Of a stretch of 64,000 nucleotides of DNA, positions 1 through 64,000 are shown in pieces. Positions within the stretch are counted from its first letter, which is position 1; each line of letters opens with the position of its first letter. The notes below the pieces were generated by a model. That model was given only the letters and a program-made list of their open reading frames with translations. It was not told the DNA's origin and searched no databases. The translations under genes were made by a program, and so were the position numbers. Origin of the DNA: Marine Group I thaumarchaeote (GTDB lineage: Archaea > Thermoproteota > Nitrososphaeria > Nitrososphaerales > Nitrosopumilaceae); assembly GCA_013390765.1 (NCBI GenBank), contig JACAST010000001.1, forward strand, positions 1 to 64,000, written 5' to 3'.

Positions 1-191
1 CAGTCTTCTGGTATGCCAAACTCTTTTGCATAGTCAATCCATGTTACGCCGCTGGTCCTTACCGTCTGAGCAACATTCTCCTCCTTTTCCAGCAGGGCTA
101 CCTTGATGCCGTTTTTTGCAGCGGCATATGCTGCTGATGATCCTGCCGGTCCGGCTCCTACCACAATTAGATCATATTCGTGATCAGCCAA
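1..191 (-). CDS. FAD-dependent oxidoreductase, geranylgeranyl-reductase-like (3' part beyond window)
   Basis: Only the N-terminal 63 or so residues lie in the window; the gene runs off the left edge. The visible part is a Rossmann FAD-binding motif, GAGPAGSSAAY, followed by a second strand ending in LLEKEE, where an acidic residue normally binds the FAD ribose. This pattern fits the geranylgeranyl reductase family, which saturates archaeal membrane lipids, but other flavin oxidoreductases share it. A TTG at 191 is the best start because an in-frame stop lies just upstream and no ATG is available. The gene follows the small gene at 247-453 on the same strand with a 55-base gap. Confidence 0.75.
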   Translation of the reverse strand, partial: MADHEYDLIVVGAGPAGSSAAYAAAKNGIKVALLEKEENVAQTVRTSGVTWIDYAKEFGIPED

Positions 192-246
192 TTTAGTTGA
201 TGTCTTTTTGTCACTCTAATAATTTCTTAGTTTTAGTTTCAATAGA

Positions 247-453
247 TTATTTTAGTATAGGGATGTCTTTCTCATCATTTGCCCTTTCAGTATCCATGGG
301 CTCGTCATGTTCGTCATCACGATGCATAAAGCTGTAATCTTCTCCCACTTTCTTACGGCAGAACTTTTCGTGTATCTTTATCATCATCTTCAGCGTATCC
401 TCGTTTTCGTGAAATTCTCGCCTACCACACTCCTCGCAGATAAACTCAGGCAT
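247..453 (-). CDS. Small Cys-containing hypothetical protein
   Basis: This 68-residue protein starts MPEFICEECGRREF and carries a CxxC pair near residues 6-9 and a further Cys near residue 32, so it may bind one zinc ion. The C-terminal half is very acidic and rich in Asp, Glu and His. I do not recognise the family. Short zinc-knuckle proteins of this kind are common in thaumarchaea, and several others lie in this window. It sits upstream of the FAD oxidoreductase on the same strand. Confidence 0.6.
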   Translation of the reverse strand: MPEFICEECGRREFHENEDTLKMMIKIHEKFCRKKVGEDYSFMHRDDEHDEPMDTERANDEKDIPILK

Positions 454-507
454 GCAGTTCAGCTAATTTCTAATGTATTTATTTTATCCCTATTGACTAG
501 GTAAAAC

Positions 508-630
508 ATGGCAGAATTTGATTTTGCTGCATTTGGAGTATGGTCTGCCATCACAGCAGTAGTAATAGTAATCACTGGTATAGTCTACAGGTCATACCAG
601 AGAAAACAAAATGAGACATCTTCATCTTGA
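508..630 (+). CDS. Micro membrane protein, 40 residues
   Basis: An ATG-initiated reading frame encodes 40 residues with one hydrophobic helix at about residues 9-27 (rich in Val, Ile, Ala), followed by a basic stretch YRSYQRKQ and a Ser-rich end. That is the pattern of a single-pass membrane protein with a cytosolic C terminus. Its last 20 bases overlap the start of the next gene at 611, which suggests translational coupling. The function is unknown. Confidence 0.5.
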   Translation: MAEFDFAAFGVWSAITAVVIVITGIVYRSYQRKQNETSSS

Positions 631-1186
631 GAAAAAGGGCATTCGCGGATTATCAATTGCTGAGAGTTTCTCACAGACTTCCAAAAAGTCAGTCCTATCT
701 GGCATCGTGATCTCAACAGATTTAGTTATTGATGGCTTTGTTTTTGGTCACTCTACTGTAGGAGGAGATGATGCAACTGACGCTATATTAGCCATGCATG
801 AAAAACTTGACAGACCCGATGTTAGTTTTTTGCTGATATCTGGAATCGTAATTTCATTATACAACATAGTTGATGTGAAAAGGATCTCGGAAAAAACAGA
901 GCTGCCAGTAATTGGTGTTACATATGAGGAATCGCCAGGTATTGAAGAGGCAATCAAGCATCATTTTCCCGAATCCTACGAATCAAAACTCGCCGAATAT
1001 TCTAAACTAGGGACACGTAAAAAAATTACCCTTCACACATCATACAATTTGTACATACGAAATGAGGGTTGCACTGTGTTAGAAGCAACACAGCTACTTG
1101 ATAAGATTACGTTGCAGGGATCCATACCTGAACCTCTAAGAATTGCACAACTATTAGCAAATACACTTTTGAACGCTAAATTCTAA
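611..1186 (+). CDS. DUF99 / UPF0215 family protein
   Basis: The 191-residue product matches the archaeal DUF99 (UPF0215) family in length and layout. It has the N-terminal KKGIRGLSIAES segment, a core VLSGIVISTDLVIDGF with Asp residues, and LISGIVISLYNIVDV. The family has been described as an RNase-H-like endonuclease family (Endo_dU in Pfam, as I recall), so a DNA-repair role is possible, but this is family knowledge rather than something the sequence proves. The start overlaps the upstream microprotein gene. Confidence 0.85.
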   Translation: MRHLHLEKKGIRGLSIAESFSQTSKKSVLSGIVISTDLVIDGFVFGHSTVGGDDATDAILAMHEKLDRPDVSFLLISGIVISLYNIVDVKRISEKTELPVIGVTYEESPGIEEAIKHHFPESYESKLAEYSKLGTRKKITLHTSYNLYIRNEGCTVLEATQLLDKITLQGSIPEPLRIAQLLANTLLNAKF

Positions 1187-1361
1187 CTCTGCTTCTTGCA
1201 CGGGTTCTTAGCTTCATTTTACAACAGGGACATCTGCTTTCAGGTGTAAGAAAATATGCAGCACAAAGAGTGCATCTTTTATGTCCAGTCGCATATTTTG
1301 GCTGCTTTGTAGGAACTTTTACCCTAAATTGGTCACAAATTCCCCTGCAGGTAACTCCCAT
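1176..1361 (-). CDS. Small zinc-ribbon-like protein
   Basis: This 61-residue basic protein has three Cys groups: CRGIC near residues 5-9, CTLC near residues 31-34 and CPCC near residues 45-48. The middle and last groups would make one four-Cys zinc ribbon. The C terminus is a run of Arg and Lys (KLRTRARSRVRI) suited to nucleic-acid binding. Its 3' end overlaps the convergent DUF99 gene by 11 bases. The exact role is unknown. Confidence 0.75.
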   Translation of the reverse strand: MGVTCRGICDQFRVKVPTKQPKYATGHKRCTLCAAYFLTPESRCPCCKMKLRTRARSRVRI

Positions 1362-1404
1362 TGTAGTTAATTATTTTTTGGCTTTTAATATCTTTACAAT
1401 AAAA

Positions 1405-2280
1405 TCAGTCTTCAGACAATTTTTTTATGTATGCTAAAATTCCCGTATAATCAATTTCGCCAAACCCAGCGTCTATCGCGTCCCTGTAAATTTCATTTGC
1501 ACGCTCAGCCATTGGGAGCACAGCGCCAAAGTCCTTTGCAGCCTCTGTGATTATACCCAAATCTTTTTGCAGATTTTTTAGCGTAAATGTAGGCTCGAAT
1601 TCATCCCTTATCATCTTGTGCGCCTTGTTTTCGCTCATGCCTGTCTTGAAATATGTCGAGTTTAGCACCTCTAGGAACTTCTCTGGGTCAAATCCAGCCT
1701 TCTTTGTCAGGGTAATTCCCTCAGCCAATGCTAGTGCCAAAAGTGAGATTTGAAGGTTCATTGCAATTTTAATGCTATGTGCACTGCCACTTTTGCCAAG
1801 GAAAAATGTCTTGTTGGCAATTACATCAAACACCTCTTTGTTTGCCTCAAAAACATCCTTGTTACCAGATGCCATTAGCACAAGCTGTCCATGAATAGCC
1901 ACATTTGGTCCGCCCATTACTGGAATCTCAAGCGAGTTTATTCCCTCCTCACCGAGCCTTTTTGAATTTTGGATTGCATCGTTGGGGTTTATTGTGGACA
2001 TCTCTACAACCGTCAAGTCTTCGTGCTTTCCGGCAACTATTCCATTCTGACCAAACAGGATTTGCCCAACAGCATCAGCATCCTTAACGCATGTGATAAT
2101 CAAGTCGGATGATTCAGCCACATGTTTTGGCGTATCAGATATAATGCCTCCATTCTGCTCAAGGTTTTTTGTCTTTGATTTTGTTCTGTTATACACCGTA
2201 AGAGAAAATCCAGATTCCAGTAGATGAAGTCCAACAGCCTCACCCAGCATCCCAGTTCCAACTAAACCAATTTTTACCAT
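1405..2280 (-). CDS. Beta-hydroxyacid dehydrogenase family NAD(P)-dependent oxidoreductase
   Basis: The protein starts MVKIGLVGTGMLGEAV, a Rossmann dinucleotide site (GxGxxG) at the very N terminus, and has the GGPNVAIHGQL substrate loop and the KIAMNL segment with the catalytic Lys. These identify the 3-hydroxyisobutyrate dehydrogenase / glyoxylate reductase group. About 291 residues is the normal family length. I chose ATG at 2280 because an upstream extension to 2406 adds 42 residues with no family resemblance. The substrate cannot be told from sequence; a semialdehyde reduction is possible. It is divergent from the small gene at 2408. Confidence 0.9.
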   Translation of the reverse strand: MVKIGLVGTGMLGEAVGLHLLESGFSLTVYNRTKSKTKNLEQNGGIISDTPKHVAESSDLIITCVKDADAVGQILFGQNGIVAGKHEDLTVVEMSTINPNDAIQNSKRLGEEGINSLEIPVMGGPNVAIHGQLVLMASGNKDVFEANKEVFDVIANKTFFLGKSGSAHSIKIAMNLQISLLALALAEGITLTKKAGFDPEKFLEVLNSTYFKTGMSENKAHKMIRDEFEPTFTLKNLQKDLGIITEAAKDFGAVLPMAERANEIYRDAIDAGFGEIDYTGILAYIKKLSED

Positions 2281-2407
2281 CCAAGTAACAAAGGGAATGG
2301 AAATTATGTATGTTATCTTGCCAGTGATTGATCGATATTCTATTTTACAACGAGATAAAATTCTGCAGATTTGACGAATTCTTAACAGAGTAATCAAATA
2401 TTGCATT

Positions 2408-2569
2408 ATGGGAGAAATACGAGATGTATTACTAAGATCATTAAAGGATCATCCAGAGGTACTCAAAAAATTAGAAATGGAAGAATCTGATGATAAGACA
2501 AAAGCCTTGCTAAAAATGATCCTTAAAGAAATTCAGGATGATCCTGAATATTCTGGCATTAACCACTAG
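2408..2569 (+). CDS. Small acidic helical protein, 53 residues
   Basis: An ATG frame encodes MGEIRDVLLRSLKDHPE followed by two predicted amphipathic helices rich in Lys, Glu and Leu, ending DDPEYSGINH. There are no Cys residues or membrane segments. It is divergent from the dehydrogenase gene. The regular heptad-like spacing of Leu and Ile suggests a small helical bundle or partner-binding protein. No family recognised. Confidence 0.55.
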   Translation: MGEIRDVLLRSLKDHPEVLKKLEMEESDDKTKALLKMILKEIQDDPEYSGINH

Positions 2570-2623
2570 CATCAAATCTTCTTAATAGGATTATAATGCC
2601 GGTTATCACAAAGCGATTTGAAT

Positions 2624-3010
2624 ATGGCTGGGTCAGAATCATTTGGTGTTGAGTCTGGTTTTGGGGAACAAGTTTTAGACTGGATGAACAACCAGGCAAA
2701 GAAAAACAAATTAAAGTTTGAGGCGAGAGCATACAGCTATGAAATAACAACCAAAAATTTTGGCACTTTTGAAATGTTCTCATGGATAGGGGATGTCAAA
2801 GCTGCTAGAAGCCTAATCACAAAGGCTAGCAAGCGTTTCAAAATCAGAGTAATTGAGGGAGGTTATAGAACCAAAGAAAAATTGCTTAAAACAAAAAAAA
2901 CAGATTTTGCCATGGTTAGAAAGGGCGAGAGAGTGATAGGTCATCTGGAATTTTCTTCATCACTATTTGGTGATACAAGGTGGAAGCTGGAAACCGAAGA
3001 GAGAAAATGA
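2624..3010 (+). CDS. Hypothetical protein, about 128 residues
   Basis: The product is mixed alpha/beta and basic, with no signal peptide or membrane segment. It contains segments such as EARAYSYEITTKNFG and GYRTKEKLLKTKK. I chose ATG at 2624; a TTG two codons upstream at 2618 is also possible. An AT-rich stretch CTTAATAGGATTATAAT lies 20-45 bases upstream and could be the promoter. I do not recognise the family. The gene stands alone between two intergenic gaps. Confidence 0.6.
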   Translation: MAGSESFGVESGFGEQVLDWMNNQAKKNKLKFEARAYSYEITTKNFGTFEMFSWIGDVKAARSLITKASKRFKIRVIEGGYRTKEKLLKTKKTDFAMVRKGERVIGHLEFSSSLFGDTRWKLETEERK

Positions 3011-3320
3011 AGTTTTTCATAGATCGATATCAAGTTTTACTATAATTTTTTGATCAGCAAGTTTGCCAATAATTTTGGTAAGTACGAAACTCGGACGTTG
3101 AACTAATAAGCAATAACACCATACAGATAGCACAAATCAAAGAAAAACCACATTTTGGGGAGCATCGTGGACTTTTCTCTGATCTGTGTCTAGCTTCACA
3201 TAGATCCAGCTAATAGTTAAATACGATCATTTTTTGCGATCGCGCCTAATCTTTGAGTCTTTTTTGCTTTATAAGATAAATTATATGATTTATACATAGG
3301 ATTTTTTGAGGAATCACAAT
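3011..3320. other. Long intergenic region before cold-shock gene
   Basis: About 310 bases without a convincing gene. Near 3180-3206 there is an imperfect inverted repeat (GATCTGTG against CACATAGATC) that could fold as a hairpin. The last 60 bases contain a very AT-rich run (TTTATAAGATAAATTATATG near 3269-3288) that fits a TATA element for the cold-shock gene. I see no tRNA-like structure. A small RNA cannot be excluded. Confidence 0.4.
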
Positions 3321-3515
3321 ATGGAAAATGGCACCGTAAAATGGTTTAACCAAACAAAAGGATTTGGTTTCATCGAACGAGAAGGCGAGGCGAAAGACCT
3401 CTTTGTCCACAAGACTGAGGTTGAGGGTACTATCCGCGATGGAGACAAAGTCGAGTTTGAACTTGGTGAAACTGAAAAAGGCCCAAATGCAGTAAAAGTA
3501 AAACGAGTAGAGTAA
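3321..3515 (+). CDS. cspA: Cold-shock domain protein (CspA family)
   Basis: The 64-residue protein is a single cold-shock domain. It starts [19 protein letters not shown], which contains the RNP1 motif KGFGFIE, and has the RNP2-like DLFVHKTE segment. Such proteins bind single-stranded nucleic acid and act as RNA chaperones. ATG at 3321 is the right start: it begins the conserved domain and has a GAGG Shine-Dalgarno-like sequence just upstream; the five-codon extension upstream adds nothing. Cold-shock proteins are mainly bacterial, and presence in thaumarchaea is usually read as old transfer. Confidence 0.95.
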
Positions 3516-3547
3516 GATTAGTAATTTTAGATTAATTTTCTTAATTT

Positions 3548-3931
3548 CTATAAAGTAACTAGCTTTACAGTATCCATCCTTTTATTTTTTTGAAAGTCCC
3601 TAGTGATACTAATGACAGAATCTGCATCACCTTTTAGCATAAACAGCTCCATGCATTTTTCACCCTCTATCTTACTATGCAAATGGGTAGTAATCAGATC
3701 CTCAAAACTGTGCTTTATTCCATTCACCTGCTCATCATATTCATCGTTGTGAACTACAAGTAAGATTGCATTGATGTTTCCAGAAAGATTCTCGTTTTGT
3801 TTTTCTTCTGCAACAAAGCTTCTGATGCCAGCCCTGATGGCATCCGACCTTCCGGAGAATCCCATCGACTTTTGGAGGTTGTCAATCTCCTTGAGAATTT
3901 CCTCAGTGAGGGAGATAGATACGATTGGCAT
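3548..3931 (-). CDS. NikR-like ribbon-helix-helix metal regulator
   Basis: The N-terminal 45 residues form a ribbon-helix-helix DNA-binding domain (MPIVSISLTEEILKEID, then GRSDAIRAGIRSF). The C-terminal part is an ACT-like metal-sensing domain as in NikR, ending CMELFMLKGD. Gapless comparison with remembered NikR sequences places His74, His85 and Cys93 on three of the four nickel ligands, while the fourth (His89 in E. coli) falls on Lys87; an extra His lies at 83. It is divergent from a metal ABC transporter, so it probably represses that operon in response to metal. The metal may not be nickel. Confidence 0.88.
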   Translation of the reverse strand: MPIVSISLTEEILKEIDNLQKSMGFSGRSDAIRAGIRSFVAEEKQNENLSGNINAILLVVHNDEYDEQVNGIKHSFEDLITTHLHSKIEGEKCMELFMLKGDADSVISITRDFQKNKRMDTVKLVTL

Positions 3932-4021
3932 GACTGGATTGTTATTAAGAAATATAAAAATTTTAACTAAATGTTATTAACTTTTTATATGTTTATTAAT
4001 AATTCAGGCGTGGATTTTACC
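3932..4021. promoter_or_regulatory. Divergent promoter/operator between NikR-like gene and metal transporter
   Basis: The 90-base gap holds two TATA-like boxes: AATATAAAAA (read TTTTTATATT on the minus strand) around 3951-3960 for the regulator, and CTTTTTATATG around 3981-3991 for the transporter. Both are about 25-35 bases from the chosen start codons. A perfect 10-bp palindrome TTATTAATAA lies at 3993-4002, and GTTATTAA occurs twice more (near 3951 and 3973). These repeats are reasonable operator candidates for the ribbon-helix-helix regulator. The operator role is inference. Confidence 0.5.
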
Positions 4022-4735
4022 ATGATAGTAGACATTCAAAAGCTGTCTGTTGATTATTCTGGAATCAAGGTATTAGATGACATAAGCTTCGGAATTGCAG
4101 AAGGTGACTTTTTGGGAATTATCGGACCGAACGGAGCAGGAAAATCTACGCTGTTTCATTGCATGCTTGGGTTGCGCACACAGTATGATGGAACAATCAA
4201 GTTCTTTGGCCAGGATATACGAGACTCCAGAAAATACCTATCACAGGTAGGATTTGTGCCACAAAAACCAGTGGTGGACAGAAATTTTCCGGCAACAATT
4301 AGAGAGGTTTTATCCATGAGCCAAAACTCTAGCGATTCAAAAAAAGTAGATGAAGCACTGCAAAAGGTCTGGATGCATGAGCTGGCTGACAGAAGAATTG
4401 GAGACTTGTCAGTTGGACAACAACAACGTGTCTTTATTGCAAAGGCACTGGTCAACTCGCCAAAAATTCTAGTTTTGGATGAGCCAGTTACCGGAATTGA
4501 TCAATACAATCAGGATCTATTCTTTCAGATTTTAGGCGAGCTAAACACCAAGGAAAAAATTTCAATAATATGGGCATCACATGATCTGGACGCAGTGGAA
4601 AGGCTTGCCAGCAAGGTAGCCTGCCTTAACAAGACACTTTTCTTCCATGGCATTTCCAAGGAATTCTTTTCAGATGATGAGATGCTCAAGAAATATTCAG
4701 AGACTTCTATGCAGATGCATATGCATCACCATTGA
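4022..4735 (+). CDS. Metal ABC transporter ATP-binding protein (ZnuC/MntA type)
   Basis: A 237-residue ABC ATPase with Walker A GPNGAGKST, Q-loop FVPQ, signature LSVGQQQR, Walker B ILVLDEP and switch His in ASHD. The ABC-3 type permease follows directly, so the pair should import zinc, manganese or a similar metal. The C terminus ends in a Met/His-rich tail (MQMHMHHH), likely metal-binding. I chose ATG at 4022 because it fits the TATA box; an in-frame ATG at 3971 would run through the promoter. No substrate-binding protein gene is beside it. Confidence 0.93.
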   Translation: MIVDIQKLSVDYSGIKVLDDISFGIAEGDFLGIIGPNGAGKSTLFHCMLGLRTQYDGTIKFFGQDIRDSRKYLSQVGFVPQKPVVDRNFPATIREVLSMSQNSSDSKKVDEALQKVWMHELADRRIGDLSVGQQQRVFIAKALVNSPKILVLDEPVTGIDQYNQDLFFQILGELNTKEKISIIWASHDLDAVERLASKVACLNKTLFFHGISKEFFSDDEMLKKYSETSMQMHMHHH

Positions 4736-4741
4736 TGTACA

Positions 4742-5581
4742 ATGACTTTTGAAGCCGTATCATACGAGTCTATCCCGCATGCGCTGATATCTGGAATTGC
4801 CATTTCCCTGCTTTGCAGTGTCGTAGGGCTGTTTCTGGTTTTGAGAAAGTTTTCCCTGTTTGGGGATGCCCTGGCACACTCTGCATTTGGGGGCGTGGCA
4901 TTTGGTCTTTTCATTGGAATTTACCCATTATGGATTGCATGTGCAGTAGCCATACTTAGCGCACTGGGACTCAGTAAAATCCGCCAAAAATTTGATATTT
5001 CAGGCGATGCAATAGTTGCAATCTTACTGTCAACCGGACTGGGTGCCGGAGTAATATTGGTCAGTTTAACGGAGGATTTTGAATTTCATGACATTGAGGA
5101 ATTCTTGTTTGGTTCAGCGATAGTTGATACTCAAAATGTTGTTACAATACTTGCACTGGCTGGCGCAATCCTAACCATTCTTTTCTTTACATACAAGAAA
5201 ATACTATACTCTACATTTTCTGAAGAGCAGGCCAAAGCCTCTGGAATTCCCGTGGAAAAGATGAGTTATCTCCTAATCACCATGGCTGGCGTCACCGTTG
5301 TCATATCGATGCAGCTGGTCGGAGTGCTCCTAATTTCCGCATTATTTGTACTCCCCAACGTTTCGGCCATGCTTTACGCACGCTCCTTCAAGCAGACAGT
5401 GATTCTCTCAATGTTGTTTGCCGTATCCGCTACTGTTTCAGGCATAATCATGTCATATCAATTTGAAATTGCACAAGCTGGATGCATCGTACTGGTTGCC
5501 GCTGCAATCTTTGTTGGCTCGCTTGTTGCAAAGGGTTCTGGGCTGGTGAAGACGGCTGGGATATTGGCAAAACGTGCCTAG
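4742..5581 (+). CDS. Metal ABC transporter permease (ABC-3 family, ZnuB/MntB type)
   Basis: A 279-residue membrane protein with eight or nine hydrophobic helices. It has the family features of ABC-3 permeases: SLLCSVVGLFLVLRKFSLFGDALAHSAFGG near the N terminus and QLVGVLLISALFVLPNVSA in the second half. It forms the channel for the ATPase encoded just upstream (six bases apart). The stop codon lies in a 10-bp sequence, CGTGCCTAGA at 5573-5582, that recurs at the end of the next gene. Confidence 0.93.
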   Translation: MTFEAVSYESIPHALISGIAISLLCSVVGLFLVLRKFSLFGDALAHSAFGGVAFGLFIGIYPLWIACAVAILSALGLSKIRQKFDISGDAIVAILLSTGLGAGVILVSLTEDFEFHDIEEFLFGSAIVDTQNVVTILALAGAILTILFFTYKKILYSTFSEEQAKASGIPVEKMSYLLITMAGVTVVISMQLVGVLLISALFVLPNVSAMLYARSFKQTVILSMLFAVSATVSGIIMSYQFEIAQAGCIVLVAAAIFVGSLVAKGSGLVKTAGILAKRA

Positions 5582-5582
5582 A
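5573..5582 (+). repeat. 10-bp direct repeat, left copy
   Basis: CGTGCCTAGA covers the last codons and stop of the permease gene. An identical copy lies at 6657-6666, over the stop codon of the HNH gene. The two copies bracket a segment of about 1.08 kb that carries only the HNH gene, as a target-site duplication would. A chance match of this length at both ends is unlikely but possible. Confidence 0.5.
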
Positions 5583-5612
5583 TCAAGCTCATATTCCATG
5601 AAGACATAATCT

Positions 5613-6665
5613 GTGATATTGGTAAGATGTTCCATTAAGAATTGTAAAAATAATGTCAAATATACCACTGAGATGCTTTGCAATGTTCACTATTTGCAAA
5701 AATGGAAAAAGGAACGCCGTAACCCTCAACCTTTGAAAGTTCCAAGAAACCCTTATCGACCCAGATTATTGCACTGCTCTATTAAGAATTGTAAAAATAA
5801 TGTCTATGCGACAGGACTTTGCAAAAATCACTATATGCAAAAATGGAGAAAGGCTAATCCAAAACTAGCTAAAATTAACGCAGCAAAGTCTTACCGAAAA
5901 AATAAGAAAAAAATACTTGCGAAAGATAAAGTGTATAGAACAAAAAATCGTAAAAAAAGAAATAAGCAAAAAAGAGAGCATTATGTTAACAATCGAGAAA
6001 GATTAGTAAAAGAAAAACGTGAACGCTATCATTCAGATCCAGAAAAATATACTGCAATGCAAAGAAAGTCGACCAAGAAACACAGAACAAAGATCTTGCT
6101 AAAAAGAAGGGAAGAATTTGCAGGTTTCAGGCTTGATGTTTTAACGTATTATTCAAAGGGAACTCCCAAATGCAAAAACTGTGGAATAACTGAGTACGCT
6201 TTTCTTCAAATTGATCATATCTATGGGCGTAAGGCAATGGGTCATAAAACAAAAAACACAATATCGGTTTATCGAGAATTGCATAAAAAACATCCAGAAG
6301 GCTTCCAAGTTTTATGTGGTAACTGTAATCTTATGAAAGAAATTAGAAGGCATAAAACCCACTCAAAACATCCTAATGCAATAAAATCTCGTTATTACAA
6401 AAAATTAGATAAAAAACAGGTGCTGGAACATTACTCTAACGGCGAGTTAAAATGTGTCTGTTGTGGTTTTGCAGAAATTGATGGTTTGACTATTGACCAT
6501 ATTGAAGGAAGGAAAAAAATGGGACATGACAAAACAATCCATGCCACAAAAATTTATGCTTGGATAAAGAGAAATAATTTTCCAAAAGGATTTCAAACCT
6601 TATGTATGAATTGTAATCACGCAAAAGGCAGACTTGGCAAATGCCCACATCAAAATCGTGCCTAG
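5613..6665 (+). CDS. Tandem HNH nuclease-like protein with duplicated zinc knuckles
   Basis: The 350-residue, strongly Lys-rich protein is built from two duplications. Residues about 5-35 and 54-85 are zinc knuckles with a shared CSIKNCKNNV core and an LCxxHYxQKW end. A basic linker follows. Residues about 188-240 and 270-340 are two HNH modules, each with a CxxC pair, a (Q/T)IDHIxGRKxMGH core and a final LCxNCN. Such proteins are typical of phage and homing-endonuclease families. GTG at 5613 is the only reasonable start, with TTG at 5619 as the alternative. A 10-bp direct repeat surrounds the gene. It probably nicks or cuts DNA and may be selfish. Confidence 0.88.
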   Translation: MILVRCSIKNCKNNVKYTTEMLCNVHYLQKWKKERRNPQPLKVPRNPYRPRLLHCSIKNCKNNVYATGLCKNHYMQKWRKANPKLAKINAAKSYRKNKKKILAKDKVYRTKNRKKRNKQKREHYVNNRERLVKEKRERYHSDPEKYTAMQRKSTKKHRTKILLKRREEFAGFRLDVLTYYSKGTPKCKNCGITEYAFLQIDHIYGRKAMGHKTKNTISVYRELHKKHPEGFQVLCGNCNLMKEIRRHKTHSKHPNAIKSRYYKKLDKKQVLEHYSNGELKCVCCGFAEIDGLTIDHIEGRKKMGHDKTIHATKIYAWIKRNNFPKGFQTLCMNCNHAKGRLGKCPHQNRA

Positions 6666-6666
6666 A
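6657..6666 (+). repeat. 10-bp direct repeat, right copy
   Basis: CGTGCCTAGA again, overlapping the stop codon of the HNH gene and matching 5573-5582 exactly. Both genes therefore end with the codons for Arg-Ala and TAG. This is what one expects if the HNH segment entered by duplicating its target. Confidence 0.5.
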
Positions 6667-6717
6667 AACCAGTACAGCGATCAAACTTATCTGAAAGTAG
6701 ATTGATCACAGATCTAC

Positions 6718-7566
6718 ATGGGATGGTTCAGCAGAAAGGCAAAAAGAGCCTTGGAAGCATACAGTAAACAAACGCCTGAAGATGCGGAACAAGCAAAAAA
6801 GGAGATGGCTGCAAAAGAGGAACGAAAACGCCTGCGTTTTGATCTTGAAAAACTATTAGACAAGTATGACATGAATGATCTAAATAATTTTTGTTCAAAG
6901 TATCTTGGAGAAGCGCCTACATCCAGAGAAATACTGCAAGATGGAACGGAGAGAGAGCTTAAACCAAATAGACATACGTTTGTGAATTTTATACTAGAAT
7001 ACTATGATAAAGGGCAACTAAGAGCCGAACAAATAAAAGATTTCTCACTCAAACATAGAATCGTAACACCTAGTTTTTTTTCAGATGAAACAGAAAGTAA
7101 AGTTGGGAATGAGAATGAATTAAATGATATATTGGATGTAATTGATGAAAAATTTAAGCCTGAAATAATCATAGATGAAAAAGAGTTACAAGGTCAGCTT
7201 GCTGTATTTTTAAAAGCCGTGTATCCTGACAAGAAGATTGAAAGAGAAGTAACAACAAAAGGTGGCGATAAAATTGATATTTTAATTGACGATAACTATG
7301 TTTTGGAATTAAAAGTTCCATCTGGTAAAGATTCGCTAAGAAGTCTATCTGCACAAATTGAAGAATATATGGAAGAATTTCCATTACTGGCTGTTGTTAT
7401 AGCTGACAAGTCAGATTTAGTAAGTGATCAGGATGATAGTGAGTTTTATGACCCAGATCTTGAGAAGGGACTTACCAAAAAAATTATTGAATATGCAGAC
7501 AAATACAAAGTCAAGTATGGTATTAAGACTTTGATTTTCTCCGTTAAGAAAAGAAGCAAAAAATAG
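6718..7566 (+). CDS. PD-(D/E)XK nuclease-like protein
   Basis: The 282-residue product has a charged helical N terminus (residues 1-60), a middle helical region, and a C-terminal domain that fits the restriction-endonuclease fold. Residues 180-200 read KGGDKIDILIDDNYVLELKV, giving Asp187 and the Glu197-x-Lys199 pair in adjacent strands, preceded by a helix with conserved-looking Glu and Gln. This is the classical PD-(D/E)XK arrangement. No partner methylase is present. It follows the HNH gene by 52 bases and may have come with it or been the original downstream neighbour. The substrate is unknown. Confidence 0.65.
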   Translation: MGWFSRKAKRALEAYSKQTPEDAEQAKKEMAAKEERKRLRFDLEKLLDKYDMNDLNNFCSKYLGEAPTSREILQDGTERELKPNRHTFVNFILEYYDKGQLRAEQIKDFSLKHRIVTPSFFSDETESKVGNENELNDILDVIDEKFKPEIIIDEKELQGQLAVFLKAVYPDKKIEREVTTKGGDKIDILIDDNYVLELKVPSGKDSLRSLSAQIEEYMEEFPLLAVVIADKSDLVSDQDDSEFYDPDLEKGLTKKIIEYADKYKVKYGIKTLIFSVKKRSKK

Positions 7567-7582
7567 GATGCTGGATTTTTTC

Positions 7583-7649
7583 ATACTGTCAAATCACCAG
7601 TTTTTCTAGGCGTAAAATGTCAGTTTTACTGACAAAACGGAACTAATTT
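7583..7649 (-). repeat. 67-bp direct repeat, copy 1
   Basis: This sequence matches 8358-8424 at 63 of 67 positions, in the same orientation. It covers the stop codon and 3' side of the PepSY-like gene (minus strand). It contains a perfect inverted repeat TGTCAGT-TTT-ACTGACA and a further TGTCA. On the minus strand both copies start at or within a few bases of a stop codon, so a shared 3' end element or terminator is one reading; a small dispersed element is another. Confidence 0.85.
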
Positions 7650-8326
7650 AGCGACTGGATGTACTCGTGAAGCTTTTGCTTCTTTTCCTCAAGTGTCAGA
7701 GGAAGATACTCCTTGAACATCTGTTTCATGTCTGTCTTTTTTTGCATCTTCTCATCTTCGGACATTGTGTCCCACTGCAATTTCATCTGCATAAAGTGAA
7801 TAATCATGGCTGCTCTGTCTTGTATTGATAATGATTTGTATGCCTCGCCCATCTCCTTGAATTGGATCTTCTTTTCTGCTATCTGCTCATCAGACATTCC
7901 CTTGAAGTAATTTTTCATTTTGTCATTGTGTTTTTCACCTGAATGCTTTTTGTGGCTGTAATCCTTTTTTATCATATCAGAGACATAGAGTGCCTCACCA
8001 TTTCCTGCGTCAACTAGGACTTTGTAATATCCATGATCCTCGGTAATCAGTATGACTTTGTGAACCAGAAATCCGTTGACATCTGAAAGCTTGGCATACA
8101 TTGCCTTTCCATCCGAGACAGAATTTTCACCAACGGCCATTGCAACAGATAGAGCAATTCCATTTTTTTGCTCAAAGTCATCTCCTGATGAAACTGGAAC
8201 GGTTCCTTGAATCTGTGGATAGTTGAATTTGTCCCATTCTGCAAAGGCTGGAACAGTTAGAATTGATATCGAAAACACACCAATTACTAAAATTGCTGCA
8301 ATTGTAATTTTGGCTGATTGCTTCAC
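7643..8326 (-). CDS. Secreted PepSY-like protein
   Basis: The 227-residue protein starts with a signal peptide (MKQSAKITIAAILVIGVFSI, cleavage likely after AFA near residue 29). Residues about 40-120 look like a PepSY domain, with the typical end YYKVLVDAGNGEALYVSDM. The C-terminal half is a charged helical region rich in Lys, Met and His, with KKHSGEKH and several Met pairs, which could bind metal. It is probably exported or membrane-attached. A TATA-like box (TTTATTTATA on the minus strand near 8346-8357) sits about 25 bases before the start. The gene lies between two 67-bp direct repeats. Confidence 0.8.
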   Translation of the reverse strand: MKQSAKITIAAILVIGVFSISILTVPAFAEWDKFNYPQIQGTVPVSSGDDFEQKNGIALSVAMAVGENSVSDGKAMYAKLSDVNGFLVHKVILITEDHGYYKVLVDAGNGEALYVSDMIKKDYSHKKHSGEKHNDKMKNYFKGMSDEQIAEKKIQFKEMGEAYKSLSIQDRAAMIIHFMQMKLQWDTMSEDEKMQKKTDMKQMFKEYLPLTLEEKKQKLHEYIQSLN

Positions 8327-8357
8327 AACCTAACGGTATTTGCACTCTATAAATAAA

Positions 8358-8424
8358 ATACTGTCAAATCGGCCATTTTTCTAGGCGTAAAATGTCAGTT
8401 TTACTGACAAAACGGAACTAATTT
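8358..8424 (-). repeat. 67-bp direct repeat, copy 2
   Basis: The second copy of the repeat at 7583-7649. It lies between the end of the microprotein chain (stop at 8430) and the promoter of the PepSY-like gene. The four mismatches are clustered within a 6-base window; the palindrome TGTCAGT-TTT-ACTGACA is kept intact. Confidence 0.85.
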
Positions 8425-8429
8425 GAATT

Positions 8430-8522
8430 CTATTTTCCTTTCCATTTTTTCCTGCCAATCATGTAAATAATCCAGCCGCCAGCAAGACAGCCAATGCACA
8501 GGACAGCAATTAACTCGTTCAT
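8430..8522 (-). CDS. Micro membrane protein, 30 residues (third of chain)
   Basis: An ATG frame encodes 30 residues: a short acidic N terminus (MNEL), one hydrophobic helix with two Cys and a Gly-Gly-Trp turn, and a strongly basic end (GRKKWKGK). That predicts a single-pass membrane peptide with its C terminus in the cytoplasm. It follows the 26-residue frame at 8535-8615 with a 12-base gap. The function is unknown. Confidence 0.45.
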   Translation of the reverse strand: MNELIAVLCIGCLAGGWIIYMIGRKKWKGK

Positions 8523-8534
8523 GATGCGACCACA

Positions 8535-8615
8535 TCAGCTCAAAAATCTAATAATAAAAATTGTTGCGAGAATGCCGACGCCAATCGAAGCTAGGAGTTG
8601 TTTTCTTGTTATCAT
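8535..8615 (-). CDS. Micro membrane protein, 26 residues (second of chain)
   Basis: The frame encodes MITRKQLLASIGVGILATI followed by FIIRFLS, that is a basic N terminus and one membrane helix. Its ATG overlaps the TGA of the preceding frame (ATGA at 8612-8615 on the minus strand), a sign of translational coupling. The coupling is the main reason to believe it. The function is unknown. Confidence 0.45.
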   Translation of the reverse strand: MITRKQLLASIGVGILATIFIIRFLS

Positions 8616-8701
8616 TTGAAACCTAGAAAAGCCAGTATTGATAAAATAATTATCACAATTGGCACAACGTAATACTTGCGAATTGGATTTGTTTTGTCCA
8701 T
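8612..8701 (-). CDS. Micro membrane protein, 29 residues (first of chain)
   Basis: The frame encodes a hydrophilic basic N terminus (MDKTNPIRKYY) and one helix rich in Val, Ile and Leu ending FLGFK. It starts 18 bases after the stop of the zinc-ribbon/RGG gene on the same strand and overlaps the next frame by four bases. The order zinc-ribbon gene, then three single-helix peptides, looks like one transcript. The function is unknown. Confidence 0.45.
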   Translation of the reverse strand: MDKTNPIRKYYVVPIVIIILSILAFLGFK

Positions 8702-8719
8702 TATACTAGGATAATTTTT

Positions 8720-9070
8720 TTAGTTTCTTCTATGACTTTGAAAACATTCGCTGCAATATACTGGTTTGTCACCTTTTGGCTCGAATGGAACTTCACATTC
8801 CTTGCCGCAGTCTCCACAAGTAGCTTTGTGCATTTCACGTGGTCTTCGGTCAAATCCTCCTCTTCCGCCAGAACCTCCTCTTCCGCCAGAACCTCCTCTA
8901 CCTCCAAATCTTCCACCACCTGAGCCTCCTCGGCTTTCTGGTTTGTGTTTCGGAAAACATTCATTACAATAGACTGGTTTGTCACCTCTTGGCTCGAATG
9001 GAACTTGACATTCATTACCGCAGTCTCCACAAGTCGCCTTATGCATTTCTCGTTCTCCTCTGTATGACAT
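8720..9070 (-). CDS. Duplicated CxxC zinc-ribbon protein with RGG-rich linker
   Basis: The 116-residue protein has two near-identical zinc modules at about residues 9-41 and 83-113. Each has CGDCG, a Cys-x-Val-Pro-Phe-Glu-Pro core, GDKPVYC and a final CxxCF pattern. Between them is a Gly-Arg linker (GGRFGGRGGSGGRGG) of the RGG type found in RNA-binding proteins. This matches the small CxxC-x17-CxxC zinc-ribbon family seen in archaea and candidate phyla. An RNA-binding role is likely but inferred. A reading frame offset from this one (8701-9030) is a shadow. Confidence 0.85.
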   Translation of the reverse strand: MSYRGEREMHKATCGDCGNECQVPFEPRGDKPVYCNECFPKHKPESRGGSGGGRFGGRGGSGGRGGSGGRGGFDRRPREMHKATCGDCGKECEVPFEPKGDKPVYCSECFQSHRRN

Positions 9071-9145
9071 TTTACTACTTCTAATTTTTTATCTTAAAAG
9101 ACCTCTAATATATCTAATGGAATAAAATAGGTACAATGGGATATT

Positions 9146-9574
9146 ATGTCAAAGTCACTATCTAATTCTGATCTAAAAAAGATTCTTGAAACCACCAATG
9201 AACGAGACTTGTTTATAGTGGGACATATGTACATTGAAAACACAATAGATAGAATTTTAGAAGAAAAATTCAATATTCCTTCAAAATCAATTGATAGTAC
9301 ATTATTCACATCAAATCTCAAAATGGACATACTAACTGAATCTGGTCTGATCAAGGACAAAGTCAAAAAAAATGTCGAATTGTTGTCTAGAATCAGAAAC
9401 AGATATGCACACAAACTAGAACCAAATGAACAAAGGATTGTAAATTACATAAGAGAATTAGATTATATTGGATCTGCGCCTAAATCAACAAACACAAATA
9501 AGAAATTTGGAAAATACAGATTGTGTGTTATAGAGACATTTTCGGTTTTAGATAAAATGACAAATGAAGGATAA
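9146..9574 (+). CDS. HEPN/MltR-like protein
   Basis: The 142-residue product is all-helical. Residues 80-90 read LSRIRNRYAHK, giving the HEPN signature R-x4-H (Arg84, His89), which is the RNase active site in many HEPN toxins. The preceding segment resembles the MltR / DUF4145-like branch of HEPN proteins. It is followed after five bases by a coiled-coil gene, so the two may act together. Whether it is a toxin, a regulator or a structural HEPN cannot be told. Confidence 0.65.
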   Translation: MSKSLSNSDLKKILETTNERDLFIVGHMYIENTIDRILEEKFNIPSKSIDSTLFTSNLKMDILTESGLIKDKVKKNVELLSRIRNRYAHKLEPNEQRIVNYIRELDYIGSAPKSTNTNKKFGKYRLCVIETFSVLDKMTNEG

Positions 9575-9579
9575 AAAGA

Positions 9580-9993
9580 ATGGCTAGCGAACCAGAAAGA
9601 ATCGAGGAGGTTAGGAAGTACATTGAGGCAACCATTACTGAAATAGACAGCCATACTGAGGACATGGAAAAACTATTCAAAATGGACAGGTGGAGTAAGG
9701 ATAGCGCATTGTATGAAATTATTATCAACTCGTACGAGCGCCATAGGAATACGCTAAAACACATTCAAAAAATTGTAGATGGCGGCAAGGTGGAAAGTGG
9801 TCTCTATACGCTCAGCGCCAAGTCGGAGATTGACATGGTCAAGGAAAGGATTGAAAAATTGGAAAATGATTTAGTTAATTCAGAATCAAAATTAAGCGAC
9901 AGCGAAATTCTAGATGGATTTAGCCAGATAAAAAGTGGCGAAGCTGGCAGAATGTCGGAACGCAAGCCTAAAGAATCAGACCAATCGGATTGA
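9580..9993 (+). CDS. Coiled-coil hypothetical protein
   Basis: The 137-residue protein is helical, acidic and has a heptad-rich segment (KERIEKLENDLVNSESKL, about residues 88-105) typical of a coiled coil. The N-terminal half contains a helical pair with His and Glu residues. The C terminus is hydrophilic. It starts five bases after the HEPN-like gene and overlaps the next gene's region, so the three are probably co-transcribed. No family recognised. Confidence 0.65.
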   Translation: MASEPERIEEVRKYIEATITEIDSHTEDMEKLFKMDRWSKDSALYEIIINSYERHRNTLKHIQKIVDGGKVESGLYTLSAKSEIDMVKERIEKLENDLVNSESKLSDSEILDGFSQIKSGEAGRMSERKPKESDQSD

Positions 9994-9998
9994 TCAAG

Positions 9999-10367
9999 AT
10001 GTCGGATTCTACTGCCTCTGAACTGTTGCAAGAATGGACCAGTGCAGTAAAAAGCGGTGATCCAAAGCAGGTTACCAGTCTTTATCGGGATGATGGGATT
10101 CTGTTGGGAACCTTTTCCAACAAGGAAAGGGTCGGGCATGAATTGATCCTTGAATATTTTGAAAATTTGTTAAAATCTCCCGTTGAGGTTCAGATTGTAT
10201 CAGAAAACCCTCATGTTTTTGAGTCTGCTGCTGTAAACACCGGTCATTACAACTTTGTAACAGGTGGCAAGACGATTAATGCAAGGTTCTCGTTTGTCTA
10301 TCACAAAAGTAATGGCGAATGGAAAATTACCTCACACCATTCTTCAGTAATGCCTGAGACTGGCTAG
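9999..10367 (+). CDS. SnoaL/DUF4440-like (CaMKII association-domain fold) protein
   Basis: The 122-residue protein has the NTF2-like pattern of SgcJ/EcaC and DUF4440 proteins: LLQEWTSAVKSGDPKQVTSLYRDDGILLG at the start, then GHYNF and a final SFVYHKSNGEWKITSHHSS. The fold forms a small cone that binds ligands; no catalytic role can be assigned. ATG at 9999 is preferred over TTG at 9990. It follows the coiled-coil gene almost without a gap. Confidence 0.85.
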   Translation: MSDSTASELLQEWTSAVKSGDPKQVTSLYRDDGILLGTFSNKERVGHELILEYFENLLKSPVEVQIVSENPHVFESAAVNTGHYNFVTGGKTINARFSFVYHKSNGEWKITSHHSSVMPETG

Positions 10368-10376
10368 ATTATATTT

Positions 10377-10547
10377 TTAGACTTGGCCAAATGAAAGATC
10401 AGATTCCTGCAGCTTGTTTTTCAAATCAAGAATCTTGTTTTGCAATTTGCGAATTGGGATTATATCGTATGGTCGGTTAAATTCCATGCTGCGTAAATCA
10501 TGCTCCATCTTGTCAAGTAGCGTGTGTGGGTCTTCCTCTTCTGCCAT
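10377..10547 (-). CDS. Small helical protein, 56 residues
   Basis: An ATG frame encodes MAEEEDPHTLLDKMEHDL, then RPYDIIPIRKLQNKILDLKNKLQES, ending FGQV. It is a charged helical protein with a probable C-terminal coiled coil. It is divergent from the 65-residue gene at 10586; the 38-base gap contains an AT-rich element suited to a shared promoter. No family recognised. Confidence 0.6.
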   Translation of the reverse strand: MAEEEDPHTLLDKMEHDLRSMEFNRPYDIIPIRKLQNKILDLKNKLQESDLSFGQV

Positions 10548-10585
10548 GAAAAACCTAACTGACGGCTCTATTTATACAAAATGAA

Positions 10586-10783
10586 ATGAAAAAATCTGAG
10601 TTAAGGGAATTGGTAGCTAAATGGAAGGACCTCAAAAGAAGGTCGAAAAATCATGATCTATCTGAAAAGATAAGGCTCATCGAGCACCAATATTATCACG
10701 AGACCGGAAGGAGGCTTAAGGATGAGTTAGACGGAAAGGGTCTTCATGACCTGTACCGCCACACCACAAAGCTGATAAAATAA
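10586..10783 (+). CDS. Small basic helical protein, 65 residues
   Basis: This 65-residue protein starts MKKSELRELVAKWKDLKRRS and contains the segment EHQYYHETGRRLKDEL. It is basic, helical and lacks Cys or membrane segments. Its length and tight divergent pairing with the 56-residue gene suggest a real gene. The function is unknown. Confidence 0.6.
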   Translation: MKKSELRELVAKWKDLKRRSKNHDLSEKIRLIEHQYYHETGRRLKDELDGKGLHDLYRHTTKLIK

Positions 10784-10785
10784 AT

Positions 10786-11328
10786 CTAGATTTTTGGCAT
10801 GTCTGTTGGTATACTTTGAATAAAGTAGTATTCGATGAATCCGCCAGCCAATAACAGTCCAATTAGAATAGCCACCTCGAGCCCAATTACACGGAAATCT
10901 GAGCGGATTGAAATCCTTTTGATCATCTTATGGACTATCATGTAGCTACGAGACATTGCTATCGAATAGGCTGCAATTTCCATCAACCCAAAGGGTGACA
11001 TGAATAGGATAGTCAGCGATGGAATGTTTTCCAACATCGGGTTGGCGTCCTGCAGTACTGAAAAAGCCATTCCTGTAGAGAATGCTGCAAATGCACCCCA
11101 TGCAATGCCAAATCCTGGTATGAACATTGGAAGGGCAAGCAATATGTTGTGGGTAAATATTCCAACTGCATCTATGTCGGCAATCAACGACTCGAACTCT
11201 TCCAAAACTATTGCACTCTCCTCTTCAGAAACTTGGACCTCAGCTCCTACTACAAACGATGCGGAAAAAATTCCAAGAAATATAAAAAACAGAACAATAC
11301 GGTTTAGCATCTTTAAAACAAAAATCAT
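10786..11328 (-). CDS. SpoIIM-like (DUF95) membrane protein
   Basis: The 180-residue protein has an N-terminal hydrophobic segment (residues 10-30), then an acidic stretch, then three or four membrane helices. The segment FTHNILLALPMFIPGFGIAWGAFAAFSTGMAF matches the Asn-containing core of the SpoIIM/DUF95 family, with the later helix near residues 145-165. The family is widespread and of unknown biochemical role in archaea. The start is ATG at 11328; an internal ATG at 11310 would also keep the signal-like helix. Confidence 0.75.
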   Translation of the reverse strand: MIFVLKMLNRIVLFFIFLGIFSASFVVGAEVQVSEEESAIVLEEFESLIADIDAVGIFTHNILLALPMFIPGFGIAWGAFAAFSTGMAFSVLQDANPMLENIPSLTILFMSPFGLMEIAAYSIAMSRSYMIVHKMIKRISIRSDFRVIGLEVAILIGLLLAGGFIEYYFIQSIPTDMPKI

Positions 11329-11687
11329 CTGAACACTTGAATGTTTTCAGAGAAAAACTACCAGTTTGAAGACAGAAAAAAAATCTGTCTTCATGGTATT
11401 ATAGGGTTTATTCTTGGGCGCTTTATCTAGAATTTGCCCGGCGTTACCCTCAACACGCTTAACATCCTTACACAATTCTAGTATATAGATGCGATCTATA
11501 AATTCTATATAGATTAGGCATGAGACACATAATTTTGGGTTTTTTTATGAGGTAATTCCAAGAATAATTACGAATTCAATCTGTCCCAAATGTAAAAGAG
11601 ATCTAAGAAAGCATACCAGAAAAGAATTGGTAAAGTGTTCTTTGAAGTACTGGGTGTCAGATTGGAAAAAAAAGGATTGAGGAAGTT
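11329..11687. other. Intergenic region with hairpin and short Cys-containing frame
   Basis: About 360 bases with no convincing gene. At 11368-11392 is a perfect inverted repeat, GAAGACAG and CTGTCTTC with a 9-base A/T loop. Near 11490-11505 is a short palindrome (ATAGAT-GCG-ATCTAT). A frame at about 11574-11680 would encode a Cys-x-x-Cys piece (ICPKCKRDLRKH) but has no usable start codon, so it may be a gene remnant. A more GC-rich island lies near 11415-11450. Confidence 0.45.
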
Positions 11688-12155
11688 ATGAAGATTGTTC
11701 ATGGCAGTCCAGGTTTTGGTTCCAAACTGACAGAAGAAGAAACCGTCAAGTTTCTCACAGATAAAAAACTAAATCTATTACTAGGTACTGTTGACAAGAA
11801 CGGTGAACCATTCATACATCCTGTCTGGTTTTTGTATGAAAACGAAAAACTGTATGTTGAAACATCCAAGACGTCAAAGAAGGTTCAAAACATTCGACAC
11901 AAAAATATTGCATACTTTTGCATCGACGACGAGAATCTTCCATACAGGGGCGTCAGGGGAAAGGCTTTGGTGAAAATATCAACGGACGTTGAAAACAACA
12001 TACCGATAGCTGAAAGAATTATGATAAGGTATACTGGTGACTTGGAAAACAAAGTAGCAAAAGTATTGATGGACGGAGTAAAAGCAGGTCAATCAGCCAT
12101 CTTGGAAATTAGTCCAGTATATTATTCCACGTGGGATCACAGCGAGACTCCATGA
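11688..12155 (+). CDS. Pyridoxamine 5'-phosphate oxidase-like flavin/F420-binding protein
   Basis: The 155-residue protein is a split-barrel flavin-binding domain. Residues about 18-75 read as the family start, with LNLLLGTVDKNGEPFIHPVWFLYENEKLYVET, and YRGVRGKALV follows. Family members bind FMN or F420 and reduce small molecules. The presence of the F420 ligase CofE in the same window makes F420 a possible cofactor. The start is ATG with AGGAAG just upstream. Confidence 0.9.
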   Translation: MKIVHGSPGFGSKLTEEETVKFLTDKKLNLLLGTVDKNGEPFIHPVWFLYENEKLYVETSKTSKKVQNIRHKNIAYFCIDDENLPYRGVRGKALVKISTDVENNIPIAERIMIRYTGDLENKVAKVLMDGVKAGQSAILEISPVYYSTWDHSETP

Positions 12156-12454
12156 GATTATCCTGAATGATATTTTTCATGTAAAAGTTCTGCTTACCAA
12201 TTTTCATGTAATAAATAATCTAAGATCTAATTTCAAATGGCTTTCAATTAGGTCTATTCTTCTTCTTCTTCTTCTTCATCAATGTTAGAAGTGCTTCTGT
12301 TAGGCCTTATTGGAATGTAGATTTTTGTCATTAACTAAAATATGATAAAAAAACTAGTGGATATGAAACTAGGTTATCAAAGATTGTCTAAATTGTTATT
12401 TTCAATAGATCATTTAGAAATCAACAAATATTCTGATATCAAATCGGGGAATTG
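12156..12454. other. AT-rich intergenic region
   Basis: About 300 bases. It holds a possible 25-codon frame on the minus strand (12254-12331) with a run of seven Glu codons, described separately. The rest is AT-rich, with two copies of TTTTCATGTAA near 12174 and 12200, and no recognisable RNA gene. Confidence 0.4.
12254..12331 (-). CDS. Possible acidic micropeptide, 25 residues
   Basis: An ATG frame encodes MTKIYIPIRPNRSTSNID followed by seven Glu residues and a stop. The Glu run comes from a (TTC)7 microsatellite on the plus strand. There is no conserved motif, so the frame may be chance. The first half looks like ordinary protein rather than noise, which is the only positive sign. Confidence 0.25.
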   Translation of the reverse strand: MTKIYIPIRPNRSTSNIDEEEEEEE

Positions 12455-12928
12455 TTATTGAATTTTACATTCAATGGAAATTGATTTTGCCGTAGTATAG
12501 TAAACTAGACACAGAAGCCCAAGTGAAACAAGGCGAAGTGGGATTTCATAATATGTTAAAAATGCGGTTGCTGTCCCAGCTACAGTTCCAAATGTAGATA
12601 TGATTGAAAAACCGATCGGGCCACAGCTGCAAATTCCAGCTGAGGCGCCAATTATGGAACCAAGTAAACTTCCACCAATTTTTGTTGTACTTTTTTGTAG
12701 TGTTCTTATTCTGTAAATATTCATGGGAATTACAACCGCCGACATAAAAGAAATGGCGACAAGCAATGTAAAACCAAACGCCCTGTCTTCAATTACATGA
12801 ATCACAAAAAGGGGTTCAATGAAAAGAAATTCAGACAATATAGATAGCGGTATAAGCATACAAACAAAAATTATTCCGGCAAGAAGAACATATGAATAAC
12901 TTGAAAACACCAGCTTAAAATGATTCAA
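12455..12928 (-). CDS. Membrane protein paired with DsbA-like protein
   Basis: The 157-residue protein has four or five membrane helices. Residues about 85-105 include GASAGICSCGPIGFSI, a Gly-rich helix with a Cys-x-Cys pair, unusual for a membrane segment and possibly redox-active or metal-binding. It starts one base after the stop of the DsbA-like gene, so the two are co-transcribed. The family is not known to me; an electron-passing or metal-handling partner of the DsbA-like protein is a guess. Confidence 0.75.
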   Translation of the reverse strand: MNHFKLVFSSYSYVLLAGIIFVCMLIPLSILSEFLFIEPLFVIHVIEDRAFGFTLLVAISFMSAVVIPMNIYRIRTLQKSTTKIGGSLLGSIIGASAGICSCGPIGFSIISTFGTVAGTATAFLTYYEIPLRLVSLGLLCLVYYTTAKSISIECKIQ

Positions 12929-12929
12929 T

Positions 12930-13604
12930 TCAAAGCATTGATTCTATCGTTGCTGCAAATACAGAGTATGGTTGTGCTCCAGCAAATTTTTTTGTTGTAC
13001 CATCCGATGAAATTATGATAAATGTTGGCGTAGATTGTGCGCCCTGTTTTACCGCTTCGTTATAATTTGCCTTGACACGTATTTTATACTTTGAAGAATC
13101 CATACAGTCATTAAATTCATCCATGTTCATCTCCAATGTGAATGCAAATGAGTTGAGTCTGTCTTGGTTAGCCCACCCACTGTCAGGTGCTCCATCTTGA
13201 AAAGTGTAAAGCATTGTGTGGTACTCCCAATACTTTCCTTGATCCTCAGCACAGTAAGATGCTTGTGCAGCTGTTATGGAATCACGCCCCAAGAATGGCA
13301 GATCGACAAAAACTAGTTTTGCCTTTCCTGTTTCTATATAATTATCAATTATAGTAGATCTAGTATTGTGGAACCAGTAGTAACAAGATTCACATTGGTA
13401 GTCACCAAACTCTACTATTGTTATAGGAGCGCTCTCTGAACCTAATGCAGGTGAACCGTTTTCAAGATTTATTGTCGATTCTGTTTTCATACCCATCCCA
13501 CCTGGATTGTTGTCCCAGCCACTTTGAAATGAGGTAAAGAGAGTAACCACAATTAAAACAATACCAACAAATGTCCCTGCAACGATAATAGTTTTAGCGT
13601 CCAT
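12930..13604 (-). CDS. DsbA-like thioredoxin-fold protein, membrane-anchored
   Basis: The 224-residue protein has an N-terminal membrane anchor (residues 5-25) and a DsbA-type thioredoxin domain. The active site is Cys71-Glu-Ser-Cys74 within FGDYQCESCYYWF, and the cis-Pro loop is QSTPTFIII. It should act outside the cell membrane in forming or shuffling disulfides. The ATG at 13604 is followed by the anchor helix. The membrane-protein gene follows directly. Confidence 0.92.
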   Translation of the reverse strand: MDAKTIIVAGTFVGIVLIVVTLFTSFQSGWDNNPGGMGMKTESTINLENGSPALGSESAPITIVEFGDYQCESCYYWFHNTRSTIIDNYIETGKAKLVFVDLPFLGRDSITAAQASYCAEDQGKYWEYHTMLYTFQDGAPDSGWANQDRLNSFAFTLEMNMDEFNDCMDSSKYKIRVKANYNEAVKQGAQSTPTFIIISSDGTTKKFAGAQPYSVFAATIESML

Positions 13605-13646
13605 TTCATATTAGATTTTTTTAGAATTAAAAAAGCTATGCAAGTT

Positions 13647-13829
13647 TTAATTTGTTATTTTTTTCCTAAAGACGTCTGTGATTTTCTGGACTGCTATATC
13701 AATTGGACATGTTTCACAGTAAATGCCGTGCTGGTGTTGAAAATGCTTCTCAAGCCCTTCTTTGGTGAAAAACGAGGCACTACATTCATCGCAAAGGTAT
13801 TCTGATTGTGAATAACTTCCCCTAGGCAA
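13647..13829 (-). CDS. Small C2H2-type zinc-finger protein
   Basis: The frame carries a classical-looking zinc finger, YLCDECSASFFTKEGLEKHFQHQH, followed by IYCETCPIDI. I chose the TTG at 13829, giving 60 residues, because a TATA-like box (GTTTATATTC on the minus strand at 13851-13860) lies 27 bases upstream. An ATG at 13946 would add 39 poorly ordered residues and run through the box. Small single-finger proteins like this are frequent in thaumarchaea and probably bind nucleic acid. Confidence 0.65.
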   Translation of the reverse strand: MPRGSYSQSEYLCDECSASFFTKEGLEKHFQHQHGIYCETCPIDIAVQKITDVFRKKITN

Positions 13830-13902
13830 CGATGTACATGATGATTTTATGAATATAAACAGTCCAGTATAGAAAAAATTTGGATAATTGGTACGATTTT
13901 GG

Positions 13903-14271
13903 CTATAAATAATGAATTTTAACGTGGTTGTTATGCTCGACCTCATATCTAGTCACATGACCACAATGTGCACATGAAAACATCTCACCAACAGGTTTTG
14001 CTGAACGCTCAATTTTCTTGCCAAAAATTGATTTGATTACAACATAATCTCCATTTGAGATTACACCAAAGTTATGTTTCTCCCCTATCGATTGTAAAAA
14101 TTCTTTAACTGCAGTAATAACTTTAGCTTGATCAACTGGTTCATCATCCACAATGGGAGCCAATACAAACTGGTGTAATTTCATTGCAGGCATAGCTACT
14201 ACCTGATCTGAGACATATATTGCAAGTTCGTGAAGTATCGATTCTACATCCTTACAGTCTACAGTAATCAT
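13903..14271 (-). CDS. Hypothetical protein with C-terminal zinc finger
   Basis: The roughly 122-residue protein has an alpha/beta N-terminal region (MITVDCKDVESILHELA) and a C-terminal finger (FSCAHCGHVTRYEVEHNNHVKIH) with two Cys and two or three His. I chose ATG at 14271; a TTG at 14283 is also possible. It is divergent from the NreA gene and precedes the other zinc-finger gene on the same strand. The function is unknown; DNA or RNA binding is likely. Confidence 0.7.
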   Translation of the reverse strand: MITVDCKDVESILHELAIYVSDQVVAMPAMKLHQFVLAPIVDDEPVDQAKVITAVKEFLQSIGEKHNFGVISNGDYVVIKSIFGKKIERSAKPVGEMFSCAHCGHVTRYEVEHNNHVKIHYL

Positions 14272-14302
14272 GTAGATTTGCAAGTAACAGCGTCATTTAT
14301 TT

Positions 14303-15559
14303 TTGCTGTTTAACATAGGCTGCTGTCAATACTTAGTCAATAATGTTCTCAACAAAGAAGATATTTTTGATGATCTTTTACAAGAGTACATGAAGATATC
14401 ATCTAATTTTTCTAGTTCTGAGATAAGAAAGAGAATTCAAAGTAATTGGCAAGAATATCTGTCAAAATATGGAAATCTTTTCACGTCAGATTCAATTAGT
14501 GGTTCTAGTCCTCCTTCAGTTTTTGTTGGTTCATATGGATATCCCAAAGTTGGCGTAGGACCAATGCTGCCGCCTATACATGGAGATACTACTTTACTTG
14601 ATAATCCTGAACAGTGGCTTGGAAAAAGTCTAGAAGAGATTGTAAACTTTAGACTAAATTTAGTTAGAGGTGTTCAGAAATTATCTATAGAAAAAACAGA
14701 AGGTAGATTCATTGAAAATCTTCATGAAGTTGCTATGTCTTCACGTTCAATCGATTCTGATCTACAATTCCATAAAACTACTTTTCCAGTAACCACTATA
14801 GATGGAGAAAGTCCACCATTTGGTCCTATAGGTGATATAAAATCAGCCAAGTTTTCAGGTGGCAGAGCAGAAAAATCAATTGAACAGGTTTACTATGATC
14901 ATGATCTAAAGGCACAGGATGCAGTACTAACATTGTATAATAGTGGTATTGAGATTTCAAAAATTCAAAAATGTTTTAGTGTTGGGATGTTTGGTAAAAA
15001 AAGAAGACTCGTTCCAACAAAATGGAGTATTACAGCTACTGATGACATCATATCAAAATCACTTGTATCCGAAGTTCTAGAATTTGATTTGATTGATTCC
15101 TGTCGCGTTTTTTCACATGATCATTTAGGAAATATGTTTTCGGTTATTTTGTTCCCTCATCGTTGGATTTTTGAGATGCTGGAAGCATGGCATGATGGAA
15201 ATAATATTGGGTTTGGTTTTGATAGTGAAGACGCAAGGGGAATTGATCACCCACCTGCAATTGCTGGTGCATATTTTGCAGCAAAGCTTGGTGTGGTAGA
15301 GTATCTTGCGGAGAAAAAGATTCAAGCTGCTGTTCTTGTGTTACGTGAAATTAGACCAGAATACGCAGTTCCTGTGGGTGTTTGGCAGATTAGAGAAGCT
15401 ATACGTGCAGCAATGAAAAAAGAGCCATATATTGCAGAAAGTTTTGATGACGGAACTAGTTTTGCATCAAAAAGAATGAGTGTAGGTAAATCTGAATGGC
15501 TTTCTAGGGGTAGGTTGCTTAAGATGTTAAAGCAAAAATCAATTTCTGAATTTTTTTAA
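14303..15559 (+). CDS. nreA: NreA-type DNA repair protein
   Basis: The product matches the archaeal Nre family: SPPSVFVGSYGYPKVGVGPMLPP near the N terminus, VPTKWSITATDD in the middle, and a C-terminal domain rich in aromatic residues. It ends with a PCNA-binding box, QKSISEFF, as known for NreA, so it should act at PCNA after DNA damage. The TTG at 14303 gives 418 residues; ATG at 14390 would shorten the N terminus by 29 residues. It is divergent from the zinc-finger genes. Confidence 0.92.
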   Translation: MLFNIGCCQYLVNNVLNKEDIFDDLLQEYMKISSNFSSSEIRKRIQSNWQEYLSKYGNLFTSDSISGSSPPSVFVGSYGYPKVGVGPMLPPIHGDTTLLDNPEQWLGKSLEEIVNFRLNLVRGVQKLSIEKTEGRFIENLHEVAMSSRSIDSDLQFHKTTFPVTTIDGESPPFGPIGDIKSAKFSGGRAEKSIEQVYYDHDLKAQDAVLTLYNSGIEISKIQKCFSVGMFGKKRRLVPTKWSITATDDIISKSLVSEVLEFDLIDSCRVFSHDHLGNMFSVILFPHRWIFEMLEAWHDGNNIGFGFDSEDARGIDHPPAIAGAYFAAKLGVVEYLAEKKIQAAVLVLREIRPEYAVPVGVWQIREAIRAAMKKEPYIAESFDDGTSFASKRMSVGKSEWLSRGRLLKMLKQKSISEFF

Positions 15560-15616
15560 TAGTGTTAAGGCGATTTCTCCTGTATAGCGTATTTATTGAA
15601 CTTTTTTAAATTGACA

Positions 15617-16573
15617 ATGATGCACAAAAATACAATACTTGCTATGCTGCTAATCGCAAGTCCTATTCTATTTGTATTTGTTGCATATTCAGACACGTTT
15701 AGTATGAGCTGGAATCAAGGGCGTGGTGGATTTCTGTTTGGGCTTGCATTTATTGTAGCAGAGATTGTAGGAATAAAATTCGTAGTTTCAAAAAACCGTT
15801 TAATTTTTGGAATTCCACTAGTCATTGCTACAATACTTTACTTTGTTGCATTAGATTTTGGATTACACGATTACATACTGAATGCAGCACCTGCGTTTAA
15901 TGTTGTGGGTTGTGAGGTGGCAAATCCTCAGGGCTGTATTTATTCTTGGGGGTGGCTGTGGGATTTTGTAATAATAACAATTTTTGTAATTTCTGCTGCG
16001 ATAATTATGTTTGGTAAAAAATGGATTAGAATAGTTATTGCAGGTCCAGTTTTTCTTGGAGGAAGTGCGATAATCTTATCACTAGATACATTTTTTCCAT
16101 TTGATACATTAGGTCCATTACAATATTTTGTTCCATATTTGGTTGAAGCAAATGTCTGGATCATTAACGCACTTGAACTTGGAATTGCCACGGGAAGAGA
16201 CAATCTTATGTTTTTGAAAGGTGATCACGGTCCATTTGTATTGCAAGTCTTTTGGCCATCAGCTGGAGTACATAGCATAATTATCTATTCGCTTGTGATG
16301 ATGGCGTTTTTGCTGAAGATGAATATTCAGCGTAACAGGAAAGCTCTGTATTTTGGTCTAGGAATAATTGGTACAATTATAATTAATTTAATTAGAATTT
16401 TTTCACTATCAGTATTTGCGTTAAAGGTTTCTACGAACCCAGTTGAATTTGAGGAGTATCATTCAATTGCAGGCGAAATAATGTTTTTGCCGTGGCTGTT
16501 TGTCTTTTTACTTGTTGTAACTATGATTGAAACGAAGCGAATGAAGAAAAAAGAAACATCAGTTCAAAAATAA
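15617..16573 (+). CDS. Thaumarchaeosortase-like exosortase/archaeosortase-family protein
   Basis: The roughly 318-residue membrane protein has about eight helices and the three landmarks of the exosortase/archaeosortase family: PSAGVHS, NLIRIFS and EYHSIAGE. The catalytic Cys of most family members is a Ser here (Ser215), with Arg260 and His282 in place. As I recall, this substitution is a feature of thaumarchaeosortases, which process PEFG-CTERM proteins. No PEFG tail is visible in this window. ATG at 15617 is preferred over TTG at 15596 because a TATA-like box (GTATTTATT) overlaps the TTG. Confidence 0.88.
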   Translation: MMHKNTILAMLLIASPILFVFVAYSDTFSMSWNQGRGGFLFGLAFIVAEIVGIKFVVSKNRLIFGIPLVIATILYFVALDFGLHDYILNAAPAFNVVGCEVANPQGCIYSWGWLWDFVIITIFVISAAIIMFGKKWIRIVIAGPVFLGGSAIILSLDTFFPFDTLGPLQYFVPYLVEANVWIINALELGIATGRDNLMFLKGDHGPFVLQVFWPSAGVHSIIIYSLVMMAFLLKMNIQRNRKALYFGLGIIGTIIINLIRIFSLSVFALKVSTNPVEFEEYHSIAGEIMFLPWLFVFLLVVTMIETKRMKKKETSVQK

Positions 16574-17658
16574 CTTGTTATATCACTTTGACCCTCAAAC
16601 TCTGATAGTTCAGATACTTTAACACCAAGCCTTCTTACCAGTGTTGATTGATCCTCAAGTACTTCCTTGAGTAGTTGTCTTGATACTTTTTTCAGTTCAT
16701 CTAAACTGAGTGTAGGATTTCTTAGCATTCTAGATCTTGTTTTAGTAGAAAGATCATCTTGCGTGAGATGTATTCCAACTGATCTGAATATCTTATTCTC
16801 CTTGAGAATAGACAAATGCAATTTTTCACATAATTCAAGAAGACTTTTTTCCAGAAATGCATAATCAACAGAGTCTTCCCTTAATGTGGAAATTTTGCTT
16901 AATTGTAATATAGGCGCTCTTATAGTTACAGGCTCATCATCGATTCCTCTTATGGCATTGTAGATATACGTTCCAGATTTTCTACCAAACATATTGATCA
17001 ATGCAAAAATGTCAAGGCTTTTTGCTTGTGGAATAGTTTCAACGTTTTCCTCCGCTAATTTTTGTTGCGTCTTTTTTCCGATACCATGTATGTCCCTTAG
17101 ATTTAACGTCTCCATAAATTTGGAAATGTTGTCTGGAGTAACAGTTGTTAATCCGTCAGGTTTCTTATAGCCTGATGCAATTTTTGATAATAGTTTGTTA
17201 GGTGATATGCCAACAGAGCATGTTAGTTTAGTTTTTTCCCTAACCTCATTTTTAATCTGCTGTGCAATATGGCCAGCCTTGGTAAAATCTCGTTCAATTT
17301 TTTCTGACACATCAAGATAGGCCTCGTCTCGTCCAACATATTCAAAGACATCAGCAAATTTTTTGATTATATTCATAGATTTCTCAGACATGTCTGAATA
17401 ATATCCAAAGTCAGCAGGCAGAAAAGCGGAATCAGTTCTATTCTTTAGCTTTTGTTTTGCAGACAATATTGAATGACCTGATTTTACCCCAAATTCCCTT
17501 GCCGTATAATTTGCAGTAGCAATAGCACCACTATCACCACCTCTATCAGAGAACATGCAGACAACTACTGGCTTTGTTTTTAGATCAGGCGTTCTAATTT
17601 CCTCACATTGTGCATAAAAATAATCAAAATCAATATGCAGTACAATTCTTTGCTTCAT
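16564..17658 (-). CDS. dinB: Y-family DNA polymerase IV
   Basis: The 364-residue protein starts with the catalytic motif HIDFDYFYAQCEE, has SGAIATANYTAREFGV and the YVGRDEAYLDVS motif (second catalytic acid pair), then two helix-hairpin-helix elements and a little-finger domain. It makes translesion copies past damaged bases. It ends with QSDITSYF, a PCNA-binding box. Its 3' end overlaps the convergent archaeosortase gene by 10 bases. Confidence 0.96.
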   Translation of the reverse strand: MKQRIVLHIDFDYFYAQCEEIRTPDLKTKPVVVCMFSDRGGDSGAIATANYTAREFGVKSGHSILSAKQKLKNRTDSAFLPADFGYYSDMSEKSMNIIKKFADVFEYVGRDEAYLDVSEKIERDFTKAGHIAQQIKNEVREKTKLTCSVGISPNKLLSKIASGYKKPDGLTTVTPDNISKFMETLNLRDIHGIGKKTQQKLAEENVETIPQAKSLDIFALINMFGRKSGTYIYNAIRGIDDEPVTIRAPILQLSKISTLREDSVDYAFLEKSLLELCEKLHLSILKENKIFRSVGIHLTQDDLSTKTRSRMLRNPTLSLDELKKVSRQLLKEVLEDQSTLVRRLGVKVSELSEFEGQSDITSYF

Positions 17659-17685
17659 AAATTAGATGATAAAAAAGGGGATATT

Positions 17686-17982
17686 ATGATATCGAAAAGA
17701 CAATTAACTGGTGACATTGAAAATAATTCAATCATGTCATATCCCCTATCATCTGGTAAAGACGGAATTAAAATCCAGCCTGATAAAATGGAACCTGAAA
17801 CATTGTATCATTGTATTTATCAAAACAAAATCATGCTAGTCTACAAAGATCACAATGAAATTTTAAATTGTTATGAGATTGTTGATGATGAAATTGTTTC
17901 AAGAGTAAAAACATCAAACAATGAGTACATTGAAAAAATTCTAGAAGAATATATAGAAAAAGAAAATTTGAAAAAAAAGTAA
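17686..17982 (+). CDS. Hypothetical acidic protein, 98 residues
   Basis: This hydrophilic protein has the central segment ETLYHCIYQNKIMLVYKDHNEILNCYEIVDDEIV, likely beta strands, and a charged helical C terminus (EKILEEYIEKENLKKK). I chose ATG at 17686; the frame is open further upstream to 17608 but that would overlap the polymerase start. The function is unknown. It is followed by the Alba gene after 45 bases. Confidence 0.6.
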   Translation: MISKRQLTGDIENNSIMSYPLSSGKDGIKIQPDKMEPETLYHCIYQNKIMLVYKDHNEILNCYEIVDDEIVSRVKTSNNEYIEKILEEYIEKENLKKK

Positions 17983-18027
17983 TTAGTTCATAAACTTTTA
18001 ATCATACACTAATACGGTTATAATAAA

Positions 18028-18588
18028 ATGAATTCTGAGAATAAAAAAAGTGATGCGGAAGATATACTTTCTGAATTTCAAAAAACTCATGGAGATGAAC
18101 CTGTTGAAGAACCGCAGGCAAAGGCTGAACCTGTTGAAGAACCACAGGCAGAGGCTGAACCTGTTGAAGAACCACAGGCAGAGGCTGAACCTGTTGAAGA
18201 ACCACAGGCAGAGGCTGAACCTGTTGAAGAACCACAGGCAAAGGCTGAACCTGTTGAAGAACCACAGGCAAAGGCTGAACCACAGGTAGAATCTGAACCA
18301 GCGCATCAAACACATAACATGATTTTCATAGGAACAAAACCAATTATGTCATATGTGACTGCAACTTTGACACAACTTGCATCTTTACCGATTGTCACAA
18401 TAGCAGGGCGTGGGAAACGTATTACTCAGGCAATTGATGTTTCTCAAATGATTGTAAAACGAATGAATGAAGTTGGTTATGAAATTGGTGATGTTCGTAT
18501 ATCTTCTGATTCATTAGTATCTAAGGATGGTAAAAAACGCAGTGTGTCAAAAATTGAAATTGATTTAAAAAATTCTTCCGGTCATTAA
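18028..18588 (+). CDS. alba: Alba chromatin/RNA-binding protein with acidic repeat tail
   Basis: The C-terminal 90 residues are an Alba domain: MIFIGTKPIMSYVTATL, then TIAGRGKRITQAIDVSQMIV, with the basic residues that contact nucleic acid. The N-terminal 90 residues are unusual for Alba: a Lys/Asp start followed by six copies of a ten-residue unit, EPVEEPQAEA or EPVEEPQAKA (residues 24-83). The tail is acidic, so it could mask the DNA-binding face or recruit partners. Ordinary Alba proteins are about 90-100 residues. The repeats are exact 30-bp units in the DNA. Confidence 0.93.
   Translation: MNSENKKSDAEDILSEFQKTHGDEPVEEPQAKAEPVEEPQAEAEPVEEPQAEAEPVEEPQAEAEPVEEPQAKAEPVEEPQAKAEPQVESEPAHQTHNMIFIGTKPIMSYVTATLTQLASLPIVTIAGRGKRITQAIDVSQMIVKRMNEVGYEIGDVRISSDSLVSKDGKKRSVSKIEIDLKNSSGH
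18097..18276 (+). repeat. Six 30-bp tandem repeats inside alba
   Basis: Six consecutive 30-base units start at 18097, 18127, 18157, 18187, 18217 and 18247. They differ at only a few bases (CCGCAGGCAAAGGCT against CCACAGGCAGAGGCT). The near-identity at the DNA level points to recent expansion by slippage or unequal exchange, so copy number may vary between strains. Confidence 0.95.
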
Positions 18589-18633
18589 ACAGAACTTAAC
18601 TAAAAATATAATTTCAAAACATGGTAATAGTGT

Positions 18634-19341
18634 TTATCTGTACATAGCATTACTAAGATCTTTACGCTCTGTTTCTACTTGCTTCATCTCTTTCTCTATT
18701 TGCCTTGCCTGCTTTTCTAATAGTGAGAGATTACATGAAATTCCTGGTACTAACTTTGATAGGCTATCACATAGATTGTAGGTAGCTTTCAAATCAGGCG
18801 TATCACTTTCAGAGCTTACAAGTAAAACAATTACATCCTTACCGCTAATCATTCCTTCATTTAATAAAACGCCAGGAATTCCAGGAATCGCTGCATTTTC
18901 TGCTATTTTAATTCCAGATTCTACAAGTTTACCTCTCGCAGTTCCAGTTGATGCTACTCCCATTATTTCTTGAAATGCACTTTTAATTGTGATACTACTA
19001 ATAATTGTCGAACATTTTTTTTCTGCAGCCCAATTTAACATCATTCTTGCTGTATCTCTATGCAGAGAAATATCAATTGTTACATATGAAGAAAAAATTG
19101 CAGTTTTAATATTATTATTTACAAAAATCCTAGTTGGATAGTTTGGCGCACCATTTTTAATTATGGATATTGGAGGAAAATTATCCGAGTCTATATTTGC
19201 AGCAAGTTCAAACTGTGATGTGTTAATAATTAATTCTGTTGCAATAGCGCTTGTAAGTCCGGTTGATGGAAATCCATTGATAATAAATCCACCTTCAATA
19301 TTGATCGGTGACGTCTCTCTTATGTTAATTACATTCGTCAT
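18634..19341 (-). CDS. PAC2-family protein (proteasome assembly chaperone-like)
   Basis: The protein of about 235 residues has the PAC2 pattern: FIINGFPSTGLTSAIATELIIN near the start, YPTRIF, and the later GIPGVLLNEG segment, then a helical C terminus ending in a coiled coil. Eukaryotic PAC2 helps assemble the proteasome; the archaeal role is probably similar but not proven. ATG at 19341 fits a TATA-like sequence near 19367-19375; an ATG at 19350 is the alternative. It lies downstream of the deoxyhypusine synthase gene on the same strand. Confidence 0.9.
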   Translation of the reverse strand: MTNVINIRETSPINIEGGFIINGFPSTGLTSAIATELIINTSQFELAANIDSDNFPPISIIKNGAPNYPTRIFVNNNIKTAIFSSYVTIDISLHRDTARMMLNWAAEKKCSTIISSITIKSAFQEIMGVASTGTARGKLVESGIKIAENAAIPGIPGVLLNEGMISGKDVIVLLVSSESDTPDLKATYNLCDSLSKLVPGISCNLSLLEKQARQIEKEMKQVETERKDLSNAMYR

Positions 19342-19374
19342 TGCTATCATTGGAATAAACTTGTTATAATTACT

Positions 19375-20367
19375 TTATTTCAATTTTGATAATAACGCAG
19401 AGTACAAGAATGGTAAAACTGTTGTCGCTTCAGCATGTATTGTTGTTTGTCTTGCATTTTGTGTTACTTTTCCCCAGGATATTGCTTCGCGAATCAATGC
19501 ACCACTCAAACTTCCATCAAATTCTTGCGCAGTAGTAATGTAGACAGCAAAATCTAGACCATCTCTGTATTGATTCCACCAAAGTGTATGATGCTTTGAT
19601 ATCCCACCTCCAATCATAAGTGCACCTGATTTTTTTGCTTTAAAGATCACGCTTGAAAGCGTATCTGCGTCTTTAATCATATTTAGTTTAAAATCTGGGT
19701 GTTTCTGTGAAAACATCCAGATCTGACTTCCCACAGCACCATCCATAATTCCCGGAACTATTACCTTTACATCATTCTTAAATGCACAGTGAAGAAACGA
19801 ATCATCGCCTAGATGTTTTCCAATCATTTTACATATATCTTCGGTTGACATTTCTCTAATTCCTTTACTGTACTCTTCTTCTAAAAATGCCTGTAACTTT
19901 TTTTCAATGAGTGGACCGTAACTTTCCATTGGAACTAAAACATTACCTAATCTGTGAATATCTTCCTCTGCAAGTTTTACATCATCCAAAGTAAATGAGC
20001 CTTCATTATAATTTGAAAAATGTCTTGCGATATCATGATCTAGCGCGCCACATGTTGTAATCACTACGTCAAACCATTTGTTTTTTATCATGTCTTTTAT
20101 TATCCCTCTTAATCCTGTTGATATAATGGCTCCAACAAATGACAAAAATTTTAGGCAGTTCTTATCATTGATCATGTCAGTTAATACGAAAAGGCCATCA
20201 GCCAAGTTGCGTGATTCAAATCCACCAGATTTTGACATCTTTTCAAAAATTTTATCAATTGACAGGCCTTCTGTTATGGAAATATCTTGGACAGGCTTGC
20301 CTGATTGAATCATAAATTGAAGCAATGACCCACGTATAAAATCCTGACTTAAAAAAAAACTATGCAT
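19375..20367 (-). CDS. dys: Deoxyhypusine synthase
   Basis: The 330-residue protein matches the deoxyhypusine synthase family: LSFVGAIISTGLRGIIKDMI, VITTCGALDHDIAR, the active-site Lys in IGGGISKHHTLWW, and TTAQEFDGSLSGA. It moves the aminobutyl group of spermidine to a Lys of archaeal initiation factor aIF5A. The length is normal. Its start is divergent from the inositol phosphate synthase gene; the 45-base gap contains an AT-rich element (CCTTAAAACA) that could serve both. Confidence 0.96.
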   Translation of the reverse strand: MHSFFLSQDFIRGSLLQFMIQSGKPVQDISITEGLSIDKIFEKMSKSGGFESRNLADGLFVLTDMINDKNCLKFLSFVGAIISTGLRGIIKDMIKNKWFDVVITTCGALDHDIARHFSNYNEGSFTLDDVKLAEEDIHRLGNVLVPMESYGPLIEKKLQAFLEEEYSKGIREMSTEDICKMIGKHLGDDSFLHCAFKNDVKVIVPGIMDGAVGSQIWMFSQKHPDFKLNMIKDADTLSSVIFKAKKSGALMIGGGISKHHTLWWNQYRDGLDFAVYITTAQEFDGSLSGALIREAISWGKVTQNARQTTIHAEATTVLPFLYSALLSKLK

Positions 20368-20412
20368 AGCAGCATGTAAACCTTAAAACACTCAAAAGAG
20401 GCAAGTCCACAA

Positions 20413-21510
20413 ATGGTTGAAAAAATCAAAGTTGCCTTAGTTGGTATAGGCAACTGTTTTTCTGGACTGATTCAGGGAATAGAATACTACAGGCAAAATC
20501 CTTCACAAATGGTAATTGGAATTATTCATGATAAATTGCGTGACTATGGGATATATGATATTGATTTTGTGGCAGGATTCGATGTTGGTGAAAACAAAAT
20601 TGGCAAATCAATCAACGAAGCAATTTATGAATATCCAAACATGGTTGATTGGATTCCAAAGGATAAGATGCCAAAGACAGAATATTTGGTTTATGAAAGT
20701 CCTGCTCTAGACGGAGTAGGAATTTGGGTTGAGAATAGGGTCAAAGCAATTAAAAGCGAAAAAAGTACAAATGAACTGGAAAAGGAAATTAAAAATATCC
20801 TAAAAGAGACCGGTGCTGAAATTATAGTATCATATTTGCCAGTAGGATCTGAGAAGGCAACTCAATTCTGGGCACAAATTTGTCTCGATACTAACACTGC
20901 TTTTGTAAACTGTATGCCTGCATTCATTGCTTCTGACAAAGAATGGGCACAAAAATTTACGGATAAAAACATTCCCATCATTGGTGATGATATAAAAGGT
21001 CAGGTAGGTGCTACAATTGTTCACAGGACTCTTGCTAGGCTGTGTAATGATAGAGGAGCAAGCATAGAAAAAACATACCAGATTAATGTTGGGGGTAATA
21101 CTGACTTTCTTAACATGAAGGAGCAGGATAGGCTTGTAAGCAAGAGGATATCTAAAACCGAAAGTGTTCAAAGTCAGCTTGATAAGCGTCTTGATGACGA
21201 CCAAATTTATGTTGGTCCTTCCGACTTTATTCCATTTTTGGGTAATACCAAGCTAATGTTCATGAGGATAGAGGGGAAACAGTGGGCAAACATTCCATAT
21301 AATATGGAAGTTAGGCTTGAAGTTGATGACAAGTCAAATTCTGCGGGAATAGTAATTGATGCAATCAGACTAGCAAAAATTGCCCTAGATAAAGGAGTTG
21401 GCGGACCAATTATTTCCGCCAGTGCATATCTTATGAAGCATCCTATCAAACAAATGACTGACACAGAGGCAAAGACTGTATGCGAAAAGTTCGTTGCTGG
21501 TAATGATTAA
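20413..21510 (+). CDS. ino1: Inositol-3-phosphate synthase
   Basis: The 365-residue protein starts VALVGIGNCFSGLIQGIEYYR, an NAD-binding motif. It has the GDDIKGQVGATIVHRTLARL and NVGGNTDFLNM segments typical of archaeal and actinobacterial inositol phosphate synthases. It turns glucose 6-phosphate into myo-inositol phosphate, used for lipid head groups or compatible solutes. The ATG is preceded by a short leader. Confidence 0.95.
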   Translation: MVEKIKVALVGIGNCFSGLIQGIEYYRQNPSQMVIGIIHDKLRDYGIYDIDFVAGFDVGENKIGKSINEAIYEYPNMVDWIPKDKMPKTEYLVYESPALDGVGIWVENRVKAIKSEKSTNELEKEIKNILKETGAEIIVSYLPVGSEKATQFWAQICLDTNTAFVNCMPAFIASDKEWAQKFTDKNIPIIGDDIKGQVGATIVHRTLARLCNDRGASIEKTYQINVGGNTDFLNMKEQDRLVSKRISKTESVQSQLDKRLDDDQIYVGPSDFIPFLGNTKLMFMRIEGKQWANIPYNMEVRLEVDDKSNSAGIVIDAIRLAKIALDKGVGGPIISASAYLMKHPIKQMTDTEAKTVCEKFVAGND

Positions 21511-21604
21511 AATTATTTTGTTCGTAAAATATTCACAATTGTTGTTAGCATAGTCAACTAAACTTGTTAGAATTTCATATTCACGATCTGCGATCATTTT
21601 ATGT

Positions 21605-24600
21605 ATGGTTTATATCAAAAGAGTTGATATTTTTGGTTTCAAGTCATTTGGTTTTAAAAATACCAGCGTAAACTTTGAACCAGGGCTAGTATCTATTTCT
21701 GGACCAAATGGTTCTGGAAAGAGCAACATACTAGATGCCATTATCTTTGCAATGGGTGAGAATAAGGCCAGAGTTATGCGTGGACCAAATCTTAGGGCAC
21801 TCATACACGATATTGATAAAAACAGGCATGGACCTAAACTGACACGTGTTAGAGTCCAGTTTGACAATTCTGATAGGAAGATTCCTGTCGATTCTGATTT
21901 AGTTACTATTACGCGTGAAATGAGCGATAAAGGCGAAAGCACCTATTATATTGACAGTAAAAAGATCAACCGAAATCAAATTTTAAATATGCTTGAAGTG
22001 GCAAATGCTAATCTTACACCATTAAACGCAGTTCAGCAGGGAACAGTTACACGTATTTCTGAAATGACAAACGAGGAAAAAAGAAAGACGATCGAGGATT
22101 TAGTTGGTCTCTCGTATTTTGATGAAAAAAAGACTGAATCTTTGAAACAGTTAACCGAAGCTGATCAGCGTTTGGAAATTGCAATGGCAAAGATGGGTGA
22201 AGTAAAAAAGCAGATAGATGAGTTAGAAATTGAGCGAAATCTGAAACTACGCCATGAATTCATTGGTCGGGAATTAGATCGATTTAGGGCTATGGATGCG
22301 GCAGGAAAACTAAGAAAAATTAAGAGTGAAAAGACACTGAAAGAGGAGAAGTATAATGATGATTTATCTGAGACCGAAAGGCTGGGAAAATCACAATCTA
22401 CGTTAAGAGATGAAATTTCCAAAATAACCGCAGAAAAATCTGATTTTTCTGCCAAACTAGATGCTTACAGTCAGGCCAAATCAGGTATTGATTCGGAATT
22501 AAGTATCGAGCAGGGAAAATTTAACAACGCTGATGGCCAAATAAAAACTTCGCAAAAAAGGCTTACTCTAATTGAAAAAAGACTTCCGGATATAACAATT
22601 GAGCTTGAAAACATGAGTAAAAACCAGGGCACAGTGGATTTAGAGCTTGAAGAAGTAAAGAGATCTATTCAGGAAATAAATGACGAAAAAAACATTATAG
22701 ATAAAAAAATTGAAAGTAGTGATTCTAAAATTAAATCTGTTTTGGATCGTCAATCAGAATTAGCCGGCAAAAAAAATGTAACAGATAAAAAAATCCAAGT
22801 TCTTCGAGACGAACTAAACGATGCGATATTAACAAAATCACAATCTATATCACAGCAAAAAAATATACAAAGCACAATCGATAATAACATTAGAAGAAAA
22901 AAAGTTATCGATAATGAATTAACAAATCTTAAACAGTTTTCCGGCAAACTTTCTAAAGTAACTTCTAATAAACATTCATCGTCTCGAGATATTGAATTAA
23001 AAATTTCAAAACTTTCTGAACAAAGAGAAAATATAGAAAGTGATATCGTAGAATTAGATTTAATTTTAGATAAATCATCAAATGCTGCCAATCGTTATAA
23101 CGAAAAGATCAAACTTGTTAAGGATGTAATGCATGAAGATTATACAATATCTCAATTAAAAGATCATACAAAAAAACTTGGTATTGTTGGTTTTGTATAC
23201 GAAGTACTTTCTTGGAATAAACAATATGAACGTGCAATTTTAGCTGCATGCTCTGATTGGTTCAAAGCTGTAATTGTTCCGGACTTTGAAACGCTAGTAA
23301 GCTTGGCACAAGTTGCGCGAAATAAAAATCTGCCCAAGATAAAAATTATTCCACTTAATGCAATACCTAAATTTCAAATGAAGACACCAAAGACACATGG
23401 CTTGTTAGGTATTTTATCTGACTATGTTAAATGTGATAGGGAATACCTTCCAATTGCTAGATTTTTATTTGGAAACATAATACTCGCACAAACCGGAAAG
23501 GACGCACATGAATTATCCAAGGCTGGTTACAAAGCTGTATCTATTAATGGTGAATTTTTTGAATCCAAAGCAAACGCAGTTACCATAGATATTAATTCCA
23601 AGATATCCAAGCTGACAAAAATTATCACTCAGAGCTCAACGGTAGAAGGATTGTTACAAACAATTACGTTGCTGGACAATCACATACACAATAAAAAATC
23701 AAATCTTAAGAAAATTGAGCAAAAACAACGCTATCTTATGAAGCAGTTTCAATTATCCGAAACAGAACTAGGAAATGTATCTAATAGTAATTCTACACTA
23801 AAATCTCAAATTGACTCTACAACCAATATGTCCGATAAACTTTCACAACGAATTTCCGAGCAGAGAGCGCAAGACGAAAGATTTTCTCCAAAAATCATTC
23901 AAATCTTATCAAGTGTTGAATCTCTTAAGCAGCGAATTAGATTAGTGAGGGAAAATTATTCTGACATTGAACAAACGAGTATTGCAAATGAAATTTCTTT
24001 CCTAAACACGAAAAAGTCTTCATTAAATTCTGAAAAGACCAGGATACAGAATAAACTGAGTGAGGCCGAGGCAACGATATCTGTGGTAGTGGACAGCAAA
24101 AAACGTAGAAAAAGTACACTTTTGCAAGAGCAGACTTCTATTGCGGGTGAAAAAAACGAGTTGAAAACTACCATTACTAAATTTCAGACGGAGAAAGATG
24201 CATCTCAGAAAAAGCTAATCAAACTAAGAGAAAAGGAGCAAGAATTAATTTCCACTTCAGGAACATCTGTATCTCAGTTATCCAAGTTTGATGCACAGCT
24301 AAATGAAAGAAACGAAAAAGAACGTAAAATTACAAATGATGTCAATAAGCTTGCAATAGAGTTGGGTGGGCTAAAGCGTGATCTTGCGGAAATTAAAAAT
24401 AATGTATCATCACTTAAGAAGATTCTAAACGCATTTGGATTTGATGAATCAATTGAAACGTTTGATGTTGAACCATCAATCGAGATGCTAGAAAAGGAAC
24501 AAAATTCGTTGGCTACATCACTTAACACTAACGCTCCTCAAAAATATGTAGAAATATCTACTGGATATCGTTCTATGTCAAGTAGAAAGAATGAACTTGA

Positions 24601-25120
24601 GGGAGAGCGCAATGCAGTTGTGTCATTTATTGAAGGAATAGAGAAGGATAAGCGACAAACATTCCTAGACGCATTTGATGTTGTTGACAAAGAAGTTCGA
24701 GAGTTATTTACCAAGATGAATGGTGGTAATGCATGGCTTGAGCTAGAAAACGAAGACGACATATTCAGTTCAGGTATCTCTTATTTCATACAATTCCAAA
24801 ACAAACCGAAGAGAGAGTCTACCTCCATTAGTGGTGGAGAAAAAACTCTCGCCGCAGTTGTTTTTGTTCTGGCATTACAAAGACTCAAGCCTTCACCGTT
24901 TTACCTATTTGATGAAATTGACGCACACTTGGATGCACCAAACGCTCAAAGCTTAGCCAAAATCGTCGAAGAGAGATCAAAAGGAAGCCAATTTATCATG
25001 GTTTCTCTAAAAGATTCTGTTGTAGAAAAGGCGAAATTAATCTACGGTGTATATCCTAAAAATGGAGTTTCGCATATTGTAACGTATAAAGACAAAAGAC
25101 TTCCTGTTGTGGCCACCTAG
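21605..25120 (+). CDS. smc: Chromosome segregation protein SMC
   Basis: The 1171-residue protein has a head domain with Walker A GPNGSGKSN (residues about 33-41), two long coiled-coil arms, a hinge near residues 510-660 (GIVGFVYEVL and LLGILSDYV), and a second head half with the signature SISGGEKTLA and Walker B YLFDEIDAHLD. It organises and segregates chromosomes. Length is normal for SMC. The 3' end overlaps the convergent ABC ATPase gene by four bases. Confidence 0.98.
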   Translation: MVYIKRVDIFGFKSFGFKNTSVNFEPGLVSISGPNGSGKSNILDAIIFAMGENKARVMRGPNLRALIHDIDKNRHGPKLTRVRVQFDNSDRKIPVDSDLVTITREMSDKGESTYYIDSKKINRNQILNMLEVANANLTPLNAVQQGTVTRISEMTNEEKRKTIEDLVGLSYFDEKKTESLKQLTEADQRLEIAMAKMGEVKKQIDELEIERNLKLRHEFIGRELDRFRAMDAAGKLRKIKSEKTLKEEKYNDDLSETERLGKSQSTLRDEISKITAEKSDFSAKLDAYSQAKSGIDSELSIEQGKFNNADGQIKTSQKRLTLIEKRLPDITIELENMSKNQGTVDLELEEVKRSIQEINDEKNIIDKKIESSDSKIKSVLDRQSELAGKKNVTDKKIQVLRDELNDAILTKSQSISQQKNIQSTIDNNIRRKKVIDNELTNLKQFSGKLSKVTSNKHSSSRDIELKISKLSEQRENIESDIVELDLILDKSSNAANRYNEKIKLVKDVMHEDYTISQLKDHTKKLGIVGFVYEVLSWNKQYERAILAACSDWFKAVIVPDFETLVSLAQVARNKNLPKIKIIPLNAIPKFQMKTPKTHGLLGILSDYVKCDREYLPIARFLFGNIILAQTGKDAHELSKAGYKAVSINGEFFESKANAVTIDINSKISKLTKIITQSSTVEGLLQTITLLDNHIHNKKSNLKKIEQKQRYLMKQFQLSETELGNVSNSNSTLKSQIDSTTNMSDKLSQRISEQRAQDERFSPKIIQILSSVESLKQRIRLVRENYSDIEQTSIANEISFLNTKKSSLNSEKTRIQNKLSEAEATISVVVDSKKRRKSTLLQEQTSIAGEKNELKTTITKFQTEKDASQKKLIKLREKEQELISTSGTSVSQLSKFDAQLNERNEKERKITNDVNKLAIELGGLKRDLAEIKNNVSSLKKILNAFGFDESIETFDVEPSIEMLEKEQNSLATSLNTNAPQKYVEISTGYRSMSSRKNELEGERNAVVSFIEGIEKDKRQTFLDAFDVVDKEVRELFTKMNGGNAWLELENEDDIFSSGISYFIQFQNKPKRESTSISGGEKTLAAVVFVLALQRLKPSPFYLFDEIDAHLDAPNAQSLAKIVEERSKGSQFIMVSLKDSVVEKAKLIYGVYPKNGVSHIVTYKDKRLPVVAT

Positions 25121-26082
25121 CTTATATCCACAAAGCACGCAACGTTTCTTCCATCACGAGTTTCAAGCATTGGTACATCTTTGCATTTTTTAATCGCATA
25201 TGGACATCTTGCACGGAATCTACAGCCAGAGTAAAAGTCTATGTCAAGCGGGTCATTAATCCGAATTATCTTTTCCTTGTACAAGTGATCAGGATCCGGT
25301 TCAGATATTGCATCAATCAATGCCTGAGTATAAGGATGCCTTGGTTCCAATAAAACTCGATCTATTGGTCCAGACTCCATAATCTTGCCAAGATATAAGA
25401 TTATTATTCTCTGTCCAAAATATCTTGCAGTTGCCAGATCATGTGTTATGTAAATAAACGAAACGTTATTCTTTTTCTGGATATTTTTCATTAGTTCAAG
25501 AATCTCTCCACGTATGGAAACATCAAGCATGGAAACTGGTTCGTCGGCAATAATAATTTTTGGCCTTAACACCAACGCTCTTGCTAAAACTACTCGCTGT
25601 CTTTGCCCACCTGAAAGCATATGAGGATACTTGTTTGCAATTTCTTCAGACGGTTCAAGTTTTACTTCTCGAAGAGAGTCCAAAACAATCTTTTCTCTTT
25701 CTAAACCATGACCAATATTATGTATCTCTAGTGGTTCAGAAACAATATCCTTAACTTTCATTCTAGGGTTAATCGAATCATAAGGATCCTGGTGTACCAT
25801 TTGACAATGCATCCTAATCTTCATCAAACTTTTTGAATCATCTTTAATCTCTTCTCCCTGAAAAATAACCTTGCCAGAATCTGGTGTTATTGCTCTAAGA
25901 ATTAATTTGGCTATTGTTGTTTTGCCTGAACCTGATTCCCCAGCAATCACAAGCACTTCATTATTGTATAGAGAAAATGAAACATCTTCCACCGCTTTCA
26001 CTAAAGATTTTATTGAACCAAACACATTTTTTTTGACAAACTGTTTGGATAACCCCTCAACTCTTAGAATCTCATCCAACAA
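25117..26082 (-). CDS. Oligopeptide/dipeptide ABC transporter ATP-binding protein (OppF/DppF type)
   Basis: The 321-residue ATPase has Walker A GESGSGKTT, signature LSGGQRQR, Walker B IIADEP and switch His in THD. Its C terminus has the Opp/Dpp end with a Cys-rich motif (CRFRARCPYAIKKC) that binds an iron-sulfur cluster in homologues. It normally works with a partner ATPase and two permeases, none of which lie in this window. The substrate may be peptides or nickel. Confidence 0.93.
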   Translation of the reverse strand: MLDEILRVEGLSKQFVKKNVFGSIKSLVKAVEDVSFSLYNNEVLVIAGESGSGKTTIAKLILRAITPDSGKVIFQGEEIKDDSKSLMKIRMHCQMVHQDPYDSINPRMKVKDIVSEPLEIHNIGHGLEREKIVLDSLREVKLEPSEEIANKYPHMLSGGQRQRVVLARALVLRPKIIIADEPVSMLDVSIRGEILELMKNIQKKNNVSFIYITHDLATARYFGQRIIILYLGKIMESGPIDRVLLEPRHPYTQALIDAISEPDPDHLYKEKIIRINDPLDIDFYSGCRFRARCPYAIKKCKDVPMLETRDGRNVACFVDIS

Positions 26083-26173
26083 ACCGTTATTGGTTGACTA
26101 GTATATCAAGAAATCATAAAATAATTGTTAGACACCAAAAAGACTTTATGAGGCACAGATTTTGGTGCATTTT

Positions 26174-27202
26174 ATGAGTCTAAAATCTATTCAAAAGAAA
26201 CTAGAATACACAAAATATGTTTTAGGCGAACAACTTTGTTACTATGAACCATCCAGAAATAAATCACAGAATACACTTGTTCAGGAATTATCATCTAGTT
26301 TAAATAAAAAACAAAAATCAATTAATCCAAAATTTTTCTATGATAAAAAGGGCTCCCAACTTTTTGAACAAATATGTAAATTACCAGAATACTATCTAAC
26401 AAGAACTGAAATTAGCATATTAACACAACTATATGAAAAACTACCACCACATCTTAATGGAGATTTTAGGCTTGTTGAATTGGGAAGTGGTTCATCAAAG
26501 AAAACTAGAACACTGATTTCTATTCTTGAAAGATTGCAAAAACGCGTAGAATATTTTCCGATTGATATTTCTAAGATACTTAGAGACAGTTCCAAAAAAT
26601 TACGGGATGATTATGAAAATTTGCATATAACTGGTATAATTGATAGCTACGAAAGTGGGTTAGAATTTATAAAAAATTATGATAATAAGAAAAATCTAAT
26701 AGTATTTTTAGGTTCTAGCTTTGGAAACTTTGATTATGAAAATGGATTAGAGTTTTTACAAAAAATAAATTCTTCCATGAAGAAAGATGATCTATTTTTA
26801 ATCTGTCTGGATCTTGTAAAGGATAAAGCAGTGTTAGAGCGTGCATATAATGATTCGCAAGGTGTTACAGCAAAATTTAATCTTAATGTTTTGTCAAGAA
26901 TTAATTCAGAGTTAGGTAGTAATTTTAACATAAATAAATTTGTACATCATGCGATATACAATGAAAGCCAAAATAGAGTTGAGATATACTTGCGTTCTTT
27001 AGAAAATCAGATAGTGAATATCCCTAAAGCCAGAATGATGTTACAAATTAAACAGGATGAATTAATTCATACTGAAAATTCATACAAATATACAATTCCA
27101 GCAATAAAAGAAATATTGGCAATTACTGGTTTTCGAATTAAAGATATATGGTATGATGAGAAGCGGTACTTTTGTTTAGTTTTGCTTTCAAAAAATGATT
27201 AA
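26174..27202 (+). CDS. egtD: L-histidine N-alpha-methyltransferase (EgtD)
   Basis: The protein of about 342 residues matches EgtD: PKFFYDKKGSQLFEQICKLPEYYLTRTE near the start, the SAM motif LVELGSGSSKKTR, and GSSFGNFDY in the middle. It adds three methyl groups to histidine, the first step of ergothioneine synthesis. ATG at 26174 is preferred over GTG at 26162. It converges on egtB with a four-base overlap. Confidence 0.95.
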   Translation: MSLKSIQKKLEYTKYVLGEQLCYYEPSRNKSQNTLVQELSSSLNKKQKSINPKFFYDKKGSQLFEQICKLPEYYLTRTEISILTQLYEKLPPHLNGDFRLVELGSGSSKKTRTLISILERLQKRVEYFPIDISKILRDSSKKLRDDYENLHITGIIDSYESGLEFIKNYDNKKNLIVFLGSSFGNFDYENGLEFLQKINSSMKKDDLFLICLDLVKDKAVLERAYNDSQGVTAKFNLNVLSRINSELGSNFNINKFVHHAIYNESQNRVEIYLRSLENQIVNIPKARMMLQIKQDELIHTENSYKYTIPAIKEILAITGFRIKDIWYDEKRYFCLVLLSKND

Positions 27203-28503
27203 ATATATTCAGCGCATCTAAATCCTGAAAAGAGCCACCTTTCATCCAGTCTGAAAAAGTTTCTATAACTTCCGCGGATAGAAATTGATGGTGTACCAAA
27301 GGAACCACCCCTTAACACTTTTTGATTTGCAAACCATTTGTCATTGTATTCAGAAAATCCCGTTTTAAATCCAGGATAACCGAAAAATTCCGTTGATGTC
27401 CATTCCCATACATCTCCAATCATTTGATGACATCCGTAATGGCTTTTACCATCGGGGTACGCACCAATTTCTGAACAATTCCAAAGGTATGATTCTAATA
27501 GATTTGCATGTAGAGTATCAGGAGATTCATTGCCCCACGGAAAAATTGTTTTTCTTTGGTTTTTTTCATCCCAACAAGCAGCTTTTTCCCATTCTGCTTC
27601 AGTTGGTAATCTTTTGCCTGCCCATTTGCAATACGCATCAGCTTCGTAATAACTAACATGGCAGACAGGTTCATTCGGGTTAATCTTTCGTTTTCCCAAA
27701 AAGTCACATGTCATCCATTGTCCATCAATCTTTTCCCAATACATTGGGGCTTTCCAGTTTTCATTTCGTACCTTGTCCCAACCATCAGATAGCCAGTATT
27801 TGAAATCATCATAGCCACCATCATCTACAAATTTCATGTACTGCTTGTTTGATACTGGATATGAGTCAATTTTGTAGTCATCAAGATAGACTTTGTGTTC
27901 TGGTAACTCAATATCATAACAAAACTGATCACCTGAATAACCCATCATATACAGACCGCCATTAATTTTGACGGAGCTTGATTCTTGCTGTGATTGTGTA
28001 GGCAAGGAATTTCTTGTCAGGGGTCTATATCTATCCGCTAATAGATGCTGTAAATCATAAACCAAAAGCTCTTGGTGTTGGCACTCGTGGTTTATTGCCA
28101 TAAAAAAAAGCTGCTGTGCTTTTTCATCCAACATTTCATTCTGTAAAATGTTAACAACCTTGTTAGTCATCATATGAAAATATTCAAAAACTTGATCAAC
28201 TGTGGGTCTAGTTGCCAATCCTCTCTTATCCTTGTCATGCGGTTCGCCAAATTGATGATAGTATGAATTTAGGTACTCGCTAAATTCCTGTGAATAAAAT
28301 TCGTAGTCACTTATGGTTTTACTCATAACAACTTCAAGAAGCCAGCTAACATGTCCTAAATGCCATTTTGGCGGGCTCATAAAAGGGGCAGTCTGTACAA
28401 TGAAATCATCTTTTTCGAGTGTTTGTACTAGGCTTAATGTTCTAGTCCTTGTTTCATTGAACTGCTTAAGAAGATTTGATTTTTGTTTTGAAACAGTTGC
28501 CAT
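27199..28503 (-). CDS. egtB: Ergothioneine sulfoxide synthase (EgtB)
   Basis: The 434-residue protein has an N-terminal DinB-like iron-binding domain with PPKWHLGHVSW and NHECQHQELLVYD, giving the three His ligands, and a C-terminal formylglycine-generating-enzyme-like domain ending LRGGSFGTP and FRLDERWLFSGFRCAEY. It joins cysteine or gamma-glutamylcysteine to trimethylhistidine with oxygen. Together with EgtD it gives the core of ergothioneine synthesis; the lyase step (EgtE) is not in the window. The overlap with egtD is at the 3' ends. Confidence 0.95.
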   Translation of the reverse strand: MATVSKQKSNLLKQFNETRTRTLSLVQTLEKDDFIVQTAPFMSPPKWHLGHVSWLLEVVMSKTISDYEFYSQEFSEYLNSYYHQFGEPHDKDKRGLATRPTVDQVFEYFHMMTNKVVNILQNEMLDEKAQQLFFMAINHECQHQELLVYDLQHLLADRYRPLTRNSLPTQSQQESSSVKINGGLYMMGYSGDQFCYDIELPEHKVYLDDYKIDSYPVSNKQYMKFVDDGGYDDFKYWLSDGWDKVRNENWKAPMYWEKIDGQWMTCDFLGKRKINPNEPVCHVSYYEADAYCKWAGKRLPTEAEWEKAACWDEKNQRKTIFPWGNESPDTLHANLLESYLWNCSEIGAYPDGKSHYGCHQMIGDVWEWTSTEFFGYPGFKTGFSEYNDKWFANQKVLRGGSFGTPSISIRGSYRNFFRLDERWLFSGFRCAEYI

Positions 28504-28520
28504 GTCAACTCATTTTTGTC

Positions 28521-28682
28521 ATGTTTATATTATATTTTTGGCTAGGAGTTGTAGCAACTACATTTTTTAGTTTTATGTTTAATGCACCCAACAAGTCGAT
28601 GGTCTTGACAGCCACAAATGATACATTTTTTCCTAGTTTTACTCATTTTGTACTATGGCTCACAACTAGTAATCTCGTATAA
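28521..28682 (+). CDS. Possible small membrane protein, 53 residues
   Basis: An ATG frame encodes one hydrophobic helix (MFILYFWLGVVATTFFSFMF) and then a hydrophilic Thr/Asn-rich part. It sits in the gap between egtB and the next minus-strand gene and overlaps that gene's 3' end by 30 bases. The membrane helix is convincing, but there is no other support, so this may be chance. Confidence 0.35.
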   Translation: MFILYFWLGVVATTFFSFMFNAPNKSMVLTATNDTFFPSFTHFVLWLTTSNLV

Positions 28683-28952
28683 CCTATCCAGAATTTCTTT
28701 GATTTCATCCTCGCTTTCAGCCGCTTCAGCCTGATGTTTCAAATTTGTAACAAAACTTGTTGCAAAGGAATTGAGAGATATGTTACCTGAGGTTTGAGTT
28801 TCTAGACAAGCATCTATCTTTTGAATATACTGAGATTTATCAAACATCCAGTCGCCAGATATAGGCTGTGTACTGAAGAAATAAGAAGATGCGGTAAATC
28901 CTACCACAGCAATTACGATAACTGCAGCAGTAAATTTTATGTTTATACCCAT
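28653..28952 (-). CDS. Small membrane-anchored or secreted protein
   Basis: The 99-residue protein has an N-terminal hydrophobic helix (residues 6-26), then a hydrophilic region with Cys residues at about 49 and 97, and a helical acidic C terminus. The helix may be a signal peptide or an anchor, so the rest probably lies outside the cell. The family is unknown. It follows proS on the same strand after 14 bases and may be co-transcribed. Confidence 0.6.
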   Translation of the reverse strand: MGINIKFTAAVIVIAVVGFTASSYFFSTQPISGDWMFDKSQYIQKIDACLETQTSGNISLNSFATSFVTNLKHQAEAAESEDEIKEILDRLYEITSCEP

Positions 28953-28966
28953 AATATTTCACTTAT

Positions 28967-30409
28967 TCAGTAGCCACGAGCAAAGAGCACATTTGTAACG
29001 CCTGTATTTTTACAGTAAATACATGTTTCTGGGTTTTTTTTGTTATCAGATGGAATAACGCGCAGATCTGCACCAGTCTCCTCCTTAATTTTATCTTCAC
29101 ATTCCTGTTTTCCACACCAGGAACAGCCAATCATTTTTCCATTGTCTAACTCTTCTTTGAATTGCTGGTATTCAGAGACTCTAACAACTCTTTCATCAAG
29201 AATTTTTTTAGCAGCATCAAACATCTCATTCTGAATATTTTTTAGATCTGAGAGTATTTTTTCTGGCAACCCGTCTATGTCAGGACTAATTTTTGTTTGA
29301 TTATGTCTTCTAACCAATACTACTTGATTTTTAGCAATATCTTTAGGTCCTATTTCAATTCGGATTGGTATACCCTTTAGCTCCCAATCATTGAACTTGA
29401 AACCCGGAGTAAGATGATCTCTATCGTCTAGATGAACGCGTATATCACTATTAGATAAACTATCTTTGATTTGACGTGCCTTCTGTACTATATTTTCTCT
29501 ATCTTCCTTAGAATAATAAATCGGAATTATAACAACTTGAATTGGAGCTATTTTTGGTGGTAAGACCAGTCCCTTGTCGTCGCCATGTGTCATTATCATG
29601 CCTCCTATTAATCTCCATGAAACTCCCCATGATGTTTGCCATGCGAAAGTTTCAACATTGTTTTCATCAAGATACTTTACGTCAAACGGTTTGGAAAAGT
29701 TCTGACCCAAGAAATGAGATGTTCCCATTTGTAGTGCCTTACCATCAGGCATTAATGATTCAAGTGTATCAGTGTGAACTGCACCAACAAATTTGTCCTT
29801 CTCACTTTTTTTTCCAGTTACTACAGGAACTGCCAGTTCTTCTTCTATAGTTTTTTTATACAGTTCCAAAATATCCGCAACTTCCTTTTCAGCTTCATCC
29901 TTAGTAGCATGAACCGTGTGACCTTCTTGCCACAAAAACTCTGATGTCCTTAGAAATGGTTTTGTGCCTTTAATCTCCGCTCTCAATGCTGAATTCCAAA
30001 AATTAATTTTAAGTGGTAGATCCCTCCAGCTTTTTATCCATTTGGAAAAAAGTGAATAAGCAAGTGTTTCAGAAGTAGGGCGAAGTGCAAGTCTTTCGCC
30101 AATCTCTGAATTTCCTGAGTGTGTAACCCAAAAAACTTCAGGGTTAAGTCCCTCAAAGTGTTCCTTTTCTTTTCTAAGTAGTGATTCAGGTATTAACACA
30201 GGCAAAAATCCATTCCGGTGACCGGTTTCCTTTAGTTTTTTATCAAGTGATTCCTTGATTGATTCCCAAATAGAGTAACCATCTGGCCTTAGTACGATTA
30301 ATCCCTTAACTGGTGCATAATCCGCAAGTTCTGCCTTGATAACTACTTGCGTATACCACTCACTAAAGTTATCATTTTTTGAAACAGTAATACCAACTTC
30401 TTTACTCAA
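28967..30409 (-). CDS. proS: Prolyl-tRNA synthetase
   Basis: The 480-residue protein is the archaeal/eukaryotic type of ProS: class II motifs in LALRPTSETLAY and WQEGHTVHATKDEAE, the anticodon-binding domain near residues 290-380, and the extra zinc-like C-terminal domain (GCSWCGKQECE and CIYCKN) ending in Tyr. It charges tRNA-Pro. Length and layout are normal. Confidence 0.97.
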   Translation of the reverse strand: MSKEVGITVSKNDNFSEWYTQVVIKAELADYAPVKGLIVLRPDGYSIWESIKESLDKKLKETGHRNGFLPVLIPESLLRKEKEHFEGLNPEVFWVTHSGNSEIGERLALRPTSETLAYSLFSKWIKSWRDLPLKINFWNSALRAEIKGTKPFLRTSEFLWQEGHTVHATKDEAEKEVADILELYKKTIEEELAVPVVTGKKSEKDKFVGAVHTDTLESLMPDGKALQMGTSHFLGQNFSKPFDVKYLDENNVETFAWQTSWGVSWRLIGGMIMTHGDDKGLVLPPKIAPIQVVIIPIYYSKEDRENIVQKARQIKDSLSNSDIRVHLDDRDHLTPGFKFNDWELKGIPIRIEIGPKDIAKNQVVLVRRHNQTKISPDIDGLPEKILSDLKNIQNEMFDAAKKILDERVVRVSEYQQFKEELDNGKMIGCSWCGKQECEDKIKEETGADLRVIPSDNKKNPETCIYCKNTGVTNVLFARGY

Positions 30410-30461
30410 TTAACCTTCCACCACCAATCAGCATAATGAGTTTTTCTAGTTTGGTATTATT

Positions 30462-30725
30462 TTACTTATGACCAAGTCCCTTTTTCTTAATAAAGTTCCA
30501 AAGTTTTTTTGTCATTTCACTTGGAGGAATGTCTGCCCTGCCAAAAATCTGTTCAAGTGATTCAACTCTATTTTTGAAACTTACCGAATATCCCCCAAAC
30601 GCTTTTTTTGTTTTACGCTTTGTCTTCGTTGTTTTACGCTTGGTCTTCGTTGTTTTACGCTTTGTCTTCGTTGTTTTACGCTTGGTCTTCGTTGTTTTGC
30701 GTTTTCCAGTTCGTTTTTTTGCCAT
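30462..30725 (-). CDS. Histone-H1-like basic protein with SWIB-like end
   Basis: The 87-residue protein starts with a Lys/Thr/Arg-rich tail made of four KTTKTKR units (residues 9-38), like the tail of histone H1 or bacterial Hc1. The C-terminal half contains DIPPSEMTKKLWNFIKKKGL, which resembles part of a SWIB domain. It is very basic and should bind DNA as a small chromatin protein. The tail is encoded by 21-bp tandem repeats. It follows the 95-residue gene (30727-31014) with almost no gap. Confidence 0.8.
   Translation of the reverse strand: MAKKRTGKRKTTKTKRKTTKTKRKTTKTKRKTTKTKRKTKKAFGGYSVSFKNRVESLEQIFGRADIPPSEMTKKLWNFIKKKGLGHK
30610..30693 (-). repeat. Four 21-bp tandem repeats inside the H1-like gene
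   Basis: Four 21-base units start at 30610, 30631, 30652 and 30673, with a degenerate fifth at 30694. Units alternate between CTTTGTC and CTTGGTC, giving a 42-bp higher-order period. They encode the KTTKTKR units of the basic tail. Length variation between strains is likely. Confidence 0.9.
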
Positions 30726-30726
30726 A

Positions 30727-31014
30727 TTATAGCTTATCCCCCTTGCACAAAACTTTACCTGTTACCCTGCTTTGGAAGTTTGGACAAACAAAACACGGTA
30801 CAAATTGTACTTCCCGCTTAAGAACTGGGCAATCCACAAATTCCTGTTTCATCCTCTTTAGCATTTTTGCACTTACGCCATTTATTTTCAATTTTCCTTT
30901 TTCATCCATCATACCAGAGGCCTTTAGTTCATCTTTTACTTCATTCGTAAGCTTCTGCTTTTTATCGGCAGTTTTTATTTCAACTTCATACTTGAACTGA
31001 AGATCATCTGACAT
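30727..31014 (-). CDS. Hypothetical protein with Cys cluster
   Basis: The 95-residue protein has a charged N-terminal part (MSDDLQFKYEVEIKTADKKQ) and a C-terminal part with four Cys: DCPVL, PCFVCPNF and LCKGD. The Cys spacing suits a zinc site or iron-sulfur cluster. It lies one base upstream of the H1-like gene and is probably co-transcribed with it. No family recognised. Confidence 0.7.
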   Translation of the reverse strand: MSDDLQFKYEVEIKTADKKQKLTNEVKDELKASGMMDEKGKLKINGVSAKMLKRMKQEFVDCPVLKREVQFVPCFVCPNFQSRVTGKVLCKGDKL

Positions 31015-31117
31015 AACTAATATGCAAATACTATCTGATTTAATATTAACTGTAGGCGATCTATCATTTTCTGTTAAGCTTAATATTGTTTAGAATTGGC
31101 TTTAATTCAGAAAACAG

Positions 31118-31768
31118 TTGTTAGCTATTTTTGACGTTGAAGGCGTTATTTATGATGCAGAATATCTTCCTTTATTAGCTGAGAAAGTGAATAAAGAAAA
31201 TAAAATCTGGGAAATTACAAAAAAAGGTTTAGAGGGAAAGATTGACTGGGTAGAAGGACTCAAACAACGCGTTGAGCTTCTTCGCGGCATGAATTATGAT
31301 ACATGTATTCAAGTTGCTAATTCTTTACCAATAATGATTGGTGCCAGGGAAGCATGCCGTACATTAAAAGATGCTGGCTGGAAACTAATGGCAGTTTCAG
31401 GCGGTTTCACGATTATCACTGACAGATTAAAAAAGGAATTGTGTCTTGATTTTGTGTATAGTAATGAACTTGTCTTTAAAGATGGCAAGCTGGATGATGT
31501 TATTGTGAATGTTGATTCTGATAAGGCAAAATCAGCTATAATTAAAATCAGAGAATGGGATGAGAAAAAAGAAAATATTACGACAGTAGTTGACGGCGCA
31601 AACGATGTTAAGCTTTTTGATATTAGCGGTTTTGGAATTGCTTTTCGTGCACAAGATCTAGTGAAAGATTTAGCTACAGTAACCCTTGATGAAAAGGATC
31701 TATCAAAAATTGTTGGTTTGATTAATACACATTATAACCTAAAACTGGAATTACAAACATCCATGTAG
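31118..31768 (+). CDS. HAD-family phosphatase, SerB-like
   Basis: The 216-residue protein has HAD motifs: DVEGVIYD (Asp6 the nucleophile), AVSGGFTIITDRLK for motif II, a Lys in SDKAKSA, and DGANDVKLF for motif IV. The overall pattern is that of phosphoserine phosphatase. The second acid of motif I is Glu8 instead of Asp, a known variant in SerB-like proteins that may change activity. TTG at 31118 is the only start that includes motif I. Confidence 0.85.
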   Translation: MLAIFDVEGVIYDAEYLPLLAEKVNKENKIWEITKKGLEGKIDWVEGLKQRVELLRGMNYDTCIQVANSLPIMIGAREACRTLKDAGWKLMAVSGGFTIITDRLKKELCLDFVYSNELVFKDGKLDDVIVNVDSDKAKSAIIKIREWDEKKENITTVVDGANDVKLFDISGFGIAFRAQDLVKDLATVTLDEKDLSKIVGLINTHYNLKLELQTSM

Positions 31769-31809
31769 CCAATCCAAATGTTTTAACAACACATGTTCAA
31801 AAAAATAAA

Positions 31810-32541
31810 ATGTCACTACAAATCATTCCAATAAAAATCCAAAAAGAAATTGGACTTGATGTTAACCTTGTAGATTTGATTCTAGAATCGTCAGAAATTA
31901 ACGATGGTGATATACTTGTTTTTTCTCAAAAAATAATTTCCAAGAATGAAGGTCGTATTCTAAGCCTATCATCTGTCAATCCTTCACTTCTTGCTAATGG
32001 CATAGCCAGCTCGTACGGTAAGGATCCCAGATTAGTGGAATTGATACTTTCAGAAAGTAAAAGGATCGTAAGAATGGAAAATGGGATAATCATAGTTGAA
32101 ACCAAGCATGGGTTTGTTTGTGCTAATGCTGGCATTGATGAAAGCAATGTGCAAGACGGTTATGCAACATTGTTACCTGATGATCCTGACAAGTCAGCTA
32201 ACTTGCTGAAAGACAGGATTGAGCAAAAAACTGGAAAAAATACAGCTGTAATAATCTCTGATACATTTGGAAGACCATTTAGATTGGGTCAGACAAACGT
32301 TGCAATTGGGATTGCTGGCCTTGAACCCATCTTAGATTATAATGGCAAACCAGATACATTTGGGAAGATCATGCAGGTAACAGCCATAGCAGTTGCTGAT
32401 GAGATTTGCTCAGCATCGGAACTTGTTATGGGGAAAGTTCAAAAATGTCCAATTGTGATAGTACGAAATTACAACTTTAGTTTCTCTGATGCAAAAATTC
32501 AGAAAATGTTACGATTAGATCATGATGATCTATTTCGATAA
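31810..32541 (+). CDS. cofE: Coenzyme F420-0:L-glutamate ligase
   Basis: The 243-residue protein matches CofE: ILVFSQKIISKNEGR, VCANAGIDESNV, and IISDTFGRPFRLGQTNVAIGIAG. It adds glutamate residues to F420-0 to complete coenzyme F420. It is followed by a PHP protein after 28 bases. No other F420 genes are in the window. Confidence 0.96.
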   Translation: MSLQIIPIKIQKEIGLDVNLVDLILESSEINDGDILVFSQKIISKNEGRILSLSSVNPSLLANGIASSYGKDPRLVELILSESKRIVRMENGIIIVETKHGFVCANAGIDESNVQDGYATLLPDDPDKSANLLKDRIEQKTGKNTAVIISDTFGRPFRLGQTNVAIGIAGLEPILDYNGKPDTFGKIMQVTAIAVADEICSASELVMGKVQKCPIVIVRNYNFSFSDAKIQKMLRLDHDDLFR

Positions 32542-32578
32542 TTACAAATAATGATACACTCTAAAATGAATGTGTGGT

Positions 32579-33496
32579 ATGATGTCATTAAAAACAGAAT
32601 TGCATTGCCATAATATTTTTTCTAACGGACGTCTTGGTACTCTGGAACCAATTCATGACTGCAATGTAACAATTCCCAACCAGTTAGAACAGGCATATCT
32701 AGCTGGTCTTGATGTACTTTTTGTTACCAATCACAATACTATTGATGGATACAGACAGATGCTTGAATATAAAAAAAATCATCAGAAATTTGATACATTA
32801 AGCGTGTATCCAGCAGAAGAAGTTACAACAAATAATGAATCACATGTACTAGTCTATGGGATTGATCATTCTATCAAATCAGGACTCCCATTACATGAAG
32901 TATTAGATGAGGCGAAAAAACAGGATGCTGTAACTATTGCACCCCATCCATTTAGTTTAGTAGATGCATTGCGTGAGGATTCCATCTATTGTGATCTATT
33001 TGAAGCGTTTAACAGCTCTAATGTGGATGTATATTCGAATCTTAGAGCAAAAAAATTTGCAAAGGAGAAAGCCTTGCATGTAGTTGCAGGCAGTGACTCT
33101 CATGTAAAATCTACCATTGGCAGATCAACTAATCTAATTTATTCTGAGAATAAATTGGACAGTGTAATTGCTGCAATGAAACATCATAAAATAACCATCC
33201 AAAACACTGGATATGTACAACCCAAAGAGGCACTAGAACACATAAGATACAAGATTCAAAACTCAGCCTTTTTCATAGACAGATACACTTTACAGTTTTA
33301 TCCACGAGCATTATGGGCTGTCAGATTGCTTTTCAAATTGTATATGATTAGCCCTGAAAGCATATTTTGGAATATCTTTTACAGAATGTCTTTAGCCGCA
33401 TTAAAGAGAATCTCTAGAAAAATAAATTTTGAAGGGTATGATTACCATCTATTTCGAGAGCGTAGTTTGGGAAACATGTTAAAGATGGTTTTTTGA
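32579..33496 (+). CDS. PHP-domain metal-dependent phosphoesterase
   Basis: The roughly 305-residue protein has the PHP pattern: TELHCHNIFSNG (first metal site), VTNHNTIDG, PAEEVTT, APHPF and VAGSDSHV. These His and Asp residues bind two or three metal ions. The C-terminal 60 residues are less conserved. The substrate is unknown. ATGs at 32570, 32579 and 32582 are possible starts. Confidence 0.9.
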   Translation: MMSLKTELHCHNIFSNGRLGTLEPIHDCNVTIPNQLEQAYLAGLDVLFVTNHNTIDGYRQMLEYKKNHQKFDTLSVYPAEEVTTNNESHVLVYGIDHSIKSGLPLHEVLDEAKKQDAVTIAPHPFSLVDALREDSIYCDLFEAFNSSNVDVYSNLRAKKFAKEKALHVVAGSDSHVKSTIGRSTNLIYSENKLDSVIAAMKHHKITIQNTGYVQPKEALEHIRYKIQNSAFFIDRYTLQFYPRALWAVRLLFKLYMISPESIFWNIFYRMSLAALKRISRKINFEGYDYHLFRERSLGNMLKMVF

Positions 33497-33557
33497 TTCT
33501 ATCCATTCAATTACATCCTTGAATCACTTTAAATGTAGTTTCTTACATTTATTTCTA

Positions 33558-34118
33558 ATGCCACTTTCCAAACCTCTAATTGAAATCGTAAATGTTGTTG
33601 CATCAGCTACTATAGAACAGGATTTAGATCTTAACGAAATAACACGTAAATTTCCACATGTAGAATATAATCCTGAGCAGTTCCCCGGTGCAGTGTTTCG
33701 AATCGAAAATCCAAAAACTGCAACATTGCTTTTTCGTACAGGTAAGATGGTATGTACTGGCGGAAAATCAGAAAAACTTGCAGTAAAGGCGGTAAACTTG
33801 GTAGTTTCACAATTAAGAAAAGGTAAAATCAAAATCAAAAAAGATGCAGTTGTTACTATACAAAACATTGTATCGTCGATAAATCTTGGAGGACGGATTC
33901 GTCTTGAATTGACAGCACGAAAATTACCTCGAAGCATGTACGAACCCGAGCAATTTCCAGGAGTAATTCATAGGATGGTTGATCCAAAAACTGTAATTCT
34001 AATTTTTGCCTCAGGTAAACTAGTCTGTACTGGAGCTAAAACTGAAAAAGATGTCTATCGTTCAGTAAACAATCTTCATAATATGCTTGAGGAAAAAGGC
34101 TTGATGTTATATGATTAG
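33558..34118 (+). CDS. tbp: TATA-box binding protein
   Basis: The 186-residue protein has the two-fold TBP repeat: IEIVNVVASATIEQ with YNPEQFPGAVFRI and TGKMVCTGGK in the first half, and IQNIVSSINLGG with YEPEQFPGVIHRM and SGKLVCTGAK in the second. It recognises archaeal promoters with TFB (59238-60140). ATG at 33558 is the conserved start; the upstream extension to 33519 has no homology. Confidence 0.98.
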   Translation: MPLSKPLIEIVNVVASATIEQDLDLNEITRKFPHVEYNPEQFPGAVFRIENPKTATLLFRTGKMVCTGGKSEKLAVKAVNLVVSQLRKGKIKIKKDAVVTIQNIVSSINLGGRIRLELTARKLPRSMYEPEQFPGVIHRMVDPKTVILIFASGKLVCTGAKTEKDVYRSVNNLHNMLEEKGLMLYD

Positions 34119-34340
34119 ACACATACAATGTTATACAAACTTTGATGATTTAGTGCAAATCAAATGATATGACTATATTCTACTTGAAATTAGAAAATAA
34201 ATAATCAGATTTTAAACACTTGCAATCATCATTCTACGATTCATATCGTTAATTAGCTAAAATTTATCAACCATTTTTTAATTTTAAACACGATAAAGCC
34301 GTATAGATTTTAATATTGATCGAAGGCAAAATTGTGTAAG

Positions 34341-34583
34341 GTGGTTGAAATTTCAGAATCTGGAAAAAAACTAGACGTAAGGGGAATGTTTTGTCCTGAA
34401 CCAATGTTTAAAACAAATATCGAATTGCAAAAAATGCAAGTTGGTGAAATTTTAACAGTTCTTACGGATGATCCTGCTGCTGAGGATGACATAACTGAAT
34501 TTTGTAGTAAACGTGGGCATGAACTTTTAGAGATGAAAAAAAATGACAAAGATTTGGAATTTACTATAAAAAAGGTAAAGTAA
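34341..34583 (+). CDS. tusA: TusA/SirA family sulfur-carrier protein
   Basis: The roughly 80-residue protein has the family signature LDVRGMFCPEPMFKT with the active Cys in CPEP, and DDPAAEDDITEFC later. TusA proteins carry sulfur as a persulfide. A GTG start at 34341 is likely, with TTG at 34332 as the alternative. It converges on thioredoxin reductase and lies 3 kb from the sulfite reductase/rhodanese pair, hinting at a sulfur-handling group. Confidence 0.88.
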   Translation: MVEISESGKKLDVRGMFCPEPMFKTNIELQKMQVGEILTVLTDDPAAEDDITEFCSKRGHELLEMKKNDKDLEFTIKKVK

Positions 34584-34585
34584 CC

Positions 34586-35518
34586 CTATTTCTGTTCAGC
34601 TAAATATTTATCGGCATCAATTGCAGCCATACATCCGAATCCAGCTGCAGTTACAGCTTGTCTGTATCTATGATCATGAACGTCACCTGCACAAAAAACA
34701 CCTGGAATGCTGGTTTCCGTATTATTTTTTAAAACAACATAACCATTTTCGTCCAATTCAACCCGGCCCTCAAGTATTTTGCTATTAGGTTCATGTCCTA
34801 TTGCCACAAACAAACCGCCTGCCTCAAGGGTAATCATTTCATCGTTTTTTACGTTTTTTAGAATCACTTTCTGAAATTTTTGGTCTCCTTGAATATCTTC
34901 AACTGTGCAGTTGAAATGAACTTTGATTTTTTCATTAGAAAGGGCACGCTCCTGCATTATCTTACTTGCTCTAAACTCATCCCTTCTGTGTACAATATGT
35001 ACGGTTGATGCAAATTTTGTAAGAAAAGTTGCCTCCTCCATTGCCGAGTCACCACCGCCAACAACAATGAGTTCCTGGTTTTTGAAAAATGCCCCATCAC
35101 ATGTTGCACAATATGAAACACCTTTACCTGCAAATGCTTGCTCGCCGTCCAGCCCAATTTTTCTTGGATTTGCGCCAGTACAAACTATTACTGAATTTGC
35201 CTCAAAAGTGCTTGAAGCAGTTGACACCTTTAGTAGCTTACTTTTAAAATCTACAGACACAACCTCGTCATCAATAATTTTCGTTCCCATTTTCTCTGCC
35301 TGTTTTCGCATTATTATCATCAGGTCTGGACCCATTATTCCTTCATCAAAGCCAGGATAATTTTCAACATCTGTGGTGTTCATTAATTGACCTCCAGGCA
35401 AAATACCGGAAATTAATAATGTATCGCGGCGTGCGCGTGAACTGTAAATTCCAGCAGTATATCCTGCAGGTCCAGCACCAATTACGATAATATCGTATTT
35501 TGTTTTTTGTTCAGACAT
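34586..35518 (-). CDS. trxB: Thioredoxin reductase
   Basis: The 310-residue flavoprotein has the FAD motif GAGPAGYTAGIYSSRA, the redox pair in CATCDGAFF, the NAD(P)H motif GGGDSAMEEA and the final FAD motif GVFCAGDV. It reduces thioredoxin. Length is normal. It is followed upstream by the gene at 35543 on the same strand. Confidence 0.96.
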   Translation of the reverse strand: MSEQKTKYDIIVIGAGPAGYTAGIYSSRARRDTLLISGILPGGQLMNTTDVENYPGFDEGIMGPDLMIIMRKQAEKMGTKIIDDEVVSVDFKSKLLKVSTASSTFEANSVIVCTGANPRKIGLDGEQAFAGKGVSYCATCDGAFFKNQELIVVGGGDSAMEEATFLTKFASTVHIVHRRDEFRASKIMQERALSNEKIKVHFNCTVEDIQGDQKFQKVILKNVKNDEMITLEAGGLFVAIGHEPNSKILEGRVELDENGYVVLKNNTETSIPGVFCAGDVHDHRYRQAVTAAGFGCMAAIDADKYLAEQK

Positions 35519-35542
35519 ACTTTTTTGACTAGTAATTGTATT

Positions 35543-36352
35543 TTAAAGATGTAGTTTGTCAAGTAATGCTTGATGTTTGTTGCAAAGTTTTCCAATTTTT
35601 AATTGTGAGTATAGTAGATCCTTTTGCCAGTGTGCGTTGTTTAGCCTACAGTCCAAACTATCACAAAATGCATCACCTGTCATGTAATAGAAAATAGCCT
35701 GCAACAGATATCCCTCAGCTATTTTTGAAAGTCTTTTGTCATGATAATCTAGAAACTCTCCATTATAGTTTTTTTTAACATTTTGTATGTCAAGCTCTTG
35801 CATTTTACATTTCATGGCATCAAAATAATATTCCCTAGGTCTAGCTGGAGCCTCGATCATTCCTGTTGTTGATACAATGGCTGGATTAGAGCAAATTATC
35901 GCTCTTCCATGATATCTATTATCGGTAGTATCGTAAGTACAGGTTAGCTTGTTTGTAAAAACAATATGCAGGTTGTTTGGGTTTGAATCATTTTCTGCAA
36001 TAATATCATGAATAATGTTTTGAATTTCAAATCCATCGTACATCACAACATCTTCAATTCTTCTAGCATCCTCAACCATTGTTGTTTTCTCCATCAATTT
36101 GGTATTCTTGCAAACACTTTTCTCAAAATCAATTTCCCGTCTGTCAGGTTGGTGTTTTTTAAAAGGCAATTTGGGGTCAAAAATTCTACAGCCAGAAATT
36201 TTCTCAACAGTTTTTTCATCCAAATCATTAAAAATACATTCTCTTATCTCGACATGTACTGGAAAAGTTTCTAAAAGTAAATTTTTTAAATTTGAAATTT
36301 GTATTTCCTGAACTGCCGGTTCATTATATAGAAAAATTTTTGAAACATTCAA
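35543..36352 (-). CDS. DUF6775-like putative metallopeptidase
   Basis: The 269-residue protein ends with a Cys/His-rich segment: GDAFCDSLDCRLNNAHW, then KLCNKHQ. This resembles the second zinc-binding half of archaemetzincin-type proteins, but I see no HExxH helix. It matches, as I remember it, a thaumarchaeal family annotated as putative metallopeptidase (DUF6775). It starts directly after thi4 on the same strand, so the two are co-transcribed. Catalysis is doubtful. Confidence 0.65.
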   Translation of the reverse strand: MNVSKIFLYNEPAVQEIQISNLKNLLLETFPVHVEIRECIFNDLDEKTVEKISGCRIFDPKLPFKKHQPDRREIDFEKSVCKNTKLMEKTTMVEDARRIEDVVMYDGFEIQNIIHDIIAENDSNPNNLHIVFTNKLTCTYDTTDNRYHGRAIICSNPAIVSTTGMIEAPARPREYYFDAMKCKMQELDIQNVKKNYNGEFLDYHDKRLSKIAEGYLLQAIFYYMTGDAFCDSLDCRLNNAHWQKDLLYSQLKIGKLCNKHQALLDKLHL

Positions 36353-37189
36353 TCAAACTTTTTTTGGAATTTTACGATCGAATTCTTTTATTTTTTGGTC
36401 CGTAATCTCAGCTGCTTTTTTTCCAGAATATAGCATAGAACCAAAAGTTGGTCCCATTCTTGCTAGTCCGTGTGTTTCAGTAACTGACATACCTGCAATA
36501 ACAAGACCGGGAAAAACTTCACCTGTTTTCTCAACAACATGCTCTTCGCCATTTTCAACCCACATTGGATTCATTCCCTTCCATTCTATCATATTTCTGT
36601 CAACAAGTCTCTTAACAGCGACAGAATCATGTCCTGATGCGTCAATGATCATCTTTGCTTCTAGCGCAATCGGATCAACACATGTAATGTTTCTTGGTAA
36701 CGCAGATACTGGCATCCAGTTCACAACAACCCCAGCAACTCTTCCATGTCTTAAAACTAAATCATCAAATTTTGTAAGATTCAAAAATTTTACCCCTGCA
36801 TCACATACTGCTGCAATTAACTTTGATACAGCGTGAGGACCTGGAGTTAAGTATAGACCATCACCAACTTTTTTGTAAGGAATTCCAAGTTCATCCCAAA
36901 TTTTTTGTGCAGGGGCTCTCACTGTAACCGGATTCATCATAAATCCCCCCAACCAATAACCGCCACCAAGATAGTTATTTTGTTCAATGACTAAAATTTT
37001 GTATCCCATTAACGATAATTCACGTGCAGCTGTTAGTCCTGCAGGACCTGCACCAATAATTATTACATCGGATTCAGCCCTATCTTGCAAAACAGAGTAG
37101 AATTCCTTAGCAATAGCACGTGTTATTTCAACTTCTTTTACATCGGCGAAAATTTTTTCTGGGCGTTGCTCATTAACAGATTCTTGCAC
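36353..37189 (-). CDS. thi4: Thiazole synthase Thi4 family protein
   Basis: The 278-residue protein has the NAD-binding motif IIIGAGPAGLTAARELS, the GGGYWLGGFMMN segment, and the C-terminal GLARMGPTFGSMLYSG. It makes the thiamine thiazole from NAD and glycine. Cys170, in NITCVDP, lies where yeast Thi4 has its sacrificial Cys205, while sulfide-using archaeal enzymes have His. So this one may be a single-turnover enzyme. The start is ATG at 37189. Confidence 0.92.
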   Translation of the reverse strand: MQESVNEQRPEKIFADVKEVEITRAIAKEFYSVLQDRAESDVIIIGAGPAGLTAARELSLMGYKILVIEQNNYLGGGYWLGGFMMNPVTVRAPAQKIWDELGIPYKKVGDGLYLTPGPHAVSKLIAAVCDAGVKFLNLTKFDDLVLRHGRVAGVVVNWMPVSALPRNITCVDPIALEAKMIIDASGHDSVAVKRLVDRNMIEWKGMNPMWVENGEEHVVEKTGEVFPGLVIAGMSVTETHGLARMGPTFGSMLYSGKKAAEITDQKIKEFDRKIPKKV

Positions 37190-37352
37190 AAATGCACATC
37201 ATTACAAGCGCTTAATAGTTTTTCTTCAGTAAAAATTAGGTAATACTAATATGAAATCATTATTCGGTAATTTATGACATGATAATTCATTATGTTAGTC
37301 AAAATTCCTATTGTCAAAAATTTATATTAATTGTTTAATATGAGATCATCAG

Positions 37353-39155
37353 ATGGCACAACAGCTAAGACCATCAAAATCGGCTTCAAAAAAGCCAAAG
37401 GTTGATTGGTCACGAAGAGAGGAAGCTGATAACTTTGCCCACACGGTAAAGCTTTATCGGCAAGGTAAAATTGATCATGATAATTTTAGACGATTTCGTC
37501 TCCAGCATGGTGCATATGGTACACGAATGACGGATGATTATGCAATGGTCAGAATAAAAATTCCTGCGGGCCAGATTTACCCTTACCAATTAGAAAAGAT
37601 TGCTCAACTAAGCGAGATGTATTCAATTGGCAGTGCGCATGTATCAACTAGAGAGAACATTCAACTACATTGGGTTGTATTAGAAGATGTTTCAGAAATC
37701 ATGCACGGACTTGCAGATGTTGGACTGACATCTCGTGAAGCGTGTGGTAACACAGTTAGAAATGTCATGTGTAGTCCATTGTCAGGAGTTTGTATTGATG
37801 AAGAGTTTGATGCAACACCATATGCAATTGCAACTGCTAAATTTCTTCTTAGGAATCCGTTAAACCAGGCACTTCCACGAAAATTCAAGTTTAATTTTTC
37901 TTGCTGTGAAAATCATGGAATGACTAGAATAACTGATGTGGGATTAATTCCTCAAATTAGAGAACTTGATGGGAAAAATCAACGTGGCTTCAAAATATTT
38001 CTTGGTGGTGGTCTTGGAAACAAATCATTTGTGGGTCATCAGCTTGAGGATTTTACCCCTGAAGAGGATCTTCTATACACATCAATTGCAGTTTTACAGA
38101 TTTTTGATAGGATGGGTAATAGAAAGAACATGGCTAGGAACAGAATGCGTTATCTTGTTGATGAAATGGGATGGGATAAATTCCAAAACTTGGTTCTAAA
38201 GCAGCGAACAATTGTTAGGGCAACACAGTCAGTCATTGTAAGATTAAACATTAACCAGAAACCAAATGAAATTAAAAGACCAATTTCCGTTTCAAATGAA
38301 AATGGTTCAGTGTCTGATGGTTATGCACGGTGGTTAAAGTCTACTACCTACAAACAAAAACAAGATGGATATAGAGCTGTTTTTGTTACACTAGAATCTG
38401 GAGATTTAACTGCAAACCAACTTCGTGCGATAGCGGAGATTACTAAGGACTTCTCAGCTGAAGGTTTTGCACGTAATGGTTTTTCACAAGATATTATACT
38501 TAGATATGTACATGAGAGTGATCTACCAAAGTTTTATTCTAGGCTACTTGAAGCAGGTTTAGCAAATTCAGGTTCGCTAACTATGGCCTCGCCTGTTGGT
38601 TGTTCTGGCACTTCATCTTGTAATCTTGCACTTACAAACTCTCATAGATTAGCAAAAGAGATTCAACGAAAATTCTTAGAGTTAAAACTAGATGAAGACG
38701 ACGATTTAAGAGATGCAACAATTAAGATTAGTGGATGTCCCAATTCTTGTGGGCAACATGAAATTGCCACTATTGGTTTTTTTGGTGGCGGTGCAAGAGT
38801 TGGTAAAGATATGTACCCTAACTATAGCATGTCTCTGGGCGGAAGATTTGATGATAAAGCCATGCTTGGTGTTACGTGTTTGAGAGTACCCGTAAAATGT
38901 ACCATTCCAGTTATCTTAAAGATCATTGAACTCTTTAAGAAAAACAAACAACCTCATGATACTCTTTCTCGTTGGGTTGATAGGATTGTACATGGTAACG
39001 AATCATCCGAAATAAAATCTGTCGGGGATATGAAGAAAATCCTTTCACCCCTAGTTATTCCACCGTCGAAGGATGATGATCCAGACTTTTACTCTGACTA
39101 TGGTAGCGATACCAACTATCATACTATTACAGGTAAAGGTGAATGCGCGGCTTGA
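37353..39155 (+). CDS. Ferredoxin-dependent sulfite/nitrite reductase (siroheme)
   Basis: The 600-residue protein has two half-repeats of the sulfite/nitrite reductase fold and the siroheme/4Fe-4S motif: Cys-x5-Cys in GCSGTSSCNLA and Cys-x3-Cys in SGCPNSCGQHE. Substrate is sulfite or nitrite; the adjoining rhodanese and nearby TusA favour sulfite, but this is inference. A TATA-like element (TTTATATTAA near 37320-37329) sits about 27 bases before the ATG. The next gene overlaps the 3' end. Confidence 0.93.
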   Translation: MAQQLRPSKSASKKPKVDWSRREEADNFAHTVKLYRQGKIDHDNFRRFRLQHGAYGTRMTDDYAMVRIKIPAGQIYPYQLEKIAQLSEMYSIGSAHVSTRENIQLHWVVLEDVSEIMHGLADVGLTSREACGNTVRNVMCSPLSGVCIDEEFDATPYAIATAKFLLRNPLNQALPRKFKFNFSCCENHGMTRITDVGLIPQIRELDGKNQRGFKIFLGGGLGNKSFVGHQLEDFTPEEDLLYTSIAVLQIFDRMGNRKNMARNRMRYLVDEMGWDKFQNLVLKQRTIVRATQSVIVRLNINQKPNEIKRPISVSNENGSVSDGYARWLKSTTYKQKQDGYRAVFVTLESGDLTANQLRAIAEITKDFSAEGFARNGFSQDIILRYVHESDLPKFYSRLLEAGLANSGSLTMASPVGCSGTSSCNLALTNSHRLAKEIQRKFLELKLDEDDDLRDATIKISGCPNSCGQHEIATIGFFGGGARVGKDMYPNYSMSLGGRFDDKAMLGVTCLRVPVKCTIPVILKIIELFKKNKQPHDTLSRWVDRIVHGNESSEIKSVGDMKKILSPLVIPPSKDDDPDFYSDYGSDTNYHTITGKGECAA

Positions 39156-39952
39156 GCAACGAAATGGCATCTACAACTATGGATGTGGACACAGTTAGAG
39201 CAAAAATTAACGAGGATTCTGTAAGACTGATAGATGTGAGGCGGGAGGAAGACTACAATCAGGGACATATCCCTAACGCAGTAAACTTGCCACTTGCTAG
39301 TCTGTTGTCTGACGACTCACCCGAAAGAGTTGTCAAACTTGCCGAAGACATGGGAATTGCAGATGATACTAAAGTTGTTGTTTATGATGATACGTTTGGT
39401 GCTTTAGCCTCAAGAGTGGCATGGACTCTTCAATACATAGGACACAATAACGTCGCACTACTTGAGGTAACTTATTCGCAATGGAGAGAACTTGGTCTTA
39501 AAACAAGTACAGAAAAACCAAATATAAAACCTGCAAAGCATTCACTCAACTTAAATCCTAATATTTTGGCTACAGCAGAATACTTGGAAAATGCAAAGGA
39601 AAGTGATAGTGTTGTTTTGATAGATAATAGGGAACGACTCAACTTTTTAGAACAACATATTCCTGGCTCAATTAACATACCATATAGAACTCTAGCAACT
39701 GATGGAAAAATTTTGAGAACAAAAGAAAGTATGAGAAATCTCTTGCAAAACAGAGGAATTCCTGAAGATGCTGAGATTATAACGTACTGTGGCAGCGTTG
39801 GCACACTATCGGGTTTAGCATATTATGCTCTCAAATCTATAGGCATTCCGAACGTAAAGCTTTACGTTAACTCGTTTAAGGAATGGAAAAAACTTGAGAA
39901 GCCTATTGATAAGCAAGAAAACGCCGCCTACTGGGATCTTTCAGCAGAATAA
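39143..39952 (+). CDS. Two-domain rhodanese (thiosulfate sulfurtransferase)
   Basis: The 269-residue protein has two rhodanese domains. The N-terminal domain (RLIDVRREEDYNQGHIPNAV) lacks the active Cys; the C-terminal domain has it in ITYCGSVGTLSG. This is the normal rhodanese layout. It moves sulfur from thiosulfate or persulfide. The gene overlaps the reductase gene by 13 bases, with ATG at 39143 or 39164, so the two are translated together. Confidence 0.92.
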   Translation: MRGLSNEMASTTMDVDTVRAKINEDSVRLIDVRREEDYNQGHIPNAVNLPLASLLSDDSPERVVKLAEDMGIADDTKVVVYDDTFGALASRVAWTLQYIGHNNVALLEVTYSQWRELGLKTSTEKPNIKPAKHSLNLNPNILATAEYLENAKESDSVVLIDNRERLNFLEQHIPGSINIPYRTLATDGKILRTKESMRNLLQNRGIPEDAEIITYCGSVGTLSGLAYYALKSIGIPNVKLYVNSFKEWKKLEKPIDKQENAAYWDLSAE

Positions 39953-39953
39953 T

Positions 39954-41171
39954 CTAAAGTAAACTACTAGTCAAATCACCACGAAGTTTCTTAGTGACAG
40001 CCATTTCCATATTTTCAAACATCGCTAACATTTTTTTCTTGTTATCTCGCAAAAAGTCAATCCCCTTGTCCTTTAATCTTATCTTGAATAATCTAACTTC
40101 CCTATGTTCTTCTAAAAAGCTATCTATCATTTCTTGACCACATTTGGTTGGGTCAACGAACAGATTACAATACTCCATCGTTTTCTCCAATTCTTCCTCT
40201 TCAATTGTAGATTTAATCAATTGTATTGCTTCTGCCAGATTTTTGAGATTTTTTACTGGTTCTGGTAATGATATGCTTGTAATTCCTAACATACGTCTTT
40301 TTACCGTTCCAATTTTGTTTACCATTTCTGGAATCAGATCATACGTATCTATAGTACTCCAGACTTGTCTCTTCTCATGTTTTACAACCAAGCCCCTTTT
40401 CATTAGCCTAGTTAAACATTTGATTACATCTTCCGAGTCTAACAATGTAGTCCAGACAATAGAACCAATTGTGTGATAACCTTGCCGAAGTGATTCTATA
40501 ACAACAACCTCTACTATTCTTTTGAATCCTTCCTCAAATCTTACATTCATAAAGTCCTTATCTTTTACAGCTCGCTTTGCATTTTTAACATCAATCTCTA
40601 TTGAACGTACAAGAGCATTAAGAGATTCTGGAATTTGGTTTAGCAATGAAAGATAGCACGATCGATTATACCACGCCATTCCAAATGTTGGATCAGAATC
40701 AATTGCTTTATCTGCAGAATCAAGCGCCTTTCCGTAAACCTTGCGCTCATAGTAAACCAGACTCTTAAGATTCCATGCATCAGCATTCGTAACGTCAATA
40801 TCCAATGTCTTATCATATGCTCTCATTGCTTCTGAATAATCTTCCAAATGAAATCTAGAGTATCCCAATTTCAAAAGCGCATCAACATCTTTTGGGTTAA
40901 TCCTTAAGATCATCTGAAATACATGAGAAGCATCTTCCAGCTTCTCATCTGCCATTAAATTAATTCCCTTACTGAACAGTTTGTTGCGGTTAAAATCCGC
41001 ATCAACAAGACTGGTTTCATCTTTTTTAACCAGTTCTGTCTTGGCAGATTTTTTTTTCAAACCAAATAATTTTTTGAACACTCTCTTTTTTTCTGGCTTT
41101 CCTTTCTTTTCTAGGAAAAACTCTGGCATCTTATCTGATTGCTCATTTTGCTCATTTGATGGATTATCCAT
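39954..41171 (-). CDS. TPR-repeat protein with C-terminal winged-helix-like region
   Basis: The 405-residue protein has a basic N terminus, then at least three tetratricopeptide repeats (about residues 70-190; LLKLGYSRFHLEDYSEAMRAYDKTL and similar units). A region at about 210-280 (YHTIGSIVWTTLLDSEDVIKCLTRLMKRGLVVKHEK) looks like a winged helix. The C terminus is helical. It may be a scaffold or regulator. It is convergent with the rhodanese gene. Confidence 0.75.
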   Translation of the reverse strand: MDNPSNEQNEQSDKMPEFFLEKKGKPEKKRVFKKLFGLKKKSAKTELVKKDETSLVDADFNRNKLFSKGINLMADEKLEDASHVFQMILRINPKDVDALLKLGYSRFHLEDYSEAMRAYDKTLDIDVTNADAWNLKSLVYYERKVYGKALDSADKAIDSDPTFGMAWYNRSCYLSLLNQIPESLNALVRSIEIDVKNAKRAVKDKDFMNVRFEEGFKRIVEVVVIESLRQGYHTIGSIVWTTLLDSEDVIKCLTRLMKRGLVVKHEKRQVWSTIDTYDLIPEMVNKIGTVKRRMLGITSISLPEPVKNLKNLAEAIQLIKSTIEEEELEKTMEYCNLFVDPTKCGQEMIDSFLEEHREVRLFKIRLKDKGIDFLRDNKKKMLAMFENMEMAVTKKLRGDLTSSLL

Positions 41172-41257
41172 GCTATTTTCATTATGGAAAAGGATCTAGT
41201 TAAAAACTCTTACACAAAATCACTATTTTTCCCATTTTTTTGCTGGGAAAAATATAA

Positions 41258-42391
<1,134 letters not shown>

Positions 42392-42418
42392 ATGATATAC
42401 TGGAAACAAAAATAATTT

Positions 42419-43528
42419 TTACGTTCCTTTAGTTTTTATGATAGTCAGAACATCTTCATCAATTAGAATATGTTTTAATCCAACTCTTTGGCCACCAAAC
42501 TTTACACTCTTGCCCCAAACAAGTCCATATCTAAAGTCTTTTCTAAGTTTTCTATGCAACTTATTGCATACGTCTAAAACAGAATTTCCATTTCTTATGA
42601 TTAACGGTTCTTTGTAATCCGTTTCACCACCTTTTGGCCGCAAATATATTCTGATAAATTGTAATTCATCATAAATTCTATCTCTCAGTTCTGCAATATT
42701 GTCATTTGCATCTGCAGATACTGGAATAAATTCAGTTTTGAGTTTTTTTGATACTTTCTTAAGAAATTTTTTATCAACCAGATCAATTTTGTTCAAAGCA
42801 GTGATTGATTTTGCATATGTTTTATTTCCTGTGAGGAAATCCACTAATTGGTCAGAATCAATATCCTCTCGAATTACTACTCTAGCACTGGTATATCCAT
42901 AAACATTAAGAATGTCTTTGACAAGTTTTTCTGACATTTTTTTTAATTTTACTTGTTGAGCGATAGCTATTCCGCCCGTTGAAGATTTCTCAATTACTAT
43001 ATTTGGTGGTTTTTTGTTTAATCTTATACCTATATTTGATAATTCATTTATTAGGACATCTTCGTGATACGGTTGGAATACATCAAGAACTAATAATACA
43101 ATATCTGCGCTTCTTGCAACTGACAAAATTCTTTTTCCAAGACCCTTACCACTTGATGCACCTTTGATAATACCTGGTAGATCAAGCATCTGTATTTTTG
43201 CACCACGATAATCTAAAACTCCAGGAACAACTGTTACTGTTGTAAATTGAAATGCACCTACTAATGATTTTGAACCAGTCAACGCATTCAATAATGTTGA
43301 TTTTCCAACGCTGGGAAGTCCAATAATAACAACCGTTGCATCACCAGTTCTCCTAACATCAAATCCATCTGATTTTTTAGAACTTTTTTTAATTTGAACA
43401 GCTTCCTGCTCTCTTTTCAGTTTTGCAATTTTTGCTTTTAATATCCCAACATGATGCTCAGTTGCCTTGTTAAGTTTGGTCCTCCCAATTTCATCTTGAA
43501 CAGCTTTGATCTTTTCAGGTATTCCCAT
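42419..43528 (-). CDS. DRG-family GTPase (OBG class, with TGS domain)
   Basis: The 369-residue protein has a helical N terminus (IGRTKLNKATEHHVGILKAKI), a G domain with G1 GLPSVGKSTL, G3 DLPGI, G4 NKID and a TGS domain at the end (about residues 290-369). This is the layout of DRG proteins, ribosome-associated GTPases of archaea and eukaryotes. Length is normal. It is divergent from the phosphatase gene at 43562. Confidence 0.95.
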   Translation of the reverse strand: MGIPEKIKAVQDEIGRTKLNKATEHHVGILKAKIAKLKREQEAVQIKKSSKKSDGFDVRRTGDATVVIIGLPSVGKSTLLNALTGSKSLVGAFQFTTVTVVPGVLDYRGAKIQMLDLPGIIKGASSGKGLGKRILSVARSADIVLLVLDVFQPYHEDVLINELSNIGIRLNKKPPNIVIEKSSTGGIAIAQQVKLKKMSEKLVKDILNVYGYTSARVVIREDIDSDQLVDFLTGNKTYAKSITALNKIDLVDKKFLKKVSKKLKTEFIPVSADANDNIAELRDRIYDELQFIRIYLRPKGGETDYKEPLIIRNGNSVLDVCNKLHRKLRKDFRYGLVWGKSVKFGGQRVGLKHILIDEDVLTIIKTKGT

Positions 43529-43561
43529 AATCTTTCGCTAACGTTTCAGTTATTATGCACT

Positions 43562-44275
43562 ATGATTCAAAAAGATCGATTGGAAAAAAAGACATTTGCT
43601 GTAGATATTGATGGAACAATAACTTTGAACGGTATGGGGACAATCCATCTTGAGGCATTGTCCAAATTGCGCTCTTTGAAAGAAGCTGGTCATAATGTGG
43701 TTCTTGTAACTGGAAGATCTTCTGTTGAAGGATACTTACTCTCAGTATTTGGTGGATTAACACATTTGGCGGTGGGAGAAAATGGAGGTTGCATAACTTT
43801 TGGTGATAAAATTCAGCACAAGCTACTTGGAAATAAGGGTGAATGTATTCATGCTCTTGCTATGATTCAATCACAACTAGATGCTGAAGTAAAAGAAAAA
43901 CATGTTTTTCCTAGAATGACAGAGGTTGTGTTAGAACGAACTTTTGATATTGAGCAAGCCCAAAAAATCATTGACGAAAATAATCTTAATGTTGTTTTGA
44001 CTGATAGTGGTTATGCCTATCACATAAATTCCAAGGGTGTTGATAAGGGATCTGGATTTTTGGAAGCAATAAAGATGCTTGAAACAGATGTAAATGATAC
44101 AATTGCAATTGGAGATAGTGAAACAGATGTTCCACTATTCAAGGTGATAAAAAATAATATTGCAGTTTCTAATTCAACCGAAAACCTAAAGAAATTGGCT
44201 AAAATTATTACAACAAAAAAATCAGGAGAAGGTGTTCTTGAAGGGTTAGATATGATAGCATCAGAATTTAGATGA
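43562..44275 (+). CDS. HAD-family phosphatase, phosphoglycolate-phosphatase-like
   Basis: The 237-residue protein has HAD motifs AVDIDGTITLN, VVLVTGRSS and IGDSETDVPLF, with the Cof-type cap. It resembles archaeal phosphoglycolate phosphatase. ATG at 43562 starts at the domain; the longer frame from 43451 overlaps the GTPase gene. argS follows four bases later. Confidence 0.9.
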   Translation: MIQKDRLEKKTFAVDIDGTITLNGMGTIHLEALSKLRSLKEAGHNVVLVTGRSSVEGYLLSVFGGLTHLAVGENGGCITFGDKIQHKLLGNKGECIHALAMIQSQLDAEVKEKHVFPRMTEVVLERTFDIEQAQKIIDENNLNVVLTDSGYAYHINSKGVDKGSGFLEAIKMLETDVNDTIAIGDSETDVPLFKVIKNNIAVSNSTENLKKLAKIITTKKSGEGVLEGLDMIASEFR

Positions 44276-44278
44276 AAT

Positions 44279-46150
44279 ATGGCATTTCTTAATATCATTA
44301 ACCAAGTGAAAGAGAATATTTCAAAAATCATTAATGAAAAGGGATATGATAAAGTAGATTTCGTTGTAGAATATTCTAGAAGTGGATTTGGCGATATCAC
44401 CTGTAACGTAGCATTTTTACTTGCAAAAAATCTGAAGAAATCTCCACAAGAAATTGCTCAAGAGTTTGCGGCAGAATATATTCTTGGAAATGATTTAGAA
44501 AAAGTTGAGGCGCATAAAAGCGGGTACCTTAACTTCTTTATCAATAACAATTCATTCAACAATACTGTTTTACCTGAATCTCTAAAGGAGAATTATGGTA
44601 GTATTGACATTGGAAAAAATTCTAAACTTGTCGTTGAACATACATCAGTTAATCCAAACAAGGCACTGCATATTGGCCATCTAAGAAATGTTGCAATTGG
44701 TGACGCAGTTTCTAGAATTCTTTCAAAGGCAAATTATGATGTTAAGGTTTTGAATTATGTTGATGATTCTGGTCTTCAGGTTGCTGACATAATTGTTGGT
44801 TTTAAGTATGGAGGATTTTCAGAGGATCCTCCAGATGGGAAAAAATTTGCTAACTATTGCGGTGATACTGTTTACGTCAGTATCACTTCAAAATATGAAA
44901 GCGACAAAGATTTAGAATCTCGGCGACATGAAATTTTAAAAGAATTAGAGGATTCAACATCTGAGACTGCAAAATTTGGAAAAACATTAACTAGAAAAAT
45001 CTTATCTGATCAGTTAGATACAGTCTGGAATCTTGGTGCATCATATGATTGTTTGAATTTTGAATCTGAAATCTTGTATTCAAAGCTCTGGGAAAAAATA
45101 TTTGAGAGGATGAAATCAGAAAATCTTGTGCACCTTGAAGATCAAGGTGATAATGTAGGTTGTTGGGTGTTACCAATTGAAAACGAAGATGATAAGATAA
45201 TTGTGAGAAGTAATGGAGTTACTACGTATGTTGCAAAGGACATACCTTATGCAGCTTGGAAACTTGGTGTATTAAATGACCCATTCAATTATGTAAAATA
45301 TACTACGCAGTCAAATGGCAGAATACTTTATGAGACAACACTTGAAAAAACACAAGAACCAAAACAATCTTTTGCTGCGAACAAGGTAATAACAGTTATT
45401 GATAACAGACAAACTAATCTTCAAAAAATTGTTACTAACCTTATGTCAAAATTTAAGCCTGAGAGCTCTTATGTTCATCTTGGTTATGAGGCTGTTACAC
45501 TAAGCTCTGAGACCGCTAAGATTCTTGGCAATAAAACCGATGGAAAGTCTGTACAGATGTCAGGCAGAAAAGGTCTTTACATTAATGCGGATGAAATCAT
45601 CGAAAAGCTTGAAAAACGCATTTTCCTTGAATCAAAAGAAAGGAATGAAGATCTAGATAATGCATCACTATGCGAGATAGCTCATAACGTTGCTGTTGGA
45701 ACTATAAGATATGAATTGATTAAACCTGACCTTGGCAAAATTATCACTTTTGATATCAACACCTCACTAAAGCTTGATGGAGATACATGTAGTTACATCC
45801 AATATTCATGTGTTAGGGCTCTAAGAATATTAGAAAAATCTGGTAATGAACCGAACTTTGATGTGCAATTTGATCAACTGAACACTGAATATGAGACGTG
45901 CCTCATTAAACAAATTGGACTGTTTGAGGTTTTTGTTAACGACGCTGCAAAAAATTATTCCCCAAAAGTTATTGCAAAATATTGCTATGATTTAGCTGTC
46001 GCATTTTCCTCATTTTATGAACATGTCAAAGTCTTGAAAGCTGAGACACCTGAATTAATTAATGCAAGACTATGTCTAGTCTTATCATTCAAATTAACTT
46101 TGGAAAAGGCACTTGATTTGCTAGGAATAATAGCACCACAGCGTATGTAA
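44279..46150 (+). CDS. argS: Arginyl-tRNA synthetase
   Basis: The 623-residue protein is a class I synthetase: an N-terminal Add-1 domain, HIGHLRN (HIGH motif) near residue 138, and a C-terminal DALR anticodon-binding domain. The KMSKS loop reads QMSGRKG, a degenerate form seen in many ArgRS proteins. It charges tRNA-Arg. It follows the phosphatase gene with a four-base gap. Confidence 0.96.
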   Translation: MAFLNIINQVKENISKIINEKGYDKVDFVVEYSRSGFGDITCNVAFLLAKNLKKSPQEIAQEFAAEYILGNDLEKVEAHKSGYLNFFINNNSFNNTVLPESLKENYGSIDIGKNSKLVVEHTSVNPNKALHIGHLRNVAIGDAVSRILSKANYDVKVLNYVDDSGLQVADIIVGFKYGGFSEDPPDGKKFANYCGDTVYVSITSKYESDKDLESRRHEILKELEDSTSETAKFGKTLTRKILSDQLDTVWNLGASYDCLNFESEILYSKLWEKIFERMKSENLVHLEDQGDNVGCWVLPIENEDDKIIVRSNGVTTYVAKDIPYAAWKLGVLNDPFNYVKYTTQSNGRILYETTLEKTQEPKQSFAANKVITVIDNRQTNLQKIVTNLMSKFKPESSYVHLGYEAVTLSSETAKILGNKTDGKSVQMSGRKGLYINADEIIEKLEKRIFLESKERNEDLDNASLCEIAHNVAVGTIRYELIKPDLGKIITFDINTSLKLDGDTCSYIQYSCVRALRILEKSGNEPNFDVQFDQLNTEYETCLIKQIGLFEVFVNDAAKNYSPKVIAKYCYDLAVAFSSFYEHVKVLKAETPELINARLCLVLSFKLTLEKALDLLGIIAPQRM

Positions 46151-46207
46151 ATTTATTACATTTTCAGGAATTATTTTTAAACTATATGTTATTCTAATAA
46201 GTAAAAA

Positions 46208-46873
46208 ATGACTTTTTCTAACAAATGGGATACTTGTTATAAAAATAAGACTCATTCAATGAATAATTGGCCTTTTTCAGATTTAGTTTCTTATGTAATG
46301 CGATTTTCCAAGCCTGGAAAATCAAAGATTCGTGTGTTAGAATTAGGTTGTGGTTCTGGTGCAAACATTCCATTTTTTTTGTCATTAAATGCTGAATATT
46401 TTGGAATTGATGGAAGTAAAACAACTATTAGAAAATTAAAAAAAAAAAATCCAATGTTAAAGAATAACATAGTTGTAGGGGATTTTACTAAAGAATTGCC
46501 TTTTCAGAAAAAATTTGATTTAATTGTGGATAGGGCTAGCATAAATCATAATCCTACTAATGGGATCAAAAAGTGTTTGGATTTAGTACATCAAAAATTA
46601 AAGACAAATGGTAAATTCATTGGCATAGATTGGGTTTCCACTCGTGATATTGGGTATAAAAGTGGCCGTAAGACAAATGACATTTTTACAAAAAGTTATG
46701 TTGGTGGCAGGTATTATGGTGTTAGCAAAATTCATTTTAATAATGAAAAACATCTGCTGAATTTATTGAAAAATTTTAAGATTTTATGTTTAGATGAAAA
46801 AATTTACAAATCAATAATTCCGATTAAAAACAAAACTATCGCTGCTTGGAATATAGTTGCTCAAAAATCATAA
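46208..46873 (+). CDS. Class I SAM-dependent methyltransferase
   Basis: The 221-residue protein has a SAM-binding motif LELGCGSGANIPFFLSLNA, then DLIVDRASINHNP and GKFIGIDWVS. The target is unknown. The gene is notably AT-rich, with long A runs, compared with its neighbours. An AT-rich stretch (CTATATGTTATTC) near 46180-46193 could be its promoter. Confidence 0.85.
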   Translation: MTFSNKWDTCYKNKTHSMNNWPFSDLVSYVMRFSKPGKSKIRVLELGCGSGANIPFFLSLNAEYFGIDGSKTTIRKLKKKNPMLKNNIVVGDFTKELPFQKKFDLIVDRASINHNPTNGIKKCLDLVHQKLKTNGKFIGIDWVSTRDIGYKSGRKTNDIFTKSYVGGRYYGVSKIHFNNEKHLLNLLKNFKILCLDEKIYKSIIPIKNKTIAAWNIVAQKS

Positions 46874-46960
46874 TGGAACCAATCTAATAGCCTCAAGAAA
46901 TCTAATTAAGTAAATTTAACAAGCGGTTATTACATATAACCAAATTGAGTATCAAACCTC

Positions 46961-47815
46961 ATGGCAAAAATAAAGCAGAACAACTATGTTTTGTTCTTTT
47001 ATAATGATTCAAAAAAGTGGCTAGCTAAAATTTCAAAAAATGAGCAACTTCATACTCACATCGGAGTCATTAAGCATAGCGATGCAATAGGTAAGGAATA
47101 TGGTTCTAGACTTGTCACAAACAAGGACAAGTACGTCTATCTTTTTGAACCAACCATTCACGACTTTGTAATGAAGATGCAACACGGGACTCAGATAGTT
47201 TATCCAAAAGATTTGGGTTACATTGTTGCTCGAACAGGTCTTACCAGTGGTCAAAAAGTTGTTGAGATTGGAACAGGTAGCGGTTCATTAACATCATTTC
47301 TAGCTGGGATAGTAAAGCCACGAGGCCATGTATACACATATGATGTTGAGCCAAAATTTATGAAAATTGCAGAAAAAAATCTCAAAAAAGCAGGTATATC
47401 AAAATATGTTACAATGAATGAATTTGATTTTAAGAAGGCAAAAAAGTTACCACATTCAGAAGTTGATCTAGTTGTTGTTGATTTGGGCGATTCTTGGAAT
47501 GTGGTTCCACAGGCGCGAAAGATGCTGAAAGGCAGTGGAGGTTTTGTAGCAATTTGCCCTACCATGAACCAGCTTGAAAAATTAGTTTCGGTTCTGGTAC
47601 AAAACGAATTTTCTGATATTGAATGTACTGAGCAAATTCTTCGCCATATTGAAGCACGTGAAGGAAAAACAAGACATTCTTTTCGTGGAATCGGACATAC
47701 AGCCTATCTTGCTTATGCAAGGAAGGCATTCTTTGACAAAAAATCTGCAAAAAAATCAAGAAAGGTCAAGACAAAAACTGTGAGTAAAAATAAAGTTTAT
47801 TCATCGAAAAAGTAA
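46961..47815 (+). CDS. trmI: tRNA (adenine-N1)-methyltransferase TrmI
   Basis: The 284-residue protein has the TrmI layout: an N-terminal beta-barrel, QIVYPKDLGYIVARTGL, the SAM motif VVEIGTGSGSLTSFLA, and DLVVVDLGDSW. It methylates A57/A58 of tRNA. The C-terminal 35 residues are an extra Lys-rich tail, probably for RNA binding. The next gene starts at the following base. Confidence 0.93.
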   Translation: MAKIKQNNYVLFFYNDSKKWLAKISKNEQLHTHIGVIKHSDAIGKEYGSRLVTNKDKYVYLFEPTIHDFVMKMQHGTQIVYPKDLGYIVARTGLTSGQKVVEIGTGSGSLTSFLAGIVKPRGHVYTYDVEPKFMKIAEKNLKKAGISKYVTMNEFDFKKAKKLPHSEVDLVVVDLGDSWNVVPQARKMLKGSGGFVAICPTMNQLEKLVSVLVQNEFSDIECTEQILRHIEAREGKTRHSFRGIGHTAYLAYARKAFFDKKSAKKSRKVKTKTVSKNKVYSSKK

Positions 47816-48685
47816 GTGGGTATATTGTCAAACACTATAACACCAAAGCTGGTAAAAAAATTCGTACCGGTACGAAAATCATCTTCAAGGAAGGGAGACA
47901 ACGGCAAGGTCTTGGTTCTTGGTGGAAGCTATATCTATCATGGCGCACCAGCCTTATCATCTCTTGCTGCATTGAGAACAGGTGCTGATCTAGTCTACAC
48001 ATGTGTTCCAAAAATTAATGTTCAGTCTACTCGTGCTGTTTCACCTAATCTTATTGTAATTCCTTTGGTTGATTCCAAACTAACTCGTGGTGCGGTTAAC
48101 AAACTATTAGGTCAGATTCCTAATGATCTTGATTCGGCTACCATAGGTATGGGTCTTTCAATTCAAGATCCTGAGGCACTAAAGCTTCTGGTTAAATCAT
48201 TGCTTGCCAGAGATGTTAGGTTATCACTTGATGCTACCGCATTAGTAAATTACATTCTGCCACTTTTGTCTGGAAAAAACGTAGTTGTCACCCCACATGC
48301 GGGTGAGTTCAAAAGGATGTTTGGAGAGACTCCTCCAGAGTCAAAAAAGGCGCGTATTACAATGGTCGAAAAATTTGCAAAGGAACATTCTGTTACGATT
48401 CTCCTAAAAGGTCCAACTGACATAATTTCTAACGGCTCAAGAACATATCTCAATCCGACAAACACTTCTGGAATGACAGTTGGTGGGACAGGCGATATTC
48501 TTTCGGGTATTATAGCTGGAATACTTGCACGCAATAGAGATGCATTAGAATCAGCGGTAATTAGTGCGTACTTTAATGGTCTTGCTGGTAAGATGATACA
48601 AAAGAAACTTGGGTATCACATGACAGCAACTGATTTACTAGATGCTTTGCCTGCTGTCATGAAATCATTTGATAAAATAAAATGA
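47816..48685 (+). CDS. nnrD: NAD(P)H-hydrate dehydratase
   Basis: The 289-residue protein has the YjeF C-terminal kinase-like domain: KVLVLGGSYIYHGAPALSSLAALRTGADLVY, VVTPHAGEFKRM and GGTGDILSGIIAG. It repairs hydrated NAD(P)H with ATP or ADP. The N-terminal epimerase domain is absent here. GTG at 47816 follows the trmI stop immediately. It overlaps the peptidase gene by four bases. Confidence 0.94.
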   Translation: MGILSNTITPKLVKKFVPVRKSSSRKGDNGKVLVLGGSYIYHGAPALSSLAALRTGADLVYTCVPKINVQSTRAVSPNLIVIPLVDSKLTRGAVNKLLGQIPNDLDSATIGMGLSIQDPEALKLLVKSLLARDVRLSLDATALVNYILPLLSGKNVVVTPHAGEFKRMFGETPPESKKARITMVEKFAKEHSVTILLKGPTDIISNGSRTYLNPTNTSGMTVGGTGDILSGIIAGILARNRDALESAVISAYFNGLAGKMIQKKLGYHMTATDLLDALPAVMKSFDKIK

Positions 48686-50043
48686 GTACAAAAAAAGTTC
48701 TGCAGCATGTTGACAAAAACATGAACATGCTTATCAAAGATCTTTGTGTCTTGATACGGCAACCAAGTGTTTCTGCTAAAAATCAAGGAATCAAAAAATG
48801 TGCAAGTCTTGTAAAAAACACTCTAAAAAAATCTGGTATAAATGCAGAAATCTTGAGCATGAAAGATTATCCACCTATTGTATACGGTGAGGTAAAATCA
48901 AAGAAGAATCCAAACAAAACCCTATTGTTTTACAATCATTATGATGTCCAGCCTGTTGACCCAGTTGAGCTTTGGGATGAGGATCCATTTAGCGGGAAAA
49001 TAAAGGGAAATAAGATCTATGGAAGAGGCTCATCTGACGATAAGGGTGAATTGATCACACGGATAAGAGCTGTCACATCATTTCTAAAAGTGACAGGAGA
49101 CGTTCCATGCAACGTAAAATTTGTTATAGAGGGGGAAGAGGAAACTGGAAGTGCACACATTGAAGAATATCTAAAAAAATATAGAAAGAAATTTTCTTGT
49201 GATGGGGTGATATGGGAATTTGGACATGTTGATAGTAAAAATAGACCAATTATAGATCTTGGAATGAAGGGCTTATTGTATGTCGAATTATCATTGAGAG
49301 AATTAGATATGGATGCTCATTCAAGCCTTGCTGTCTTGATCAAAAATCCTGCTTGGCGTTTAGTCGAAGCCTTAAAAACACTTCGTGATTCTTCAGGAAA
49401 AATTTTGATAAAAGATTGGTATAAAGAAGTGCTACAACTTGACAAATCAGATATTGAAATTCTCAAGTCTTTTCCATTTGATGAGAAAGAATTCAAAAAG
49501 GAGTATGGAATTGGAGGATTTTTAGGAAACAAGACTGGACTTGAAATTAAAAAATCTCTGGCAGCTGAACCAACATGCAATATAGCAGGAATGGTTTCCG
49601 GATATTATGGCGAAGGGGCGAAAACTGTTCTGCCAGCAGAGGCACGTGTGAAAATTGATTTTAGATTAGTACCTAACATGAATCCGTCAAAACAAATTAT
49701 GAGATTAAAACGCCATCTAAAAACAAAAGGGTTTGGTGACATTAAGATTAAGGTGTATCATGGTGAGGCTGCTGCAAGAACTAATCCTAAACATCCGTTT
49801 GTTTCTGATGTTACGGCAGCTGCACGTAAATCTTTTGGAAAATATCTACTAAGTGTTTCTAGTGCTGGAACTGGTCCCATGCATGCATTTGCATATATCC
49901 TAAAGGCACCTGCTATCGCTGTTGGATCTACATATGTATTCTCACGTATTCATTCTCCAAATGAGTTTACGCGCATTGATTTACTAAAAAAGGCCACAAA
50001 ATGTATGTGTTTTATCTTGGACAATTTTGCAAGATCTAACTAA
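48682..50043 (+). CDS. M20-family metallopeptidase (ArgE/DapE/CNDP type)
   Basis: The 453-residue protein has the M20 metal sites: FYNHYDVQPVDP, GRGSSDDKGELI, EGEEETGS and a final HSPNE. A dimerisation domain lies between. It cleaves dipeptides or deacylates amino acids. The start ATGA overlaps the nnrD stop. Confidence 0.93.
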   Translation: MSTKKVLQHVDKNMNMLIKDLCVLIRQPSVSAKNQGIKKCASLVKNTLKKSGINAEILSMKDYPPIVYGEVKSKKNPNKTLLFYNHYDVQPVDPVELWDEDPFSGKIKGNKIYGRGSSDDKGELITRIRAVTSFLKVTGDVPCNVKFVIEGEEETGSAHIEEYLKKYRKKFSCDGVIWEFGHVDSKNRPIIDLGMKGLLYVELSLRELDMDAHSSLAVLIKNPAWRLVEALKTLRDSSGKILIKDWYKEVLQLDKSDIEILKSFPFDEKEFKKEYGIGGFLGNKTGLEIKKSLAAEPTCNIAGMVSGYYGEGAKTVLPAEARVKIDFRLVPNMNPSKQIMRLKRHLKTKGFGDIKIKVYHGEAAARTNPKHPFVSDVTAAARKSFGKYLLSVSSAGTGPMHAFAYILKAPAIAVGSTYVFSRIHSPNEFTRIDLLKKATKCMCFILDNFARSN

Positions 50044-50100
50044 TATTTTGTAAAAATGTTATCACAATAACTTTTATTCTCCTCAAAAACCACTTGATCT

Positions 50101-50700
50101 ATGACTGCAATGTATATGCCAGGTGCAACAGCTGTTGGCATTACATATGATGAGGGTGTGGTTTTTGCAAGCGAGCGCAGAATTGCTTATGGAAATTTTG
50201 TCGTTAGCAAAACTACCAAAAAGACATTTGTGATTACACCTCAAGTAGGTGCAGCATGTGCTGGACTGGTTGCGGATATGCAGATTCTTTCATTACAAAT
50301 TTCAGCACTGGCTAAGATTAGAAAAATGGAGATTAAACGAGAGGTGCCACCAAACACAATTGCAAAGATGATGTCAAACATGATGTATGAAAGAAGGTTC
50401 TTTCCATTATTAACACAAGTTATTGTAGGCGGTTTAGTTGACAAACCTGTAATATACACTTTGGATCCACTTGGCTCGGTTCTACCTGATGATTATGCAG
50501 CTGTTGGCACAGGAGCGGAAATGGCATTGGGTATTTTGGACCAGCAATACAAAAAGGAACTTAATGAGGCAGAAGCCACAGATCTTGCTGTGAAATCAAT
50601 TCGTGCTGCTATCTTGAGGGACTCAGCAAGTGGCGATAACATAGATGTTTTAGTAATAAACAAATATGGCGCTAAAGAAACAGCTGAAAAGATTACCTAG
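50101..50700 (+). CDS. psmB: Proteasome beta subunit, probably non-catalytic
   Basis: The 199-residue protein has a short N terminus (MTAMYMPG) and then ATAVGITYDEGVVFASERR. Aligned at VGIT to active beta subunits, Ala9 takes the place of Thr1, so the nucleophile seems lost; Lys33 is kept (SKTTKKTF). Archaea with two beta subunits often have one inactive. If cleavage instead used Thr10, it could be active with a shortened strand. It is convergent with the PUA-domain gene. Confidence 0.93.
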   Translation: MTAMYMPGATAVGITYDEGVVFASERRIAYGNFVVSKTTKKTFVITPQVGAACAGLVADMQILSLQISALAKIRKMEIKREVPPNTIAKMMSNMMYERRFFPLLTQVIVGGLVDKPVIYTLDPLGSVLPDDYAAVGTGAEMALGILDQQYKKELNEAEATDLAVKSIRAAILRDSASGDNIDVLVINKYGAKETAEKIT

Positions 50701-51173
50701 TATTTGATTTCTTTTTTAGATTCCCAAAAAATATCTGATATATAATGCATGTTTTTTATCACTTCCCCTTTGTTTGTATCATCTAACTGTCTGCTTGGCA
50801 TTTCTGCCTTACCCACTGCCAGAAATTTATGCTGTGATTCTTCTATGACACAAACTATCTCGCCCTTTTCAAAATTAGAAAATTTCGTAATACCTGGCCT
50901 CATTACATTTGCGCCTTTACATACAAACTTGATAGCACCTATGTCAACTATTACATATGGAAATTTTTCTAAAATTGGAACATCACCCAAAAAAGGTAAT
51001 ATGTTGTCACCAATCTTTATTGCAGTAACCCCTTTACCAGTTATTATAATTCCTTTTTCATCTATTTGATGTGTTCTAACATTTTTCTCCTTAGGCAATT
51101 CCATTTTCCATTGTGCATTTAATTGCTCAAATATTTTAGCGGTTTCGCTTTTTGATATCAGATTTGATTTCAA
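50697..51173 (-). CDS. PUA-domain RNA-binding protein (MCT-1-like)
   Basis: The 158-residue protein has a PUA domain in its C-terminal half (IGAIKFVCKGANVMRPGITKF, then EIVCVIEESQHKFLAVGKAEM). The N-terminal part resembles MCT-1-like proteins that act with ribosomes. Its start overlaps the stop of the homoserine dehydrogenase gene, and its 3' end overlaps psmB by four bases. Confidence 0.9.
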   Translation of the reverse strand: MKSNLISKSETAKIFEQLNAQWKMELPKEKNVRTHQIDEKGIIITGKGVTAIKIGDNILPFLGDVPILEKFPYVIVDIGAIKFVCKGANVMRPGITKFSNFEKGEIVCVIEESQHKFLAVGKAEMPSRQLDDTNKGEVIKNMHYISDIFWESKKEIKY

Positions 51174-52180
51174 GTTTTTGTACTCTCATTTCTTATGTCG
51201 ATTAGATCACGTAAAATAGAACTGGCTGTTTCAATACCTCCGGCACCACGACCAATAATGGTTTGTGTTCCTGATTGCTCTGATGTAAATGAAATTGCGT
51301 TTAATGTTCCACTGACACACAAAGGATCATCTGCAGCAATTTCTCTTGGAGCAACAATCAATTCCTTATTGCAGGAAGCAATCAATTTAACCGTACAATT
51401 TTTTTCTGTGGCATGTTTTATATCATCACTATCTATATTTCTAATACCAGTTCTTTTAATATCAGGCATTGTAACCTTCATTCCCATTATCCAGTTTGCC
51501 AAAATTACAAGCTTGGCAGCAGCATCAAGACCGTCCAAGTCAAGAGATTCATCTGCTTCAACATATCCCTTTTGTTTAGCATCACTTAGTGCATTATTGA
51601 ATGACATACCATCTGCCATGTTGGTTAGAATATAGTTTGTAGTACCATTCAGTATGCCATCAAACGAAACTATTCGTTCACCTCTTAAACTATTTTTTGC
51701 AAAATCTAAAATTGGTGTACCACCACCAACTGTTCCACTAAAGCGAAAAAGAACGCGATTATAATCTGCAAGTTCCATGAGTGAAGGGAATGCAAGTGCT
51801 AATGGACCTTTGTTTACTGAAATTACATGCATACCTTGTTTCATCGCATTAATGATGTGAGCCATCCCAGGTTCTGCATCCTTGTAATTACTTTGCGTAG
51901 TCTCAATGAGAACTTCAGCTTCCAGATCATTAATCATCTCAATCCCTGAAGCATTATTTTTTGTTTCAGAGTACTTTTTTACAGAGTTATATTTTTTTTT
52001 AGCATCAATTAATCTACTAATATCTAGTCCTGAAGCATCTGTTGCACTGCCATTTCTATCAAACACGCCAACTATCCTTGGTTTGAGTCCATATCTTGCG
52101 TACAAATCTTCAGATCTTGATTCTAAGAGTTTGGCAAAGCTTTGACCAACAACCCCAAAGCCACAAAGTATTATTCGCAT
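51170..52180 (-). CDS. hom: Homoserine dehydrogenase
   Basis: The 336-residue protein starts with the NAD(P)-binding motif ILCGFGVVGQSFAKLL, has VISVNKGPLAL, FSGTVGGGTPILDF, GILNGTTNYIL and the catalytic-site segment AKQKGYVEADESLDLDGLDAA. It lacks a regulatory ACT domain. It makes homoserine for methionine and threonine. The PUA gene follows with a four-base overlap. Confidence 0.96.
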   Translation of the reverse strand: MRIILCGFGVVGQSFAKLLESRSEDLYARYGLKPRIVGVFDRNGSATDASGLDISRLIDAKKKYNSVKKYSETKNNASGIEMINDLEAEVLIETTQSNYKDAEPGMAHIINAMKQGMHVISVNKGPLALAFPSLMELADYNRVLFRFSGTVGGGTPILDFAKNSLRGERIVSFDGILNGTTNYILTNMADGMSFNNALSDAKQKGYVEADESLDLDGLDAAAKLVILANWIMGMKVTMPDIKRTGIRNIDSDDIKHATEKNCTVKLIASCNKELIVAPREIAADDPLCVSGTLNAISFTSEQSGTQTIIGRGAGGIETASSILRDLIDIRNESTKT

Positions 52181-52205
52181 GGTATAGTAATTCTCAATTG
52201 ATTAT

Positions 52206-52604
52206 TTAGTCTAACTTATCTAAACGTAGAGAGGCAGAGTTTATACAATATCTCAGATTAGTAGGCTGTGGACCATCATCAAAAACATGCCCTAGGTGTG
52301 AACCACATTTTTTACAGTTTACTTCAGTCCTTAACATACCGTAACTTGCATCTTTCACAAACTCAATGTTATCATTATTTAATACCTGAGAAAAGCTAGG
52401 CCAACCAGTTCCAGAATCAAATTTTGTTTCAGATGAAAAAAGTTCTAGACCACAACATGTGCATTTGTAAGTCCCTTTATCTTTACAGTCACAATAAATT
52501 CCTGTGAATGGGGCTTCGGTATTTTTTCCCCTACATATACTATATTCCTCTGGTGATAGTTGGCTTTTCCACTCATTATCTGTTTTAGAAACTTTATCAT
52601 TCAA
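52206..52604 (-). CDS. msrB: Peptide methionine-R-sulfoxide reductase
   Basis: The protein has the MsrB motifs: two CxxC zinc pairs (CTCCG and CKKCGSH), SGTGWPSF, and the catalytic Cys in [10 protein letters not shown]. It repairs methionine-R-sulfoxide. I chose TTG at 52604, giving an 8-base overlap with the upstream gene; the longer ATG frame from 52664 would overlap by 68 bases and adds a Lys-rich stretch with no family match. Confidence 0.9.
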
Positions 52605-54213
52605 TTTTTTTTCTTTTTTCTTCTGTACGTTTCTCCGATTCAAACCTTTCCAGATCATACTCATTCAAATCAACAAATTTCATGATTTTTGATAACGTTG
52701 GATGTTTTTTGTTAATCAAGCGATACATTTCTTGTACAACCTTTCTGTAGTCTGCATGACCCTGTGGTACTGTTCGTAGTTCAATTAGGTGCGTTGCCTC
52801 TCGTAGGTTAAAGCGCATGTAATATGGATAATTGTAGGCAAAATTTACAATGTACTGGGATTGTTCTGGAAATTTATGTCTCATTTTTTGAAAAACAGAT
52901 TTGGTTAGATACATACAGTCATCAAAGTCTTTTTCGATTCCGAGGTCTATAATTTCATTCGGTGTATCAAACCCATGATCTGTTGTAAGTAACTGTCTTT
53001 CAAGTGTAAGTGCTCGATGTCTATGAAGGTCTCTAAACATTCCAAAGTTTGTTAGCAGATCAAATGTGTAACCAGTCATTTCAAAGGATCTGGGGGGTCT
53101 ATGCCTTCTATTTTGTCTTGCATTGATTAGCTGCCCAATAATCTTGATTTTTGATTTTTTACTCATTTTTTTCACATTTTTAAAAATTTGGGCAAATGTA
53201 AGGCTAGGAGATTGTTCAAAAATTAATGCAGTAATAATACTGTTTATTGATCTTAATTCAGGCTCAAATTCTACTAATTTTACACAATTTCCAAGAATTG
53301 GTTTGCCACGAATATTATTTCTAGATGCCTTGTATGAAATTTTTTTAATGTCATTGAAATATTTTTGTAATGCCTTTCCATATTTGTCATTTGAACGACT
53401 AACAAATGATTTGATCATTTTATCCAATTCATTTTTAATTTTAGTCCCAAGTTGTTTTTCTTCAGTCAATTCAGAGCTAAAAAGAATTGTTATAAGATAT
53501 TCAAACGCGCGTCCATTTCCAGTTATACCAACATTAGTTAGTGTTGATGCAGGTAACAGTCCACGTAAAACATCTAATGCCTTTGCTTTCGTTGCAGCAC
53601 GATAAATCATATTAGCAGATTTTATGTCGTTTTCATTCTTTAATTTAGAAATTTTCTTTTCAATACCATCTTGTGATTTAAATTTGTAATTTTCAATAGG
53701 ATCATTTTCTCGTATGAATTTTAACATCGGCTGGACATTCTTTGCGTATATGTTGAAATCCAAATTACATGATTCCAAATAGTCATCAGCAAAACGTGAT
53801 TTTTTTAAAACAGGTTCACGATAAAATTTGTATTTACCATTTATTTTTTTATCCCAAGATACATATCTTGATGATTTCTCTAAATAGGATAAACCAATTC
53901 TTCTGTCCTCAATTTTTTTCACAGCAATATTTGATAATCCCTCAATTGCAATTTGCGCACCACCCAATTCAGCGACTGAATCGTCACCATATTCAAGTAA
54001 AACACGTTTGTAAAATTCCTCGCCACGATTTTGATTTTTTAAAAACTCGTCCAGAAACACTCTACGCATAGTTTTATCTGTCCTGCTATATCTAGACATG
54101 AGTGCACCTCGATCAACCTGCTTAGGCGTTGTAATTACAAAAACAGAATTGTCAATGTTAGAAAAATGTTTTAAAAGTTTTTTTCTTTCCGAACTTGAAA
54201 ATTTTTCTTGCAT
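52597..54213 (-). CDS. Double-length ThyX-like (flavin thymidylate synthase family) protein
   Basis: The 538-residue protein is about twice the usual ThyX length. The N-terminal half has [18 protein letters not shown] and a motif ending [11 protein letters not shown]. The second half has [19 protein letters not shown] and [15 protein letters not shown], then [23 protein letters not shown]. These are fragments of the ThyX pattern RHRxxSxxxxSxR, spread over two domains. The flavin-binding residues are not clearly complete in either half. It may be a tandem duplication in which the halves have specialised. Function as a real thymidylate synthase is uncertain. Confidence 0.75.
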
Positions 54214-54304
54214 TGTTTAATTAGTATTTGTGATGATAATAAATTATATTGAAATGAAAAGCATGACCAATCTTGATCGCAAGAATTGCTTGTAATTATC
54301 TTGA

Positions 54305-54607
54305 CTAGTTTTCACTTTCTGAGTTTTCTTTTGTTCTATTGATGTTAATCAAATCAAGTGGTTTTGGTTGTTGTGGTTTTGATTGCCATCTTAGCAGCAC
54401 ATCTTTGAATTTGTTTGCCTCATCCACGTTGTCAGTATACATTATTGTTGTAACCCATCTACCCTTGCCAGCTGGTCCACCAATAGAGTTCATCCAGAAA
54501 TCACTGGGTAATGATTTCAGCGCCTTATTATCAGGGTCACGACTTAGATCAGTCCATCTTTTTGCAACAAATGCCAGAATTTGATTTAACTCGTTTTTGT
54601 CAATCAT
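54305..54607 (-). CDS. Hypothetical protein, 100 residues
   Basis: The protein has a conserved-looking core, SDFWMNSIGGPAGKGRWVTTIMYTDNVDEANKF, and a hydrophilic C terminus. There are no Cys residues or membrane segments. It lies divergent from cdvA, upstream of the ThyX-like gene on the same strand with a 91-base gap. The family is unknown to me. Confidence 0.6.
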   Translation of the reverse strand: MIDKNELNQILAFVAKRWTDLSRDPDNKALKSLPSDFWMNSIGGPAGKGRWVTTIMYTDNVDEANKFKDVLLRWQSKPQQPKPLDLININRTKENSESEN

Positions 54608-54743
54608 AAGATTTCTTGTTGGTATTACAATTTTAAAATTGTGAATTCTTACATATCACTCTATTATTAGTTAATTTCTTCTTACAAAAGCAGGAAACGA
54701 TTTTTACACCTTGTAGGTTATATGGTAATTTACATTATCGCTC

Positions 54744-55562
54744 ATGGCCTTAGATGAGGTTTCAATCATTGGTAAGCCTGTTAAAGACATGTATGGTTCT
54801 ACTATTGGAATTGTACTAGGTACACTTACTCATATAGATGGTTGTATTCAAACAGTTGGTATCGATTGTGGCTCGGAAGGACTCAAACAAATTCCGTACG
54901 AGCAGCTTGTTTTACAAGAAGATGTTGCAATCTACATTCCGGGGTGGAGAATAGATGCACAAAAGATCTTGAGAGAAAAGAAGCTTACACTTCGACGCCT
55001 TAAGGCATTGATGAATATTATATCAGAAAATGACGCAATGAAATCTGATGCGGATCTAATTCATGGTACATATAAAACAAAATTGATGGATTTAGATGAG
55101 GCTGAATTAAAAGTCAGAGATGAATTATCAGCCCGCTTAGAAGAATTAGATAGCCAAGAACAGGCAGTTAAAACAATATTATTTGATGCAAAAGTGCAGT
55201 TCAAAAGTGAGGAAGTCACTGATTCTACATTTGAATCTATACAGAAACACTGTAACAATCTTCTTGAACGTTTATCACATGAGAGAGTTGAAGTTACTAA
55301 TGTACAAAGACGTATTGAAGAACTGTCGTTGGAATGTACAGAATTAACTCAACCTAAAAAGGAGATGATACAAGAATCTGCTGTCTCCTATCTTGATTCA
55401 TCAGGTCATACTTTTACGGAACATGAAAATATTTTACCAGAGCCTCCAATTGAAAATTCAGAATCACTCATTCAAGCCTCTACTGAAGAGCAAGACAATC
55501 ATGAAGATTCACCAGAATCTAGCGAGTCTGATTGGATGTCTAAAATGGAATGCAATAACTGA
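54744..55562 (+). CDS. cdvA: Cell division protein CdvA
   Basis: The 272-residue protein has an N-terminal PRC-barrel (IIGKPVKDMYGSTIGIVLGTLTHIDG), a long coiled coil (about residues 95-205) and a hydrophilic, acidic tail ending SDWMSKMECNN, which would carry the CdvB-binding peptide. This is the CdvA layout. In thaumarchaea the Cdv (ESCRT-like) system divides the cell. cdvB and cdvC are not in this window. Confidence 0.88.
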   Translation: MALDEVSIIGKPVKDMYGSTIGIVLGTLTHIDGCIQTVGIDCGSEGLKQIPYEQLVLQEDVAIYIPGWRIDAQKILREKKLTLRRLKALMNIISENDAMKSDADLIHGTYKTKLMDLDEAELKVRDELSARLEELDSQEQAVKTILFDAKVQFKSEEVTDSTFESIQKHCNNLLERLSHERVEVTNVQRRIEELSLECTELTQPKKEMIQESAVSYLDSSGHTFTEHENILPEPPIENSESLIQASTEEQDNHEDSPESSESDWMSKMECNN

Positions 55563-55645
55563 CTTTAGTTTTTAAATATAGCTTAAACCTCATATACATC
55601 TATTAACACTTAGAAATAACTTACTCATTTTATAATTGAAAACAA

Positions 55646-57568
55646 ATGAGTGAGGATTTCTATGAAATTAGTTTGGGAAATTTTGATACAGAAACCAGAA
55701 GAAGATCTAATTTAGATCCAGTTTTATTTTGGGATGAGCAAGCAAAAAAACTTTCATGGTTTAACCAGTGGACAAAAACCCTTGAGTGGAATTCACCGTT
55801 TGCTAAATGGTTTATTGGCGGTAAGATCAACGCTTCTTATAACACCCTGGATGTACATCAAACTACCAGAGCAAAAAAACCTGCAATCCTCTGGGAGGGG
55901 GAGGATGGTACAAACAGAACAATAACTTATGCGGATCTTTATCGTGATGTTTGTAAGTTTGCCAATGTACTAAAATCACTTGGTGTCAAAAAGGGAGATC
56001 GAGTTACAATTTATCTTCCTATGGTGCCCGAACTCCCGGTTGCTATGCTTGCCTGTGCCAGAATAGGAGCCATCCATACAGTTGTATTTTCTGGTTTTAG
56101 TGCAACCTCCTTACGAGACAGAATTGATGATTCAAAATCTAAGGTGATAGTTACTGCTGACGTTGGTTATCGAAGAGGTAATTCAGTGAATCTAAAGGAG
56201 ATTATTGATGATGCAATAAACGAACTTAATTTTGTAGAACATGTTGTAGTTTTAAAGCGGACAGAAGTAAGTTTGCTTCTTGGCACAAAAGATAAGCTTT
56301 GGCATGAATTAATGAGAGATTCATCTGAGGAATGTGAGCCTGAACAGCTTGAGAGCACTCACCCACTTTTCATTTTGTATACTTCCGGAACTACTGGAAA
56401 ACCAAAAGGTGTGCTTCATGGAACAGGTGGATATCTTACACATTTGAATTCAACATTCCAGTGGGCGTTTGACATTAAAGATTCTGATATCTTTTTTTGT
56501 ACTGCAGATATTGGATGGGTTACAGGTCATAGCTATGTAGTATATGGACCACTTCTTCATGGTGCGACTGAAATCATGTACGAGGGTGTGCCTGATTATC
56601 CTAGCATGTCAAGAATATGGGATATCATTCAAAGATATGGCGTAACAATTTTTTATACCACACCTACAGCGCTGAGAATGTTCATGAAGTTTGGCGATTC
56701 CATCCCAAACTCGTTTAAACTTTCTTCGCTGAGACTTTTAGGAACAGTCGGAGAACCAATAAACCCAGAAGTTTGGCGCTGGTATTTTAAGACAATTGGA
56801 AAATCAAAGTGTCCAATTGTTGATACATGGTGGCAAACCGAAACAGGTGGTATGATGCTTTCCCCGCTCCCAGGACTTGAAACAATTCCACTAAAACCTG
56901 GTTCTGCGACAAGACCAATACCCGGCACTGATATTACAGTAGTTGATGAGCAAGGAAATGAACTACCATCCAACACAAAGGGATACTTGGTAATAAGAAA
57001 ACCATGGCCTGGAATGTTACTGACGCTATGGGGGGATGATGAAAAATACAAAAATGTTTACTGGTCAAAGTTTGAGAATAATTATTATTCTGGTGATTAT
57101 GCAATAAAAGACTCTGATGGGTACTTTTGGCTTCTTGGCCGTGCTGACGATATTTTAAAAGTTGCAGGGCATCGTATTGGAACTGCAGAGCTAGAAAACA
57201 GCCTAGTCTCTCATGGTGACATTGCGGAAGCCGCTGTATGCGGAATTCCTGATGAGATAAAAGGTGAGGTGATCGTTGCGTTTGTGGTTTTGAAACAAAA
57301 TGCAAAAAAAATCGGAAGCATATTACGAACAGAACTTATAGAAACTATTAGGAATGGGATTGGGCCAATTGCTACCCCACAGCAGATCTATTTTGTAACA
57401 AAATTACCAAAAACTCGTAGCGGTAAAATAATGAGACGTGTATTAAAAGCAATTGCAAGCAATGAAAAGATTGGGGATGTTAGTACCTTAGAGGATGGCA
57501 GTGCTGTTAAAGATGTCCAGGATGCCTTTACTGAACTTGAAAGAACAGTCAGAGAAAATAAAAGTTAG
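55646..57568 (+). CDS. acsA: Acetyl-CoA synthetase, AMP-forming
   Basis: The 640-residue protein has the AMP-binding motif YTSGTTGKPKG, WWQTETGGMM, and the final KTRSGKIMRRVL with the conserved Lys. It joins acetate (or a similar acid such as 3-hydroxypropionate) to CoA. Length is typical. In thaumarchaea the carbon-fixation steps use other synthetases, so acetate assimilation is the default guess. Confidence 0.95.
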   Translation: MSEDFYEISLGNFDTETRRRSNLDPVLFWDEQAKKLSWFNQWTKTLEWNSPFAKWFIGGKINASYNTLDVHQTTRAKKPAILWEGEDGTNRTITYADLYRDVCKFANVLKSLGVKKGDRVTIYLPMVPELPVAMLACARIGAIHTVVFSGFSATSLRDRIDDSKSKVIVTADVGYRRGNSVNLKEIIDDAINELNFVEHVVVLKRTEVSLLLGTKDKLWHELMRDSSEECEPEQLESTHPLFILYTSGTTGKPKGVLHGTGGYLTHLNSTFQWAFDIKDSDIFFCTADIGWVTGHSYVVYGPLLHGATEIMYEGVPDYPSMSRIWDIIQRYGVTIFYTTPTALRMFMKFGDSIPNSFKLSSLRLLGTVGEPINPEVWRWYFKTIGKSKCPIVDTWWQTETGGMMLSPLPGLETIPLKPGSATRPIPGTDITVVDEQGNELPSNTKGYLVIRKPWPGMLLTLWGDDEKYKNVYWSKFENNYYSGDYAIKDSDGYFWLLGRADDILKVAGHRIGTAELENSLVSHGDIAEAAVCGIPDEIKGEVIVAFVVLKQNAKKIGSILRTELIETIRNGIGPIATPQQIYFVTKLPKTRSGKIMRRVLKAIASNEKIGDVSTLEDGSAVKDVQDAFTELERTVRENKS

Positions 57569-57577
57569 TAAAATAGC

Positions 57578-57940
57578 TCAAACATCGCTTTTTGTTATCT
57601 CACAATATTTGTTGCTACCCTCGAAGAATTTTACACCATAAATAGGAATCTTGTCCTTCAAGTGTTCAAAAATCCACATTGCTATATTTTCTGATGTAGG
57701 AAAATCAAACATACTGTCAAGGTTTGTATGATCTAACTGTTGGAGTGTTTGCCAGCATATTTTTTTCATCTCATCAAATTCTATTATCATATTATCTTTG
57801 TACGTTGAACCATTTTTTAACTCACCAGCAGCCTCTACAATTATTCTAGCTGTATGTCCATGCGGTTTTCCACATTTTGGATGACCCTTTAAAGTATGAG
57901 CAAAATCTATCTCGAACTCAACTCCGATTTTTGTTTGCAT
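57578..57940 (-). CDS. queD: 6-pyruvoyl-tetrahydropterin synthase / QueD-like protein
   Basis: The 120-residue protein has the zinc-binding and catalytic pattern of the family: DFAHTLKGHPKCGKPHGHTARI and LDHTNLD, with Glu in FFEGSN. It makes a pterin or the 7-deazaguanine precursor. The start is ATG at 57940. It is convergent with the acetyl-CoA synthetase gene. Confidence 0.9.
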   Translation of the reverse strand: MQTKIGVEFEIDFAHTLKGHPKCGKPHGHTARIIVEAAGELKNGSTYKDNMIIEFDEMKKICWQTLQQLDHTNLDSMFDFPTSENIAMWIFEHLKDKIPIYGVKFFEGSNKYCEITKSDV

Positions 57941-58029
57941 GTTTTATGAACATTTTGGGGTTTGAAATACCTAGCGAATTAGAAGATGTACATATGGTAA
58001 ATATGTCTGGTAATCAATTGTACGGTTTA

Positions 58030-58251
58030 TCATGTGTTATTTTTTAGATTTTTAGTATATTCTCTATAAGTTTGGAGTAGATTTAAACAACAAACATTCA
58101 TCTTCTGCAGTTTTTGATATGCAGGATTTTCAATTGCTATGTCTTTTTTTGATTCATATTTTTTAAAATCAGCAAAAAGGGCAGAAAGTTCTTTTTCAAG
58201 AGTATCAATTTTCGTTTCGATTTTTAATAACTCATAACCCTTTGGTTCCAT
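58030..58251 (-). CDS. Small coiled-coil protein, 73 residues
   Basis: The protein is mostly one long helix with heptad pattern (LLKIETKIDTLEKELSALFADF) and two adjacent Cys residues near residue 54-55. It has no membrane segment. The function is unknown. It is divergent from the Lrp-like gene at 58335. Confidence 0.55.
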   Translation of the reverse strand: MEPKGYELLKIETKIDTLEKELSALFADFKKYESKKDIAIENPAYQKLQKMNVCCLNLLQTYREYTKNLKNNT

Positions 58252-58334
58252 TTTGATTTAATACACACATAACATTATAAAAAATCTTATAGAATCACAT
58301 CTCAGGTTAAATATTTGTATGATGTGGTGTATCT

Positions 58335-58574
58335 ATGGCAGAGGCATACATTTTAATCAATTGTGAGATTGGTTCAGAGGAACAAGTCATAACTGCACTC
58401 AAAAACATCGATAGTGTAAAAGAAGTTCACGGTACATTTGGTGCTTACGACATACTGGCTAAGATTGAATCTCCTCAGGTTGAGGATTTACGTGAAACTA
58501 TAACTTGGAAGATACGTAAAATAGATAAAATTCGTTCAACATTAACCCTGATGGGTATTGAAGGACAGAGTTAA
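58335..58574 (+). CDS. Lrp/AsnC ligand-binding (RAM) domain protein
   Basis: The 79-residue protein is a stand-alone RAM domain: AYILINCEIGSEEQVITALKNIDSVKEVHGTFGAYDILAKIE. It lacks the helix-turn-helix DNA-binding half of Lrp, so it may sense amino acids as a partner of a full-length regulator. Such single-domain proteins are common in thaumarchaea. Confidence 0.92.
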   Translation: MAEAYILINCEIGSEEQVITALKNIDSVKEVHGTFGAYDILAKIESPQVEDLRETITWKIRKIDKIRSTLTLMGIEGQS

Positions 58575-58628
58575 GCAGTAACCTCTAATATTAATTGTAT
58601 TTTAATTGCATACCATAGCGGATAAGAT

Positions 58629-59186
58629 TTGAATATATTTGATTTAGCAGAGCAGAATTTTCTAATTACATTTTCTGTAGTTTTGGGAATTGGCTTACTG
58701 CAGGGTGCAATATTGGGTAGGGGAATTCGTAATCGCTTTCCAAGCTTAAAAAGGCATGCACAAATTGTTTCGTCCTCATTACTAGCACTTTTTTCCATTA
58801 ATGTAATACTTAGCGTACTGAAATTTGCAGATCCAATCAAATTTTCTATATCTGAATTCACTATTCCAGCTACAACTGATGAAGCATTCTTATTAGTTCT
58901 TAATCTTATAGGTGTAAATACAGGAGTAGGAACTGTTGTTGCAACGTTTATTTCTGTTACACTAATTATATTTTTGAGATTTGCTGATATACACAACATT
59001 GCAAGATATTTTATTTTTATTTTGAGTTCTATAGTTTTAATTGCGTCATTACTTGGAAAATTTACAGATTTTGTTCCAACTACATTCCAGATAATGCTTT
59101 ATGTATTTTATCAATTAGGAATTACGTTAGGAATATTTTTTATAACTCGTCGCAAGGAATCTGACGTATTATCAGGAATCAAATGA
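58629..59186 (+). CDS. Membrane protein with about five helices
   Basis: The 185-residue protein has five hydrophobic helices with short loops; it starts with TTG at 58629 (MNIFDLAEQNFLITFSVVLG). No conserved motif is obvious. The C terminus is basic (TRRKESDVLSGIK). The family is unknown. It follows the RAM-domain gene on the same strand after 54 bases. Confidence 0.65.
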   Translation: MNIFDLAEQNFLITFSVVLGIGLLQGAILGRGIRNRFPSLKRHAQIVSSSLLALFSINVILSVLKFADPIKFSISEFTIPATTDEAFLLVLNLIGVNTGVGTVVATFISVTLIIFLRFADIHNIARYFIFILSSIVLIASLLGKFTDFVPTTFQIMLYVFYQLGITLGIFFITRRKESDVLSGIK

Positions 59187-59237
59187 TTTGTTTTATATTT
59201 TTTTAAATGAATGATTAGAAAATAAAATATTATTATA

Positions 59238-60140
59238 TTATAAGAGATTTCTTAGCCCTGCACATCTATTTCTAATCGTAACTTCAGTAACACCAGATGC
59301 AATTGATATTTCTTTTTGTGTTTTACTTCCACCTGATGAAATACAAGCAAGGTATAATGCAGCAGCAGCAATTCCCATAGGATCTTTTCCTGCTACTATG
59401 CCAAGCTTCTTTGCTTTGTTTAGTATATTGATTGCTTTTCGTTTGGTCTTCTCACCAAGTCCTGCAATACTTGCAATTCTAGATACACCTTTAACGGGAT
59501 CTGGTACAGGTATTTTAAGATCAAGTTCTCTGAAAATTAGTCTATAGCATCTGGCAACGTCTTTTCTTCTGATATTTATTCCATTTGCAATATCATCTAA
59601 TGTTCTTGATGTCTCAGTGTTTCTACATGAAGCATAAATGCAGGCAGCTACCAAACCATGAATCGATCTACCTTTGACAAGCTTCCTTTCAATTGCTTTT
59701 CTATAGATGTATGCTGCCTTTTCAATAACTGGATCTGTAAGAGAAAGTTTAGCTTTCATTTTATCCATCTCGCTTAGTGCTTGGCGAAGGTTTCTTTCTG
59801 CTGATGAATGAGCTTGAGAACGACTATCCCATGTTCTAAGTCTCTCTATAGATTTTTTCATAGATGAATCTAATGGTTTACCGGTTGCATCCTTATTTTG
59901 TTGTCCAATGATAGTTGAAAGACCCATATCGTGTATTGTAATTGATGTGCCAGCACCAACACGACTTCTATCTGTACCATCATTTGAAAATGAACGCCAC
60001 TCAGGTCCGCCCTCAATGAGCTTTTCCGGCATAACAAATCCACAGAAACTACAGAATAGCTCTCCTGTATTATTATCCAAGATCATTTTTGCTTTAGTAC
60101 ATGATGGACAACGTTGTTTTGTAATTGGTACGTCTCTCAT
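59238..60140 (-). CDS. tfb: Transcription initiation factor B (TFB)
   Basis: The 300-residue protein has an N-terminal zinc ribbon (CPSCTKAKMILDNNTGELFCSFCG), a B-finger/linker and two cyclin repeats (from about residue 110). The C terminus holds the helix-turn-helix (KTQKEISIASGVTEVTIRNR) that reads the BRE. It recruits RNA polymerase with TBP. Thaumarchaea usually have several TFB genes. Confidence 0.97.
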   Translation of the reverse strand: MRDVPITKQRCPSCTKAKMILDNNTGELFCSFCGFVMPEKLIEGGPEWRSFSNDGTDRSRVGAGTSITIHDMGLSTIIGQQNKDATGKPLDSSMKKSIERLRTWDSRSQAHSSAERNLRQALSEMDKMKAKLSLTDPVIEKAAYIYRKAIERKLVKGRSIHGLVAACIYASCRNTETSRTLDDIANGINIRRKDVARCYRLIFRELDLKIPVPDPVKGVSRIASIAGLGEKTKRKAINILNKAKKLGIVAGKDPMGIAAAALYLACISSGGSKTQKEISIASGVTEVTIRNRCAGLRNLL

Positions 60141-60265
60141 TTCTACTTATTATTACATAATTATAATATAAATGGTGATAACTTCTCATTCGTGTTTATT
60201 TGTATGTAGCTAAAGCTAATTTACTCTCATTTTTACAGAATTTATTTTTTTAATTTTTTTATCTT

Positions 60266-61792
60266 TCAGTTTAACAAACAATATGCATAGTCTAAATTCG
60301 AAATTGATGGATACATTATTTTGTCAGGATTATCTGAATGGCCAAGCCCTAATGAATGACCTAATTCATGTGTCATAATTAGTTCAACTGTATCTGCATC
60401 AAATAATTGAAAGCCACCATCACAACCATAACTACCAATCGCGACTTCTACTACACCTTTGCCCAAATTAGCATGACCTAGAACACCATCTCCCAAATTT
60501 CTCACAACCCATGTGACCCAAATGTTTGCCTTAGCTTTTAGGCCGGTTGTATCAAATGTTACAACTGCTTTTTTACCGTCAGTAGTGTCATATTCTACTT
60601 CCTCCCAAATGTTAAATGAATTTTCTAACGTACTAACATGGTCAATTGGAAGACCATCTGGTTGATCATTAACGTAAACCTGATATTCAATTACATATCT
60701 ATCCGTTTCTGGGTCAACCCATACATTTCTGTCTGGGAAAATATCTGACATGTCAAGGAACTGCGTAAGATTCCACTTGTGATAATCTTTCCAATATTTT
60801 ATAACTACATACTGACTCGGGTTGATATTTTCAACATATCTATTTTGACTTTTTATATCATTTTGAATGTTTTTTAGGTATTGTTCAAAATTCCAAGCTT
60901 TTCTTTCCAACTCTTTTTGTACAAGTTCAGAATCTGTTTGAGCGTTAACTTTGATTATACTATTTTCAATAAGATATTTTAAGCCTGATAGAAAGTCTCC
61001 ATCAGATATTTTTCCAGCAGACCACCATCCTGCATTGTTTTTAATCCAAGATGGTATAACACCTGAGGAATTTTCCTTGTTAATATTCTGCGAACTTAGA
61101 TCGATAATTTTATTTTTTATAAGATATTCAATACCAGTGATAAAGTCAACATCGCTTATCTTATCGTCAGACCACCATCCTGCATTATTTTTGACCCAGT
61201 ATGGTATTGTACGTTCTTCAAGCTTTTGAAGAAAATTAGGTTTCATTGTTGGTTTCTCAAATAGACTTAACGAGTATTTTTTCTTTAATTTTTCTAAGGA
61301 GATAAGATAATTTTGGGTTACTAGGTTATTCGGGTCTATTTCTAAGGATTTTTTAAAATATAGTTCTGCTTCTGAATATTCTCCAAAATTTCCAAAGCCC
61401 AATCCTATGCCATTCAAGGCCAAGACGCTTTTTGGGTTAATTTCTAATGCTTTGTAAAATTCAAGAATGGATAATTTGTTTAAATTAGATTGATCACGTG
61501 GTGATACATTCTGTTGAGGCTGCATAGCTAAAGTTGATTCCAATCTCAAATTACTTAGTGCAACACCCTTCAATTCAAAAATTTTAGAATCTGTTGGATA
61601 AATTTTCAGCATCTCATCATAGATTTTTATAGCTTTTTCATATTCGCCTTTTAAAAATGGCTCTTGTGCTTCAGCAAGCAACTTGGCGAGTTCATCCATA
61701 TCTTGGGCAAATGCCGAACCAACAAAGAGTACTGCTGTAAGTAAGAAAATCGTAAATAATTTTATAGTATTTTCAATCATGCTTTGTCCCAT
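60266..61792 (-). CDS. Secreted TPR protein with matrixin-like metalloprotease domain
   Basis: The 508-residue protein has a signal peptide (residues about 5-30), TPR units (about 35-170), two copies of a NNAGWW repeat (IPYWVKNNAGWWSDDKISD and IPSWIKNNAGWWSAGKISD, near 195-280), and a C-terminal metalloprotease: THELGHSLGLGHSDN with the HExGHxxGxxH zinc site and the Met-turn IMYPS. It is probably exported and cuts proteins outside the cell. ATG at 61792 or 61780 are both possible starts. Confidence 0.88.
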   Translation of the reverse strand: MGQSMIENTIKLFTIFLLTAVLFVGSAFAQDMDELAKLLAEAQEPFLKGEYEKAIKIYDEMLKIYPTDSKIFELKGVALSNLRLESTLAMQPQQNVSPRDQSNLNKLSILEFYKALEINPKSVLALNGIGLGFGNFGEYSEAELYFKKSLEIDPNNLVTQNYLISLEKLKKKYSLSLFEKPTMKPNFLQKLEERTIPYWVKNNAGWWSDDKISDVDFITGIEYLIKNKIIDLSSQNINKENSSGVIPSWIKNNAGWWSAGKISDGDFLSGLKYLIENSIIKVNAQTDSELVQKELERKAWNFEQYLKNIQNDIKSQNRYVENINPSQYVVIKYWKDYHKWNLTQFLDMSDIFPDRNVWVDPETDRYVIEYQVYVNDQPDGLPIDHVSTLENSFNIWEEVEYDTTDGKKAVVTFDTTGLKAKANIWVTWVVRNLGDGVLGHANLGKGVVEVAIGSYGCDGGFQLFDADTVELIMTHELGHSLGLGHSDNPDKIMYPSISNLDYAYCLLN

Positions 61793-61842
61793 ATCTAACC
61801 TTAATTTTTTTCAAAAAAATGTAATTAAAATATATCTATTGA

Positions 61843-62835
61843 TCACTGAGTTATATCACCCACAAGTATTCTTTCAGCCTTTTTCCCATTAGAAATTATT
61901 AATGCGCCGTCACTATCTATTTTTACCGCCTTTCCATTGACATTGCCCTCACTAGTTATAATGGAAACATTTCTGCCTATCGTAGATGACCTTTTAGTCC
62001 ATTCATTTTTAATTTTTCTTATACGCCTGGAATTAATCAATTGAAAAACGTTTTCTAACTCGTATAAGAATTGATGAACCAATGGTAATGCCCTCTCATT
62101 TTTTTTAACAAGTGTTGCAACACCATAAAAATTTGGAGTTTTTTTTATCGTACTTGCCAATTCATGTGGTTTGATTTTAAAATTAATCCCTATACCTAAA
62201 ACCATGTTTTCAATTTCATTTGATATGATTGATGTATCAACTAATACACCAGCAACTTTTTTTCCTTTTAGCGTGACATCATTTGGCCATTTTAATTCTG
62301 GTTTAATTTTTAATATTTTTTCTATTGCCATACATAACGCAAGCGAAGTGGCAATAGGTACAAGTGTTGTATATGAGACATCAAACTTTGGATGAATTAT
62401 AATTGACATCCAAATTCCACCGGTGGGCGATTTCCATTTTCGTTTCATTCTACCCCTTCCCCCAGTTTGTTTTTTTGATATGACAACTGTACCATTTTCT
62501 TTATCATTAGACGCAATTTCCATTGCAAAATTTTGCGTTGAATCTGTTGAATCAAAATAATAAACTCTTTTTCCTAAAAATTTAGTATTCAAATTTTGAG
62601 TGATTTCCCATGGTAAGAGAAGTTCTGATGAATCTACCAATCTATATCCTAGATTTTGTTTCGATTCTATTTTATAGCCCAGCAAGCGAATTTTTTTAAT
62701 ATCCTTCCATACAGCAACTCTGCTTATTTTTAAAATATCACTCATGTCCTGTCCAGATAAAAACTCTGATTCATGCGCCTTCAAAAAAGAAAGAATTTTT
62801 AGGAAGCTAAAGTCGTCAAACGAAGTAAGCATCAT
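61843..62835 (-). CDS. birA: Biotin-protein ligase with DNA-binding domain
   Basis: The protein of about 330 residues has an N-terminal winged helix (GQDMSDILKISRVAVWKDI), the biotinyl-AMP loop KKQTGGRGRMKRKWKSP, and LKWPNDVTLKGKKVAGVLVD. It attaches biotin to acetyl-/propionyl-CoA carboxylase, needed in thaumarchaeal carbon fixation, and may repress biotin genes. I chose ATG at 62835, which fits a TATA-like sequence near 62859-62870. Confidence 0.95.
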   Translation of the reverse strand: MMLTSFDDFSFLKILSFLKAHESEFLSGQDMSDILKISRVAVWKDIKKIRLLGYKIESKQNLGYRLVDSSELLLPWEITQNLNTKFLGKRVYYFDSTDSTQNFAMEIASNDKENGTVVISKKQTGGRGRMKRKWKSPTGGIWMSIIIHPKFDVSYTTLVPIATSLALCMAIEKILKIKPELKWPNDVTLKGKKVAGVLVDTSIISNEIENMVLGIGINFKIKPHELASTIKKTPNFYGVATLVKKNERALPLVHQFLYELENVFQLINSRRIRKIKNEWTKRSSTIGRNVSIITSEGNVNGKAVKIDSDGALIISNGKKAERILVGDITQ

Positions 62836-62884
62836 GTACAATCTAAACTAAAAATTATAAAAACTAATTTATCTCATAGAATTC

Positions 62885-63301
62885 ATGGAGAGAGACTCTC
62901 ATACTGATGAAGAAATTAAACAAATATTCGCATTAAGAAAAATTGCTGTTGTTGGAATGTCAAAACACTCTACCAAAGCTGCTCATTTTGTTCCAAAATA
63001 TTTGTCCGAGCAAGGATTTGATATTACACCAGTTAATCCTAATGCTGATGAAATATTAGGAAAAAAATCTTACCCTAACATATTATCTCTGAATCATTCT
63101 ATTGATGTGGTAGATGTTTTTAGACCGTCAGAGCAGGTATTACCAGTAGTTCGAGATGCAATTAAAAAGAAACCAAAAGTAATTTGGCTTCAGGAGGGCA
63201 TACACAATACTGAAGCCGAGGAACTTGCAAGAAGTGCAGGTATTATGGTTGTGTTTAACCGATGTATGTTAGCTGAGCACCAACGTCTTTTTTTAAAATG
63301 A
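62885..63301 (+). CDS. CoA-binding-domain protein (YccU-like)
   Basis: The 138-residue protein has a Rossmann CoA-binding domain: KIAVVGMSKHSTKAAHFVPKYLSEQGFDITPVNP, and VVDVFRPSEQVLPVV and WLQEGI. It binds CoA; the function is unknown. The next gene starts four bases before its end. Confidence 0.9.
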   Translation: MERDSHTDEEIKQIFALRKIAVVGMSKHSTKAAHFVPKYLSEQGFDITPVNPNADEILGKKSYPNILSLNHSIDVVDVFRPSEQVLPVVRDAIKKKPKVIWLQEGIHNTEAEELARSAGIMVVFNRCMLAEHQRLFLK

Positions 63302-63681
63302 CTAAATTATCATTTTCAGATTTTTACAAATCATTGATAGAACTTGTTAAAACATTTGAAGAAAAGGATACTATCCTCAAAGTAGAAGAAGATCTTGCAC
63401 TGAATATAATACGAATATTTGGTGAAGGGATAGATTCTGTTTCTCGTGCAATAAATGGTTTGGAGGAGGTAGTAGAGTTATCATATACTACTGCTGAACA
63501 TCATCCATATTGGGCATTATTGTATAACAGTTCTCATATTTCTAAATCTATATTGGAAAAATGGAATGATGAACTAACTGAAGAAGATTTAAGCGAAATA
63601 CGTTGGATGATTTCTGAGTTAGAAAATTCGTGCAATAAACTCAAAAATAAAGTGAAAAGTCAAGACAGCAGAGATAAATAA
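63298..63681 (+). CDS. Hypothetical helical protein
   Basis: The 127-residue protein is helical and acidic (FYKSLIELVKTFEEKDTILKVEEDLAL, then SYTTAEHHPYWALLYNSSH). It has no Cys and no membrane segment. It overlaps the CoA-binding gene by four bases, so the two are translated together. The family is unknown. Confidence 0.65.
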   Translation: MTKLSFSDFYKSLIELVKTFEEKDTILKVEEDLALNIIRIFGEGIDSVSRAINGLEEVVELSYTTAEHHPYWALLYNSSHISKSILEKWNDELTEEDLSEIRWMISELENSCNKLKNKVKSQDSRDK

Positions 63682-63701
63682 TTTGGGCTTGTTTTTTACT
63701 T

Positions 63702-64000
63702 ATGCCAATAAAAATCGGTCTAATTGGTAAGACAAACACGGGCAAAACCACCTTTTTTAATTCATCTACATTGTCATCAGATGAGATTTCAACCTATCCT
63801 TTTACCACTAAAAAATCATCAACCTCTATTGGATATGCAATTACGCTTTGTGTACATCCTGAATTTAATGTGATTGATAACCCAAACAACTCTAAATGCA
63901 AAGACGGATGGAGGTATATTCCGATTGAATTAATTGACTTACCTGGACTACTTAAGGACTCATGGAAAGGAAAGGGTTTAGGCAATCAATTTCTTTCAAT
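63702..64000 (+). CDS. YchF/OLA1-type GTPase (3' part beyond window)
   Basis: Only the first 99 or so residues lie in the window. They read MPIKIGLIGKTNTGKTTFF, a Walker A G1 motif, and later IELIDLPGLLKDSWKGKGLG, the G3 motif. The combination fits the YchF-like OBG GTPases, often ATP-binding. The gene runs off the right edge. The start is ATG at 63702, 20 bases after the upstream stop. Confidence 0.88.
   Translation, partial: MPIKIGLIGKTNTGKTTFFNSSTLSSDEISTYPFTTKKSSTSIGYAITLCVHPEFNVIDNPNNSKCKDGWRYIPIELIDLPGLLKDSWKGKGLGNQFLS

Follow-up and report, generated by a model that had tools for sequence, protein, structure and literature searches.

The window analysed here is a stretch of 64,000 nucleotides from a Nitrosopelagicus-type Marine Group I thaumarchaeote, with Marine Group I thaumarchaeotes and Candidatus Nitrosopelagicus as its nearest records, and the locus at positions 8430-8701 raises the question of whether three very short open frames set behind a zinc-ribbon gene are genes at all and, if they are, whether their products work together. 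The frames, here called m1, m2 and m3, and the elements around them are as follows, in the order in which they would be transcribed.

9091-9100, minus strand: TATA-like box CTTTTAAGAT, about 26 nt upstream of the zinc gene ATG, recognised from the sequence and the general layout of archaeal promoters.
8720-9070, minus strand: zinc-ribbon/RGG gene, with two CxxC-x17-CxxC domains and a Gly/Arg-rich linker between them (PF23477, TIGR04272; E about 4e-39).
8612-8701, minus strand: m1, 29 codons (29 aa), MDKTNPIRKYYVVPIVIIILSILAFLGFK, a single-helix microprotein with the conserved N-terminal motif NPIR(K/R)YYVVPIVI, predicted N-in.
8535-8615, minus strand: m2, 26 codons (26 aa), MITRKQLLASIGVGILATIFIIRFLS, a single-helix microprotein joined to m1 by an ATGA overlap.
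8430-8522, minus strand: m3, 30 codons (30 aa), MNELIAVLCIGCLAGGWIIYMIGRKKWKGK, a single-helix microprotein with the basic C-terminus GRKKWKGK, predicted C-in.
8378-8424, minus strand: a 47-49-nt direct repeat with a short, weak hairpin (z -1.97), directly 3' of m3.

All three frames begin with ATG and lie head to tail, and their lengths, strand and coordinates agree with the original prediction, as do the ATGA overlap of m1 with m2 and the 18-nt gap between the zinc-ribbon/RGG gene and m1. The description of the chain as three overlapping frames was inexact, in that the overlap is confined to m1 and m2 while m2 and m3 are separated by a gap of 12 nt. Each frame contains one hydrophobic 18-mer (Kyte-Doolittle mean 2.77 in m1, 2.25 in m2, and 2.30 in m3) between charged ends, in keeping with the single membrane helix that had been proposed for each; the helix call was made by hydropathy alone, and by that measure all three have the form of small single-helix proteins, namely one hydrophobic helix in fewer than 50 aa. 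A frame of 109 aa at 8701-9030 (minus strand) was discarded as a gene, being the shadow of the zinc gene.

The zinc-ribbon/RGG gene is probably the first gene of the transcript. Between it and m1, m2 or m3 there is insufficient room for a further promoter, and because of this spacing the three microgenes would be co-transcribed from the zinc gene promoter. The direct repeat behind m3 has a second copy at 7601-7649, where the next gene (227 aa) has its 3' end, and is present in the closely related genome G026; the other fetched regions that were searched held no copy. This sequence is possibly a shared 3' end or terminator. Rfam returned tRNAs alone, two of them, both in neighbouring loci, and known RNA families were accordingly rejected as an explanation.

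Whether such a chain could arise by chance was assessed with 5,000 dinucleotide shuffles of the 323-nt region, none of which yielded a three-frame ATG chain (the longest was 1); when all start codons were admitted, a chain of two was seen once (n = 5,000). The expectation that the chain is unlikely to be accidental was thus upheld. The 64-kb window holds one chain of three such frames, that of m1-m2-m3, and the window genome (G000) has another series of three helix peptides at C44, so that chains of this kind exist beyond the window.

Frames broken in close relatives had been named as the sign that would tell against these genes, and none was seen in G026 (contig as in strain D17, JACATA010000006.1), which keeps the whole m1-m2-m3 chain intact at about 95% nucleotide identity to the window across most of the common stretch, with 4 nt differences within the aligned parts of m1-m3. 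The full chain is shared by just two, closely related genomes, and the conservation of the chain as such is therefore weak evidence. A more demanding comparison was made with the m3 copies that lie behind the zinc gene, a set chosen by position and free of protein-search bias: between G000 and G007, 23 nt differences produced 7 amino-acid changes, against a mean of 12.7 when the substitutions were placed at random (P 0.0004), and the same test gave P 0.002 against G024 and P 0.003 against G010. Computed on 21-28 codons, and biased downward in that most homologues were found by protein search, pN/pS was 0.12-0.23 for m3 (window copy against close relatives), 0.13-0.26 for m1 (against non-sister relatives), and about 0.5, a weak signal, for the window copy of m2 against island copies, among which it ranged from 0.14 to 0.9 on few changes. 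These values indicate purifying selection that is strong for m1 and m3 and weaker for m2. The proposed comparison of starts and synonymous substitutions across genomes therefore brought out a silent-site bias in m1 and m3 and little of one in m2, for which, with the window copy near 0.5, the coding case rests mainly on copy number and on protein-level conservation of length, start and sequence. On the shuffles, the pN/pS values and the m3 positional test together, the frames are very probably real protein-coding genes, coupled and encoding single-helix membrane peptides, as had been suggested. That they are functionless chance frames, to which their shortness and the AT-rich region might point, is scarcely credible given the failure of the shuffles to produce a chain, the silent-site bias (which refutes the idea on present evidence for m1 and m3), and the family members at other loci, which are free of internal stops and keep their start, length and stop.

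The alignment with G026 also breaks at 5571 and 7603, and the intervening stretch of the window (5572-7602, about 2.03 kb), with two genes, one of HNH type (350 aa) and one (282 aa) that has a weak DpnII-MboI-like match, is absent from G026 at the same place; it looks like a recent insertion in the window genome or a loss in G026. Elsewhere in the window, a gene at 18028-18588 was seen to carry a run of PVEEPQA(E/K)AE repeats followed by a C-terminal part that resembles an Alba domain, judged from its translation only.

A profile search that covered 250 genomes of the family matched m1, m2 or m3 convincingly in 10 of the 31 genomes of the genus. The m1 family was found in G000, G026, G010 (two copies), G030, G007 and G011; the m2 family in G000 (two copies, in the window and at C44), G026 (two copies), G010, G030, G003 and G024; and the m3 family in G000, G026, G010, G023, G024, G007 and G029, with m3-like paralogues at C76 of the window genome and in G026. 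Outside the genus the same search returned only weak matches (E 0.003 or worse), mostly inside long frames, which were not counted, and a wider spread of the families was dropped for that reason. The window genome is 63% complete (0.88 Mb in 85 contigs) and many of its sister genomes are incomplete too, so absence from any single genome should be read cautiously. In an SMC tree from which the fragmentary rows G023 and G029 were left out, all six carriers whose SMC sequence was complete grouped in a single clade (support 100%), and the families were absent from every genome outside it that had a complete SMC sequence.

The three microgenes m1, m2 and m3 belong to three separate, unrelated-looking and lineage-restricted families. 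Searches of Pfam and NCBIfam placed no family at or near cut-off for any of them, the PDB held no solved relative (best E 0.72), and no published description of the genes was found in the open-access literature. A viral origin of the microgenes was rejected, as the profiles of m1, m2, m3 and a zinc-finger microprotein of the islands described below found no relative in IMG/VR and the zinc-finger microprotein had none among phage records.

If the three peptides formed one complex, their genes might be expected to keep company. The full set occurs together only in G000 and G026. In G007, G024 and G010, m3 lies directly behind the zinc gene, about 30 nt downstream, and m1 and m2 are not there; in the first two the order is zinc gene, m3 and then a DoxX gene, and in G010 m3 is followed, through an ATGA overlap, by a small zinc microgene (m4). 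The other genomes of the genus with a readable zinc gene have no helix microgene behind it. Further copies of m3 stand behind an aquaporin gene in G029 and elsewhere in G023, and the m3-like gene at C76 of the window genome is behind that of ribosomal protein L6. The m2 family was found behind purE (named from its translation) in G030 and G003, followed by the small zinc microgene (m2-m4) in G024, and in microgene islands of G010, G026 (C27) and G000 (C44), and m1 was found behind a large cupredoxin-like surface protein (likewise named from translation) in G007 and paired with another helix peptide in G030. The tail DDMxDLDHY was read at L195 6219-6368 (minus strand), L196 2710-2877 (plus strand) and L185 1250-1378 (minus strand); it marks another one-helix microprotein, which in G007 and G024 sits between homologues of the window genes 9580-9993 and 9990-10367, a position at which the window lacks it, and the L6-linked m3-like gene has the tail as well.

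The dispersal and recombination of these families are evident from the placement of their recognisable members. The proposal that m1, m2 and m3 together build a small hetero-oligomeric membrane complex, to which the zinc-ribbon protein might dock, draws on their tight spacing and ATGA overlap, which imply co-translation, and on the intact chain in two genomes, but we consider it unlikely. The three genes were not found to be inherited together; in most carriers, many of them incomplete genomes, the families stand apart beside different neighbours, with m1 and m3 at different places and no m2 found in G007, and m2 and m3 at different places and no m1 found in G024 (both incomplete). That they reassort so freely speaks against a fixed complex of three parts, and the suggestion of a single complex was not supported. 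The simplest history is instead one in which m3 came to lie behind the zinc gene before m1-m2 entered the space between the two, an event placed in the ancestor shared by G000 and G026; with insertion as the direction of change, we infer from this that the chain is a late assembly.

The explanation that we favour, with moderate confidence, is that m1, m2 and m3 are three genuine lineage-restricted microgenes forming the tail of the zinc-ribbon/RGG transcript, assembled late into a chain, each peptide of which would tune a larger membrane protein rather than contribute to one complex. The microgenes would be read at the end of that transcript, with m2 translated by coupling to m1, and each peptide would insert singly into the membrane, m1 and m2 N-in and m3 C-in by the positive-inside rule. 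Each would then most probably bind and tune a larger membrane protein, a regulatory role suggested by analogy with the bacterial single-helix proteins CydX, AcrZ and KdpF, which bind a large membrane partner (PMC4325964, PMC7267776, PMC10903887). Like m1-m3, these proteins are of about 30-50 aa, with one hydrophobic helix and charged flanks, are often placed at an operon end, and are easily missed in annotation; unlike m1-m3, whose neighbours vary freely and whose distribution is limited to one clade, each is tied to one complex, and no sequence similarity between the two groups was found in Pfam, NCBIfam or PDB. YohP of Escherichia coli, a lone-helix peptide of 27 aa which shows that such a molecule can be inserted through SRP and alter cell physiology (PMC7549839, PMC12719787), is nearly equal in size to m2, with which it shares a lone membrane helix, but is bacterial and stress-regulated. 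Among archaea, the 61-aa protein sP36 of Methanosarcina mazei offers a precedent, as it regulates a membrane transporter, AmtB1 (PMC10714827); sP36 is twice the length of m1-m3 and moves between cytoplasm and membrane, and homology to it was checked at the level of family libraries only. The neighbours of m1-m3 vary, and there is no constant candidate partner among them.

A multicopy, lineage-restricted pattern is typical of type I toxins, and the microgenes could be read as small hydrophobic toxins or stress peptides of that kind, which would perturb the membrane on induction. The usual profile of such toxins includes short peptides with one hydrophobic helix and charged ends (PMC8309996), which m1-m3 match, as they do in being multicopy and restricted to a lineage, and a conserved 14-bp hairpin lies 3' of five m2 copies (L179 8546-8602, L181 9406-9462, L183, L189 and L191), with paired changes at L181 that keep the stem relative to the other copies; the window copy of m2 is without it. 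In contrast to these toxins, m1-m3 are placed within ordinary operons (behind the zinc gene, aquaporin and, for the m3-like copy, L6) with no room for a promoter of their own; no antisense gene was noticed in an unsystematic look at these loci, and the low pN/pS of m1 and m3 also counts against a toxin role, which we regard as improbable.

One member of the m1 family departs from the stand-alone form. In G011 the m1 sequence NPIRKYYVVPIV opens a protein of 143 aa that carries an SNase (staphylococcal-nuclease-like) domain, so that the m1 helix is joined to a larger domain there, and its position at the N-terminus makes an N-in topology of m1 likely. Where the N-terminus of an SNase homologue from another genome was read, the anchor was a different one. 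These observations would suit a reservoir of helix modules for signal anchors, or the leftovers of such anchors, in which the microgenes had no fixed peptide function; we find this doubtful, since the stand-alone m1 copies stop soon after the helix, show low pN/pS across several genomes, and have no visible downstream remnant.

Helix, zinc-finger, acidic-helical and basic microgenes are also grouped in islands, at C44, C7 and C64 of G000, C3, C27 and C31 of G026, and C1 of G010. Clustering of small frames from 27 fetched loci and the window recovered the m1, m2 and m3 sets among others, together with 12 acidic helical peptides, 9 C2H2-like peptides and 6 short basic peptides, counts that cover clear families only, many clusters being shadow frames. 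The C2H2-like family had matches in 48 of the 250 genomes and is thus older. A promoter-like repeat, TTTATTCCWGAATRTCCACAATTTTTAAGAT, recurs between island microgenes, at many of them; it was found at 17 sites in 6 of the 31 genomes of the genus (reversed control, 0) and is absent from the window. Integron-like cassettes were considered and set aside, as this repeat, with a TATA-like box about 28 nt before the ATG, looks more like a promoter than a recombination site. We tentatively suggest, as a possibility short of an even chance, that one clade of these streamlined marine ammonia oxidisers carries an expanded microgene kit (single-helix, zinc-finger, charged helical and basic), housed in islands marked by a common promoter-like repeat and, for m2, by the 3' hairpin, and that its members are copied to operon junctions in ever-new combinations, shuffling into small-protein operons and membrane anchors.

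The small membrane peptides known so far were mostly described singly, in model bacteria, and genomes near 1 Mb normally lose unneeded DNA. Here three new families can be traced while they are combined and recombined beside host genes, in an abundant group of ocean ammonia oxidisers with genomes near 1 Mb. If the island picture is true, it would document in nature the way in which small-protein operons come together, and the current annotation of these genomes may omit a class of genes that is under selection.
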